This document shows positions 1 through 40,347 of a stretch of 40,347 bases of DNA, piece after piece. The position numbers were made by a program, and so were the translations under genes. Positions within the stretch are counted from its first letter, which is position 1, and each line of letters opens with the position of its first letter. The DNA is from a bacterium (GTDB lineage Bacteria; Patescibacteriota; Gracilibacteria; Peribacterales; Peribacteraceae). Under the pieces are notes generated by a model. The model was not told where the DNA came from. It worked only from the letters and a program-made list of their open reading frames with translations, and made no database searches. Location of the stretch: NCBI GenBank assembly GCA_029558515.1, contig JAKQEM010000016.1, positions 1 through 40,347 of the forward strand, written 5' to 3'.

Positions 1-44
1 GATCAGGCAAAAAATTCAAAAAATGCCATGGGGTGAATGCGTAA

Positions 45-75
45 CACCGTGATGTATCACGGTGCGTGATACATC
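45..75. repeat. Two overlapping, mutually exclusive hairpins upstream of the RAYT gene
   Basis: Arms 45-52 and 57-64 are perfect reverse complements (CACCGTGA / TCACGGTG, loop TGTA). Arms 51-60 and 66-75 are also perfect reverse complements (GATGTATCAC / GTGATACATC, loop GGTGC). The two stems share bases and cannot form together. The block directly abuts the palindrome at 76-104, so 45-104 may be a compound repetitive element. Its function is unknown. Confidence 0.6.
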
Positions 76-104
76 GTAGAAACGTTCCGGCGGAACGTTT
101 CTAC
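76..104. repeat. REP-like palindrome, copy 1
   Basis: Perfect 14-bp inverted repeat, GTAGAAACGTTCCG (76-89) and its complement (91-104), around a single central G. It matches the palindrome inside the transposase gene (634-662) with one symmetric substitution. A more degenerate relative follows at about 115-138. Family knowledge: RAYT transposases are associated with extragenic palindromes of this kind. Confidence 0.8.
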
Positions 105-247
105 ATGATTCCGTGTAGAGGCATGTTCGCCGGAATGTGGCGTTCCACCCGCGAACGGAACGCCGCAAACATATTGCCGTTGCCATGCATTCATCGATGG
201 ACGTATTGGTTGCATTGAGCGTATGCCCGAACGGTAACAGTCCATTG

Positions 248-253
248 TACGGT
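248..253 (+). promoter_or_regulatory. Candidate -10 box for the RAYT gene
   Basis: TACGGT lies 8 nt before the ATG at 262. The spacing fits a leaderless transcript. There is no purine-rich ribosome binding site. Confidence 0.35.
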
Positions 254-261
254 GGAATCCT

Positions 262-948
262 ATGACATCGCACGATGACGTATCGAAATTGTTCCGCGGC
301 CGGTACCGCATCCTTTCCGCGCGAAAACCGGGGTGGGATTACGGGCAACTGGGGTGGTATTACGTGACGATTTGTACAGAGAGGCGCATTTCTTGGTTTG
401 GGGAGGTTCGGAATGGTCAGATGCTACTGTCATCCATTGGGCAGATCGTTGTGGATGAATGGCAACGTACCGAACAGGTGCGTAGGAATGTGCAATTGGA
501 CGCATGGATTGTGATGCCTGATCACATGCACGGTATCATTCGAATCATTTCCGATGGCACGAATTGGGGTGGGTCGGCGGGTGGGGTATGGGATGGGTCG
601 GCGGGCGGGGTACGGGATGGGTCGGCGGGTGGGGTAGAGACGTTCCGGCGGAACGTCTCTACGGCGGGGGCGTCATCATTGCACCGCCCCCCATCCGGTA
701 CCATCGGGTCCATCATCAATCAATTCAAATCGGTGTGCACCAAACGGATTCGTGCCATCGAATCCGATTTCGCCTGGCAACCACGATTCCATGATCATGT
801 CATCCGCGACGCGGGTGCCCTCCGCGCCATCCGTCGGTACATTCTGCATAATCCCGCCGTGTGGTGGGAACGCAATGGACGCCGTTTTGGGATAGGTGAT
901 GGGTCAAAGAGGTGTTCCGCCGGAACGTCTCCACGGGTACCATTGTAG
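262..948 (+). CDS. REP-associated-type tyrosine transposase (RAYT, Y1_Tnp/IS200-like)
   Basis: This 228-residue protein belongs to the Y1 transposase (HUH) group that processes single-stranded REP hairpins. Visible family features are the N-terminal strand WYYVTICTERR (about residues 32-42), the HUH motif in MPDHMHGII (about 86-94), and the C-terminal WQPRFHDHVIRD and YILHNPAVWW segments. The catalytic tyrosine is probably the one in the YILHNP segment. Between the HUH motif and the C-terminal half sits an insertion of Gly-rich GSAGGV(W/R)D repeats. It is followed by the translated REP-like palindrome (ETFRRNVST), so the element appears to have entered its own transposase gene without breaking the frame. 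The last residues are encoded just into a third, partial palindrome. No transposase ends typical of an autonomous IS were seen, which agrees with a domesticated RAYT. Activity is uncertain because of the insertion. Confidence 0.85.
   Translation: MTSHDDVSKLFRGRYRILSARKPGWDYGQLGWYYVTICTERRISWFGEVRNGQMLLSSIGQIVVDEWQRTEQVRRNVQLDAWIVMPDHMHGIIRIISDGTNWGGSAGGVWDGSAGGVRDGSAGGVETFRRNVSTAGASSLHRPPSGTIGSIINQFKSVCTKRIRAIESDFAWQPRFHDHVIRDAGALRAIRRYILHNPAVWWERNGRRFGIGDGSKRCSAGTSPRVPL
571..636 (+). repeat. 24-nt tandem repeat inside the RAYT gene
   Basis: Units at 571-594 and 595-618 and a partial unit at 619-636 are near-identical and encode GSAGGVWD / GSAGGVRD / GSAGGV. The array ends at the REP-like palindrome 634-662, so expansion and palindrome insertion may be linked. 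Confidence 0.8.
634..662. repeat. REP-like palindrome, copy 2 (inside the RAYT gene)
   Basis: Perfect inverted repeat GTAGAGACGTTCCG (634-647) and its complement (649-662) with one central base. It is translated in frame as ETFRRNVST, and because it is a palindrome the opposite strand reads the same peptide. The consensus differs from copy 1 only by a compensated A/G change in each arm. Confidence 0.8.
911..932. repeat. REP-like palindrome, degenerate copy 3
   Basis: The core GTTCCG (914-919) / CGGAAC (921-926) is kept and the right arm continues as CGTCTCCAC, but the outer left arm has decayed. The copy overlaps the 3' end of the transposase gene. Together with copies 1 and 2 it brackets the gene. 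Confidence 0.6.
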
Positions 949-965
949 GGACATCCCCCCTGCCC

Positions 966-2102
966 ATGCCGTATTTTCTCCGTCCCATCCTCGTCGCCAC
1001 TTTTCTCTGCGCCGCTCCCTCCGTTTCCGCCGCCTTCCCCGATGTCCCCGTCTCCCACCCCAATGCGGAAGCGATCGAGTACGTGCAATCGCAGGGCATC
1101 GTGCAGGGCTACCCCGATGGCACCTATCGTCCCGATCAAACCATCAATCGGGCGGAGTTTGTGAAAATCATTGCAGAAACATGGGTTGCGAGTGACCCGG
1201 GCACCGGTCATATGCGAGGAATTTCTCCATGTTTCTTTCATGAGACGAAACAAGAATTTCTGCAGAGAGTGGGGATGTCCGTTGTGAGAGATGTGGATTT
1301 CACTGCGTGGTACGGTGATTACATTTGTCATGCTATGGGCAGCAAGATTATCAGTGGATATCCCGACGGCACAATTCGACCGGGGCAGACGATCAATTTT
1401 GTAGAGGCGGCGAAGATCATTGCAAATACGTTCGCACTGAGCCCTCAGATGAATACAAACTCGTGGTACCAAGGCTACGTCACATCGCTCGAGCAGCACT
1501 CGATGATTCCCCTTTCCATCACTTCCTTCGATCAATCGATCACCCGCGGCGAGATGGCGGAGATGATCTGGCGGTTGAAGGAGGGAGTGACGGACCGTCC
1601 GTCGCGGACGTATGAGGAGTTGGCAGCCCCCGTCGTTTCAGGGGATGCACAAACAACGATCACGCTTTTTTTCTATTCGGAGCAGGATGTGGCGACTGCG
1701 AGCTATGAGGCATCATTTCCTGTGCGGCGGACCATTCAAAAAACTCAAAAAGTCGCTGATGCAACACTGCGTGCCCTCTTTGTCGGTCCGACTGACGAAG
1801 AATATGTAAACGGTGCTCGCACGATGCGGGAACTGTCTTCATTGGCGAAGGATTACATTGCTGTCAACGTACATAAGACGTATCCGAACCCCTATTATTT
1901 GCCGAATAGCGATGAAGAGAAAATTTGGGAAAATGTGGCGCTCATCAATTTCCGCTCGGATGCATTCGATGTGCTCAATGGTCCTGCCGGAACACAGATG
2001 CAGGTGAAAGCTGCTATAGAAGCTACTCTGAAACATTTTCCCACGATTGATATCGTGTTGTATCAAAAGGATGGAATCCTCTTTGAGCATTGGGATGCGT
2101 GA
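966..2102 (+). CDS. Secreted SLH-domain protein with C-terminal GerMN-like domain
   Basis: The 378-residue protein begins with a signal peptide (about residues 1-21, ending SVSA-AFPDV). Two clear SLH repeats follow: FPDVPVSHPNAEAIEYVQ...GYPDGTYRPDQTINRAEFVK at about 22-75, and VVRDVDFTAWY...GYPDGTIRPGQTINFVEAAK at about 100-155. A weaker third runs to about residue 205. SLH domains anchor proteins to the cell surface. The last 150 residues (TITLFFY..., ALFVGPT..., ALINFRSDAF..., PTIDIVLYQKDGI) read as a GerMN-type domain, known from the spore germination protein GerM and lipoproteins. The ATG at 966 is chosen over an upstream in-frame ATG at 912 because it places the signal peptide at the N-terminus and avoids translating the palindrome at 911-932. 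The gene starts 17 nt after the transposase stop. No clear -10 box was seen. Confidence 0.75.
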   Translation: MPYFLRPILVATFLCAAPSVSAAFPDVPVSHPNAEAIEYVQSQGIVQGYPDGTYRPDQTINRAEFVKIIAETWVASDPGTGHMRGISPCFFHETKQEFLQRVGMSVVRDVDFTAWYGDYICHAMGSKIISGYPDGTIRPGQTINFVEAAKIIANTFALSPQMNTNSWYQGYVTSLEQHSMIPLSITSFDQSITRGEMAEMIWRLKEGVTDRPSRTYEELAAPVVSGDAQTTITLFFYSEQDVATASYEASFPVRRTIQKTQKVADATLRALFVGPTDEEYVNGARTMRELSSLAKDYIAVNVHKTYPNPYYLPNSDEEKIWENVALINFRSDAFDVLNGPAGTQMQVKAAIEATLKHFPTIDIVLYQKDGILFEHWDA

Positions 2103-2116
2103 TGATGGAAGTACGG

Positions 2117-2122
2117 TAGAAT
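2117..2122 (+). promoter_or_regulatory. Candidate -10 box for holB
   Basis: TAGAAT sits 8 nt upstream of the ATG at 2131, in the 28-nt gap after the preceding gene. The spacing fits a leaderless start. Confidence 0.4.
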
Positions 2123-2130
2123 GAGTCTCC

Positions 2131-3096
2131 ATGCCCCACCGTCCCATCGTCGGCCACCGTACGCAGCTCGTGCAATTGGAACAGGACCTTGCGCAGGACA
2201 ACCTCGCGCATGCGTACCTCTTCAGCGGGCCGCCGCACGTCGGCAAGACGACGGTCGTCCATCGGTTCGCCCGGCAGATTCTCACGAGCGGATTGGAGGA
2301 GGAACGTCGCGCCGATGTCCTGCGGCAGATGGAGCGATTGGTGCACCCCGATCTCCTGGCGCTCGATGCGCTGTGGATCGAAAAGAAACAGGAGGATTGG
2401 GAGGTCATTGCACGATCGTCCAATATCGATCAGCAGCACCGCGCAAAGAAGGGGCACAAGACAGATACCATTTCCATCGATGACGTGCGCGCCATCGGGG
2501 AGCGTCTGCATGCGACGGGCGCGCTTGCGCATCGCGTGTGCATCATCAGTAACGTCGAACGCATGCAGCTGCCGGCGGTCAGTGCGTTCCTCAAAACGCT
2601 GGAAGAACCTCTGCCCGGTCGGGTCTTCCTTCTGACCAGTTCCGAACCAGCTTCTCTGTCGCAGACGGTACTCTCGCGCGTGCGGCAGGTGCGTTTCGGT
2701 CGGGTGGGGAATGCGGAGATGCAGTCACTACTTTCCGGGGAGTCCGAGGAGAACAGATCTTTCCTTCTGCACTGTGCGCAGGGGGCGCCGGGCAGGGTTG
2801 TGCGGCTGATGGAGGACGCAGAGCTCCTGCGGGCGGAACGCCTGGCGCATGCGCAGGCGGCTGCATTCTGGGGAGCGGACACGCTGCACGCGCGCTTGAT
2901 GACGCTTGCGCCGCTGGCTTCCCGCGGTGCGGAATCCGATCGATTGCTCTTCCACTTGGGGCTTGCATTGCGCATCCTTCCCGCCTACCGGCCCGCGCAG
3001 GAGCATGCCTTCACGCAGCTCGTGACCGATGTGCAGACGAACGCCTACCGGCCGATTGTGATCCAGCGGTTTGCGGCGGAAGTGGGAGGGCGATAG
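2131..3096 (+). CDS. holB: DNA polymerase III delta prime subunit
   Basis: This 321-residue AAA+ clamp-loader subunit helps open and load the sliding clamp during replication. The start of the mature fold is visible as HAYLFSGPPHVGKTT, with the Walker A motif at residues 33-40. Family segments follow: ISIDDVRAIGERL (about 112-124), a sensor-like CIISNVERMQLPAVSAFLKTLEEP, and the SRC-region equivalent LSRVRQVRFG. In the last, the usual Cys is replaced by Val, as in many delta prime proteins. Between Walker A and the ISIDDVR segment lies HPDLLALDALWIEKKQ, typical for HolB. The length matches bacterial delta prime proteins. It precedes murA, separated by an octamer-repeat inverted array. Confidence 0.85.
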   Translation: MPHRPIVGHRTQLVQLEQDLAQDNLAHAYLFSGPPHVGKTTVVHRFARQILTSGLEEERRADVLRQMERLVHPDLLALDALWIEKKQEDWEVIARSSNIDQQHRAKKGHKTDTISIDDVRAIGERLHATGALAHRVCIISNVERMQLPAVSAFLKTLEEPLPGRVFLLTSSEPASLSQTVLSRVRQVRFGRVGNAEMQSLLSGESEENRSFLLHCAQGAPGRVVRLMEDAELLRAERLAHAQAAAFWGADTLHARLMTLAPLASRGAESDRLLFHLGLALRILPAYRPAQEHAFTQLVTDVQTNAYRPIVIQRFAAEVGGR

Positions 3097-3105
3097 CGTT
3101 GACTC

Positions 3106-3194
3106 GTTACTTCGTTACTTCGTTACTTCGTTATTTTGTACTACGGTATTTTTCAAGACACGAAACAACGAAATAACGAAACAACGAAATAACG
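3106..3194. repeat. Octamer tandem words in inverted arms (GTTACTTC / GAAATAAC family)
   Basis: Left arm: four 8-nt units at 3106-3137 (GTTACTTC three times, then GTTATTTT). Right arm: four units at 3162-3193 (GAAACAAC, GAAATAAC, GAAACAAC, GAAATAAC). The arms are imperfect reverse complements and could form a long, mostly A/T hairpin 10 nt after the holB stop. This is one of three related octamer arrays in the window (also 20821-20915 and 34973-35062). Confidence 0.75.
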
Positions 3195-3241
3195 GAAAAT
3201 ATACGCGCCAAATCCTTCTATCTATCGCTTTCCCCGCAGCG

Positions 3242-3247
3242 TACAAT
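3242..3247 (+). promoter_or_regulatory. Candidate -10 box for murA
   Basis: TACAAT ends 12 nt before the ATG at 3260. It follows the octamer array, and there is no Shine-Dalgarno sequence before the start. Confidence 0.4.
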
Positions 3248-3259
3248 ACCGCTCCCACT

Positions 3260-4531
3260 ATGGACATTCGTTACCAGATCACCGGTGGTATCCCGTTGCA
3301 AGGAGAAGTGTCCATCGGCGGGTCCAAGAACGCGGCATTGCCCATGATTGCGGCCGCGGTCCTCGTGAGTGGCGAAACGGTGCTGACCAACGTGCCGCGC
3401 CTGCGCGACGTGGAAGTGATGCTGGAAATACTGGAATTTCTGGGTGCCGTCACGCAGTTTCAGGAGGGGACCGTCCGTATCAATACGCAGCAGTTGACCA
3501 ATCGCCCCATTCCCGGCGAGTTTGTTTCCCGTCTGCGCGGGTCCATCGTGCTTTTGGGGCCGCTCCTCGCGCGTTTCGGCGTGGTGGAGATGTCGTACCC
3601 CGGCGGCTGCGTGCTGGGGAAGCGGTCCGTCGCCGCGCACTTGGAGGCCTTCGTCCAGATGGGTGCGCGGGACATGAGCACGGGTGATGTGCTGCACCTG
3701 CAAGGGGCGCTCAAACCCGGCCGGGTCATCCTGCCGGAATTTTCCGTGACTGCGACCGAGAACGCGATTCTGGCGGCGGCGCTCACGCCCGGCGAAACGC
3801 GCATCGATATCGCGGCTGCCGAGCCGCACGTGCAGGAACTGTCACGCATGGTGCACGCAATGGGTGCGGAGATGAGCGGCATCGGCACACACACCGTCAT
3901 GGTCCGGGGCGTGCGCGCCTTGCGACCCGTCGAGTGGTGTGTGTGCTCCGATTATCTGGAGGCGGGGTGTTTCGTGGTGGCGGCGCTGGTCACAAAAGGA
4001 AAATTGCGACTGCGGAACGTCGAGGATGAGCATCTGCTCTCTTTTTTGGATGTCGTGCGTCGTGCCGGTGGCGTCTTGAAGTACGATGCAGCCGAGAAGA
4101 CGCTGCTCGTCGACGGCGAACTGTCGTTCCTCAATGCCATGAAGATTCGGACGAACATCTTCCCCGGTTTCCCCACGGATCTGCAGGCGCCGATGGGAGT
4201 GGCCATGACGCAGGCCAAGGGCGTGAGCCGCATCTTCGAGCGCCTCTTCGAAGGACGGCTGGCGTACCTCTACGAGTTGGAGAAAATGGGCGCGCACGTT
4301 GAGATTCTCAATGCGCATGAAGCGCTGGTCATCGGCCCTACGTCGCTTCGGGGACGGATCGTCGCCAGCAATGATATCCGTGCGGGGGCCGCCATGGTCC
4401 TGGCTGCGCTGGCCGCCGAGGGTGAAACGATCGTCACCGACGTCCGCTACATCGAACGCGGGTATGATCGGCTGGATGAAAAACTGCGTGCCGTCGGAGC
4501 CGTCATCCATCGCCAGGTAGCGGAGGAATAG
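3260..4531 (+). CDS. murA: UDP-N-acetylglucosamine 1-carboxyvinyltransferase
   Basis: MurA transfers enolpyruvate from phosphoenolpyruvate to UDP-GlcNAc, the first committed step of peptidoglycan synthesis in the cytoplasm. The 423-residue protein carries GGSKNAALP (Lys23/Asn24), the fosfomycin-sensitive catalytic cysteine in YPGGC (Cys117), the conserved PTDLQAP stretch, and a C-terminal IERGYDRLDEKLRAVGA. The ATG at 3260 is preferred because homologues begin at this MDIRYQITGG segment. Upstream in-frame sequence would translate the octamer repeat array. The gene is complete and of normal length. It is followed by a separate small gene with its own -10 box, so it is probably monocistronic or weakly coupled to holB. 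Confidence 0.95.
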   Translation: MDIRYQITGGIPLQGEVSIGGSKNAALPMIAAAVLVSGETVLTNVPRLRDVEVMLEILEFLGAVTQFQEGTVRINTQQLTNRPIPGEFVSRLRGSIVLLGPLLARFGVVEMSYPGGCVLGKRSVAAHLEAFVQMGARDMSTGDVLHLQGALKPGRVILPEFSVTATENAILAAALTPGETRIDIAAAEPHVQELSRMVHAMGAEMSGIGTHTVMVRGVRALRPVEWCVCSDYLEAGCFVVAALVTKGKLRLRNVEDEHLLSFLDVVRRAGGVLKYDAAEKTLLVDGELSFLNAMKIRTNIFPGFPTDLQAPMGVAMTQAKGVSRIFERLFEGRLAYLYELEKMGAHVEILNAHEALVIGPTSLRGRIVASNDIRAGAAMVLAALAAEGETIVTDVRYIERGYDRLDEKLRAVGAVIHRQVAEE

Positions 4532-4579
4532 AGGAAAAACGGCGTGACGCCTCTGCTGGTCATTCCCATCGTCTTCCCG

Positions 4580-4585
4580 TATCAT
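4580..4585 (+). promoter_or_regulatory. Candidate -10 box for the MBL-fold gene
   Basis: TATCAT lies 7 nt before the ATG at 4593, which fits a leaderless start. Confidence 0.45.
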
Positions 4586-4592
4586 CCCGACA

Positions 4593-5120
4593 ATGTTGAC
4601 CTTCACCTACTCCGGCAAGACATCCGTTCGCATCACGGGCGGTTCGCTCCCCGTCACCTTCTTCCCCGACGCACCCGTCAGCGGCGGGCTGAGCCTGCTG
4701 CCTTCGCCGCAGGAATTCCCCAGCCGCGAGGTCATTTCCTGGCCGGGAGAGTATGACGTCGGCGGCATCACCGTCCGGGGCATCGGCCATAAGGATGGCC
4801 AGAAGGTTTCCTTTCTAACGGAAATCGACGGCATCCGCATCGCGTTTCCGGCATCTCCTCCGGAGGACTGGTCCGATCACGATCTGGAACAATTGGGGGA
4901 TGTGCACGTGCTCGTCATGACTGCGGAGGACCCCAAGCGTTTCCAGAAAATGCTCGATGACATCGATCCCCGCGTCCTCATACTCACTCCGGCGGCCGAT
5001 GGCACCATCGATCAGGATGTCCTGAAAGCCTGCGGTGCGGTGGGACAGGAACAGGCGTCTGAGTATAAGATGAAAGGCAGCCTGCCGCAGGAGGGGCGGG
5101 ATGTGGTGGTGTTTGGATGA
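4593..5120 (+). CDS. Metallo-beta-lactamase-fold protein lacking the metal site
   Basis: The 175-residue protein aligns by eye along its length with the small UlaG-like Zn-dependent hydrolases common in CPR bacteria. It shares the block WPGEYDVGGITVRGI (about residues 50-64), FLTEIDGIRIAF (about 73-84), LEQLGDVHVLVM (about 96-107), IDPRVLILTPAADG, and the C-terminal CGAV...KMKGSLPQEGRDVVV. The signature HxHxDH metal ligands that normally lie between the first strands and the GEY block are absent. The later HLGD and MHY positions read FPAS and TPA. Known members use these residues to bind two metal ions, so this copy is inferred to be catalytically dead, perhaps a structural or regulatory paralogue. 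No frameshift explains the loss. Confidence 0.6.
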   Translation: MLTFTYSGKTSVRITGGSLPVTFFPDAPVSGGLSLLPSPQEFPSREVISWPGEYDVGGITVRGIGHKDGQKVSFLTEIDGIRIAFPASPPEDWSDHDLEQLGDVHVLVMTAEDPKRFQKMLDDIDPRVLILTPAADGTIDQDVLKACGAVGQEQASEYKMKGSLPQEGRDVVVFG

Positions 5121-5126
5121 AGCAAG

Positions 5127-5164
5127 GTGGTAGGTTGTAGGGGGTAGGTTGTAGGTTGTAGGAT
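5127..5164 (+). repeat. Heptamer words (GGTTGTA family), single arm
   Basis: Repeated GTAGGTT-like units begin 7 nt after the stop of the MBL-fold gene. The same word family recurs as an inverted pair at 39159-39258. No inverted arm is seen here before the tRNA gene. Confidence 0.7.
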
Positions 5165-5193
5165 TGCAATAGATTGCGATGTGTTTTGCACGT

Positions 5194-5268
5194 GCCCCCG
5201 TAGTTCAATGGATAGAACGACCCTCTCCTAAGGGGTAAATGAAGGTTCGATTCCTGCCGGGGGCACCA
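5194..5268 (+). tRNA. tRNA-Arg (anticodon CCU)
   Basis: Cloverleaf read by hand. Acceptor GCCCCCG (5194-5200) pairs with CGGGGGC (5258-5264). D stem GTTC/GAAC (5203-5206/5215-5218) has an 8-nt loop containing GG. Anticodon stem ACCCT/GGGGT (5220-5224/5232-5236) has loop CTCCTAA and anticodon CCT at 5227-5229. T arm GAAGG-TTCGATT-CCTGC (5241-5257) has one A-G mismatch. Discriminator A is followed by an encoded CCA (5266-5268). It decodes AGG. The final A overlaps an ATG that is unlikely to be the real start of the next gene. Confidence 0.95.
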
Positions 5269-5337
5269 TGCAGATCGCATGCCCTATCGCAGCATCGATC
5301 AATCGTTTCGCCAAGTACCAAATGTCACCGTCTTCCT

Positions 5338-5343
5338 TATACT
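5338..5343 (+). promoter_or_regulatory. Candidate -10 box for the SLH gene
   Basis: TATACT ends 8 nt before the ATG at 5352. It supports that ATG over the two upstream in-frame ATGs at 5268 and 5322. Confidence 0.5.
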
Positions 5344-5351
5344 ATGCATCC

Positions 5352-7034
5352 ATGATCTCCCACTTGCTTCTCTCGTTGTTCCTGTCGATGGTGACGCCGG
5401 TTTCCGTCTCTGCGTTGGACTTTGTTGATGTGACGGATCGCTACCGCGATGCGCCGTTCAGTGCAGCCGATACCGCGGGCATCAGTGTTCTTACAAGTCT
5501 GGGTGTTGTCGAAGGCAATCCCGACGGGACGTTTGCGCCCGGCCGCGGACTGAATCGTGCGGAGTTTCTGAAGATCGTCGTCGGATCGATCGGTGTTCCA
5601 TTGGAGCCGGTCACCGATCCGTGTTTTCCCGATGTAGAGAAGGATGCGTGGTATGCGGCTTACATTTGCCATGCGAAGCAGGAAGGCATCGTCAGCGGGT
5701 ATCCCGATGGAATGTTTCGTCCGAATCAGTCTGTCAATTATGCCGAGGCACTGAAGATGCTGGGAGAAATCTATACTGTGTACGACAGGACAGCGGACGA
5801 TGCCGATTGGTACGCGCCCTATCGCGACGCGGCGTACGAGGAAGGGGTGGGACTGCCGAGAATGGAAGCGCAAATGGCCAGGCTCCTGACCCGCGGTCAG
5901 ATGGCCAGGCTTGCGGCGGCGTACATCGCACACAGTGAAGGCCAACTGGATGCGTATCGCGCATTCGAGGAAGGCCGGTCGATCGGTGCGTCATCCGCCT
6001 CTTCCTCGTCGTCTTCGACATCTTCGTCTTCTTCGCCGTCCTCGGTTGTGTCGGTTTCCTCGGTTTCTTCGGTTTCCTCGGACTCCTCGGTTGCTTCTGC
6101 CTCATCTCTGCCCCCTTCCGTCAGTCACTTTCTCTTCTTGGGGAGGCGCAGTCCCGTTCTCCTGGATGGCGTTTTCTTACAGTCGGATCAGGACGGTGAA
6201 GCGATCGAAGCGACGGTGACGTTTGCGCGCAAGCTGCTGTCTCCGGACGCACTGGTACTGGTGGACGGCGCGGATCGCGTACTCGCGACGCTCAAGCGAC
6301 GGACATCGGGAACGGAGGAAGAGCAGGACAAGGAGTGGCGCGGGACGATTGCGGAGGGTGCGCTGCTTTTGCGCAAAGGGGAGCCGGTACGCTTGGGAGT
6401 GCGCGCGGATCTGAGGACTGCGGAGAACGGTGCCGCCGCCAACGAGATGATCGAAGCGAAGAAATTTGAATTGCGCGTCGTGAGCAAGACGAACGGAGTG
6501 ACGACGTTCCCGTTGGCGGAAGACACGCATTTCCCGGTGCATCAGACGGCGCTGGGGAGCGTCACCGCCATGGAGAATGTCCTCGCGACATCCATGTCCA
6601 TGCAACAGGGTACGAAGAAGACGCTCGCGAGCTTCACGGTGTCCGCCACGGGGTCTTCGGTGCGGTTGCAGGGATTTACCTTTCAGTTGGATGCACGTGA
6701 CGTCGCAGTCACGAATGTGTGGATCGGCGGAGCCACCGAGTCGCAACAGACCAACTGCGGACTGGCATCGCAGGGAACGCAGGTACTCATCAGTTGTCCG
6801 TCTCTGCCGGAAGCGTTCCGGGTGCTCAACAGCGGATCGTTGACGCTCTCGCTCTACGGCGATCTCGCGCTCACGGGATCCGCGAGCGCGGGATTTGTGC
6901 AACTGCGGTCGCTGGGACACGGAACGGTCACCTCCGAAGGCGTCGTGCGCTGGACCGACGGCGTCGGAGAGTATTCCTGGATGGAAGCCGATACGCCGGT
7001 GGAGGACGGGCCCATGCTGACGGTGACGAAGTAG
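5352..7034 (+). CDS. Secreted SLH-domain protein with Ser-rich linker
   Basis: 560 residues. A signal peptide (about 1-22, ending SVSA) is followed by SLH repeats: FVDVTDRYRD...GNPDGTFAPGRGLNRAEFLK at about 24-80, CFPDVEKDAWY...GYPDGMFRPNQSVNYAEALK at about 92-140, and a weaker WYAPYRDAAYEEG...LLTRGQMARLAAAYI to about 195. A serine-rich low-complexity linker (about 215-260) leads to a C-terminal region of about 300 residues with beta-rich character and no recognised family. The role is probably cell-surface anchoring of an extracellular domain. The start at 5352 is set by the signal peptide and by TATACT 8 nt upstream. The stop codon TAG directly abuts the heptamer words at 7034-7070. No catalytic motif was recognised in the C-terminal part. 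Confidence 0.75.
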   Translation: MISHLLLSLFLSMVTPVSVSALDFVDVTDRYRDAPFSAADTAGISVLTSLGVVEGNPDGTFAPGRGLNRAEFLKIVVGSIGVPLEPVTDPCFPDVEKDAWYAAYICHAKQEGIVSGYPDGMFRPNQSVNYAEALKMLGEIYTVYDRTADDADWYAPYRDAAYEEGVGLPRMEAQMARLLTRGQMARLAAAYIAHSEGQLDAYRAFEEGRSIGASSASSSSSSTSSSSSPSSVVSVSSVSSVSSDSSVASASSLPPSVSHFLFLGRRSPVLLDGVFLQSDQDGEAIEATVTFARKLLSPDALVLVDGADRVLATLKRRTSGTEEEQDKEWRGTIAEGALLLRKGEPVRLGVRADLRTAENGAAANEMIEAKKFELRVVSKTNGVTTFPLAEDTHFPVHQTALGSVTAMENVLATSMSMQQGTKKTLASFTVSATGSSVRLQGFTFQLDARDVAVTNVWIGGATESQQTNCGLASQGTQVLISCPSLPEAFRVLNSGSLTLSLYGDLALTGSASAGFVQLRSLGHGTVTSEGVVRWTDGVGEYSWMEADTPVEDGPMLTVTK

Positions 7035-7089
7035 GGATTCGGGATTTGGATTTCGGGATTCGATTTCTAGTGTGCAGTGGTGGCCGTGC
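7034..7089. repeat. Heptamer words (GGGATTC family) plus a 36-nt sequence shared with the pyrF 3' end
   Basis: GGGATTC/GGGATTT-like units run from the stop codon to about 7066. Positions 7054-7089 match 12379-12414 in 35 of 36 bases. At the second site the same bases encode the PyrF C-terminus and its stop on the minus strand; here they are non-coding. The gap 7090-7280 holds one further hairpin (7119-7150, GGCGGGA / TCCCGCC) and a TATACT at 7248-7253. Confidence 0.75.
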
Positions 7090-7280
7090 TACCTCACCGG
7101 TGCCGCCGGCTTGGAACAGGCGGGAAAAACTGTCACTGCAGTCTCCCGCCTCCATCCATCCGTGCAATGTTCCGGCCCTCCGGTGTCAACGAAGCTCCTG
7201 CGTGGAGCAACGAGGAAACCGACTCGCACGAAATGCGTCACGCGTTCTATACTCACAACCGTTCTTTTCCCCGAAGTCTC

Positions 7281-8753
7281 ATGAAGAAATACTTCCTGAT
7301 TATTCCGGCGGTTCTCAGCTGCATTGGCGTCGCCTACGCCGGTTCTCTCTCGCCCTCCGCTTCCCCCGCCGCCACAAGTTACACCCTCTCCGACATCTAC
7401 ACCCGCCTCACCACGAACGCGCTGTCCACCGCGGGAAACCATGACTTCACGCCCTCCGGTTCCCCCGCCGCCTCACACTACACCCTCACCCAGGTCTACG
7501 ACGCCATCCCGACGATCACAGCGAATCTGGTGAAGCTTGGCACTGCCTACCTCGGTGTTGAAGGGACGCTCACGCCGGACGGAGGCACCGCCACTACGGC
7601 TGCGGTCTTCACCGGCTCCACGGCACATCTGACCGCCGACTGGACGCTCGACACCGGCACGCTCACGCTCGCATGCGTCACTTCCATCTTCGATGGGACG
7701 GCGAACAAAGTTCCCGATACGTACGATGGCGCGGGCGACGGGACCAACCGCTTCTGCATGACGGACAGCGGGGATGCCGCCGCGGGCGACCTCGTCTCGG
7801 GGAAGATCGCTTGGGTGGATGGCAGCGAAATCACTGGTTCCATGACCAACGTCGGTGCGCAGACCATCACGCCGACAACGAGCGACACAACGATTACCGC
7901 CGGCTACCACTCCGGCGCGGGCTACTGCGCGGGAGACGCAGACTTAATTACAGCTAACATCAAATCAGGAATTAACATCTTTGGAGTTGCAGGCGATAGC
8001 AATGTTGTTGACACAAGCTCAGGAGATGCAACCGCAGGCAACATTCTTGCAACCAAAAAAGCTTGGGTTGATGGAACAGAACTCACAGGAACAATGCCAA
8101 CTCCAACATTATCTTTTGCCAATGATACTGTAAATGCAGGATATTATTCTGCTACAACATTATCAGCCATAGACACAGATTTAGCAGTAGGAAATATTAA
8201 AAGCGGAACCACAATCTTTGGAGTAGAGGGAACATATGTGGGTTCTTATGGAATTCCTAAAACTGAACAAACTACTTCTTATATAGATTATGATGACGGC
8301 TATTATGAAAAAGGAGCTCCTAATTCTGGAGATCGTTATACTGACAATGGAGATGGTACCATTACTGATAATGCTACAGGTTTAGAATGGGTAAAATCTG
8401 GTTATGCTGATACAGACACAACACCCGCTACAACGTATACTGCTGATGGTTCCTGGAGAAAATATACTTGGAATAATGCTTTGTTATATGCAGAGCGCTT
8501 AGATTATGCCGGCCATACTGATTGGCGATTACCTAATGTCAAAGAAATACAATCTATAACAAATTATGAAGTATATAATCCGGCAATTAATACAACTTAT
8601 TTTACAAATACCAGTTCTGATTATTATTTTTCTAGCACTACAGCTGTTAATGGTACAGGGTATGCATGGTGTACTAATTATTTTAATGGAAGCATTGCTA
8701 TTAATGACAAGACAGCTGCTTTTTATGTGCGTCCTGTTCGGGGTGGGCAATAA
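7281..8753 (+). CDS. Secreted DUF1566 (Lcl C-terminal) protein, compositionally chimeric
   Basis: 490 residues. A signal peptide starts at MKKYFLIIPAVLSC. Next come two copies of a (S/A)xSPAA(T/S)xYTL module (about 27-75), then repeats of the type SGDAxAGxxxxxKxAWVDGxExTGxM (about 165-190 and 245-275) and IKSGxxIFGVxG (twice), as in tail-fibre-like and CPR surface proteins. The C-terminal part is a DUF1566 domain: TDNGDGTITDNATGLEWVKS, GHTDWRLPNVKEIQSI, YYFSSTT..., and terminal YVRPVRGGQ. The first about 220 codons are GC-rich like the neighbours. From about 7942 the bases and codon choice turn strongly AT-rich until just past the stop, although the reading frame and repeat modules continue. 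DUF1566 has a C-type-lectin-like fold and is a reported target of diversity-generating retroelements, but no reverse transcriptase is visible here. The start is fixed by the signal peptide. Confidence 0.8.
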   Translation: MKKYFLIIPAVLSCIGVAYAGSLSPSASPAATSYTLSDIYTRLTTNALSTAGNHDFTPSGSPAASHYTLTQVYDAIPTITANLVKLGTAYLGVEGTLTPDGGTATTAAVFTGSTAHLTADWTLDTGTLTLACVTSIFDGTANKVPDTYDGAGDGTNRFCMTDSGDAAAGDLVSGKIAWVDGSEITGSMTNVGAQTITPTTSDTTITAGYHSGAGYCAGDADLITANIKSGINIFGVAGDSNVVDTSSGDATAGNILATKKAWVDGTELTGTMPTPTLSFANDTVNAGYYSATTLSAIDTDLAVGNIKSGTTIFGVEGTYVGSYGIPKTEQTTSYIDYDDGYYEKGAPNSGDRYTDNGDGTITDNATGLEWVKSGYADTDTTPATTYTADGSWRKYTWNNALLYAERLDYAGHTDWRLPNVKEIQSITNYEVYNPAINTTYFTNTSSDYYFSSTTAVNGTGYAWCTNYFNGSIAINDKTAAFYVRPVRGGQ

Positions 8754-8771
8754 ATTATCATTTAGATAATT
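8753..8771. terminator. Hairpin at the end of the AT-rich block
   Basis: AATTATC (8753-8759) and GATAATT (8765-8771) form a perfect 7-bp stem with loop ATTTA, overlapping the last base of the DUF1566 stop codon. There is no long T tract. It could be a weak terminator, or a hairpin of the sort found just after variable repeats of diversity-generating retroelements. It marks the return to GC-rich DNA. Confidence 0.4.
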
Positions 8772-8802
8772 GAGCAATGTTCTGCACTTGCCACTCTCTG
8801 CC

Positions 8803-10038
8803 ATGAGATCTCTCTCCGCCTCCATCATTCTTCTCCTCCTCTTGGGGTTCCTCCCCCCGGCACCCGCCCTCGCCTCCACGACCGACGGCACCATCGACGC
8901 TTCAAACCGCTACGCGTGGAGCGAGAACGCGGGGTGGATCGACTTCGGGACAACGGAGGGCAACGTCCACATCACCGACTCCGCCCTCACCGGCTACGCT
9001 TGGGGAGAAAACGTGGGATGGATTTCCCTGAACTGCTCGAATGATTCCTCCTGCGGAACGGTGGACTACAAGGTGACGAACAACAACGAAGGGGCGCTCG
9101 GCGGCCATGCCTGGAGCGAGAACCTGGGGTGGATTCAGTTCGCACCGACGAATGGCGGGGTGACCATCGATTCTTCCGGCGTCTTCTCCGGCTACGCCTG
9201 GGGGGAGAATATCGGATGGATCGTCTTCAACTGCAGCAACCAGAGTTCCTGCGCGACAGCCGATTTCAAGGTGAGTACGGACTACCGGCCGACGAGCGCC
9301 AGAACTTCCTCCTCCTCCTCTTCCTCTTTAGCAGAGCAGACAACAGGTGGAGGCGGCCACGGCGGCCGCCGTGGCAGCGAGGAGGGCATGGCAGAGAAGA
9401 TCGCCGCCGCACAGGAGCAGATCCTCGCGAAGCGCGGTTTGACTTCTCCCGCATCACCACCGTCCTCCCCCTCTGTCTTCCGGGACGTCCCTTCCACTTC
9501 CTGGTTTTCTTCCCACGTGCAGGAGCTTGCCACTGCGGGCATCCTCCGCGGCTACAGCTCCCCCAATGGCACTCCCACGGGGCTCTTTGGTCCCGCCGAT
9601 CCCGTCACCTATGCCGAGATCACTGCGATCGCCTTCCGCGTCCTTAGGGAAGACCATGAAACCTCCGCGCTCGTACCAAAGAACCGCTCCGCTCGGGGCA
9701 CCTGGGCCTCCGGCATCATCGAAGCTGCCGAGGAGCGCGGTGTCCCCGTGCTCACGACCGCTCTCAATGTCCACACTCCCGCCACCCGCGCAGAGGTGAT
9801 CGCCATCCTCCTCCACCTCCTGCCCCTCGCTTCCTCCTCCGGGGAGAATCCCTACACCGATCTTCCCGCCGATCATCCCTACCGCGATATCCTTCTGCAG
9901 GCAACGTCCCTTGGGATCCTGCAGGGAGACACCTCTCCCGACGGCACGCTGCTCCATACCCTCCGCCCCGATGATCCCATCAACCGCGCGGAAGCCGCGA
10001 AGATCATTTCTCTGCTCCTTGAGTTGCGACAGCAGTGA
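8803..10038 (+). CDS. Secreted YAWSENxGWI-repeat protein with C-terminal SLH domains
   Basis: 411 residues. Signal peptide MRSLSASIILLLLLGFLPPA... (about 1-26). Four short repeats follow: YAWSENAGWIDFG, YAWGENVGWISLNC, HAWSENLGWIQFA and YAWGENIGWIVFNC (about 35-140), the second and fourth followed by paired cysteines (NCSND/QSSC). A Ser/Gly-rich linker with GGHGGRRGSEEGMAEKIAAAQEQ leads to SLH repeats (FRDVPSTSWFSSHVQEL..., VTYAEITAIAFRVL, YTDLPADHPYRDILLQ...LRPDDPINRAEAAKII). The 3' part from 9361 is near-identical in DNA to 11663-12324 of the next gene. The start at 8803 is chosen for the signal peptide; the TTG at 8770 is less likely. Role: probable surface-anchored structural or adhesive protein. 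Confidence 0.75.
   Translation: MRSLSASIILLLLLGFLPPAPALASTTDGTIDASNRYAWSENAGWIDFGTTEGNVHITDSALTGYAWGENVGWISLNCSNDSSCGTVDYKVTNNNEGALGGHAWSENLGWIQFAPTNGGVTIDSSGVFSGYAWGENIGWIVFNCSNQSSCATADFKVSTDYRPTSARTSSSSSSSLAEQTTGGGGHGGRRGSEEGMAEKIAAAQEQILAKRGLTSPASPPSSPSVFRDVPSTSWFSSHVQELATAGILRGYSSPNGTPTGLFGPADPVTYAEITAIAFRVLREDHETSALVPKNRSARGTWASGIIEAAEERGVPVLTTALNVHTPATRAEVIAILLHLLPLASSSGENPYTDLPADHPYRDILLQATSLGILQGDTSPDGTLLHTLRPDDPINRAEAAKIISLLLELRQQ
9361..10019 (+). repeat. Long direct repeat, copy A (SLH-coding)
   Basis: Nearly identical to 11663-12324. It is offset by 2302 bases at the start and 2305 bases from about 9481 onwards, with a divergent patch around 9440-9480 between linker and first SLH repeat. 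Both copies are coding and in the same orientation. This points to recent duplication or gene conversion. Confidence 0.85.
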
Positions 10039-10114
10039 TGACAGGGAGACCGGAGCGGCACCGTCGCCTCCCGGCATCCATTCCCCCGAAATTCCGTTGC
10101 GCCGGCGGCGCGCA

Positions 10115-10144
10115 TTGAGCTTCAAAGGTCAGCGGCGATATACT
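10115..10144 (+). promoter_or_regulatory. Promoter of the dockerin/SLH gene
   Basis: TTGAGC (10115-10120), an 18-nt spacer, and TATACT (10139-10144), which ends 6 nt before the ATG at 10151. The mRNA would start at or next to the start codon. Confidence 0.5.
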
Positions 10145-10150
10145 CAATCC

Positions 10151-12340
10151 ATGAGGTCTTCCCGATCTATCGAACGAGGAAAGGTCGTTCGAATGCCTAC
10201 GTTGAGATCAATCGCAAGAATGAGCCTCATTGTTGCCTTTTTCTTTTTCCAAACGTCCACCGCGGAAGCTGCAAGTATTGCAGGGCGTCATATTTTCTAT
10301 AACCAGTGTTATTTCGACGGAAACGACGCAGCCGCGAATGCCAACGACGACAATGCGATTGCACCGGATAAGATTGCGCATGTATATGGCACGCAAGCAA
10401 CCTTCGCCAACTACACCAGCTACAGCCGCGGCATCAACGGGATCATGGTGGATGTGAGCGATGCGACTGATCCAGCATCCATCACAGCGGCGGATTTCGG
10501 TTTCCGAATAGGCAACGCACACTCGCTCGCAACATGGACGGGTGCGACAGCTCCGACCTCCGTCACGGTGCGCTTAGGTGCAGGCACAGCCGGCAGCGAC
10601 CGTGTCACCATCATCTGGGCGAATAATGTCATCCAGAAGCAATGGCTGGAAGTGACGGTAAAAGCGACGGCGAACACGGGGCTGGCAACGGACGACGTGT
10701 TCTACTTCGGGAATGCCATCGGTGAAACAGGCAATAGCATCGTGGATGCCATCGTCGATGCCACGGATAGTTATGGTGCAAGGAATAATCCTCACAATTT
10801 TCTGGACCCAGCCACCATTACCGATGCATATGACTTCAATCGCGATCGCTTCGTCACAGTCACCGACGAGCTCTATGCTCAAAACAATGCAACCAACACA
10901 GGCTCAGCATTGAAACTCATCTTCGACCTCGTGGCTCCCGTCATCACCTCCCTCTCTTCTGACACGCCAGATGGATCCTACGGAGAAGGCTCGATCGTCG
11001 ACATCGATATTACATTCAGTGAAACTATCAATTCTGATGGAGACATCACCCTGACAATTGAAACGGGTTCCACCGATCACACCTGTACTCTGGCAATAGC
11101 TGACGGCAACCGGGGAACATGCTCCTACGTTGTGGAAGCGGGCGATGAATCGCCCGATCTGGATGTGACGTCCGTCTCGGGAACCATTTCAGACTTGGCG
11201 GGGAACGTACTCGTCAACTTCGTCCCGGAAACCGGCCTTGCTGCGAATGAAGCGATTGTGATCGATACGACAAGACCGACCATTGCTTCGTTCTCTCCCG
11301 CCGATGGCGCCGATGCTGCAGTGACGGACAATCTCATGATCACATTTGACGAGCCAGTCGGAAAGACAGGGACAGGGTACGTCACCATCTACAAATCCTC
11401 CGATGATTCCATCGTGGAGCAGATCAGTACCGCAACCGGAGCCGTGACGGGATCGGGAACAACAACGATCACGATCAATCCGACGGTTACGCTCAGCTAC
11501 AGCACCGCCTACTACATAAAGATCGATGCCAACGCATTCCCGGACAACGCGGGAAATTTCTCCGTGGGCATCAGTGACAATACGACCTGGAACTTCACGA
11601 CGGAAGACGAACCGGAAACCACAGTGACACCGGTTCCCTCCTCAGGAACGACTCCGAGCGGAGGCGGTCGCCGTGGCAGCGAGGAGGGCATGGCAGAGAA
11701 GATCGCCGCCGCACAGGAGCAGATCCTCGCGAAGCGCGGCCTCAGCACTTCCTCCCCCTCAACCTGCACCGGATCTTCTCGCTTCCGGGATGTTCCTTCC
11801 ACCGCCTGGTTCGCGTGTCCGGTCCATTCCCTCGCAGATGCAGGCATCCTCCGCGGCTACAGCTCCCCCAATGGCACCCCCACGGGTCTCTTCGGCCCCG
11901 CCGATCCCGTCACCTACGCCGAGATCCTCGCAATCGCCTTCCGCGTCCTTAGGGAAGACCATGAAACCTCCGCGCTCGTACCAAAGAACCGCTCGGCCCG
12001 CGGCACCTGGGCCTCCGGCATCATCGAGGCTGCCGAGGAGCGCGGTGTCCCCGTGCTCACGACCGCTCTCAATGTCCACACTCCCGCCACCCGCGCAGAG
12101 GTGATCGCCATCCTCCTCCACCTCCTGCCCCTCGCTTCCTCCTCCGGGGAGAATTCCTTCACCGATCTCCCCGCCGATCATCCCTACCGCGATATCCTTC
12201 TGCAGGCAACGTCCCTTGGGATCCTGCAGGGAGACACCGCTCCCGACGGCACGCTGCTCCATACCCTCCGCCCCGATGATCCCATCAACCGTGCGGAAGC
12301 CGCGAAGATCATTTCTCTGCTCCTCACGTCGCTACGGTAA
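10151..12340 (+). CDS. Secreted dockerin-like / Ig-like / SLH multidomain protein
   Basis: 729 residues. A signal segment (about 24-40) is followed by a region (about 41-260) that strongly resembles extracellular proteins of Planctomycetes: FYNQCYFDGNDAAANANDD, NYTSYSRGINGIMVDV, SVTVRLGAGTAGSDRVTIIW, VFYFGNAIGETGNS, ARNNPHNFLDP, and the dockerin-like Ca-binding loop YDFNRDRFVTVTDE. Two bacterial Ig-like domains follow. The first begins at VAPVITSLSSDTPDG. The second is SbsA/Big_5-like, beginning TRPTIASFSPADGA and ending NTTWNFTTED. The C-terminal 220 residues are the linker plus SLH repeats shared with the previous gene. Cell-surface location is inferred from SLH. The ATG at 10151 is set by a promoter whose -10 box is 6 nt upstream. 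The N-terminal similarity to planctomycete proteins suggests domain transfer. Confidence 0.75.
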   Translation: MRSSRSIERGKVVRMPTLRSIARMSLIVAFFFFQTSTAEAASIAGRHIFYNQCYFDGNDAAANANDDNAIAPDKIAHVYGTQATFANYTSYSRGINGIMVDVSDATDPASITAADFGFRIGNAHSLATWTGATAPTSVTVRLGAGTAGSDRVTIIWANNVIQKQWLEVTVKATANTGLATDDVFYFGNAIGETGNSIVDAIVDATDSYGARNNPHNFLDPATITDAYDFNRDRFVTVTDELYAQNNATNTGSALKLIFDLVAPVITSLSSDTPDGSYGEGSIVDIDITFSETINSDGDITLTIETGSTDHTCTLAIADGNRGTCSYVVEAGDESPDLDVTSVSGTISDLAGNVLVNFVPETGLAANEAIVIDTTRPTIASFSPADGADAAVTDNLMITFDEPVGKTGTGYVTIYKSSDDSIVEQISTATGAVTGSGTTTITINPTVTLSYSTAYYIKIDANAFPDNAGNFSVGISDNTTWNFTTEDEPETTVTPVPSSGTTPSGGGRRGSEEGMAEKIAAAQEQILAKRGLSTSSPSTCTGSSRFRDVPSTAWFACPVHSLADAGILRGYSSPNGTPTGLFGPADPVTYAEILAIAFRVLREDHETSALVPKNRSARGTWASGIIEAAEERGVPVLTTALNVHTPATRAEVIAILLHLLPLASSSGENSFTDLPADHPYRDILLQATSLGILQGDTAPDGTLLHTLRPDDPINRAEAAKIISLLLTSLR
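11663..12324 (+). repeat. Long direct repeat, copy B (SLH-coding)
   Basis: Partner of 9361-10019. It encodes the GRRGSEEGMAEKIAAAQEQ linker and the SLH repeats at the C-terminus of the dockerin-like protein. Most differences are synonymous. Confidence 0.85.
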
Positions 12341-12348
12341 GGAAGGTA

Positions 12349-12365
12349 CAGGGCGTATTGCCCTG
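12349..12365. terminator. Short hairpin between convergent genes
   Basis: CAGGGC (12349-12354) and GCCCTG (12360-12365) with a 5-nt loop, 8 nt after the SLH gene stop and shortly before the convergent pyrF stop. No T tract. A possible bidirectional terminator. Confidence 0.35.
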
Positions 12366-12370
12366 CGGAG

Positions 12371-12414
12371 GAGGGATTCGGGATTCGATTTCTAGTGTGA
12401 AGTGGTGGCCGTGC
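12371..12414. repeat. GGGATTC heptamer words overlapping the pyrF 3' end
   Basis: GGGATTC units at 12373-12388 run into the pyrF stop codon (TAG on the minus strand at 12394-12392). The stretch 12379-12414 is the second copy of the 36-nt sequence found at 7054-7089. Confidence 0.7.
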
Positions 12415-13240
12415 GCAATTCCTCCGCCATCTTCGCAGCAGCTTTCTCCGCCGCCGCCCGCCAGTCTTTGCTCTTGCTTGCGTAGATGATCCCGCGGCTG
12501 CTATTGACGATCGCGCCCGTGCCGTCCGGGAGGAACCCCCGCTTTGCGTCTGCCGCCGTACCCCCCTGCGCGCCGTACCCCGGTATGAGGAACGGAATGT
12601 GCGGCATGAGGGTGCGCAGGTACGTCATCTCTTCCGGATACGTCGCGCCGACGACGGCACCGACGCAGGAGAGGTGCGTCTTCGGTCCGATACAGTGCAT
12701 TCCCCAGCTTTCGACGAGTTGTGCCATGTGCTCATGCACCACTTCATCGCCGACGGGCAGATCCTGCAGCTCGCCGGAACTCGCGTTGCTCGTCTTCACC
12801 AGCACGAAGATTCCTTTGTCGTTTTGCATCGCACGGTCGATGAACGGTTGTATGCCGTCCGAACCGAGGTAGGGGCTCACGGTGAGCGCGTCGACGGGGG
12901 AATCGGGGGAGAGGTATGCATCGGCATAGGCTTCGCAGGTACTGCCGATGTCATTGCGTTTGCCGTCCGCGATGACGAGGAGATTGTTTTCTTTTGCGTA
13001 CGCGCAGATCTCCCAGAAGACTTTCATCCCTTCCCATCCCAGCAGTTCGAAGTACGCCAGTTGCGGCTTCACGGCAGCCGCCACTTCTTTCGTCGCATCG
13101 ATGATGCCTTCGCAAAAAGCTTGTACCCCTTTTATGTCGCGGCTGATGCCGTCCGGAAGTTTGCCGACGGAGGGATCGAGACCGACGCAGACGGGGGACT
13201 TCTCTTTGGTTGCGGCAGTGAGGGCGTCGGCGAAGTGCAT
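12392..13240 (-). CDS. pyrF: Orotidine 5'-phosphate decarboxylase
   Basis: PyrF decarboxylates OMP to UMP, the last step of de novo pyrimidine synthesis. The 282-residue protein shows CVGLDPSVGKLP (about 18-29), the catalytic ADGKRNDIGST (Asp92, Lys94, Asp97), SPYLGSDGIQPF, and the phosphate-binding FLIPGYGAQGGT. This layout (DGKRNDIG rather than DLKFHDI) is the longer type-2 PyrF. The ATG at 13240 is chosen because the family begins at this MHFADAL segment and because TATGAT lies 6 nt upstream. The final residues and stop lie in a repeated 36-nt sequence also present at 7054-7089. No other pyr genes are nearby. Confidence 0.92.
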   Translation of the reverse strand: MHFADALTAATKEKSPVCVGLDPSVGKLPDGISRDIKGVQAFCEGIIDATKEVAAAVKPQLAYFELLGWEGMKVFWEICAYAKENNLLVIADGKRNDIGSTCEAYADAYLSPDSPVDALTVSPYLGSDGIQPFIDRAMQNDKGIFVLVKTSNASSGELQDLPVGDEVVHEHMAQLVESWGMHCIGPKTHLSCVGAVVGATYPEEMTYLRTLMPHIPFLIPGYGAQGGTAADAKRGFLPDGTGAIVNSSRGIIYASKSKDWRAAAEKAAAKMAEELRTATTSH

Positions 13241-13246
13241 GCGACG

Positions 13247-13252
13247 ATCATA
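13247..13252 (-). promoter_or_regulatory. Candidate -10 box for pyrF
   Basis: TATGAT on the minus strand, 6 nt before the ATG at 13240. It fits a leaderless start. Confidence 0.45.
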
Positions 13253-13289
13253 GCTCAGTCTGTGCTTCGATGCATACGGAGCGAAACAG

Positions 13290-13556
13290 TTGTCGTTGTT
13301 GCCATGGTCAATAGGCAAGTGTGATGGCAAATTTGCCGATCTTTTTCGTGCAATTGATGAGGCAGAGGGAGAGCATCTCGGGTCGGCTCATTTTGAAGAG
13401 GAGCTCTGGGATGCATATAACGCAGAGATGGTGGGAGAGATTACCGACCTGCGAGGCAACCCCGTCGCTGCCACCACGGGGGTACTGGCGTACTTCGCGG
13501 ACCATGTCATTGATCAGGAAGATGTGGAAACATTCCTGCCGTTGCGGTTTGTGTGA
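13290..13556 (+). CDS. Small acidic hypothetical protein
   Basis: An 88-residue frame rich in Asp/Glu (for example RAIDEAEGEHLG and HFEEELWDAYNAEMV), with no recognised domain. This frame looks more protein-like than the overlapping frames, which are Arg/Ser/Trp-rich. Only TTG codons (13290, 13296, 13299) are available as starts and no clear promoter is seen, so the gene may be 5'-truncated or may start elsewhere. It is divergent from pyrF and ends 4 nt before the convergent gene 13561-14196. Confidence 0.4.
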   Translation: MSLLPWSIGKCDGKFADLFRAIDEAEGEHLGSAHFEEELWDAYNAEMVGEITDLRGNPVAATTGVLAYFADHVIDQEDVETFLPLRFV

Positions 13557-13560
13557 GGGA

Positions 13561-14196
13561 TCACCGATTACTGAGGTCTCGTAGCGCCTGCGCAGTCTGC
13601 CATCGTTGTACCAGAATACGTCGTGTAGGTTCCGGCAGACCGTGTTCTTTGGCTGCCAGAATTTGCCTGCCAAGTGCGTGGAATTCGTGCGGCTGCGCAT
13701 CGTATTGCGCGACGGTCATGTGTCGTGCATCGACGGTGGATACAGGCGCTAAGCCATATTCTTGATGGTACGCCGCATGATCGGCTTCCTCCACCTCCGC
13801 CAGGAAGGCAATGTCGGGAGGCGTCCCTATCATGGCCACAGCTCCATCACTCCTTTTGGCTCCGATCAGTTCCTCAAACGAAAATACCGCGAACTGCTGC
13901 AAGCACACCGGGGATGACACGATGTACCGTTGCGCGGGGAGATAGGCTCCCAGCTTGTGTACGTGATCTCTTGGGGCGTCCCTCAGCAGCAGGAAGGGTG
14001 GTGGCTGATACTTCGGCAATGTGGTACGCACCTGCTTCCGCACGTACTGCATGCCACGCAAAATATGCGTAATGAGGAGAGCAACCCGCTCGGGATGTTC
14101 TCCGCCACACCAGCGTTCTCTTTGCATCCATTGCGTCCACTGCTCCACAGTCCACTGCCCCTGCGGATCAGGAGCGATGCCGGTCGGTCTATTCAT
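13561..14196 (-). CDS. Hypothetical protein, 211 residues
   Basis: Not recognised. The sequence is soluble, without signal peptide or membrane segment. Features are a Trp-rich N-terminus (QWTVEQWTQWMQRERW), a central RYIVSSPVCLQQFAVFSFEEL, and a His-rich C-terminal half (EADHAAYHQEYGL, ARHMTVAQYDAQPHEFHALG) that could hold a metal or active site. The start is the ATG at 14196, preceded by an unusually AT-rich stretch with a GTTAT-TTTT-ATAAC hairpin (14200-14213). It lies in a block of unknown genes between pyrF and comM. Confidence 0.6.
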   Translation of the reverse strand: MNRPTGIAPDPQGQWTVEQWTQWMQRERWCGGEHPERVALLITHILRGMQYVRKQVRTTLPKYQPPPFLLLRDAPRDHVHKLGAYLPAQRYIVSSPVCLQQFAVFSFEELIGAKRSDGAVAMIGTPPDIAFLAEVEEADHAAYHQEYGLAPVSTVDARHMTVAQYDAQPHEFHALGRQILAAKEHGLPEPTRRILVQRWQTAQALRDLSNR

Positions 14197-14199
14197 AGT

Positions 14200-14213
14200 G
14201 TTATTTTTATAAC
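14200..14213. promoter_or_regulatory. AT-rich inverted repeat at the start of 13561-14196
   Basis: GTTAT (14200-14204), TTTT loop, ATAAC (14209-14213), only 4 nt upstream of the ATG and followed by a run of A/T. It could be an operator or part of the promoter. The remainder of the gap to 14361 shows nothing further except the -10 box below. Confidence 0.35.
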
Positions 14214-14346
14214 ATTATTTATTATTTTGGTCAATACCTGTGCAACTCGAAACACCCCAATTCTTACTGAGCCGAAGGCCTGATCTGATCTAAAGCACGA
14301 TGAAAATTGTCCTCGCAATTTCCTTCCTCCACCGAACAATGCGAGA

Positions 14347-14352
14347 TACAAT
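14347..14352 (+). promoter_or_regulatory. Candidate -10 box for the small gene at 14362
   Basis: TACAAT, 9 nt before the ATG at 14362. Confidence 0.45.
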
Positions 14353-14361
14353 GCAAAGCCA

Positions 14362-14535
14362 ATGGCACAGAAGCGTACCACCTTCCGGCGCAAGCGATCA
14401 GACACCCTCTTGGGGACGATCGAAAAGAAGTATGGAAAGGACTTTGCCGTCCGCTCAGACGCGAAGCTGGGCAAGTATCTGAAGCAGAATGGGTACAATT
14501 CCCTGTACCAATTGCTGTACAATGAGTCCCGATGA
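14362..14535 (+). CDS. Small basic protein, candidate antitoxin partner
   Basis: A 57-residue, strongly basic protein (starts MAQKRTTFRRKRSDTLLGTI, then a KKYGKDFAVRSDAKLGKYLK segment). A similar RRKRSDT...GTIEKKYG...VRSD pattern is, as I recall, seen in other small bacterial proteins of unknown function. Evidence that it is real: a consistent codon pattern, TACAAT 9 nt upstream, and a 14-nt overlap with the next gene, whose ATG (14522) lies inside its last codons. The arrangement of a small upstream gene overlapping a HEPN-like gene resembles toxin-antitoxin operons. The function is inferred from this context only. Confidence 0.6.
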   Translation: MAQKRTTFRRKRSDTLLGTIEKKYGKDFAVRSDAKLGKYLKQNGYNSLYQLLYNESR

Positions 14536-15151
14536 GCCACAGGACGGGTTTGTATTGCCGGGGCACGAAAGCCTGGTTGCACGATTTGCCTTCGTAGACA
14601 ATGAAGCATTGCGCGAAGAACTTTCGCTGGTACTGGAATATGTCACATTCCTTACACAGCTGGAGAAGACGCTGGGAAGTAGGCCAACGATTGCTTTCTC
14701 TGTACGCAAAGACATCGTTCTGTGGACCGCTTGTATTGTGGAAGCCACGCTTCACCACGCTCTGTGTGTATTGCAGAAACGAGGTACACAAGAAGAGAAG
14801 CGGAAGCTCGTTGGTCTGCATCCGGAGTACAAGGAGATGAAGAAATGTTGGCAGCTGCCAGCACAGGAAGACGGTTATGAACAAAATATTGTCTGTGGCA
14901 TTCAGTGCCTCGTGCCACAATCGCTGAAAGGAATGCTGTTTCAGGAACTCATCGAACGAGCGGGTGGTATCGGCCTGTTCGATGCGGAAATAAAAAGAAA
15001 GGCGACCTATTTACGCAAGCGGCGTAACGAGTTGCACCTGCAAGCGCTTGATACGAAGTCCGTCTATGAGAAAACGACGATTACCAAAGTGTTTGAGGAT
15101 GCCGGCATTATTCTCAAGTGCCTAGAGGAAAGATTGGCATCAATCGTGTAG
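14522..15151 (+). CDS. HEPN-like protein, candidate RNase toxin
   Basis: 209 residues, predicted mostly helical. Near the C-terminus the helix KATYLRKRRNELHLQAL contains Arg167-x4-His172 (RRNELH), which fits the RX4-6H motif of HEPN domains, many of which are metal-independent RNases. The segment after it (VYEKTTITKVFEDAGIILKCLEERL) also looks like the closing helices of such domains. It overlaps the preceding 57-residue gene by 14 nt, so the two are almost certainly co-expressed. Start: the ATG at 14522 gives the overlap, while the in-frame ATG at 14489 would extend it by 11 residues. HEPN assignment is by motif and helix pattern, without a database match. Confidence 0.55.
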   Translation: MSPDEPQDGFVLPGHESLVARFAFVDNEALREELSLVLEYVTFLTQLEKTLGSRPTIAFSVRKDIVLWTACIVEATLHHALCVLQKRGTQEEKRKLVGLHPEYKEMKKCWQLPAQEDGYEQNIVCGIQCLVPQSLKGMLFQELIERAGGIGLFDAEIKRKATYLRKRRNELHLQALDTKSVYEKTTITKVFEDAGIILKCLEERLASIV

Positions 15152-15175
15152 TGCAAACTTTGGTATGCTGTTTGT

Positions 15176-15307
15176 ATGAACTTCAAATCCGCCGCCGCAC
15201 TTCTTGCCCTGAGCGTGCCGAAGGGTGGTTCTACTTTTTGCGCGACGAAAAAAGTGGAACTTTCCAGGTCGTCGTTTCGTCCATGCTGCAGTGCATACAA
15301 CTTTTTT
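15176..15307 (+). pseudogene. Possible remnant of a secreted-protein gene broken by repeats
   Basis: TATGCT (15164-15169) stands 6 nt before an ATG at 15176 that opens MNFKSAAALLALS, like the start of a signal peptide. The frame then enters the repeat-like CCCTGAGC...GAAGGG (15208-15225) and a hairpin, and the later residues look non-coding. A dead gene start is one reading; chance is the other. Confidence 0.2.
15228..15260. terminator. Bidirectional terminator-like hairpin
   Basis: GTTCTACTTTTT (15228-15239) pairs with AAAAAGTGGAAC (15249-15260) through 12 positions including one G-T pair, loop 9 nt. The arms themselves carry the T/A runs. It lies between the convergent genes 14522-15151 and 15307-15945. 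Confidence 0.5.
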
Positions 15308-15945
15308 CAAGCATGCATCCCCTCCCACTCCTCCCCCAACATCCCCGCCGTCAGGGGGGAGAGGATCGACCCGTCGCGGAGTGCCGTGCGGATGCGGGCG
15401 GCGGCAGAGGGAAAATCAGGAACGCGGACGATGCCAAGCAGGTGGACCGTCACGCAGTAGACGTCGCGCATGAAGGCATAGCGGGCGGATGTGTTCTCCT
15501 CCATGGAAACAACGTCCCAGACATTCAGGAAGAAGCGCAGTGCCCGGTGCTCGCGGGAGTCGTCGTGCTGCCAGAGCGCGGGGAGTACGGAGCACAGTCC
15601 CAGCTTGGTGCGATGTTCGATGGATGCCGGATTCACCAAGAGCAGTTCCGGCGGCAGACTCCGGTCGAAGTACCGGTCGTTCATCACGTCCTGGATAATC
15701 TGCAGCTCTACCCAGATGCACGCTTCGCGTTCCAAGCACAGCGGCTTGCGGCAGCCGGGGATGCACCGCGGCACGCGCTTCTCGCCGGCGAACCGCAGCC
15801 AGATCTCCTCGCGTTTGGCCGCCTCCCGTGCCCTGGCTCCGTCGGGATCATCCAGCTGATCGCACTGCCATTCCCACTCCTGCAGCGCATCAAGGTACGC
15901 GCCGTACTCGTTCTCATCGCGCGGTTGGGGCGGCGGGGGGAACAT
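15307..15945 (-). CDS. Hypothetical protein with cysteine cluster
   Basis: 212 residues, not recognised. The N-terminus is Pro-rich (MFPPPPQPRDENEYG). A cluster RCIPGCRKPLCLEREAC (about 60-76) could bind a metal. The rest is soluble and helix-rich (AALWQHDDSREHRALRFFLN-like segments) with no signal peptide. The start at 15945 is favoured because TATCCT lies 7 nt upstream. A long open frame on the plus strand across this gene is antisense and was not called. It lies in the block of unknown genes next to the BRO-N gene. Confidence 0.55.
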   Translation of the reverse strand: MFPPPPQPRDENEYGAYLDALQEWEWQCDQLDDPDGARAREAAKREEIWLRFAGEKRVPRCIPGCRKPLCLEREACIWVELQIIQDVMNDRYFDRSLPPELLLVNPASIEHRTKLGLCSVLPALWQHDDSREHRALRFFLNVWDVVSMEENTSARYAFMRDVYCVTVHLLGIVRVPDFPSAAARIRTALRDGSILSPLTAGMLGEEWEGMHA

Positions 15946-15952
15946 GGAAAGG

Positions 15953-15958
15953 AGGATA
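15953..15958 (-). promoter_or_regulatory. Candidate -10 box for 15307-15945
   Basis: TATCCT on the minus strand, 7 nt before the ATG at 15945. Confidence 0.35.
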
Positions 15959-15993
15959 ACACACCTCACTTGCGTTGCGATGGCAGATGGGTG

Positions 15994-15999
15994 TACAGT
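15994..15999 (+). promoter_or_regulatory. Candidate -10 box for the BRO-N gene
   Basis: TACAGT, 9 nt before the ATG at 16009. It decides the start within a much longer open frame. Confidence 0.45.
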
Positions 16000-16008
16000 C
16001 GGGCACCT

Positions 16009-16860
16009 ATGAAAACCTCATCAAATCCATCCGCCGGTATTGCCCTGTTCCGAGGCAAAGAGATTCGCAAGGTGATGTACGGCAATGAATGGTGGTTTTC
16101 CATTGTTGATGTGTGCGCAGCGTTGACCGAGAGTTCTGATGCCGGTGCGTACTGGCGTAAACTCAAGCAACGGCTTGGCGAAGAAGGAAGTGAAGTCGTG
16201 ACAAATTGTCACGGGTTGAAATTGCTCGCTCCGGATGGAAAAATGCGCGAAACCGATTGTGCCAACACCGAGGGCATCTTCCGCATCATCCAGTCCATTC
16301 CCTCTCTCAAAGCCGAACCCTTCAAGCGGTGGCTGGCGAAGGTGGGATACGAACGCGTGCAGGAGGTCGAGGATCCGGAGCTGGCGACCAAGCGGACCAG
16401 GACGCTCTATCAATTGAAAGGTTACGGTGACGATTGGATCGAAAAGCGCATGCGGGGGATTGTGATCCACGAGGAGCTGACGGACGAGTGGAAGAATCGG
16501 GGTGCGGCCGATCGTCGCGATTACGAAATCCTGACAGCGGAAATCTCCAAGGCGACGTTCGGTGTCACTCCGAGAGAGTACAAGAAACTCAAGGGGCTCA
16601 AGCGGGAGAATCTCCGTGACCATATGGACGATTTCGAACTGATTTTCAATATGCTCGGCGAACGCGCCACGACGGAAATTCATCGGACGGAAGACTCCAA
16701 AGGCATGCCGAAACTGCAGTCCGATGCGAAGGCGGGTGGCGATATCGCCGGAGGCGCGCGGAAAAAGTTGGAGAAGCGGCTGGGCAGATCGGTGGTTTCA
16801 AACAAGAACTTCCTGCCGCCGGGGAAGGGGAAGGAGAAAAGAAGCGTTTGGGATGAGTGA
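16009..16860 (+). CDS. BRO-N domain protein, DinD-like
   Basis: 283 residues. The BRO-N domain (about 10-115) reads IALFRGKEIRKVMYGNEWWFSIVDVCAALT...YWRKLKQRL...CANTEGIFRIIQSIPS...PFKRWLAKVGYERVQE. The C-terminal part matches the pattern of the DNA-damage-inducible protein D group: EISKATFGVTPREYKKLKGL, ENLRDHMDDFELIFNMLGE, and SDAKAGGDIAGGARKKLEKRLGRSVVSNKNFL. BRO-N proteins are DNA-binding and common in phages and mobile elements; the DinD role in cells is poorly defined. The ATG at 16009 is set by homology and by a -10 box 9 nt upstream. No phage structural genes are nearby. Confidence 0.8.
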   Translation: MKTSSNPSAGIALFRGKEIRKVMYGNEWWFSIVDVCAALTESSDAGAYWRKLKQRLGEEGSEVVTNCHGLKLLAPDGKMRETDCANTEGIFRIIQSIPSLKAEPFKRWLAKVGYERVQEVEDPELATKRTRTLYQLKGYGDDWIEKRMRGIVIHEELTDEWKNRGAADRRDYEILTAEISKATFGVTPREYKKLKGLKRENLRDHMDDFELIFNMLGERATTEIHRTEDSKGMPKLQSDAKAGGDIAGGARKKLEKRLGRSVVSNKNFLPPGKGKEKRSVWDE

Positions 16861-16923
16861 TGCATTTGAGGTTTCATGCAAGGTGAGGAGGATTTTGCAG
16901 CATAAGAAATAATTCTCTTTCCT

Positions 16924-16968
16924 GTCCACCCCACTCGCTGGACAATAGGGTGTACGAAGATACACTCC
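16924..16968. other. Two small hairpins upstream of comM
   Basis: GTCCA (16924-16928) / TGGAC (16939-16943), and GGGTGTA (16948-16954) / TACACTCC (16961-16968) with loop CGAAGA, allowing one G-T pair. They lie in the 146-nt gap between the BRO-N gene and comM and could be the terminator of the former or a leader of the latter. No T tract. Confidence 0.3.
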
Positions 16969-17006
16969 CCTCACATCACTGCTCCACGTCGTGTTCCTCC
17001 TCTCCC

Positions 17007-18509
17007 ATGCTCACCCAACTCACGTCGTTTGCCACCATCGGTCTGTCCTGCGAGCGCATCACCGTCGAAGTCGGTGCCGTTGCGGGTGAGGGCGCCATTA
17101 CCATCGTGGGGCTTGGCGATACCGCCGTGCAAGAAAGCAAGCAGCGGGTGCGCATGGCCCTGCGGTCGTCCGGGTACCGCTATCCGACGGGACGCGCCGT
17201 CACGGTGAATCTGGCTCCCGCAGACATCAAGAAAGTCGGACCGCGCTACGATCTGCCGATAGCGATCGGACTGCTCCTCGTCTACGACCTCATCGAGGTG
17301 CCGCCGGAGAAGCTGAAGAATATCGCCTTTCTCGGGGAGCTCGCGCTCGACGGGAGCCTGCGTCATGTCACGAGTGTGCTGCCTGCGGCGATCGCTTGCC
17401 GCAAAGAAGGCATCGAGACGCTCGTGGTCCCCGCAGTCAACGGCGCGGAGGCGGCACTGGTGCCGGGCATCCGGATCATCGCGCCGGATACTCTCGCGGA
17501 ACTCCTCTCCATTCTCAAGGGAGAACGGGAACCCGCGCAGATCGCTCCGCCCGCCGCGGGGGCGGGGCGCGCTGCTTCCGGCGTCGATTTCGCAGATGTC
17601 CGCGGACAGGAGCAAGCCAAGCGCGCGCTCGAGATCGCGGCGGCGGGCGGCCACAACGTGCTCCTCTCCGGCGCGCCCGGGTCGGGGAAAACGCTCTTGG
17701 CGCAGGCGCTCAGGGGCATTCTGCCTCCTCTCACGCGGGAGGAAGCGCTGGAGGTGACGCAGGTGTACTCCGTCGCCAATTTGCTGTCATCGGATGTGCC
17801 GCTCATCGAAGAGCGACCGTTTCGAACGGTGCACCACACTGCGAGCGGCGTCTCCATCGTCGGCGGCGGGCAGATCCCCGGTCCCGGGGAAATCAGCCTC
17901 GCGCACCGCGGGGTGCTCTTTCTGGATGAACTCGCGGAATTTCCGCCGTGCGTGCTCGAAGTACTGCGCCAACCGTTGGAAGATCGCCGCATCACCATCA
18001 CCCGCGCGCAGGGGACCGTGACGTTTCCCGCCGACGTTCTCCTGGTGGCGGCCATGAATCCTCCGCGCTTCGGCGGCTCCGTGCATCGCATCAAGAGGCG
18101 CATCAGTGCGCCGTTCCTCGATCGCATGGATCTGACGATCGATGTGCTCAGCGTCCCCGTGGAGGATCTGCGCCAGGACCGTCCGCCGGCGGAATCCACT
18201 GCGACCATTCTGGAACGGGTGCGAGGTGCACGGGAACGGCAGGAGGCGCGGTTCGCGGGGCTGCCCCTCTCCACGAACAAGGAAATGCACGTGCGCGATG
18301 TGCGGACGTTCTGCGCACTTGGCTCTGCGTCGGAAAGCCTGCTCCGTCAGGCGGCGGAGAAGTTGCATCTCTCCGCGCGCGGGTACCATCGCGTCCTCAA
18401 AGTTGCGCGAACCATCGCCGATCTTTCAGGCAGCGTTTCCATCGAGACGCCGCACATCGCGGAGGCGTTGCAGTACCGCCAGAACATCGGGCTTGATACC
18501 GCCGCATGA
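17007..18509 (+). CDS. comM: YifB/ComM-family Mg-chelatase-like AAA+ ATPase
   Basis: 500 residues. In naturally competent bacteria ComM is a hexameric branch-migration helicase that extends recombination of incoming DNA. The N-terminal Lon-protease-like ChlI domain (about 1-175) has GLGDTAVQESKQRVRMAL and NLAPADIKKVGPRYDLPIA. The AAA+ core has Walker A GAPGSGKT (222-229) and Walker B VLFLDE (303-308). The C-terminal lid has LHLSARGYHRVLKVARTIADL. The Cys-rich loop that normally follows AAMNP (CPCGY...C.C) is missing: the sequence goes AAMNPPRFGGSVHRIKRRIS straight to the LDRMDL helix. The ATG at 17007 is chosen by homology to family N-termini (MLTQLTSFA). The stop overlaps the yraN start (ATGA), so the two are translationally coupled. 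Confidence 0.92.
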   Translation: MLTQLTSFATIGLSCERITVEVGAVAGEGAITIVGLGDTAVQESKQRVRMALRSSGYRYPTGRAVTVNLAPADIKKVGPRYDLPIAIGLLLVYDLIEVPPEKLKNIAFLGELALDGSLRHVTSVLPAAIACRKEGIETLVVPAVNGAEAALVPGIRIIAPDTLAELLSILKGEREPAQIAPPAAGAGRAASGVDFADVRGQEQAKRALEIAAAGGHNVLLSGAPGSGKTLLAQALRGILPPLTREEALEVTQVYSVANLLSSDVPLIEERPFRTVHHTASGVSIVGGGQIPGPGEISLAHRGVLFLDELAEFPPCVLEVLRQPLEDRRITITRAQGTVTFPADVLLVAAMNPPRFGGSVHRIKRRISAPFLDRMDLTIDVLSVPVEDLRQDRPPAESTATILERVRGARERQEARFAGLPLSTNKEMHVRDVRTFCALGSASESLLRQAAEKLHLSARGYHRVLKVARTIADLSGSVSIETPHIAEALQYRQNIGLDTAA

Positions 18510-18922
18510 TGGATGCCATTCTTCCTCCTCCGGTTTCGCCCCTCCCCGATCATCTGATCACCGGCAATCGCGGCGAGCAGATCGCCTGCCGTTTTTTGCA
18601 GTCCTTGGGGTACCGCATCCTGGGGCGTAATTTGCGTCTGGCCAAAGATGAAGTGGATATTCTCGCGTGGGATCCGGCGGATGCCGTCGTCGTGTTCGCC
18701 GAAGTGAAGACGCGTTCGCGCATGCACGGCGACTACACGCCGGAACTCAACCTGACGCGCCAAAAGCGCGCCAACATGATTCGCGGTGCGCGACAGTGGG
18801 TGACGCGGCGCGGCTGGGAGGGCGGCTACCGGATGGATCTCCTCTGCGTGGCGGGCGGCAACGTGACGGAACACATCAAGGAACTTTCGTGGGGGGAAGA
18901 GCAGGGGAGACGCCGATGCTAG
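18506..18922 (+). CDS. yraN: UPF0102 (YraN) family endonuclease-like protein
   Basis: 138 residues of the restriction-endonuclease-like YraN fold. Family pattern: TGNRGEQIACRFLQSLGYRILGRNLRLAKDEVDILAWD, then VVFAEVKTRSR. The E-x(n)-D-x(n)-ExK active-site residues are Glu24 (in GEQ), Asp51 (in EVDIL) and Glu67/Lys69 (in EVK). Biological role is not established; it is often next to comM or rnhB. The gene overlaps comM by 4 nt and its 3' end overlaps the convergent glycosyltransferase gene by 4 nt. Confidence 0.88.
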   Translation: MMDAILPPPVSPLPDHLITGNRGEQIACRFLQSLGYRILGRNLRLAKDEVDILAWDPADAVVVFAEVKTRSRMHGDYTPELNLTRQKRANMIRGARQWVTRRGWEGGYRMDLLCVAGGNVTEHIKELSWGEEQGRRRC

Positions 18923-20127
18923 AGCAGACGAAGGAGCACTCTGCGGATGAAGCGGCGCAGGAAGGAATGCTTCGGCAGCAGGAAGTATCCGATGCGATCG
19001 AGAATCGTGCAGAACCTGTGCAGGACGGGTCCGGGATACGACGCGAGCAGAGTGGCATTTTCCGCTTGCAGACGCGCATTTTTCTGCTGCGCCTCCTCCA
19101 GTGCCTGCCGGAGATTTTGGGTCGCTCCGCGCTCGTAGAGTATTTGCTCCTCCAAGTTGGCGATGCGAATATGGATGAGGGACGTTGTTTCCGCTTCTTC
19201 ATCGCGCATCCAAAAATACGAACGGATTCTGGCGTGCAGTTTCGGTTTGTCGGTCGCCCAGGCCCAGCAACCCTGCTCGTCGATCCGTATGTCCTGTTCC
19301 GGATCAAAGTCGGTCAGGAGAGCCCCGCGTTCCACGTAGAAACGATTCTTCCTCTCGCCGTGCCACAAGTGGAACACCGTACCGGGAATCGTTTCCACGG
19401 ATCCTCGTACGACGTCCGCCACCGATTGGCTCCACGACGCGGCGTGGTCGAGTAACGGGCAATGATCCAAATGAATGTATTGATTGATGTGCGGAGGAAT
19501 ACCCAGAAAGGCCCCCATCATGATGGCGTCGCCGCTGCCCGCGATGCCCCGATCGTAGAAACCGAATCGGTCGAGAAATGATCTGCGTGCCGCCACCGCA
19601 TATCCCGTATGTCCGGTCATGCGTCCGTCGCTCGGTCGTCCATTGGCCAGCCACCATGCAATGATGCCGGGCATGGACTCATCGTCAGTGACGGGCGTTC
19701 CATCGGGGATGCAGGTCCTATCGCGGGGCAGTTGCACCGCTCGCATGAACGGTTGGACGATCAAGGAGCGTTGGAGTGCGTCGGAGACATCGGCCACCCA
19801 ACGGTCATTGTCAAAGAGGATGTCCGTGTCTATCCCCACCACCATGTCGCAGTCATCAGGCAGATGTGCGAGTGCGAGATTGAACAAGCGCTCTTTCTGC
19901 CAGAGGACGGCGCTCGCATGCACACGAATCACACGATCGGCATCCGTGTCGCTCAGCTCGTACGGCCTGTCTCCCATGGCCGCTTCCACGACGAGCAGCG
20001 GAAGGCCTTGTCGTGCGGATGCCCGTCGGAAGCGAAGGAAATTTTGATACTTGTTCGGATAGCCCGCAGGGTTGAAATAAGTGGCGATGCCCCAGAGAGT
20101 TCCCGATGATGGCGTGTCGGCGGACAT
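18919..20127 (-). CDS. Glycosyltransferase-like protein with C-terminal coiled coil
   Basis: 402 residues. The N-terminal GIATYFNPAGYPNKYQNFLRF and a DxD-type metal/nucleotide site in MVVGIDTDILFDND (about 96-109) indicate a GT-A fold transferase. HTGYAVAARRSFLDRFGFYD and SGDAIMMGAFLG extend this. FHLWHGERKNRFYVER is the type of segment seen in cellular and viral hypothetical glycosyltransferases. Residues about 320-365 form a heptad-like coiled coil (IRIANLEEQILYERG...QALEEAQQKNARLQ), ending in a basic C-terminus. Substrate unknown. Its ATG (20127) overlaps the pgl stop codon (TGATG), so it is coupled to pgl. The minus-strand order is zwf, pgl, this gene. Confidence 0.65.
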   Translation of the reverse strand: MSADTPSSGTLWGIATYFNPAGYPNKYQNFLRFRRASARQGLPLLVVEAAMGDRPYELSDTDADRVIRVHASAVLWQKERLFNLALAHLPDDCDMVVGIDTDILFDNDRWVADVSDALQRSLIVQPFMRAVQLPRDRTCIPDGTPVTDDESMPGIIAWWLANGRPSDGRMTGHTGYAVAARRSFLDRFGFYDRGIAGSGDAIMMGAFLGIPPHINQYIHLDHCPLLDHAASWSQSVADVVRGSVETIPGTVFHLWHGERKNRFYVERGALLTDFDPEQDIRIDEQGCWAWATDKPKLHARIRSYFWMRDEEAETTSLIHIRIANLEEQILYERGATQNLRQALEEAQQKNARLQAENATLLASYPGPVLHRFCTILDRIGYFLLPKHSFLRRFIRRVLLRLL

Positions 20128-20807
20128 CAGTAACTGAGGAGAACGGCGGTGCCACTTGCGAGCGCGGTCTGCGCCGGCCAGCGCTCGGGGTGCAGCGGAG
20201 CACGCAGCATCGTCCGCCACACGGTCAACTTGTCGATGCCGTGCAACAGGAAGAAGGAGTGATGAGCAAAGCGCAGGACACGCGGTGTGATGCTGATGCG
20301 GTCACGTATGGCAAATCGATCGGTGTGCGTGGATATGACGAAACGACGGGGATCGATGGACGGGACGGGGGGGAAGAGGGATGCGGTGTGGCCGTCCGGT
20401 CCGAGTCCAAGCAGCAGGATGTCTGCGCCCCGGTCACCGAGCAGCGTGCGCAGGCAGTCATCGTATGCGTCGGCGCAGGCATCGGGCGCAAGGGTGGTAT
20501 CGGGAAAGAGCGCGACCGGTTGTCGGGTCAGATGATCGAGCAGTGTCGTGCGCACCAATCGTTGGTTGCTCTGCGGATCGGTCGGCGGGACGCAGCGTTC
20601 ATCTGCTAGGAAGATCGTCACCTGCTCCCAGTCGATCGTTTCCCCGGAGAGTGCTGTAAAGACGGGGGCGGGCGTGGACCCGCCGGAGAGACCGATGGAG
20701 CATTGTCCCCGTTTGGCGAGTACGTCCCGGATCGCATCGGCAATCACCGTTGCCGCCTGTTGCTGCCAGACCGTGCGGTCTGCGAAGATGTGTTCGGTCG
20801 CGTACAT
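20127..20807 (-). CDS. pgl: 6-phosphogluconolactonase
   Basis: 226 residues. Hydrolyses 6-phosphogluconolactone to 6-phosphogluconate in the oxidative pentose phosphate pathway. Family marks: CSIGLSGGSTPAPVF (SGGSTP at 41-46), FLADERCVPPTDPQSNQRL, and LLLGLGPDGHTASLFP. The length fits the SOL/DevB group. It follows zwf on the same strand after a roughly 105-nt gap filled by an octamer inverted array. That array supplies TATTCT 12 nt before the ATG. It is coupled by TGATG to the downstream glycosyltransferase. Confidence 0.92.
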   Translation of the reverse strand: MYATEHIFADRTVWQQQAATVIADAIRDVLAKRGQCSIGLSGGSTPAPVFTALSGETIDWEQVTIFLADERCVPPTDPQSNQRLVRTTLLDHLTRQPVALFPDTTLAPDACADAYDDCLRTLLGDRGADILLLGLGPDGHTASLFPPVPSIDPRRFVISTHTDRFAIRDRISITPRVLRFAHHSFFLLHGIDKLTVWRTMLRAPLHPERWPAQTALASGTAVLLSY

Positions 20808-20820
20808 GGAGCCCGGGGAA

Positions 20821-20915
20821 GAATAACAGAATATCAGAGTAACAGAATAACAGGGTGGGAGTTCCCCTTATGCACAGTCCTGTTATTCTGATATTCCGTT
20901 ACTCCGTTATTCTCA
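20821..20915. repeat. Octamer words in inverted arms (AGAATAAC family) between zwf and pgl
   Basis: Left arm 20821-20854 (GAATAACA, GAATATCA, GAGTAACA, GAATAACA). Right arm 20880-20914 is largely its reverse complement, with CTGTTATTCTGATATTC as the best block. The intervening loop is about 25 nt. The zwf stop codon abuts the right arm. The same words recur at 34973-35062. Confidence 0.8.
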
Positions 20916-22355
20916 CTCCATCCAAGCCATTCCCTCGCGTGCGATCCACGTATCGCTTTCCGGCGGGCCGTCGGAGCCGGCGGGGTACGGATGCAGCGGC
21001 GTGTCGGAGAGGTCGAGGTGGGTTTGCAGCGGATCGATGAGTTGCCATGCGGCGCGCACTTCTTCGAAGGACAGAAACCACTGACGCTTGCCACGAATCG
21101 CTTCGAAGAGCAGCAGCCCGTGCTCCGGCAGACAGTCGCCCGTGCAGACCAAGGGATCGGTCATGATGAGCGGGCGGAAGGCCGGTTCCGTCCCGCCGAT
21201 TTTCGTTTGCAGCGATAACTTCATGCCCGCTTCCCCCTGCAGAATGATGTCGAGGCGATTGGGGGTGCTGCCGGATCCCACGGGATGACTCTCCTGAAAC
21301 AAAATCGAAATGCGTGTCTCACGCTTTTTCAGGCGTTTGCCGGAGCGCAGGAAAAAGGGAACTCCCTCCCAGTGCGCACTGCGCGTGAGCAGCTTGAGCG
21401 CAATGAAGGTGTTGGTGCGCGAGTGCGGCGCCACGCCCGGTTCATCCAAGTAGCCGACTTCCGGCTCGCCGATGACGCGTCCGGCGGTGAATTGGCCTTG
21501 CATCACGATATCGCTCAACGTGCGTGCCGGCGGAAGATAGAAATGGGAGAGCGCATCGGCGCGGCTGCTGCGGAACGTCTCTTCATTTTCGCGCAGCCGC
21601 ATGGTCAGGAGCGCGCCCATCAGCAGCATGTGGCTCTGGAAGTAATCGCGCAGCGTTCCCGCGGCTTCGAAGTATCCCGCTCGGCCCTCCAACCCCAATG
21701 TCTCGCTCGCGGTGATTTCGATGTGTTCGATGAGCGTATTGTCGAGCAGGCGTTCGACGACGGGATTGGCGAAGCGCAGATAGTAGATGTTGCGCACCGC
21801 TTCTTTTCCCAGGTAGTGATCCAGAAGATAGACTTCCTCTTCTTGGAAGCAGTCCGTCAGAATCGTGCGGATCCGCTCGAATGACCGCAGATCATGCCCG
21901 ACGGGTTTTTCCACGATGCAGCGGAATCCCGCGCTCGTCTTCCGTACGCCGCTTTTGCACAGCAGGTGCAGAATGGCGTCGTACGCAGCGGGCGGAACGG
22001 AGAGGTACGCGACGCGGGTGCGGGGGGTGTTCCCTTCCAATGTGATCAGCTTTTGCTGCAGCGCTGCGAAGTCTTCTGCCTTGTCATAGTCGCCGCGGCG
22101 GTAGTGGCAGTGCGTAAGGAACAGTGCGAGCGTCGTTTCATTCACCTCCGGCATGTCGGCGCGGATCGCTTCTTCCACGAAGGATCGGAATGTCACGTCA
22201 TTCATGTCCGTCCGTGCGTATCCCACGATGGCGTACTCTTCCGGCAGCCTCTTCTTCAGTGCCAAGATGTAGAGCGACGGGTACAGCTTGAGACGCGCGA
22301 GGTTGCCCGACGCGCCGAAGAGAATCAGGCTGAAGGGGGATGGAATGCTCTGCAT
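20913..22355 (-). CDS. zwf: Glucose-6-phosphate 1-dehydrogenase
   Basis: 480 residues. Oxidises glucose 6-phosphate to 6-phosphogluconolactone with NAD(P)+. The dinucleotide-binding loop is ILFGASGNLARLKLYPSLY (GASGNLA at 14-20). The substrate site is RCIVEKPVGHD (145-155). The catalytic region LLDHYLGKEAVRNIYYLRFAN has DHYLGKE at 179-185. The C-terminal ITASETLGLEGRAGYFEAAGTLRD and FFLRSGKRLKKRETRISILF also fit. Asn replaces the usual Asp in GASGDLA. The start is supported by TATACT 8 nt upstream. It probably forms a unit with pgl. No 6-phosphogluconate dehydrogenase is in the window. Confidence 0.95.
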   Translation of the reverse strand: MQSIPSPFSLILFGASGNLARLKLYPSLYILALKKRLPEEYAIVGYARTDMNDVTFRSFVEEAIRADMPEVNETTLALFLTHCHYRRGDYDKAEDFAALQQKLITLEGNTPRTRVAYLSVPPAAYDAILHLLCKSGVRKTSAGFRCIVEKPVGHDLRSFERIRTILTDCFQEEEVYLLDHYLGKEAVRNIYYLRFANPVVERLLDNTLIEHIEITASETLGLEGRAGYFEAAGTLRDYFQSHMLLMGALLTMRLRENEETFRSSRADALSHFYLPPARTLSDIVMQGQFTAGRVIGEPEVGYLDEPGVAPHSRTNTFIALKLLTRSAHWEGVPFFLRSGKRLKKRETRISILFQESHPVGSGSTPNRLDIILQGEAGMKLSLQTKIGGTEPAFRPLIMTDPLVCTGDCLPEHGLLLFEAIRGKRQWFLSFEEVRAAWQLIDPLQTHLDLSDTPLHPYPAGSDGPPESDTWIAREGMAWME

Positions 22356-22363
22356 GGAGTATC

Positions 22364-22369
22364 AGTATA
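22364..22369 (-). promoter_or_regulatory. -10 box for zwf
   Basis: TATACT on the minus strand, 8 nt before the ATG at 22355; one of the clearest leaderless-type starts in the window. Confidence 0.55.
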
Positions 22370-22407
22370 CACGTCGAGCGATTGCTTGCGTTCCAAGTGA
22401 CGGGTGG

Positions 22408-22413
22408 TAGGAT
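22408..22413 (+). promoter_or_regulatory. Candidate -10 box for 22423-22737
   Basis: TAGGAT, 9 nt before the ATG at 22423. Confidence 0.4.
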
Positions 22414-22422
22414 CCGTGGTCC

Positions 22423-22737
22423 ATGGCAGATGATTCCTCCGCACCGGCCACCAAGCAAGACATCCGCATGCTGATGGATGAGTTTGGCAAGATGTGGCAG
22501 TGGAAAGCGCAGGTGGAGGATCGGTTTGATGTATTGGAAGAGCGAGTGGAGTTGTTGAACCAGGATATGAAGAGATATTTTGCAGAGTCGAAAGAGCATT
22601 TCGATCTCATCGCGGAGAATATTCGTGAGGATTTTCGCTCTGCCAATCGCGAGGAGATCGAGGTGATCAAGGACACGCAGAAGCGCGATGGCAACCGCAT
22701 CACGGTTTTGGAACAGACGATGGGTATTGCGGCGTGA
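22423..22737 (+). CDS. Small coiled-coil protein
   Basis: 104 residues, highly charged, with near-continuous heptad pattern from about residue 12 to 100 (KQDIRMLMDEFGKMWQWK, VEDRFDVLEERVELLNQD, and so on). No membrane segment or known domain. Divergent from zwf, convergent with the glycosyltransferase 22741-23538 (3-nt gap). Function unknown. Confidence 0.65.
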   Translation: MADDSSAPATKQDIRMLMDEFGKMWQWKAQVEDRFDVLEERVELLNQDMKRYFAESKEHFDLIAENIREDFRSANREEIEVIKDTQKRDGNRITVLEQTMGIAA

Positions 22738-22740
22738 GCA

Positions 22741-23538
22741 TCAACGGATCGGATCGAAGAGGAGTTCCGGCGTTCGATCATCTTCCCGCAGTGCGTAGCG
22801 CAGGGCGATGTCCGTCAGATCGGCGTCGGCGGGAGGTTTGTGTGCGAAGCGAGCGTGCAGATCGCGCCAGTGGTAGCCCTGTTCTGCCGATGCCTGTGAT
22901 TGCATGCCGCTCCAACCTGTCTGGATCTTCCGCAGGATTTGCTCCGCGGAGCGAACCGGGAAGTGCGCGAGAGAAAGCGCGTTACTAGGAAAGGTGGGGA
23001 GCGGCTGCCTCGTCGTGCGATCGAGCACCGTGTGATTGCCCGTCTGCAATATTGCGCGATCAAACAGTGACGAGGGAATCAATGCTTTGGAGAACGGACG
23101 CACTTCCGACGAGCGTCGGTGGCGGATGCGGCGCAAGACGTCGGTTTCCTGCGGATCATCTTCCGGAGTCGGCACATAGGTTTTCCACGGGATGAGAGTG
23201 ATGGCGTCGCGCGGGAGCATCGAGAGAGCGGCACGGAGGGGGATGTCGCTCGTCAGAAACTCATCGCAGTCCAATGGCAGTATCCAATCAGGAGTATCCC
23301 GCATCGCCCATGCAAACGCTTCTTGCAGCGCATCTGCCTGCCGAAATTCCGGAGATGCATCCGGAAGAATCGTGAGGGGAAAGCCTTCCCGCTTCAATTT
23401 CGTGAGGATCGCCTCCGTTCCATCCTCCGATGGTCGCAGTACCACCATAATCCGTTCTGCGATCTGCGCATGGTGCCGCACGAACATCTCCGCGATGTCG
23501 GCTTCGTTGCGCATGTAACTGATGATGGACATTTGCAT
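22741..23538 (-). CDS. Family 2-like glycosyltransferase
   Basis: 265 residues. MSIISYMRNEADIAEMFVRHH at the N-terminus is typical of GT2-type enzymes. DWILPLDCDEFL (about 92-103) carries the Asp-x-Asp-like metal site, and QADALQEAFAWAMRDT precedes it as in this family. The later GNHTVLDRTTRQPLPTF and LSLAHFPVRSAEQILRKI segments resemble glycosyltransferases annotated with Glyco_tranf_2_4. Soluble, with no membrane anchor. The start at 23538 is chosen by homology and by TATGAT 10 nt upstream; upstream in-frame sequence is not protein-like. Substrate unknown. Confidence 0.75.
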   Translation of the reverse strand: MQMSIISYMRNEADIAEMFVRHHAQIAERIMVVLRPSEDGTEAILTKLKREGFPLTILPDASPEFRQADALQEAFAWAMRDTPDWILPLDCDEFLTSDIPLRAALSMLPRDAITLIPWKTYVPTPEDDPQETDVLRRIRHRRSSEVRPFSKALIPSSLFDRAILQTGNHTVLDRTTRQPLPTFPSNALSLAHFPVRSAEQILRKIQTGWSGMQSQASAEQGYHWRDLHARFAHKPPADADLTDIALRYALREDDRTPELLFDPIR

Positions 23539-23548
23539 GGCAGAATGC

Positions 23549-23554
23549 ATCATA
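23549..23554 (-). promoter_or_regulatory. Candidate -10 box for 22741-23538
   Basis: TATGAT on the minus strand, 10 nt before the ATG at 23538. Confidence 0.4.
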
Positions 23555-23588
23555 GAGGGTGTGTGCAACATACAATGATCACAAGCCG

Positions 23589-23616
23589 TTGACAGAGCTA
23601 AGGTCGGAGGTATGGT
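23589..23616 (+). promoter_or_regulatory. Sigma-70-type promoter for 23633-24094
   Basis: Perfect -35 TTGACA (23589-23594), 16-nt spacer, -10 TATGGT (23611-23616). The expected transcript start is a few bases before the ATG at 23633. Confidence 0.55.
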
Positions 23617-23632
23617 GCTGTAGCACTTCCCC

Positions 23633-24094
23633 ATGCCAATTATGAGCACGCAACAGTGGGAAAACAGAGAGAAAGAGTTAGATGCAGAAGAATTGTCGGC
23701 AGCCCCTCGTAGTGAGAACCTGCCGCACTCGGTTGTTTTAAGCGCAGATGCGGCGTTATTGTCCCTCAAGATACGAGATGGGCGCATACAGAGCGAGCAA
23801 CAATTGCGGCAATCAGCGAAGGCTTATGAAATTACAGATGCCGAACTACGTGAACTGAGCGCGCAATTGACAATTGCGACACAGATACGTGCGATTATTA
23901 CACGTCAAGGAGAACGGATGCTTTATTTGTTGAGGATGGGTGATACAGTGGAAGTGGCAGTGCAAGGTGAATTTGCAGAGGCAGTTGAAGCGGGTATACA
24001 GGCGGCTCGTTTGGACAAAGTGAAAGTGCGTCCTCTTACTCAGGCAGAATATGAAGCATTGGAGCGACGGGCCGCAGATACCGTTGCGCTCTGA
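23633..24094 (+). CDS. Hypothetical protein, 153 residues
   Basis: Not recognised. Hydrophilic and probably helical (DAALLSLKIRDGRIQSEQQLRQSAKAYEITDAELRELSAQL as overlapping helices), followed by TRQGERMLYLLRMGDTVEVAVQGEF that may form strands. No signal peptide or membrane segment. Codons are noticeably more A/T-ended than in neighbours, which may indicate acquisition. It has one of the few well-formed two-box promoters in the window. A second ATG at 23642 is an alternative start. Convergent with the amidase-SpoIID gene. Confidence 0.55.
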   Translation: MPIMSTQQWENREKELDAEELSAAPRSENLPHSVVLSADAALLSLKIRDGRIQSEQQLRQSAKAYEITDAELRELSAQLTIATQIRAIITRQGERMLYLLRMGDTVEVAVQGEFAEAVEAGIQAARLDKVKVRPLTQAEYEALERRAADTVAL

Positions 24095-24127
24095 GAGTGC
24101 TTTCGCAAGTCGATAGAAAATGATTTG

Positions 24128-25930
24128 TCAGAAGGAGAGATCATCGAGTACGCGTAGGTTTGTTCCCGGATAGTAGTACTCCAAAATCTCTTCGGCGGTT
24201 TTGCCATCGTTGGCTTGTCCTTCCGCACCGCAGCCCGACATTCCCACACCGTGCCCGCGCAGCGTCTCTCCCGCGCACCACGGATCGGGTTTGCTCCGGA
24301 AGATTTCCGCAAAGGGGAAACCGTTCCATCCGATTTCCTCCGGGCTGCGCGTGCGTCCGTCATCTGTCGAGAAGTACGGTGCGCGGACGATGGATCCGTC
24401 TTTCATCAGGACCGTGTCCTTCGTGGAGCGCACGGCCTTCACCCATGCGGGATTGCTCCGTTCGAACGAGAGGCCGCCGTACGCCTGGAACGTCGCGGGG
24501 CTGTCCGATCCGTCGTAGGGCATGCCGGGGAATTTTCGATGGTCCTCCTGCATGTAGTACGCGGCGTAACTGCGAGCGGCGATGGCAAAGGCACGCTGCT
24601 TCTCGTAGGGTTCGGTGTCCGGTTCTTCGGCCAGTCCCTTCACGTAACTTTCCAAGTCCACTGCATTGATGAGCATCGCGACGTCGTCTTTCCTGACGCA
24701 GGTGACGGTGCCGCGGTAGAGTTTGCCGATGGCAGGGAGATCGTACTCCCGGCACTGCGATGCGCCGGTTTCCTGTTTCGTGAGGCGGATGCGGATGGTG
24801 TTCTGCGTCGGATCGTTCTTCGTTTGCTCGTTCCTCGTTGGTTGCGGCGGGATAACGGCGGCGGCCGTACGTACGACGGATCGGGGAGACGGCCGCATGG
24901 TCACGGGCGTCGTATCGGTGCGCGCACGTCGAAGTTTTCGTTCCAGTGCGCGGGATGCGGGGCTATCCAGGAGGCGTTGCATGGCGCGGGAGGGAGCGGG
25001 TGTTCCCGCGGATTGTCTGGCGGCTTTCCGTTCGGCTCTGCGCTGCGCGCTCGTCTTGGCCGGTTTCTTCGCGATGATCGTTGTGCGCGGCTTGGGAAGA
25101 GTCACCACGGCATCCGTGTCGCCGGAGGCCGCATGCGCGCGAATTTGCGCGAGACTTCCGTCCACAAAGTAGCCGGGGCAGGCGGTGGAGAGCAGGTCGC
25201 CGTGTCCGACGACGGGATCCATGGTTTTGCCATGGAAGATCGTTTTTTCCCGGAGATCGATATCGTAGGCTTCGGCCAAGTCTCTTAGGAGCCACTGCAG
25301 GCTCGCGAGTTGCTTCTGCGTCGGTTGTTCTGCATCCAAGTTGCCGAGGAGTGCGATGCCGATGCTCCCGATGTTGTGACAGTAAGCGTGTCCGCCCACG
25401 ACGCCCTTGCCGCCGTATTTCCCTTCGTAGATTTGTCCGTCTTCGTCGATCAAGTAGTGATAGCCGATGTCGCCCCAGCCGAGGCGCTGCGCGTGGTATT
25501 GGTAGAGCGCGCGGATGCGTTCGGGACCGGAGCGTGTGTCATCGGTCACCGGGACCGCCGTGTGGTGAATCACCAGCAGCTGCACTTTTTTTGCGTAGGA
25601 GAGCGGCCAACGGAAGACATTGCCCGTGTCATCTTTCGTACGTTTGCGCACCGTGCGAAATTCCTTCGGATACTTCCGTTGCGCGTCTTCGCATTCTTGC
25701 ATGCGGACGGAGGGCGTGCTTGCATCGCTCTCAGGCGGATCCGACGGCGCATCTTTAGACGCCGGCACGGAGGAAGGCGGGGCACGGAAGAGGAGAGAGT
25801 CGTCGGCACCCCACTGTTCCCGCGTCACAATCTTGTGCGTTTCCGCGGGAGTGGTGCGTGCGAGCAGGGGCTCGGCGTTTGCGTGCGCGATGAGGAGCGG
25901 GAAGAGAACGGAGAACAGTGTGACGGTCAT
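24128..25930 (-). CDS. Secreted PGRP-type amidase fused to a SpoIID/LytB domain
   Basis: 600 residues. Signal peptide MTVTLFSVLFPLLIAHANA. The amidase_2/PGRP domain spans about 105-265: VIHHTAVP, GYHYLIDEDGQIYEGK, GGHAYCHNIGSIGIALLGN, VGHGDLLSTACPG. By comparison with T7 lysozyme the zinc ligands would be His122, His243 and Cys251, with Tyr157 catalytic. A basic, low-complexity linker (about 275-365) contains AACGAAC-type words translated as PTRNEQTKNDPTQN. The C-terminal SpoIID-like domain (about 370-600) has VDLESYVKGLAEEPD, KQRAFAIAARSYAAYYMQ and RGHGVGMSGCGAEGQAND. SpoIID enzymes cut denuded glycan strands after amidases strip the peptides, so the fusion joins two successive steps. Its ATG overlaps the upstream glycosyltransferase stop (ATGA), so they are co-translated. 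Confidence 0.88.
   Translation of the reverse strand: MTVTLFSVLFPLLIAHANAEPLLARTTPAETHKIVTREQWGADDSLLFRAPPSSVPASKDAPSDPPESDASTPSVRMQECEDAQRKYPKEFRTVRKRTKDDTGNVFRWPLSYAKKVQLLVIHHTAVPVTDDTRSGPERIRALYQYHAQRLGWGDIGYHYLIDEDGQIYEGKYGGKGVVGGHAYCHNIGSIGIALLGNLDAEQPTQKQLASLQWLLRDLAEAYDIDLREKTIFHGKTMDPVVGHGDLLSTACPGYFVDGSLAQIRAHAASGDTDAVVTLPKPRTTIIAKKPAKTSAQRRAERKAARQSAGTPAPSRAMQRLLDSPASRALERKLRRARTDTTPVTMRPSPRSVVRTAAAVIPPQPTRNEQTKNDPTQNTIRIRLTKQETGASQCREYDLPAIGKLYRGTVTCVRKDDVAMLINAVDLESYVKGLAEEPDTEPYEKQRAFAIAARSYAAYYMQEDHRKFPGMPYDGSDSPATFQAYGGLSFERSNPAWVKAVRSTKDTVLMKDGSIVRAPYFSTDDGRTRSPEEIGWNGFPFAEIFRSKPDPWCAGETLRGHGVGMSGCGAEGQANDGKTAEEILEYYYPGTNLRVLDDLSF
24815..24844 (-). repeat. AACGAGC-type words translated in the amidase-SpoIID linker
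   Basis: Degenerate units close to those at 34266-34293 occur here on the minus strand, within the linker between the amidase and SpoIID domains. They keep the frame. Confidence 0.5.
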
Positions 25931-27081
25931 GCGGGCGAAGGGTGAAGTGAGATGTTAGTGAACACGTTTTCATACGATTGCACCATGCGTTCCAACGAAA
26001 ACTTTTCTCGCGCCGTCACGGAGACGTTGCGCGCCAAGTGATTGTACGTATCGGGTTCCGTCAGACGGAGGATGCCGTCACGCAATGCTTCGACCGATCC
26101 CGCGGGCACGATCAGCGCTTCCGAGCCGTCCAAGGATCCTGCGATCCCGCACGCATCGGTGACGATGACGGGGAGCCCCAGTGTCATGGCCTCGGCGACG
26201 GTGAGGCCGAAAGGATCGTGCGTGCGCGACGGGAGCATGAACGCGTCAAACTGTTCATACAGACCGCGGATGTCCGACTCCGGCAGCAGAAAAGTGACGC
26301 GGTCCTGCAGGCCGAGCGTATCGGTCAACCGGCGGAGTGCGCGTTCCTGTCGTCCTGAACCGGCTATGCGGAGCGTGATGTGCGGGGGGAGTTGGCGAAT
26401 GGCCCGTAGCAGCACGTCGATGCCTTTCTCCTGCGAAAGCCGTGCGATGCAGCCCAGGCGCAGGGGTTCATTCTGCGATGTGCGCGTATGCGGGAACGGA
26501 TCGCCGAGACGATTCCCGTCGATGCCATTGGGGATGGCGATGGTACGATCAGGATCCCAACCGAGGCGCAGGTACTGATCGCGGCTGAGGTTCGACACGA
26601 CGATCGTCGTTGCCATTGTGCTGCATGTTCGCAGACGCGGCAGCCACGGATTGAGTGTCAGCCATCGACCGATGGGATCGTGCTCGATCCAGAAGACCGG
26701 CAGGTATTGGGTATTGGGTATTGGGTATTGGGTATTGCGGTTGGCAATGAGTTCGGTCAGGAGCAACTTTTCGCTTAGGCTCAGCATGCACACGGCGTCG
26801 GGAACGGGAATCTCCCGCATCATCGTTTCCAATTGTTCGCGCATCTTCTTTTTTCTCCACAAAAAACTGATCACGCCGCTCTTGGTGACGGGCGGCTCGC
26901 CGATGTCGCAACGATGGACGGGAATGCCGCGCCGAGCGCATTCCTTCAGAAGAATCGGACAGCTCCCCGCGAAGGACACCGCATGTCCCCGTGTGATGAG
27001 GCCTTCCATGAGCGACAGTGTCTGTATTTCCGCGCCGCCCAGGACGCTCTCCAACGGAAAGCGGGTGAAGAGGATGTGCAT
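25927..27081 (-). CDS. Family 4-type (GT-B) glycosyltransferase
   Basis: 384 residues. N-terminal domain MHILFTRFPLESVLGGAEIQTLSLMEGL. Nucleotide-sugar-binding C-terminal domain: LRLGCIARLSQEKGIDVLLRAI, LRIAGSGRQERALRRL, VTFLLPESDIRGLYEQFDAFMLPSR, DPFGLTVAEAMTLGLPVIVTD. The E-x7-E-like DPFGLTVAEAM motif is typical of GT4. Residues about 113-127 (NRNTQYPIPNTQYLPV) are the translation of five GGTATTG heptamers, an in-frame insertion in the N-terminal domain. The ATG at 27081 is chosen by homology and TATACT 10 nt upstream. Coupled by ATGA overlap to the amidase-SpoIID gene, suggesting a shared envelope role. Sugar donor unknown. Confidence 0.85.
   Translation of the reverse strand: MHILFTRFPLESVLGGAEIQTLSLMEGLITRGHAVSFAGSCPILLKECARRGIPVHRCDIGEPPVTKSGVISFLWRKKKMREQLETMMREIPVPDAVCMLSLSEKLLLTELIANRNTQYPIPNTQYLPVFWIEHDPIGRWLTLNPWLPRLRTCSTMATTIVVSNLSRDQYLRLGWDPDRTIAIPNGIDGNRLGDPFPHTRTSQNEPLRLGCIARLSQEKGIDVLLRAIRQLPPHITLRIAGSGRQERALRRLTDTLGLQDRVTFLLPESDIRGLYEQFDAFMLPSRTHDPFGLTVAEAMTLGLPVIVTDACGIAGSLDGSEALIVPAGSVEALRDGILRLTEPDTYNHLARNVSVTAREKFSLERMVQSYENVFTNISLHPSPA
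26703..26737. repeat. Five perfect heptamers (GGTATTG) inside the GT4 gene
   Basis: Units at 26703, 26710, 26717, 26724 and 26731. Read on the minus strand they encode a 7-residue periodic peptide (NTQYPIP). A related word family occurs after serS (27926-28000). Confidence 0.9.
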
Positions 27082-27091
27082 GGCGGAAGGT

Positions 27092-27097
27092 AGTATA
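27092..27097 (-). promoter_or_regulatory. -10 box for the GT4-amidase operon
   Basis: TATACT on the minus strand, 10 nt before the ATG at 27081. Confidence 0.5.
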
Positions 27098-27189
27098 GAA
27101 GAAAGTGCGTTTCGGTTTACAAACCGTTGCGGGAATGAGGAAAAGAGCGCTTGCAGTGCACAAAAAATATGGTTAGAGTGCCGCGGATT

Positions 27190-27510
27190 ATGTTGCACGA
27201 TCAACTGAGACCTGGAAGTTCTTACGGTGAACAGGGCACGCATCTAGGGCGATTGCCCGAATATGAAGGGCCGCACGTCGCACGGACGCTTGCGGAAGTG
27301 TAAGCGGAGTTGAAGCGCATTTGCATTGAGAACAAAGTTCCGGCTTATGCAATCATTGCCCTCAGTCAATTGCTTGTCGAAACGCGAGATCCATCATCAA
27401 AGAGAACGATTCTTAAAGAAGTGAAGAGAAGATTCGATGTGACACTTGTGGATAATTCACTGGAGAATCGACGGCTTGCGCAAGGTCGACCGATGCATCT
27501 GCACAATTGA
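27190..27510 (+). pseudogene. Small ORF interrupted by an in-frame TAA
   Basis: ATG at 27190 opens 37 codons (MLHDQLRPGSSYGEQGTHLG...). A TAA at 27301-27303 stops it, and the same frame continues for about 68 further codons (AELKRICIENKVPAYAIIAL...) to the stop at 27508-27510. Both halves look protein-like and there is no frame change. Either one nonsense mutation split a gene of about 106 codons, or the second half is a separate short gene starting at TTG 27310. Not recognised. Confidence 0.4.
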
Positions 27511-27541
27511 ACGTGATGCATGCAGGAAGGCGAGACAAGCA

Positions 27542-27919
27542 TCATGCGTCTCGCATGTACGCATCCAGCACCGTCAGCACATCGGGCAGCGTGACGGAGA
27601 GTGGCAAAATGCGGTCGTACGTTCCGTCTTCCTTTTCCCCCAAATGCACCGTGATGCAATCGGGACGCAGCGCGGCGGCGATTTCATGGATTTGTTTGGA
27701 CTCGGCGGAGAGTGTGAAGAACAGGTGCATGTCCTGGGCAGCCAGTTCCTGTGCGCACTGCTTGATCAATCGCAAGTGCATGGCGCGCTCCTCCGGTGTG
27801 CCCGAAGCTCCCTGCATGGATTCCAGCGCCAGATGTTGCCAGGCGGGGTTGCGTTTGATTGCCTGCAGCGCGATTGTGGAGCGGACGAGAGCCGATGCGC
27901 CGTCGAGGAGGAGGACCAT
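27542..27919 (-). CDS. Hypothetical protein, 125 residues
   Basis: Not recognised. Begins MVLLLDGASALVRSTIALQA, then a helical, hydrophilic body (PEERAMHLRLIKQCAQELAAQDMH) and a C-terminal PDCITVHLGEKEDGTYDRILPLS that looks like strands. No complete P-loop despite the LDGASALVRST start. TATACT 6 nt upstream of the ATG supports this start. It is downstream of serS on the same strand but separated by an inverted heptamer array, so probably separately transcribed. Confidence 0.55.
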   Translation of the reverse strand: MVLLLDGASALVRSTIALQAIKRNPAWQHLALESMQGASGTPEERAMHLRLIKQCAQELAAQDMHLFFTLSAESKQIHEIAAALRPDCITVHLGEKEDGTYDRILPLSVTLPDVLTVLDAYMRDA

Positions 27920-27925
27920 AGGGAG

Positions 27926-27931
27926 AGTATA
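27926..27931 (-). promoter_or_regulatory. -10 box for 27542-27919
   Basis: TATACT on the minus strand, 6 nt before the ATG at 27919. It lies within the edge of the heptamer array. Confidence 0.5.
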
Positions 27932-28000
27932 GTGTATAGGGCATTGCGTATTGAGGGATTTTTTGATTGCTACCCATCATACCCAATACTCAATACCTCG
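27926..28000. repeat. Heptamer words in inverted arms (GTATTGA / CAATAC family) after serS
   Basis: Left part: GTATAGT, GTATAGG, GCATTGC, GTATTGA, then a T6 run. Right part: ACCCAATACTCAATACC, the reverse-complement sense. The serS stop codon (TGA at 27992-27990, minus strand) lies inside the right part. Confidence 0.7.
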
Positions 28001-29297
28001 GCTCCATCACCTCCTTCCCTCCCATGTACGCTCGCAGCGGCTGAGGGATCACCACCGATCCGTCTTTCTGCTGGTTGAGTTCCAGAATCGGGATGAGGAT
28101 GCGAGGACTCGCGATCGCCGTGTTATTGAGCGTGTGGACGAACTTCTTGCTGCCGTCGACGTCCTCATACCTGATGTTGAGCCTCCGTGCTTGGAAATCG
28201 CCCAAGTAGCTGCAGCTGTGCGTCTCGCCGTACTGTTCGCGGCTGGGCATCCATGTTTCGATGTCCTGTTGGAACACTTTGCCTTTGCCAAGATCACCGG
28301 TGCACATGGTGAGGACGCGGTAGGGAAGATTGAGTGCCTGTAAAATTTCTTCGGCGTTCGTCCGGATTGCCTCGAACATCTGCATCGCTTTTTCGGGATT
28401 CGCTTCACAGAGCACCACCTGTTCCACTTTCTCAAACTGATGGATGCGGTAGAGGCCGCGCGTGTCCTTGCCGTAGGTTCCCGCCTCGCGTCGGAAGCAC
28501 TGGCTGAAACCGGCGGAGCGAGTGGGAAGATCGCCCAAGTGCAACACTTCATCCATGTGGAAGCTTGCGACCGTCACCTCCGACGTGCCGATGAGGTAGA
28601 GGTTTTCCGGTTCGATGGGAGATGCCGCTGATTCCTGCCCACCCAACGCATAGATGTTGGATTCATCCGGTCCCGGGAAGAACCCCGTTCCCCTGAAGCA
28701 CTCGTATCGGGCCATCATGGGCGGCGCAAAGAGCGTCCATCCCTTCCGCACCAGCGAATCGATGGTGAAGCGCAGGACCGCCTGATGCAACAGTGCGCCG
28801 TCTCCTTTCAGAAAGTAACTGCGCGCACCGGCGACTTTCACGCCGCGCGGGATATCCAGAATTCCGAGGGATTCTCCCAGTTCCACGTGATCCTTGATCG
28901 GGAAAGCAAACGTCGGGACCTCCCCTTTCCTGTATGCTTCCACATTCTCCGATTCATCGGTTCCGACGGGAACGGACGGATGTGGAATGGCGGGGAGATC
29001 CAAGAGATGACGTTCAAAATCCTTCTCAATGGCGGCCAACTCTTCCTCTTTCGCTTTCAATTCCGCGGAGAGTTCCTTCATGGTGGCCAGCACCGCCGCC
29101 TTCTCGCCGCCTTTCAAGGTCGGGATCTTCTTGCTCTGCGTATTCTTCTCTTTGCGCATTTCTTCCACTTGCGTGATCCATTCGCGTCGGCGCGCATCCA
29201 TGCCGAGCACGTGCGCGACGTTGATCTTCATCCGCTTGCGATCGGCGGCTTCCTGGTAGGCGTCTGGCCGGTCGCGGAGGTCTTGGAGATCGATCAT
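27990..29297 (-). CDS. serS: Seryl-tRNA synthetase
   Basis: Charges tRNA-Ser with serine. 435 residues. The N-terminal helical arm (about 1-110) contains KKIPTLKGGEKAAVLATMK and a coiled coil LSAELKAKEEELAAIEKDF. The class II core shows TSEVTVASFHMDEVL, motif 2 FSQCFRREAGTYGKDTRGLYRIHQFEKVE, the serine pocket region SYLGDFQARRLNIRY, and motif 3 NNTAIASPRILIPILELNQ. Length normal. The ATG at 29297 is chosen because MIDLQDLRDRPD is the usual N-terminus and TATTCT lies 8 nt upstream. The last residues and stop lie in a heptamer repeat. Divergent from uvrB. Confidence 0.95.
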   Translation of the reverse strand: MIDLQDLRDRPDAYQEAADRKRMKINVAHVLGMDARRREWITQVEEMRKEKNTQSKKIPTLKGGEKAAVLATMKELSAELKAKEEELAAIEKDFERHLLDLPAIPHPSVPVGTDESENVEAYRKGEVPTFAFPIKDHVELGESLGILDIPRGVKVAGARSYFLKGDGALLHQAVLRFTIDSLVRKGWTLFAPPMMARYECFRGTGFFPGPDESNIYALGGQESAASPIEPENLYLIGTSEVTVASFHMDEVLHLGDLPTRSAGFSQCFRREAGTYGKDTRGLYRIHQFEKVEQVVLCEANPEKAMQMFEAIRTNAEEILQALNLPYRVLTMCTGDLGKGKVFQQDIETWMPSREQYGETHSCSYLGDFQARRLNIRYEDVDGSKKFVHTLNNTAIASPRILIPILELNQQKDGSVVIPQPLRAYMGGKEVMEPRY

Positions 29298-29305
29298 AGG
29301 TGCCC

Positions 29306-29311
29306 AGAATA
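29306..29311 (-). promoter_or_regulatory. -10 box for serS
   Basis: TATTCT on the minus strand, 8 nt before the ATG at 29297. Confidence 0.45.
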
Positions 29312-29348
29312 GCGGTACTCCGGTCTTTGCACCACTGCGTTCATGCGC

Positions 29349-29354
29349 TACCAT
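29349..29354 (+). promoter_or_regulatory. -10 box for uvrB
   Basis: TACCAT, 8 nt before the ATG at 29363. Confidence 0.4.
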
Positions 29355-29362
29355 GCCCCGAC

Positions 29363-31348
29363 ATGCCTCAGGAGAAACCATTCAATCTCGTGGCTCCCTA
29401 CTCTCCCACGGGAGATCAGCCCCAAGCGATCGAGCAGTTGATTGCGGGATTGAACAAGGAGGAGAAGCACCAAATTCTTCACGGAGCGACGGGAACGGGG
29501 AAAACCTTTACCATGGCCAATATCGTCGCCCAAGTGCAGCGGCCGACTCTTGTGCTGGCCCACAACAAGACGCTCGCGGCGCAGCTCTGCAACGAATTCC
29601 AGCAGTTTTTTCCGGAGAACGCCGTTTCGTACTTCGTTTCCTACTACGATTACTACCAGCCGGAGGCCTATCTCCCGCACACCGATACGTACATCGAGAA
29701 GGATGCTTCCATCAACGAGGAGATCGAAAAATTCCGCCATGGCGCCACCATGAATCTCCTCACGCGCAGGGACGTGCTCATCGTCGCATCCGTCAGCTGT
29801 ATCTACGGACTCGGCGACGTGGAGAGTTACGAAGCACTCGCCATCAAATTGGAACGAGGGCAACGCGTGCAGCGCGACAAATTGCTCCGCCATCTCACGG
29901 ACATTCAGTACCGCAGGTCGAATATGGAATTCAAGCAGGGGATGTATCACGTGCTCGGGGACACCGTGGAGATCTTCATGCCGAATTCCGACACCGTCAT
30001 CCGCGTCGAAGTCCCGTTCGATGAGATCGATGTGATTCAGGAAGTGGACAGTTTCACCGGCGAAGTGCTGGAGGAATTGCAGGAAATCACCATCTTCCCC
30101 GCTGCGCACAACGTCACGACCAAGGAAAAGATCGATCATGCGGTCGACGGCATCCTCGCGGAGATGAAGGAGGTGGAGGCGGAGTTTCTGAAGCGCGGCG
30201 ATCTCGTCAAAGCGGAACGCATTCGCATGCGCACCGAGTACGACGTCGAGATGCTCAGGGAAACCGGCTACTGCACGGGCATCGAAAACTACGGTCGCTA
30301 CCTGGCGGATGCGGTGCCCGGCGCGCCGCCCAGTACGCTCATCGATTACTTCCCCGATGATTTCCTCCTCTTCGTCGACGAATCCCACATTTCGATTCCG
30401 CAGGTCGGCGGCATGTTTGAGGGGAATCTGAGTCGCAAAAATACGCTCATTGAGTACGGATTTCGTCTGCCCTCCGCGCATGATAATCGACCGCTGAAGT
30501 TTGAAGAGTTTGAGCAGAAAGTAGGCCAGCGCATCTATGTGTCCGCCACGCCCGGCAAGTACGAGTATGCCAACACCAAGAAAGAACGCATCGTGGAGCA
30601 GATCATTCGCCCCACGGGGCTGCTCGACCCCGTCGTCACGGTGAAGCCGACGAAGCATCAGATCGATGACATTACGAAGGAAGTGCAGGAGACGATCAAA
30701 CGCGGCGAGCGCGCGCTCATCACCACGCTCACCAAACGGTCGGCGGAGGACCTGACCAAGTTTCTCAAGGATCACGGGTTCAAGGTGCAGTATCTCCACT
30801 CCGACGTGCAGACGATGGATCGCATCGAAACACTGCGTCAGCTGCGTACGGGAGAGATCGACATCATCGTCGGCATCAATCTGTTGCGGGAGGGACTGGA
30901 TCTGCCGGAGGTCAGTTACATCGCCATCCTCGACGCCGACAAGCAAGGATTCCTTCGGTCGCGCGATGCGCTGATCCAGACGATCGGTCGAGCCGCCCGC
31001 AATGTCAATGGCCATGTCACGCTGTACGCCGACAAGATGACGGATGCGATGCGGGGTGCACTCGACGAAACGGAGCGACGCCGTACCATTCAGGAAGCGT
31101 ACAACAAGGAGCACGGCATCACGCCGGAGACGATCGTGAAAGCGGTGCACGACATTGCCGAAGAAGGGCGCAAATTGGAACTGCGTCGTCCGAAGCACGA
31201 TCACACGAAGATTCCCAAGGACGAGAAGAAGCGCCTCATCGAAGAACTCGAGGAGCAGATGGACATCGCGGCGCAGAATCTGGAGTTTGAGAAAGCGGCG
31301 GATCTGCGGGATGAAGTGGAATTGCTGCGGAGGGAGTTGGGGAAATAG
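29363..31348 (+). CDS. uvrB: Excinuclease ABC subunit B
   Basis: Damage-verifying helicase of nucleotide excision repair, acting with UvrA and UvrC. 661 residues. Walker A GATGTGKT (41-48); the beta-hairpin region YYDYYQPEAYLPHTDTYIEK; helicase motif II LLFVDESHISIPQVGGM; SATPGKYE; motif VI QTIGRAARN; and a C-terminal UVR motif EELEEQMDIAAQNLEFEKAA for UvrC contact. Complete and of family length. The ATG at 29363 rather than an upstream in-frame codon is supported by the usual N-terminus (FNLVAPYSPTGDQPQAI) and the -10 box. uvrA and uvrC are not in the window. Confidence 0.97.
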   Translation: MPQEKPFNLVAPYSPTGDQPQAIEQLIAGLNKEEKHQILHGATGTGKTFTMANIVAQVQRPTLVLAHNKTLAAQLCNEFQQFFPENAVSYFVSYYDYYQPEAYLPHTDTYIEKDASINEEIEKFRHGATMNLLTRRDVLIVASVSCIYGLGDVESYEALAIKLERGQRVQRDKLLRHLTDIQYRRSNMEFKQGMYHVLGDTVEIFMPNSDTVIRVEVPFDEIDVIQEVDSFTGEVLEELQEITIFPAAHNVTTKEKIDHAVDGILAEMKEVEAEFLKRGDLVKAERIRMRTEYDVEMLRETGYCTGIENYGRYLADAVPGAPPSTLIDYFPDDFLLFVDESHISIPQVGGMFEGNLSRKNTLIEYGFRLPSAHDNRPLKFEEFEQKVGQRIYVSATPGKYEYANTKKERIVEQIIRPTGLLDPVVTVKPTKHQIDDITKEVQETIKRGERALITTLTKRSAEDLTKFLKDHGFKVQYLHSDVQTMDRIETLRQLRTGEIDIIVGINLLREGLDLPEVSYIAILDADKQGFLRSRDALIQTIGRAARNVNGHVTLYADKMTDAMRGALDETERRRTIQEAYNKEHGITPETIVKAVHDIAEEGRKLELRRPKHDHTKIPKDEKKRLIEELEEQMDIAAQNLEFEKAADLRDEVELLRRELGK

Positions 31349-31378
31349 CGGCTTGCTTCTTTTTCTCCTCACCCCTAG

Positions 31379-31417
31379 CCCCTCTCCCTCCCGCCCACGA
31401 TTCCAACGGGAGAGGGG
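31379..31417 (+). terminator. Terminator-like hairpin after uvrB
   Basis: CCCCTCTCCC (31379-31388) pairs perfectly with GGGAGAGGGG (31408-31417), followed by a T/G-rich run (GTTTTGTTTGTTGTTTTG). The rest of the 225-nt gap to 31573 contains a second, shorter TGCCCG/CGGGCA pair and no gene. Confidence 0.55.
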
Positions 31418-31573
31418 GATGTTTTGTTTGTTGTTTTGTCTTCTCTCATGATCCATTGCCCCCTCCGGCTTGCCCGTCCGAAGTCCAGAGCGAATGCGAA
31501 TGGCGAAGGCGGGCAGGAAGGTGGGCGGAACGGAGAAAGGGGATGGGGGGTGAGGAGGTGAAGGGAGCGAACG

Positions 31574-32383
31574 TTAAGTTTGTCGCTTCGTCCTCTCCTC
31601 ATAATCCGCAATGCCCCCGTGTTTGCCGTAGGCTTTGGCGGCTTCGAAGCTGAGATCGAAGATCACGCGCATGGCGTCGGCGATTTCTCCGCTCTCGATG
31701 ATGATGCCCAATTTTTCCTTCCACGAGGCGATGTTGATGCGGTCGTTGTAGACTTGAATTTCCGGTGACCAATAGAATTTTTCCGCGGGGATGAGTGCCG
31801 TCTCGCGTAATTCTTCCAGATTTCGATTGGCAATACCTACTGCGGAAGGTGTATCGGGATGGATGGAGCGCATGGGGATGCCCTTCTTTGCTCGGCGCTT
31901 GAAGTACGTTTCGAAATACTCCGGCATGACATCCAGCAGTTCGTCACACGATGCCCATGACTTCAGTCCGTTCTTCGCCGTCAGCGTATCTTCGTACACT
32001 TTTTCCAATCCCGCCATGCCTTCGTAAAAGGTGATGCGCGGCCGCGATTTCGCCCAGTGGCGCGCAGAGAGTTCCTCGCCGTAACGGTCGAGCAAATCCA
32101 TTTGTCTGTTGATCTCTTCCTCGAGGCGTACTTTCTTCAGTTTTAAATTGCGCGCAATGTTCTCGCGACTCTCTGTGGAATAGTACTGCGTGTTTGCTCT
32201 GGTTGATTTCACCATCAATCCCTTCTTCACCAAGTTATCCAGAATGCTGCGGACGGTATTGCGCGGCATCTCGCAGAGTCGCGCGACGCTGGAAGCGGGT
32301 TGTGATCCGCTTGTGAGGACTTTCTGGAAGACGTTCATTTCCTTTTCGTTCAGTCCGAAGGTACGAAGGAGATTCGTGAGCAT
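31574..32383 (-). CDS. TrmB-family transcriptional regulator
   Basis: 269 residues. N-terminal winged helix (about 5-75): LRTFGLNEKEMNVFQKVLTSGSQPASSVARLCEMPRNTVRSILDNLVKKGLM. A coiled-coil-like helix follows (about 82-102, LKLKKVRLEEEINRQMDLLDRY). A C-terminal effector-like domain (about 110-260) has TFYEGMAGLEKVYEDTLTAK and NIASWKEKLGIIIESGEIADAM. In archaea TrmB proteins are sugar-responsive; bacterial relatives are less known. It is divergent from the radical SAM gene with a 200-nt AT-rich intergenic region holding an inverted repeat at 32454-32474, so it may control itself and that gene. The effector is unknown. Confidence 0.8.
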   Translation of the reverse strand: MLTNLLRTFGLNEKEMNVFQKVLTSGSQPASSVARLCEMPRNTVRSILDNLVKKGLMVKSTRANTQYYSTESRENIARNLKLKKVRLEEEINRQMDLLDRYGEELSARHWAKSRPRITFYEGMAGLEKVYEDTLTAKNGLKSWASCDELLDVMPEYFETYFKRRAKKGIPMRSIHPDTPSAVGIANRNLEELRETALIPAEKFYWSPEIQVYNDRINIASWKEKLGIIIESGEIADAMRVIFDLSFEAAKAYGKHGGIADYEERTKRQT

Positions 32384-32453
32384 GGAGGGAATGGGAATTG
32401 ACAGAAATGTTATTTATATTATAGATTGGCGAAAACTGATCGTCAATATTGTT

Positions 32454-32474
32454 CTGACGATGGTAGTTCGTCAG
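32454..32474. promoter_or_regulatory. Inverted repeat, candidate operator of the TrmB-type regulator
   Basis: CTGACGA (32454-32460) and TCGTCAG (32468-32474) are perfect reverse complements with 7-nt spacing. A related half-site (CTGATCGTCA) lies at 32436-32445. It sits between the divergent regulator and radical SAM genes, upstream of TATACT at 32505-32510, in an unusually AT-rich gap. Operator function is inferred. Confidence 0.5.
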
Positions 32475-32504
32475 TAATAAAAATGGCTAACATACAACAA
32501 AAAT

Positions 32505-32510
32505 TATACT
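32505..32510 (+). promoter_or_regulatory. Candidate -10 box upstream of the radical SAM gene
   Basis: TATACT about 73 nt before the ATG at 32584. It implies a real 5' leader, unlike most genes in the window. A convincing -35 was not found. Confidence 0.35.
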
Positions 32511-32583
32511 TGTTGGATTCAATTATATTGATCAATGCTCACAAGGATTCGGCACGTATCGTGGGGGTACTTTTCAAACAGTC

Positions 32584-34002
32584 ATGGAACGCATATCCCT
32601 CGTCCAGCCCCGGCATTGTTATGCCTCGCCCACAGGTCAGGGGCATGTCTATTCACCGACCTCGCTGTGGACTGCGGCTTCTCGCATTATTCAGGCTGGA
32701 GGTGAGGTGGCGGAGATACAGGATGAGAATCTACGTCCTTCAGAGCCAAAAGAAGGAATCGTCGGTTTGAATCTGCTCGGTGCGCCGTACGTGCCGGTCG
32801 TGCGCCGCATGATCTTCAATGTCTTTCGAAGAAATGTACTGCCAGTACTGGGTGGACAAGTCATGCAGGGGTTTGATGATGCGCAGCGCACTGCTCTCTT
32901 CGGCATGCATGCCGTCAACGGTAATGATGACGTCGCTCTTGCTCGGACGCTGGGTATCGAAGCGGCAGCTCTGCCTGCACCGGAGATGACGTCGCTGGTT
33001 CCTGTCTACGAACGCATTTCGGATGCGGACATGCGGGAGTATCTCTCGCGCGAAATGTCGTTCTATTTGTCGCAAGGATGTGGATATCACTGCTCATTCT
33101 GTGCGGCGGACCGGACGGAGAAGGATCCGTTTTCCGGTCAGATTATCCGCAAAGTGCAGGAGCGTTACCGCGCACCCGATGTTCTTGAGTGCGATCTTGC
33201 GTATCTCTTCGAGCGTGCGGAAAAATTGGGCATTCAACAATTGTCGCTCTACCTGAGCAATTTGGATGTATTCCAAACCCCGGAAAAATTGGAGGAATTT
33301 GCGAAGATTGTTCAAACAGTTCGAGCATCTCATCCAGCGGTGGGGCTCCGTATGCGCGGGCTGGCTTGCGTGAGTTCATTCACGCGTCTCAACCACTTCC
33401 ATAAGAAGCGCAAGGGGAGAGTAATTCGCGCCATATGTGACGCGGGACTTGTATCGATCGGATTTGGCATTGACGGAGGAAATCCGGAAGTTTGGGAATC
33501 GGTACAGAAGCCGCAAAACGTTTCCATCAAGGAATGTGAGAGTGCGATTCGTATCGCGCGAGAAGAGTATGGAATTACGCCCGAGGTGCTGATGGTCTTC
33601 GGGCACCCGGCAGAAAATGAACGTAGTTTGCGTGATGCCGTCGCGTTCACACTCAGATTGGTCGAACAGTATGGCGCCGTCCCGCGCCCGCATATGGCTA
33701 AGAATCTCGTGCCCGGCAATCAGAACTGGAAGGATCCCGCGAATCAGGATCGGATGCAGATGTTTCTGAAACATCCGGAAGCATTCCAGGCGCTGGATTT
33801 CACAACGCTTCCCTGTGCTCTCACGCATCCGGATCAAGCGCTGCGTGCGCTGGCCGCGCACTATTACCGTATGATTGCGGACATTCATGCAGGGGAAGGC
33901 GGCGTGAACACGCTCGTGACGTACCCGGAGTGGTCGCCGGAAATCGATGCAGAACTGCAAAACTTCCATCGATGCCTCAATGTCGGGCAGTTCGATCGTT
34001 GA
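32584..34002 (+). CDS. Radical SAM protein, B12-binding-like N-terminus
   Basis: 472 residues. Residues about 1-110 (SLVQPRHCYASPTGQGHVYSPTSLWTAASRIIQAGGEVAEIQ; GLNLLGAPYVPVVRRM) resemble the Rossmann-like B12-binding domain that precedes many radical SAM cores, although the DxHxxG cobalamin motif is not evident. The 4Fe-4S motif CGYHCSFC has Cys166, Cys170 and Cys173 (CxxxCxxC). LYLSNLDVFQTPEKLEEFAKI and SIGFGIDGGNPEVWESVQKP fit the TIM-barrel and the GxIxGxxE-like region. Substrate unknown. Divergently paired with the TrmB-type regulator. The stop is followed by a short ATGCT/AGCAT hairpin at 34055-34068. Confidence 0.82.
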   Translation: MERISLVQPRHCYASPTGQGHVYSPTSLWTAASRIIQAGGEVAEIQDENLRPSEPKEGIVGLNLLGAPYVPVVRRMIFNVFRRNVLPVLGGQVMQGFDDAQRTALFGMHAVNGNDDVALARTLGIEAAALPAPEMTSLVPVYERISDADMREYLSREMSFYLSQGCGYHCSFCAADRTEKDPFSGQIIRKVQERYRAPDVLECDLAYLFERAEKLGIQQLSLYLSNLDVFQTPEKLEEFAKIVQTVRASHPAVGLRMRGLACVSSFTRLNHFHKKRKGRVIRAICDAGLVSIGFGIDGGNPEVWESVQKPQNVSIKECESAIRIAREEYGITPEVLMVFGHPAENERSLRDAVAFTLRLVEQYGAVPRPHMAKNLVPGNQNWKDPANQDRMQMFLKHPEAFQALDFTTLPCALTHPDQALRALAAHYYRMIADIHAGEGGVNTLVTYPEWSPEIDAELQNFHRCLNVGQFDR

Positions 34003-34083
34003 TGCGGCCATGAAACGGGCGAAGCGGCATTATGCTCCGGAGGACGGTCGTGGCATGCTCCAGAGCATCTTCCTCTTTCCGCC

Positions 34084-34971
34084 ATGCGCCGCACTATCCT
34101 CCTTTCCTTCTGCCTGCTCCTCTTGGGGGCGTCCGCCGTCTCGGCGCTGGCGCGCGGGATGACCGTGGAGGAGCGCAGGGCGATGCGCATGGAGAAGTGG
34201 GGCATCTCAGTGCCGTACTTCGCGCAATCATCTTCTCTCGCATCATCTGCATCTTCTGCAAAAACGAACAACGAGCAACGAACAACGAGCAACGTTGTCA
34301 CGGGCTCCATTTCTATTCCGATCCTCGTCTACCATCACATTCGTCCGACGCAGGGATACGCCAAATCAACGTGGAGCTGGAAGATGTCGGTGACGCCGAG
34401 CGTCTTTGAGCGTCACATGCAGTGGCTGGCGGACAAGGGATACACGCCCATCGATCTCGATACGTTCGCCTGCATCATGGATCGCTCCTGCGGCATGCCG
34501 GACAAGCCCGTCGTGATCACGTTTGATGACAACAATCGATCGCAGTACGACATCGCGTTCCCGACGCTGCGGCGTCACGGTTTCACGGGCGTCTTCTATC
34601 TGGTTGCCAATCGCTTGGATAACAGAGCGAACATTCTGCGCGATGAGGTGCGGGAGATGGCCGAGAGTGGCATGGACATTCAGTCGCACACCATGACGCA
34701 CGCGTGGCTCACGACGCGCACACCCGAACAATTGACGGGGGAACTTGCCGAGAGCAAGCGCGTGCTCGAAGAACTCACGGGTGAACCTGTGCGCCACATT
34801 GCCTATCCTTCCGTCATGCACAATGCCACCGTCCGCGCCCGCGCCGCAGAACTCGGCTACGTTACCGGTTCCATCATGGATCCGCGCAATGCCCGGGACT
34901 CCGAAGACCGCTTCAAACTCCCGCGCATCATGATGACGGATGAGACGGTGCTGGAGCGGGTGATGCCGTGA
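34084..34971 (+). CDS. Secreted polysaccharide deacetylase (NodB homology)
   Basis: 295 residues. Signal peptide MRRTILLSFCLLLLGASAVSA. Residues about 58-72 (SAKTNNEQRTTSNVV) are the translated GAACAAC heptamers, in the linker before the catalytic domain. NodB domain: IPILVYHHIR; motif 1 VVITFDDNN (the usual TFDDG, with Asp-Asp kept); motif 2 SHTMTHAWL (His-x3-His); then HIAYPSVMHN in place of the usual FAYPYG. It likely removes acetyl groups from a surface polysaccharide or peptidoglycan. It is convergent with glgP and separated from it by an octamer inverted array. Confidence 0.85.
   Translation: MRRTILLSFCLLLLGASAVSALARGMTVEERRAMRMEKWGISVPYFAQSSSLASSASSAKTNNEQRTTSNVVTGSISIPILVYHHIRPTQGYAKSTWSWKMSVTPSVFERHMQWLADKGYTPIDLDTFACIMDRSCGMPDKPVVITFDDNNRSQYDIAFPTLRRHGFTGVFYLVANRLDNRANILRDEVREMAESGMDIQSHTMTHAWLTTRTPEQLTGELAESKRVLEELTGEPVRHIAYPSVMHNATVRARAAELGYVTGSIMDPRNARDSEDRFKLPRIMMTDETVLERVMP
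34266..34293 (+). repeat. Four heptamers (GAACAAC/GAGCAAC) inside the deacetylase gene
   Basis: Units at 34266, 34273, 34280 and 34287, alternating GAACAAC and GAGCAAC, translated in frame between signal peptide and NodB domain. Confidence 0.9.
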
Positions 34972-34972
34972 G

Positions 34973-35062
34973 GAGAATAACCGAATATCAGAGTAACTGA
35001 ATAACAGGGAAGGTTAGAGGATTGCCCTGTTACTCGGTTATTCGGTTACTCTGTTACTCTCC
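34973..35062. repeat. Octamer words in inverted arms between deacetylase and glgP
   Basis: Left arm 34973-35010 (GAATAACC, GAATATCA, GAGTAACT, GAATAACA). Right arm 35025-35062 (TGTTACTC, GGTTATTC, GGTTACTC, TGTTACTC). The core CAGGG/CCCTG stem closes a short loop. It starts right after the deacetylase stop, and the right arm encodes the last residues and stop of GlgP. It closely resembles 20821-20915. Confidence 0.85.
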
Positions 35063-36711
35063 CCCCACGCCTTCTCCTTGTACTCCTCGATGCACCGTTG
35101 CGCGTTGAACGTTCCCATTAGTCCGATGGCGCGCTTCATGCGGCGGATCCAGCGCGCGCGCTGCGGATATTCATATTCATGAATGACTTCGAACTGCAGC
35201 TGCGTGTAGAGGTCTTCCGCGTCGATGGTGCGCGTGTCATCATCATCCAGCGCGGAAGCCAGCGGTCCGATGCGCCAGCCGGCCTCATTATCCATTTCGT
35301 ATCCTTCCGCCCACCAGCCGTCCAGCGTGGAGAGGTTGAGTACGCCGTTGAGGCACGCCTTCATCCCGGATGTCCCCGATGCTTCCATCAGACGGGTCGG
35401 TGTATTGAGCCAGACGTCCGCTCCGCTCACGAGAATCTTGGCGAGGTCGGGCGAGTAGTTGGGCAGGTATGCGATATCGACGATATCTTTGAGTTCTTTG
35501 GACCGTTGAATCATGTGACGGATGACTTCTTGCGAGAACGGATCGTGCGGGTGTGCGTTGCCCGCGTGAATGATCTGCAGTTTTCCCCGTCCGATTTCCT
35601 TCAATCGTTCGAGGTTGGTGTAGAGGAGTTCCGGTCGCTTGTAGGGGACGATGCGTCGGGCACTCGCAATCGTCAGTCGGTCTTCGTGCAGGCGCATCCC
35701 CGTTTGATCCTGAACGTACGCAATCAAGCGTCGTTTGCAGGTTTGGTGCGCGTTCCAGAGCGCGTCATCCGGCAGATCGCGGCAATGCTTTGCGAGGAGC
35801 GCGGGATCGTCGCGCCAGCCGGGGATATACCGGTCGAAAAGCTGCTGCATCTCCGGACTTGCCCATTCCCTGTGATGTGCGCCGTTGGTGATGTAGCCGA
35901 CGGCATCGTTGTCCAACAACCGCTGAGAAACCAATCCGTGCACGCGCGAGACGCCCAATGTCACTCTGCTCATGCGCATGGCGAGCTTTGTCATTGAGAG
36001 CGCGTCGTCGCCTGCGATCTCCTTGATGTGCCACGGCAATTGATCACCTGCGATGTTCCATGCCATGTCGTACGGGAAGACGTCATGTCCCGCGCGTACC
36101 GGCGTATGCGTGGTGAAAGCGCAAGAGGCTCGGACGGCATCATCGTTGAATCCGCGTTCGCGCAGGAGTTCCAACGTCAGAAAAGCACAATGCCCTTCGT
36201 TGAGATGGAAATTGTCGATGGTGTCATATCCAAGTGCGCGCAGCATCCGCACACCGCCGATTCCCAGCACAATTTCCTGCTTGCAGCGCATGCTGAGGTC
36301 GCCGCCGTACAAGTGTTTCGTGATGTCGCGGTCTTCGGGAGCGTTCTCCGGAAGATCGGTGTGCAGGAACAGAATCGGTACCGATCCTTTGAGCCCCTGC
36401 AGATCGAGTCGCCACGCGCCGATGTGTACCGTGCGTCCTTCGATCGAGACCGTGACTGTCTGCGGGACGGGGGTGAGTTCGTCGGCGGGATCCCACAGGA
36501 CGTCCGTGTAGTCCTGCGTGCCGTCTTCGTGCAGGTTTTGTTTCAAATATCCGTAGCGCCAGCACCCCGTCACGCACGCCGCGTTGGTTCCCGTATCCGC
36601 GCATGCGCGCATCAGATCGGCTGCGAGAATGCCCAGCCCCCCCGCGAAGGTGGGGATGGCGTGCTTCAGCCCGATTTCCATCGTGAAGTAGGCGACGTGC
36701 AGAGAGGACAT
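35038..36711 (-). CDS. glgP: Alpha-glucan (glycogen) phosphorylase, short form
   Basis: 557 residues. Releases glucose 1-phosphate from alpha-1,4-glucans with pyridoxal phosphate. Shows YFTMEIGLKHAIPTFAGGLGILAADL, NFHLNEGHCAFLTLELLRERG, SRVHGLVSQRLL, ASARRIVPYKRPELLYTN, and the PLP-lysine motif EASGTSGMKACLNG (Lys451). This is the shorter phosphorylase group lacking the long N-terminal regulatory region. The last five residues (NRVTE) and the TAA stop come from the octamer repeat array, so the original C-terminus may have been replaced. TATACT lies 23 nt before the ATG. It is divergent from the phosphohexomutase gene, whose product can convert the glucose 1-phosphate formed here. Confidence 0.9.
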   Translation of the reverse strand: MSSLHVAYFTMEIGLKHAIPTFAGGLGILAADLMRACADTGTNAACVTGCWRYGYLKQNLHEDGTQDYTDVLWDPADELTPVPQTVTVSIEGRTVHIGAWRLDLQGLKGSVPILFLHTDLPENAPEDRDITKHLYGGDLSMRCKQEIVLGIGGVRMLRALGYDTIDNFHLNEGHCAFLTLELLRERGFNDDAVRASCAFTTHTPVRAGHDVFPYDMAWNIAGDQLPWHIKEIAGDDALSMTKLAMRMSRVTLGVSRVHGLVSQRLLDNDAVGYITNGAHHREWASPEMQQLFDRYIPGWRDDPALLAKHCRDLPDDALWNAHQTCKRRLIAYVQDQTGMRLHEDRLTIASARRIVPYKRPELLYTNLERLKEIGRGKLQIIHAGNAHPHDPFSQEVIRHMIQRSKELKDIVDIAYLPNYSPDLAKILVSGADVWLNTPTRLMEASGTSGMKACLNGVLNLSTLDGWWAEGYEMDNEAGWRIGPLASALDDDDTRTIDAEDLYTQLQFEVIHEYEYPQRARWIRRMKRAIGLMGTFNAQRCIEEYKEKAWGESNRVTE

Positions 36712-36769
36712 ACTGGAGTGTCTTTGTACGGTTCAGTATAGCGGAAAACCCTCTTGTGCGATAGGCCAT

Positions 36770-36815
36770 CATTTTTCATTTCTCATTTGGCATTTTTGGC
36801 ATTTCTCATTTACTC
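36770..36815. repeat. CATTTCT-type heptamer words between glgP and the mutase gene
   Basis: Repeated CATTT-containing 7-nt words (CTCATTT, GGCATTT) run up to 11 nt before the mutase ATG. The complementary words (AAATGAG, AAATGCA) follow the same gene at 38226-38345, so the mutase gene is flanked on both sides. Confidence 0.7.
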
Positions 36816-36825
36816 TCTTCGCACT

Positions 36826-38226
36826 ATGCCCTCCATCGATCCTCATATTTTTCGCGCGTATGACATTCGCGGTCGCGCCGATACCCAAGTGACGCCGGAG
36901 GCGGGATATGCAATCGGTCGTGCGTTCGGTGCGATCGTGAAGGAACGATATGGCATCGATCATCCGCGCATCGTCGTCGGCAGGGATGCACGCACGCACG
37001 GGAATGCGATCGCGGAGGCGACGATTGCGGGACTTTCCGAGGCGGGATGCACGGTGCTGACGATGGGGCAGACGCCCAGTCCCCTCAATTACTTCACCAT
37101 CTGTTCGATGAATTTGGACGGCGGCGTGCAGATCACGGCGAGTCACAACCCGAAGGAGGACAACGGCATCAAGCTGCAGACGCGTCATGCGGAAGCGTTC
37201 AGCGGCGATGATCTGCAATTGCTCAGACAGCGCATCGAAGCAGAGACAACTCAAAACTCAAAACTCAAAACTCAAAACTCCATTGAATCCATTGACGCCA
37301 TTACCCCGTACCTCGATCACATCACGCGTCTGCTGCCCGATGCGGGGGAGGGTCTTCCCATTGTCGTCGACAACGGCAACGGTGTGACGGGTCCCGTGTA
37401 CAATGAAGCGCTGCGCAGAGCGGGTGCGACCGTGACGGAACTCTTTGCGGAGCCCGACGGTACCTTCCCTCATCACATCGCAGATCCGGGTCAGTACGAG
37501 ACACTCGGCTGGTTGCGAGAAAAGGTGGTGGAGGAAGGGGCGGCGCTGGGACTGGCATTTGACGGCGACGGTGACCGCGTGGGATTCGTCGATGAAACGG
37601 GCGCCATTCGTACCGCTGATGAAATGCTCCTTCTCCTTTCGGAAGATCTGCTCGAGCGTCATGCGGGGGCGACGGTCGTCTTCACCGTCAGTAATTCTTC
37701 CGTGCTGGAGAGCGAGATCAAGAAGCGCAAAGGCGTCCCCGTTCTCTGCAAAGTCGGACACTCGTACGTGGAGCATGCGATGCGTGCGCACGGGGCGCTC
37801 CTCGGTGGCGAGCAGTCGGGACATTTCTTCTGCGCGGAACAGTACTTCGGGTTCGACGATGCTCTGGTGGCCGCACTGCGCGTGCTGGACATCGTGCGCA
37901 GAAAGCAGAAGCCGATGAGTCAGATTCTCGCGGAATTTCCCCGTGTCTTCCAAGCGGAGGAACGACGGCCGCACTGCGACGATGCGAAGAAATTCGATGT
38001 GGTCAGGCGCATCACCGCGTACTTCTCGTCACGGTATCCCGTGAACACCTTGGACGGCGCGCGGATCGATTTCGGAGACGGGGCGTGGGCGGGGATCCGC
38101 GCCAGCAATACCGCACCGAAATTGTCCATCTGCATCGAGGCGCGCAGCGAGGAGAAGCTCCGGGAGGTGGAGGAGATCGTGCTGGGGCACTTGAAAACGT
38201 ATGGAGAAATTGGGTGGGAGACGTAA
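36826..38226 (+). CDS. Phosphomannomutase/phosphoglucomutase
   Basis: 466 residues, alpha-D-phosphohexomutase family, interconverting hexose 1- and 6-phosphates. N-terminal FRAYDIRGRADTQVTPE; phosphoserine loop TASHNPKEDNG (Ser106); metal loop FDGDGDR (245-251); sugar-binding GGEQSGHFF; C-terminal phosphate-binding GIRASNTAPKLSICIEA. Residues 141-152 (TTQNSKLKTQNS) are the translation of four CAAAACT heptamers, inserted in the loop between domains 1 and 2. The ATG at 36826 is chosen by homology. The product could link GlgP to GalU (glucose 1-phosphate) and to Zwf (glucose 6-phosphate). Confidence 0.93.
   Translation: MPSIDPHIFRAYDIRGRADTQVTPEAGYAIGRAFGAIVKERYGIDHPRIVVGRDARTHGNAIAEATIAGLSEAGCTVLTMGQTPSPLNYFTICSMNLDGGVQITASHNPKEDNGIKLQTRHAEAFSGDDLQLLRQRIEAETTQNSKLKTQNSIESIDAITPYLDHITRLLPDAGEGLPIVVDNGNGVTGPVYNEALRRAGATVTELFAEPDGTFPHHIADPGQYETLGWLREKVVEEGAALGLAFDGDGDRVGFVDETGAIRTADEMLLLLSEDLLERHAGATVVFTVSNSSVLESEIKKRKGVPVLCKVGHSYVEHAMRAHGALLGGEQSGHFFCAEQYFGFDDALVAALRVLDIVRRKQKPMSQILAEFPRVFQAEERRPHCDDAKKFDVVRRITAYFSSRYPVNTLDGARIDFGDGAWAGIRASNTAPKLSICIEARSEEKLREVEEIVLGHLKTYGEIGWET
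37252..37279 (+). repeat. Four perfect heptamers (CAAAACT) inside the mutase gene
   Basis: Units at 37252, 37259, 37266 and 37273, translated as part of TTQNSKLKTQNS between two conserved domains. Confidence 0.9.
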
Positions 38227-38345
38227 TGCAAATGCAAAATGAGAAATGTAAAATGCAAAATGTAGGCGTACAGAGAGGGTTTCTCAGGAAATCATTTAGC
38301 ATTTTGCATTCAGTCCGCCGCAGCGGACGGTCATTTCGCATTTAC
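38226..38345. repeat. AAATGCA heptamer words in inverted arms around a GC hairpin
   Basis: Left arm from the mutase stop to about 38265 (CAAATG, CAAAATG, AGAAATG, TAAAATG, CAAAATG). Right side CATTTAGCATTTTGCATT and CATTTCGCATTTAC to 38345. Inside, GTCCGC (38313-38318) and GCGGAC (38323-38328) form a perfect stem. The galU stop (TAA, minus strand, 38344-38342) lies in the right arm. Probably a bidirectional terminator. Confidence 0.8.
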
Positions 38346-39157
38346 CCCAATACGCGCACCGCTTCCTTATATCCTTCCGGTCGTCCGGTATCCAACCGCG
38401 TACCGGTGAACTGGTAGCCGAAAATAGGGATGTCGTTCATTTGTGCGATCAGCGCGTCGATCAGGCGGATTTCTCCCCCGTGGCTCGCGCCGACAGAGGG
38501 AAGGATGTCGAATGTGGAGCGGGGGATCAGGTATTTGCCGACAACGGCCAATGTGGAGGGGGCATCTTCCGGTCTCGGTTTTTCCACCAGTCCGCGTACC
38601 CTGTTCAATGCGTCGTCGGTATCATCGGGAATGACGTCCGCGATGCCGTACTGGGGCGTCAGGTCGCGGGGGATATTCTCCAGGCAGAGCACAGCGGCTT
38701 CGTCATCGCCGATGCGATCAAATCCACGTTTGAGTTGTTGCAGTCCGTTCTCCGGTCCTACGATCAGATCATCGCCGAAAAGAACGGCCACCGTGTCGCT
38801 CTCCACCCAGTCTTTTGCCTGCAGAATGGCGTGGCCGTCCCCGAGTTGCTCTTCCTGATATACGACGTGAATGTTCACCGCATCGTATCGTTTGAGTTGC
38901 GAGAGCAGATCACCCTTGCCTTTTTTGCGCAGAATCGCTTCCAGTGCAGGGTCGGCGAAGAAGTACTGCGGGATCAGTTCCTTGCCCTTACTGATGACGA
39001 AACAGATATCAGTGATGCCGACGGACAGACATTCGTCCACGAGGAGCGCGATGATCGGTTGATTGCCGATGGGCAGCAGCTCTTTCGGCACCGCCTTGGT
39101 CCAAGGGAGGAAGCGCGTGCCGAGGCCTGCGACGGGGAGAATAGCTTGAGTGATCAT
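38342..39157 (-). CDS. galU: UTP-glucose-1-phosphate uridylyltransferase
   Basis: Makes UDP-glucose from UTP and glucose 1-phosphate for glycan synthesis. 271 residues. N-terminal nucleotide-binding motif VAGLGTRFLPWTKAVPKELLPIGNQPII; GDGHAILQAKDW; FGDDLIVGPENG (metal-binding Asp); VEKPRPEDAPS; and GYQFTGTRLDTGRPEGYKEAV. Normal length. The ATG at 39157 is chosen by homology; the in-frame extension upstream would translate a heptamer array. The stop codon lies in another heptamer array. It is downstream of the cysteine-rich gene on the same strand. Confidence 0.94.
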   Translation of the reverse strand: MITQAILPVAGLGTRFLPWTKAVPKELLPIGNQPIIALLVDECLSVGITDICFVISKGKELIPQYFFADPALEAILRKKGKGDLLSQLKRYDAVNIHVVYQEEQLGDGHAILQAKDWVESDTVAVLFGDDLIVGPENGLQQLKRGFDRIGDDEAAVLCLENIPRDLTPQYGIADVIPDDTDDALNRVRGLVEKPRPEDAPSTLAVVGKYLIPRSTFDILPSVGASHGGEIRLIDALIAQMNDIPIFGYQFTGTRLDTGRPEGYKEAVRVLG

Positions 39158-39158
39158 G

Positions 39159-39258
39159 GGAGGGAGTAGGTTGTAGGCAGTAGGGAGTAGAAGCGACGAC
39201 GGCACAGCATGCGCACGCATGCCAACCTACCACCTACAACCTACCACCCACAACCTAC
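39159..39258. repeat. GTAGGTT heptamer words in inverted arms around a palindrome
   Basis: Left arm 39162-39190 (GTAGGTT, GTAGGCA, GTAGGGA, GTAGAAG). Centre GCATGCG-CA-CGCATGC (39207-39222). Right arm about 39224-39258 (CCAACCTACC, CCTACAACC and similar). It lies between galU and the cysteine-rich gene, whose stop codon (TAG at 39257-39255, minus strand) is inside the right arm. Same word family as 5127-5164. Confidence 0.85.
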
Positions 39259-40347
39259 CCTCGCCTCCTCCTCCGCACCCACGCCCATCCCGCCGCAGCG
39301 CCCGCGGCCATGACCGCGATGGCGGCCGGTCCCGTGTCCGACGTCGAGGGCGGCAGAGGCACCGCAGCCCCGCTGCCGAAGCCCGGTTGGAACGGAATGT
39401 CCAGCATGGAGCCCGGGAAGGGAGACTCCGCCGCCATACGTTCCGAGAGACAGAGAGACGAACAACCGTCCCCGTCCACCCCGTTCCCATCATCGCAGCG
39501 CTCCAGCGGCGTATCGAGGATGCCGTCCCCGCAGCGTCCCTGCGTGCAGTCCCGTCGGCAGAGCGCATTGGACTCATTGCTGTTCTCAAACCCCTCATCA
39601 CAGAGTTCCCCCGCATCGAGCCGCGCATTCCCGCAGAAGGGTGGAAGCAGATCGATGTGCGCCTGCGTCAGGCATCTGCCCTCCACGCAGAGATGTTTCG
39701 CCGCGCAGTCCTCGTGCGTGGTGCAGTGGGGAGCGTGCAAATCCAGTGCGGCCGGCAGGAGAGGCGGTTGGTGCGCGGACGTGCAGTAGATGCACGGCTG
39801 ATCGGGAATGGGACCGCAGGTAAGTCCGAAGGAATCGCAGTAGGCATCTCCTCCCAGCGCACACTCGTCCCCCGCACAGGAATCGACGTTCGGGAAGAAG
39901 GAGGAGAACGCCGAGCGGGTGGCGGAAGCGGAGGAGTAGCTCCTGATGATGCTGTGGTACGCGTCCGAGGATGCAAAGTCCGGGATGCACACGATGCACG
40001 GCGGACTGTCGGTTGTGTGGCACTCTTTGTTCACCGCGGTGCAGTAGGTGTCTCCCCCCAGGGCGCACTCATCGCCCCTGCAGAAATCGTTGACGGAGGA
40101 GCGGGCGGAACCCGGAGAACGGGAAGACCCCGAGGAGCGGGAGCTGCCACGGGGGAGACACACGATGCACGGCAGTTCCCCGATCTCCTCACACCGCTGT
40201 CGCGATCCGCAGAAGTCGTCTCCTCCCCGCGCACACTCATCCCCGAAGCAGAGGTCCGTCGTGGAACGGGAAGACCCGGAAGAACGAGAGGAACCCGACG
40301 AACGGGAAGACCCCGACGATCGGGAAGACCCGGAAGCAGGACTATTC
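39255..40347 (-). CDS. Cysteine-rich repeat surface protein with C-terminal anchor (5' end missing)
   Basis: Open to the window edge, so the N-terminus is outside; 363 residues are visible. Three modules of the form D(L/F/S)CxGDECAxGGDxxC...C...PCI(V/Y)C are separated by Ser/Gly/Arg linkers (GSSRSS repeats, from tandem DNA near 40260-40340). Then come HCTTHEDCAAKHLCVEGRC and two units like the DUF4215/Myxococcus Cys-rich repeat: CGNARLDAGELCDEGFENS and CGDGILDTPLERCDDGNGVD. The C-terminus is VPLPPSTSDTGPA, a roughly 20-residue hydrophobic span (AAIAVMAAGAAAGWAWV), then RRRRRG. This tripartite end looks like a sorting signal of the LPXTG or MYXO-CTERM type, but the motif itself is not canonical. 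An extracellular, disulfide-rich location is inferred. Confidence 0.75.
   Translation of the reverse strand, partial: NSPASGSSRSSGSSRSSGSSRSSGSSRSTTDLCFGDECARGGDDFCGSRQRCEEIGELPCIVCLPRGSSRSSGSSRSPGSARSSVNDFCRGDECALGGDTYCTAVNKECHTTDSPPCIVCIPDFASSDAYHSIIRSYSSASATRSAFSSFFPNVDSCAGDECALGGDAYCDSFGLTCGPIPDQPCIYCTSAHQPPLLPAALDLHAPHCTTHEDCAAKHLCVEGRCLTQAHIDLLPPFCGNARLDAGELCDEGFENSNESNALCRRDCTQGRCGDGILDTPLERCDDGNGVDGDGCSSLCLSERMAAESPFPGSMLDIPFQPGFGSGAAVPLPPSTSDTGPAAIAVMAAGAAAGWAWVRRRRRG
40260..40340. repeat. Tandem repeat encoding GSSRSS linkers
   Basis: Degenerate 9/18-nt units (CGGGAAGACCCGGAAGAAC-like) tandemly repeated to near the window end. On the minus strand they encode Gly-Ser-Ser-Arg-Ser-Ser repeats. 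Confidence 0.75.

Follow-up and report, generated by a model that had tools for sequence, protein, structure and literature searches.

A sharp composition break inside a modular secreted-protein gene of a Peribacteraceae bacterium probably marks an in-frame replacement of its 3' part

Introduction

How can a single gene be GC-rich along its 5' part and AT-rich along its 3' part, with the reading frame running on undisturbed? The question is raised by a gene on contig JAKQEM010000016.1 (assembly GCA_029558515.1) of a bacterium from the Peribacteraceae (Patescibacteriota, Gracilibacteria). The window analysed here is the whole stretch of 40,347 nucleotides, read on the forward strand. An original prediction, made from the letters alone, proposed that a low-GC donor had recombined with the gene inside homologous repeat modules and replaced its C-terminal lectin-like domain, which is of the DUF1566 (Lcl_C) type. 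DUF1566 is a common target domain of diversity-generating retroelements (DGRs; PMC4159848, PMC6642488), and intragenic recombination has been proposed, from the modularity of DGR targets, as a means of swapping their lectin domains (PMC8144416).

Gene architecture and composition break

The protein combines a putative signal peptide and an N-terminal domain with a spacer, two repeat modules (A and B), a linker and a C-terminal Lcl_C domain, see Table 1. The N-terminal domain contains two SPSxSPAxSxYTLxxIYxxI-like units and is, over about 78 aa, 73% identical to its homologue in genome G054 and 72% to that in G1392. The repeat modules follow the consensus AWVDGxExTGxM ... DxDLxxxNIKSGxxIFGVxG. 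The PF07603 (Lcl_C) match spans residues 359-487 with an E-value of 3e-31 and 108.5 bits, against a curated Pfam cut-off of 34.9. A sequence search of the PDB gave no useful match to the protein; the AlphaFold2 model of the domain (pLDDT 74, pTM 0.72) has 8q4e as its best PDB match in Foldseek (E 5e-5), which points to a C-type-lectin fold. Neither a second copy of the gene nor a second Lcl_C was found in its own genome.

Table 1. Coordinates of the features in the window and the basis of each assignment.
Feature	Position	Strand	Basis or remark
CDS, 490 aa	7281..8753	+	Open frame with ATG; homologues begin at the matching Met
Putative signal peptide MKKYFLIIPAVLSCIGVAYA	7281..7340	+	Read by eye from the sequence
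N-terminal domain GSLSPSASPAATSYTLSDIYTRLTTN... YTLTQVYDAIPTI...YLGVEG, GC-rich	7341..7580	+	Homology to G054 and G1392
GC-rich spacer LTLACVTSIFDG...DGAGDGTNRFCMTDS	7581..7775	+	Kept in the low-GC G1218 homologue
Repeat module A	7776..7994	+	GC-rich to 7943, AT-rich from 7944; holds the left junction
AT-rich block	7944..8781	+	ML change points; 2-lnL support 7933-7947 (left) and 8770-8834 (right)
Repeat module B (SSGDATAG...IFGVEG), AT-rich	8016..8237	+	Type found after the N-terminal domain in G054 and G1218
Linker IPKTEQTTSYIDYDDGYYEKGAPNSGDRYTDNGD	8253..8354	+	Closely resembles viral-contig proteins
Lcl_C (PF07603) domain, predicted C-type-lectin fold	8355..8741	+	Pfam match; fold from a model
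AT-rich hairpin AATTATC-ATTTA-GATAATT	8753..8771	+	Directly after the stop; weak, z -1.9
Downstream GC-rich gene, WSENAGWI repeats and SLH domains	8803..10038	+	G015 likewise has the orthologue after its Lcl_C gene

The gene had been predicted to turn AT-rich near position 7942, with A/T-ended codons, and to give way to GC-rich DNA again just past its stop. This description is borne out by a two-border ML fit (lnL gain 75.6), from which the borders of the block in Table 1 are taken, and by the codon-wise profile along the gene, where GC3 falls from 79.5% (7281-7940) to 19.6% (7941-8750) and is 76.6% in the next gene. In 20-codon steps it lies at 70-90% up to 7940 and at 5-35% afterwards, and the switch at the left border takes place within an interval of about 15 bp. 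The block as a whole has a GC content of 36.7% between flanks of about 60%, and it reaches about 28 bp beyond the stop, over the small hairpin. Compared with 829-bp windows drawn from stretches of its own genome adding up to 235 kb (mean GC 54.4%, sd 5.6, minimum 37.0%), it has a z-score of -3.1, and nothing in these 235 kb is lower. Further AT-rich stretches of 37-45% GC are seen in the same genome (L057 on G000:C43 and the start of L064, G000:C35 from 32001). Low GC alone is not unique in this genome; the point is the break within a single gene.

The left border falls inside module A, between GDAD and LITANIKSG and thus within the conserved GDADL..NIKSG..IFGV motif. The reading frame stays open through this junction and the composition break is two-sided, as in an intragenic recombinant, so that the earlier statements that the frame and a repeated module both cross the junction are upheld. 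The claim that the lectin-like domain alone had been replaced is right only in part: Lcl_C does lie inside the block, but so do one and a half repeat modules and the linker.

Relatives of the gene

Within the order, the gene family is matched in 4 of 74 genomes, the gene's own included; all 74 belong to one taxonomic family. G054 shares the N-terminal domain (69% identity in this comparison) and a module B at native GC, and then has a different C-terminal end, which is truncated by the contig edge and is compared here for the available part. G013 and G015 contain the N-terminal domain together with an Lcl_C of a lineage that differs, in the trees, from that of the window; their Lcl_C domains have a GC3 of 67% and 63% and follow without a composition break. 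The break is therefore absent from G013, G015 and the available part of G054, and the shift is not one that orthologues share throughout the clade. The WSENAGWI-type gene that comes next in the window does so in G015 too, with 54% identity between the two. The window and G015 also have the sequence TTGAGCA in common just after the stop, at the right border, and this seven-base match is too short to name the right crossover point.

The alignment of G013 with G015 shows that the same part of the gene changes between relatives. The flanks and the N-terminal domain are mostly 77-92% identical, identity goes down to about 47-68% with indels in the middle of the gene, the last 170 nt are 75-85% identical, and the DNA downstream is 95-100% identical. 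The last 44 codons differ at 19 sites in codon positions 1 and 2 and at 4 in position 3, against 11 and 38, respectively, in the N-terminal domain (Fisher p 2e-6). An excess at positions 1 and 2 is the pattern that DGR mutagenesis leaves; positive selection may also have produced it. Between the two loci (L029 in G015, L030 in G013) the 3' ends differ mainly in the first two positions of NNY codons, a feature known from the variable regions of DGRs. Neither a template nor an RT was found on the 82-kb contig of G015.

Outside the order, as had been suggested, the two halves of the gene were searched separately, and each matches the same proteins: both are homologous to one family of multi-domain secreted proteins in low-GC Patescibacteria. 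In G1218 (34% GC) the GC-rich half is matched over all of its 221 residues at 43% identity, and the AT-rich half is matched too. G1392 (37% GC) contains the N-terminal domain, the modules and Lcl_C, and matches the AT-rich half best, at 44-50%. Parts of the architecture are shared by G453, G1232, G1125 and G232. These low-GC carriers belong to other classes of the phylum, and their sharing of the architecture provides the condition for recombination within one gene family. A donor was not found among the sequences searched: the best relatives are about 50-58% identical at the protein level and none exceeds about 58%, plasmid relatives reach 28-36% at most, and named phages gave no match.

A WSENAGWI-repeat secreted gene adjoins the N-domain gene in distant lineages, lying upstream of it in G553 (L034) and downstream in G015 (L029) and in the window (8803-10038). 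The two proteins are possibly functional partners. At the 3' ends of two adjacent secreted genes of the window there is an SLH-domain cassette of about 670 bp (9361-10030 and 11663-12335), 90% identical between the copies, which again points to duplication or conversion of domains at this surface locus.

Links to DGRs and phages

Several members of the family are DGR targets. The N-domain genes of G1218, G1232, G695 and G792 have variable repeats (VR) at their 3' ends, with template repeats (TR) within a few kb; the TR/VR mismatches fall at template adenines in 15 of 15 cases in G1232 and 16 of 17 in G1218. RTs similar to a DGR RT of the window's own genome adjoin family genes of G1218, G1232, G695, G1125 and G444. 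The flanks of the other members are short, and the share of DGR-linked members is thus a lower bound. In G958, from the same class as the window, Lcl_C genes have TR/VR pairs and RTs. At one G792 locus (L104, G792:C103) two N-domain target genes flank a single template repeat and carry one variable repeat each, and no RT was detected with the query used in the 9 kb examined.

For the window gene no template repeat was found in its own genome, with a type of query that recovers 5 of 5 known templates, and no RT lies within the window. The genome does have two DGR RTs, on other contigs and with templates and targets of their own. Each of these DGRs (L032, G000:C43:97000-106000; L033, G000:C35:22000-32000) comprises an RT and an Avd-like gene together with a template and a pair of C-terminal targets; a large AAA_5 (MoxR-like) ATPase, 848 or 934 aa long, carries one of the pair. 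On present evidence no DGR actively targets the window gene.

The nearest Lcl_C is found on a viral contig (L012, 58% identity over 151 aa), near terminase-, portal- and capsid-like genes, and the larger tree pairs it with the Lcl_C of the window (support 93/88). A first tree had placed the window in a viral group (91/89), of which the larger tree retains the L012 pair alone; a general phage origin is therefore not claimed. On L012 the Lcl_C gene (4050-4610) has 58% GC within a phage contig of 41% GC, the reverse of the contrast in the window, which suggests that the Lcl_C domain moves between genomes of differing composition.

Origin of the AT-rich part

We suggest that the AT-rich block arose through in-frame recombination with the gene of an AT-rich homologue inside a shared module, a reading to which we give a probability of about 0.8. 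It is the best one because both halves match one secreted family of AT-rich genomes. The cell would have started with a GC-rich gene of its own that encoded a secreted binding protein of modular build. The 3' part of this gene, from within module A through module B and Lcl_C to slightly past the stop, would then have been exchanged, with the frame preserved, for the corresponding stretch of a homologue. Either an AT-rich Patescibacterium or a phage with a gene of this kind could have supplied that stretch, and the crossover would have taken place in the repeat module that both genes shared. As the flanking genes are GC-rich, we infer that the AT-rich piece moved into the GC-rich gene and not the reverse. 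The host would have kept its signal peptide and N-terminal domain and gained a new ligand-binding tip. In its essentials this is what the original prediction had proposed, namely recombination with a low-GC donor within homologous modules, and that remains the best-supported reading; the prediction underestimated the size of the imported piece and missed the link of the family to DGRs, and the donor was not found.

The counterpoint to a replacement from a bacterial gene is the viral-contig neighbour of the lectin domain, and the donor may have been a phage. A phage tail-associated Lcl_C protein is an unlikely source of the C-terminal piece, even with L012 as the closest relative of the domain and with the repeat module also present in tail-fibre-like proteins (58% identity in L067). 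Module B with YYSATTLSAIDxDL occurs in the Patescibacteria proteins of G054, G1218 and G1392 and is absent from the viral hits, named phages offer no relative, and at 58% GC the Lcl_C gene of L012 shows that this phage was not the donor. A more specific version of replacement by an AT-rich homologue is that the block formed the variable-region half of a gene targeted by a DGR and was moved without RT and template; a once diversified domain would then have been carried over and would no longer change. The DGR-linked N-domain genes with their adenine-specific differences, the RTs beside five family members, the TR/VR pairs of G958 and the frequency of DUF1566 among DGR targets all agree with this, and the tail of the window protein aligns with template-encoded peptides. 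We regard it as conceivable but not probable, and keep it as a rival only, because the genome holds no template repeat for the gene and the larger tree places its Lcl_C beside L012, apart from the N-domain DGR targets.

A chimera, in which two genomes of the metagenome were joined by the assembler, was a concern from the outset and is suggested by the state of the genome, which is in 49 contigs. It would need two joins within 840 bp, one of them in frame in a matching module and the other just past the stop, and a switch interval of about 15 bp is below the usual k-mers of assemblers. The contig has no N at the joins, and relatives keep the same gene order downstream; a chimera is therefore quite improbable. 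Still far less credible is that no transfer occurred and that the lectin domain is AT-rich through its amino-acid make-up or selection. Its tail is indeed rich in N, Y, T and D, but third codon positions show the strongest shift, and Lcl_C domains elsewhere range in GC3 from 17 to 76% or more, broadly tracking their genomes. The native GC3 of Lcl_C in G013 and G015 contradicts an explanation by composition only, which we reject. In-frame recombination with an AT-rich homologue remains the preferred reading.

Relation to known systems and implications

The window protein shares with the C-terminal domain of Legionella Lcl (8q4e) its sequence family and predicted C-type-lectin fold. However, its N-terminal part and modules are of another, Patescibacteria-wide type, and there is no collagen-like region. 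The C-terminal fold is also that of the DUF1566 targets of DGRs (PMC4159848, PMC6642488; Roux et al. 2021, PMC8144416), and homologues of the gene are real DGR targets, but the gene itself has neither a template repeat in its genome nor an RT in the window. The Lcl_C and tail-fibre-like proteins of viral contigs (L012, L052, L067) are 53-58% identical to its lectin domain or modules; they are short separate or tail-fibre-like proteins and lack the Patescibacteria N-terminal domain.

The closest parallel is the intragenic recombination proposed for modular adhesins and DGR targets (PMC8144416), where likewise a new C-terminal lectin-fold domain is set on a kept N-terminus; here, in contrast, the composition still reveals the junction and locates it to about 15 bp. 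Domain swapping as such is already known, as are DGR targets and Lcl_C proteins; what is new is a visible recent junction in such a family. Our search of the literature on GC-marked domain replacement found nothing specific.

As a tentative generalisation, which we consider somewhat less probable than even, DGR-diversified surface genes of Patescibacteria might swap binding halves between distant lineages, with shared repeat modules of the phage-tail type as the place of exchange. The domains would then spread without the retroelement, and the window gene would be a recent recipient of an orphaned domain. The precisely placed junction, together with the change in the same part of the gene between G013 and G015, provides a probable case of the proposed swapping. 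Exchanging the tip while the N-terminus stays the same may be a way for partner specificity to change, and one that can be tested.
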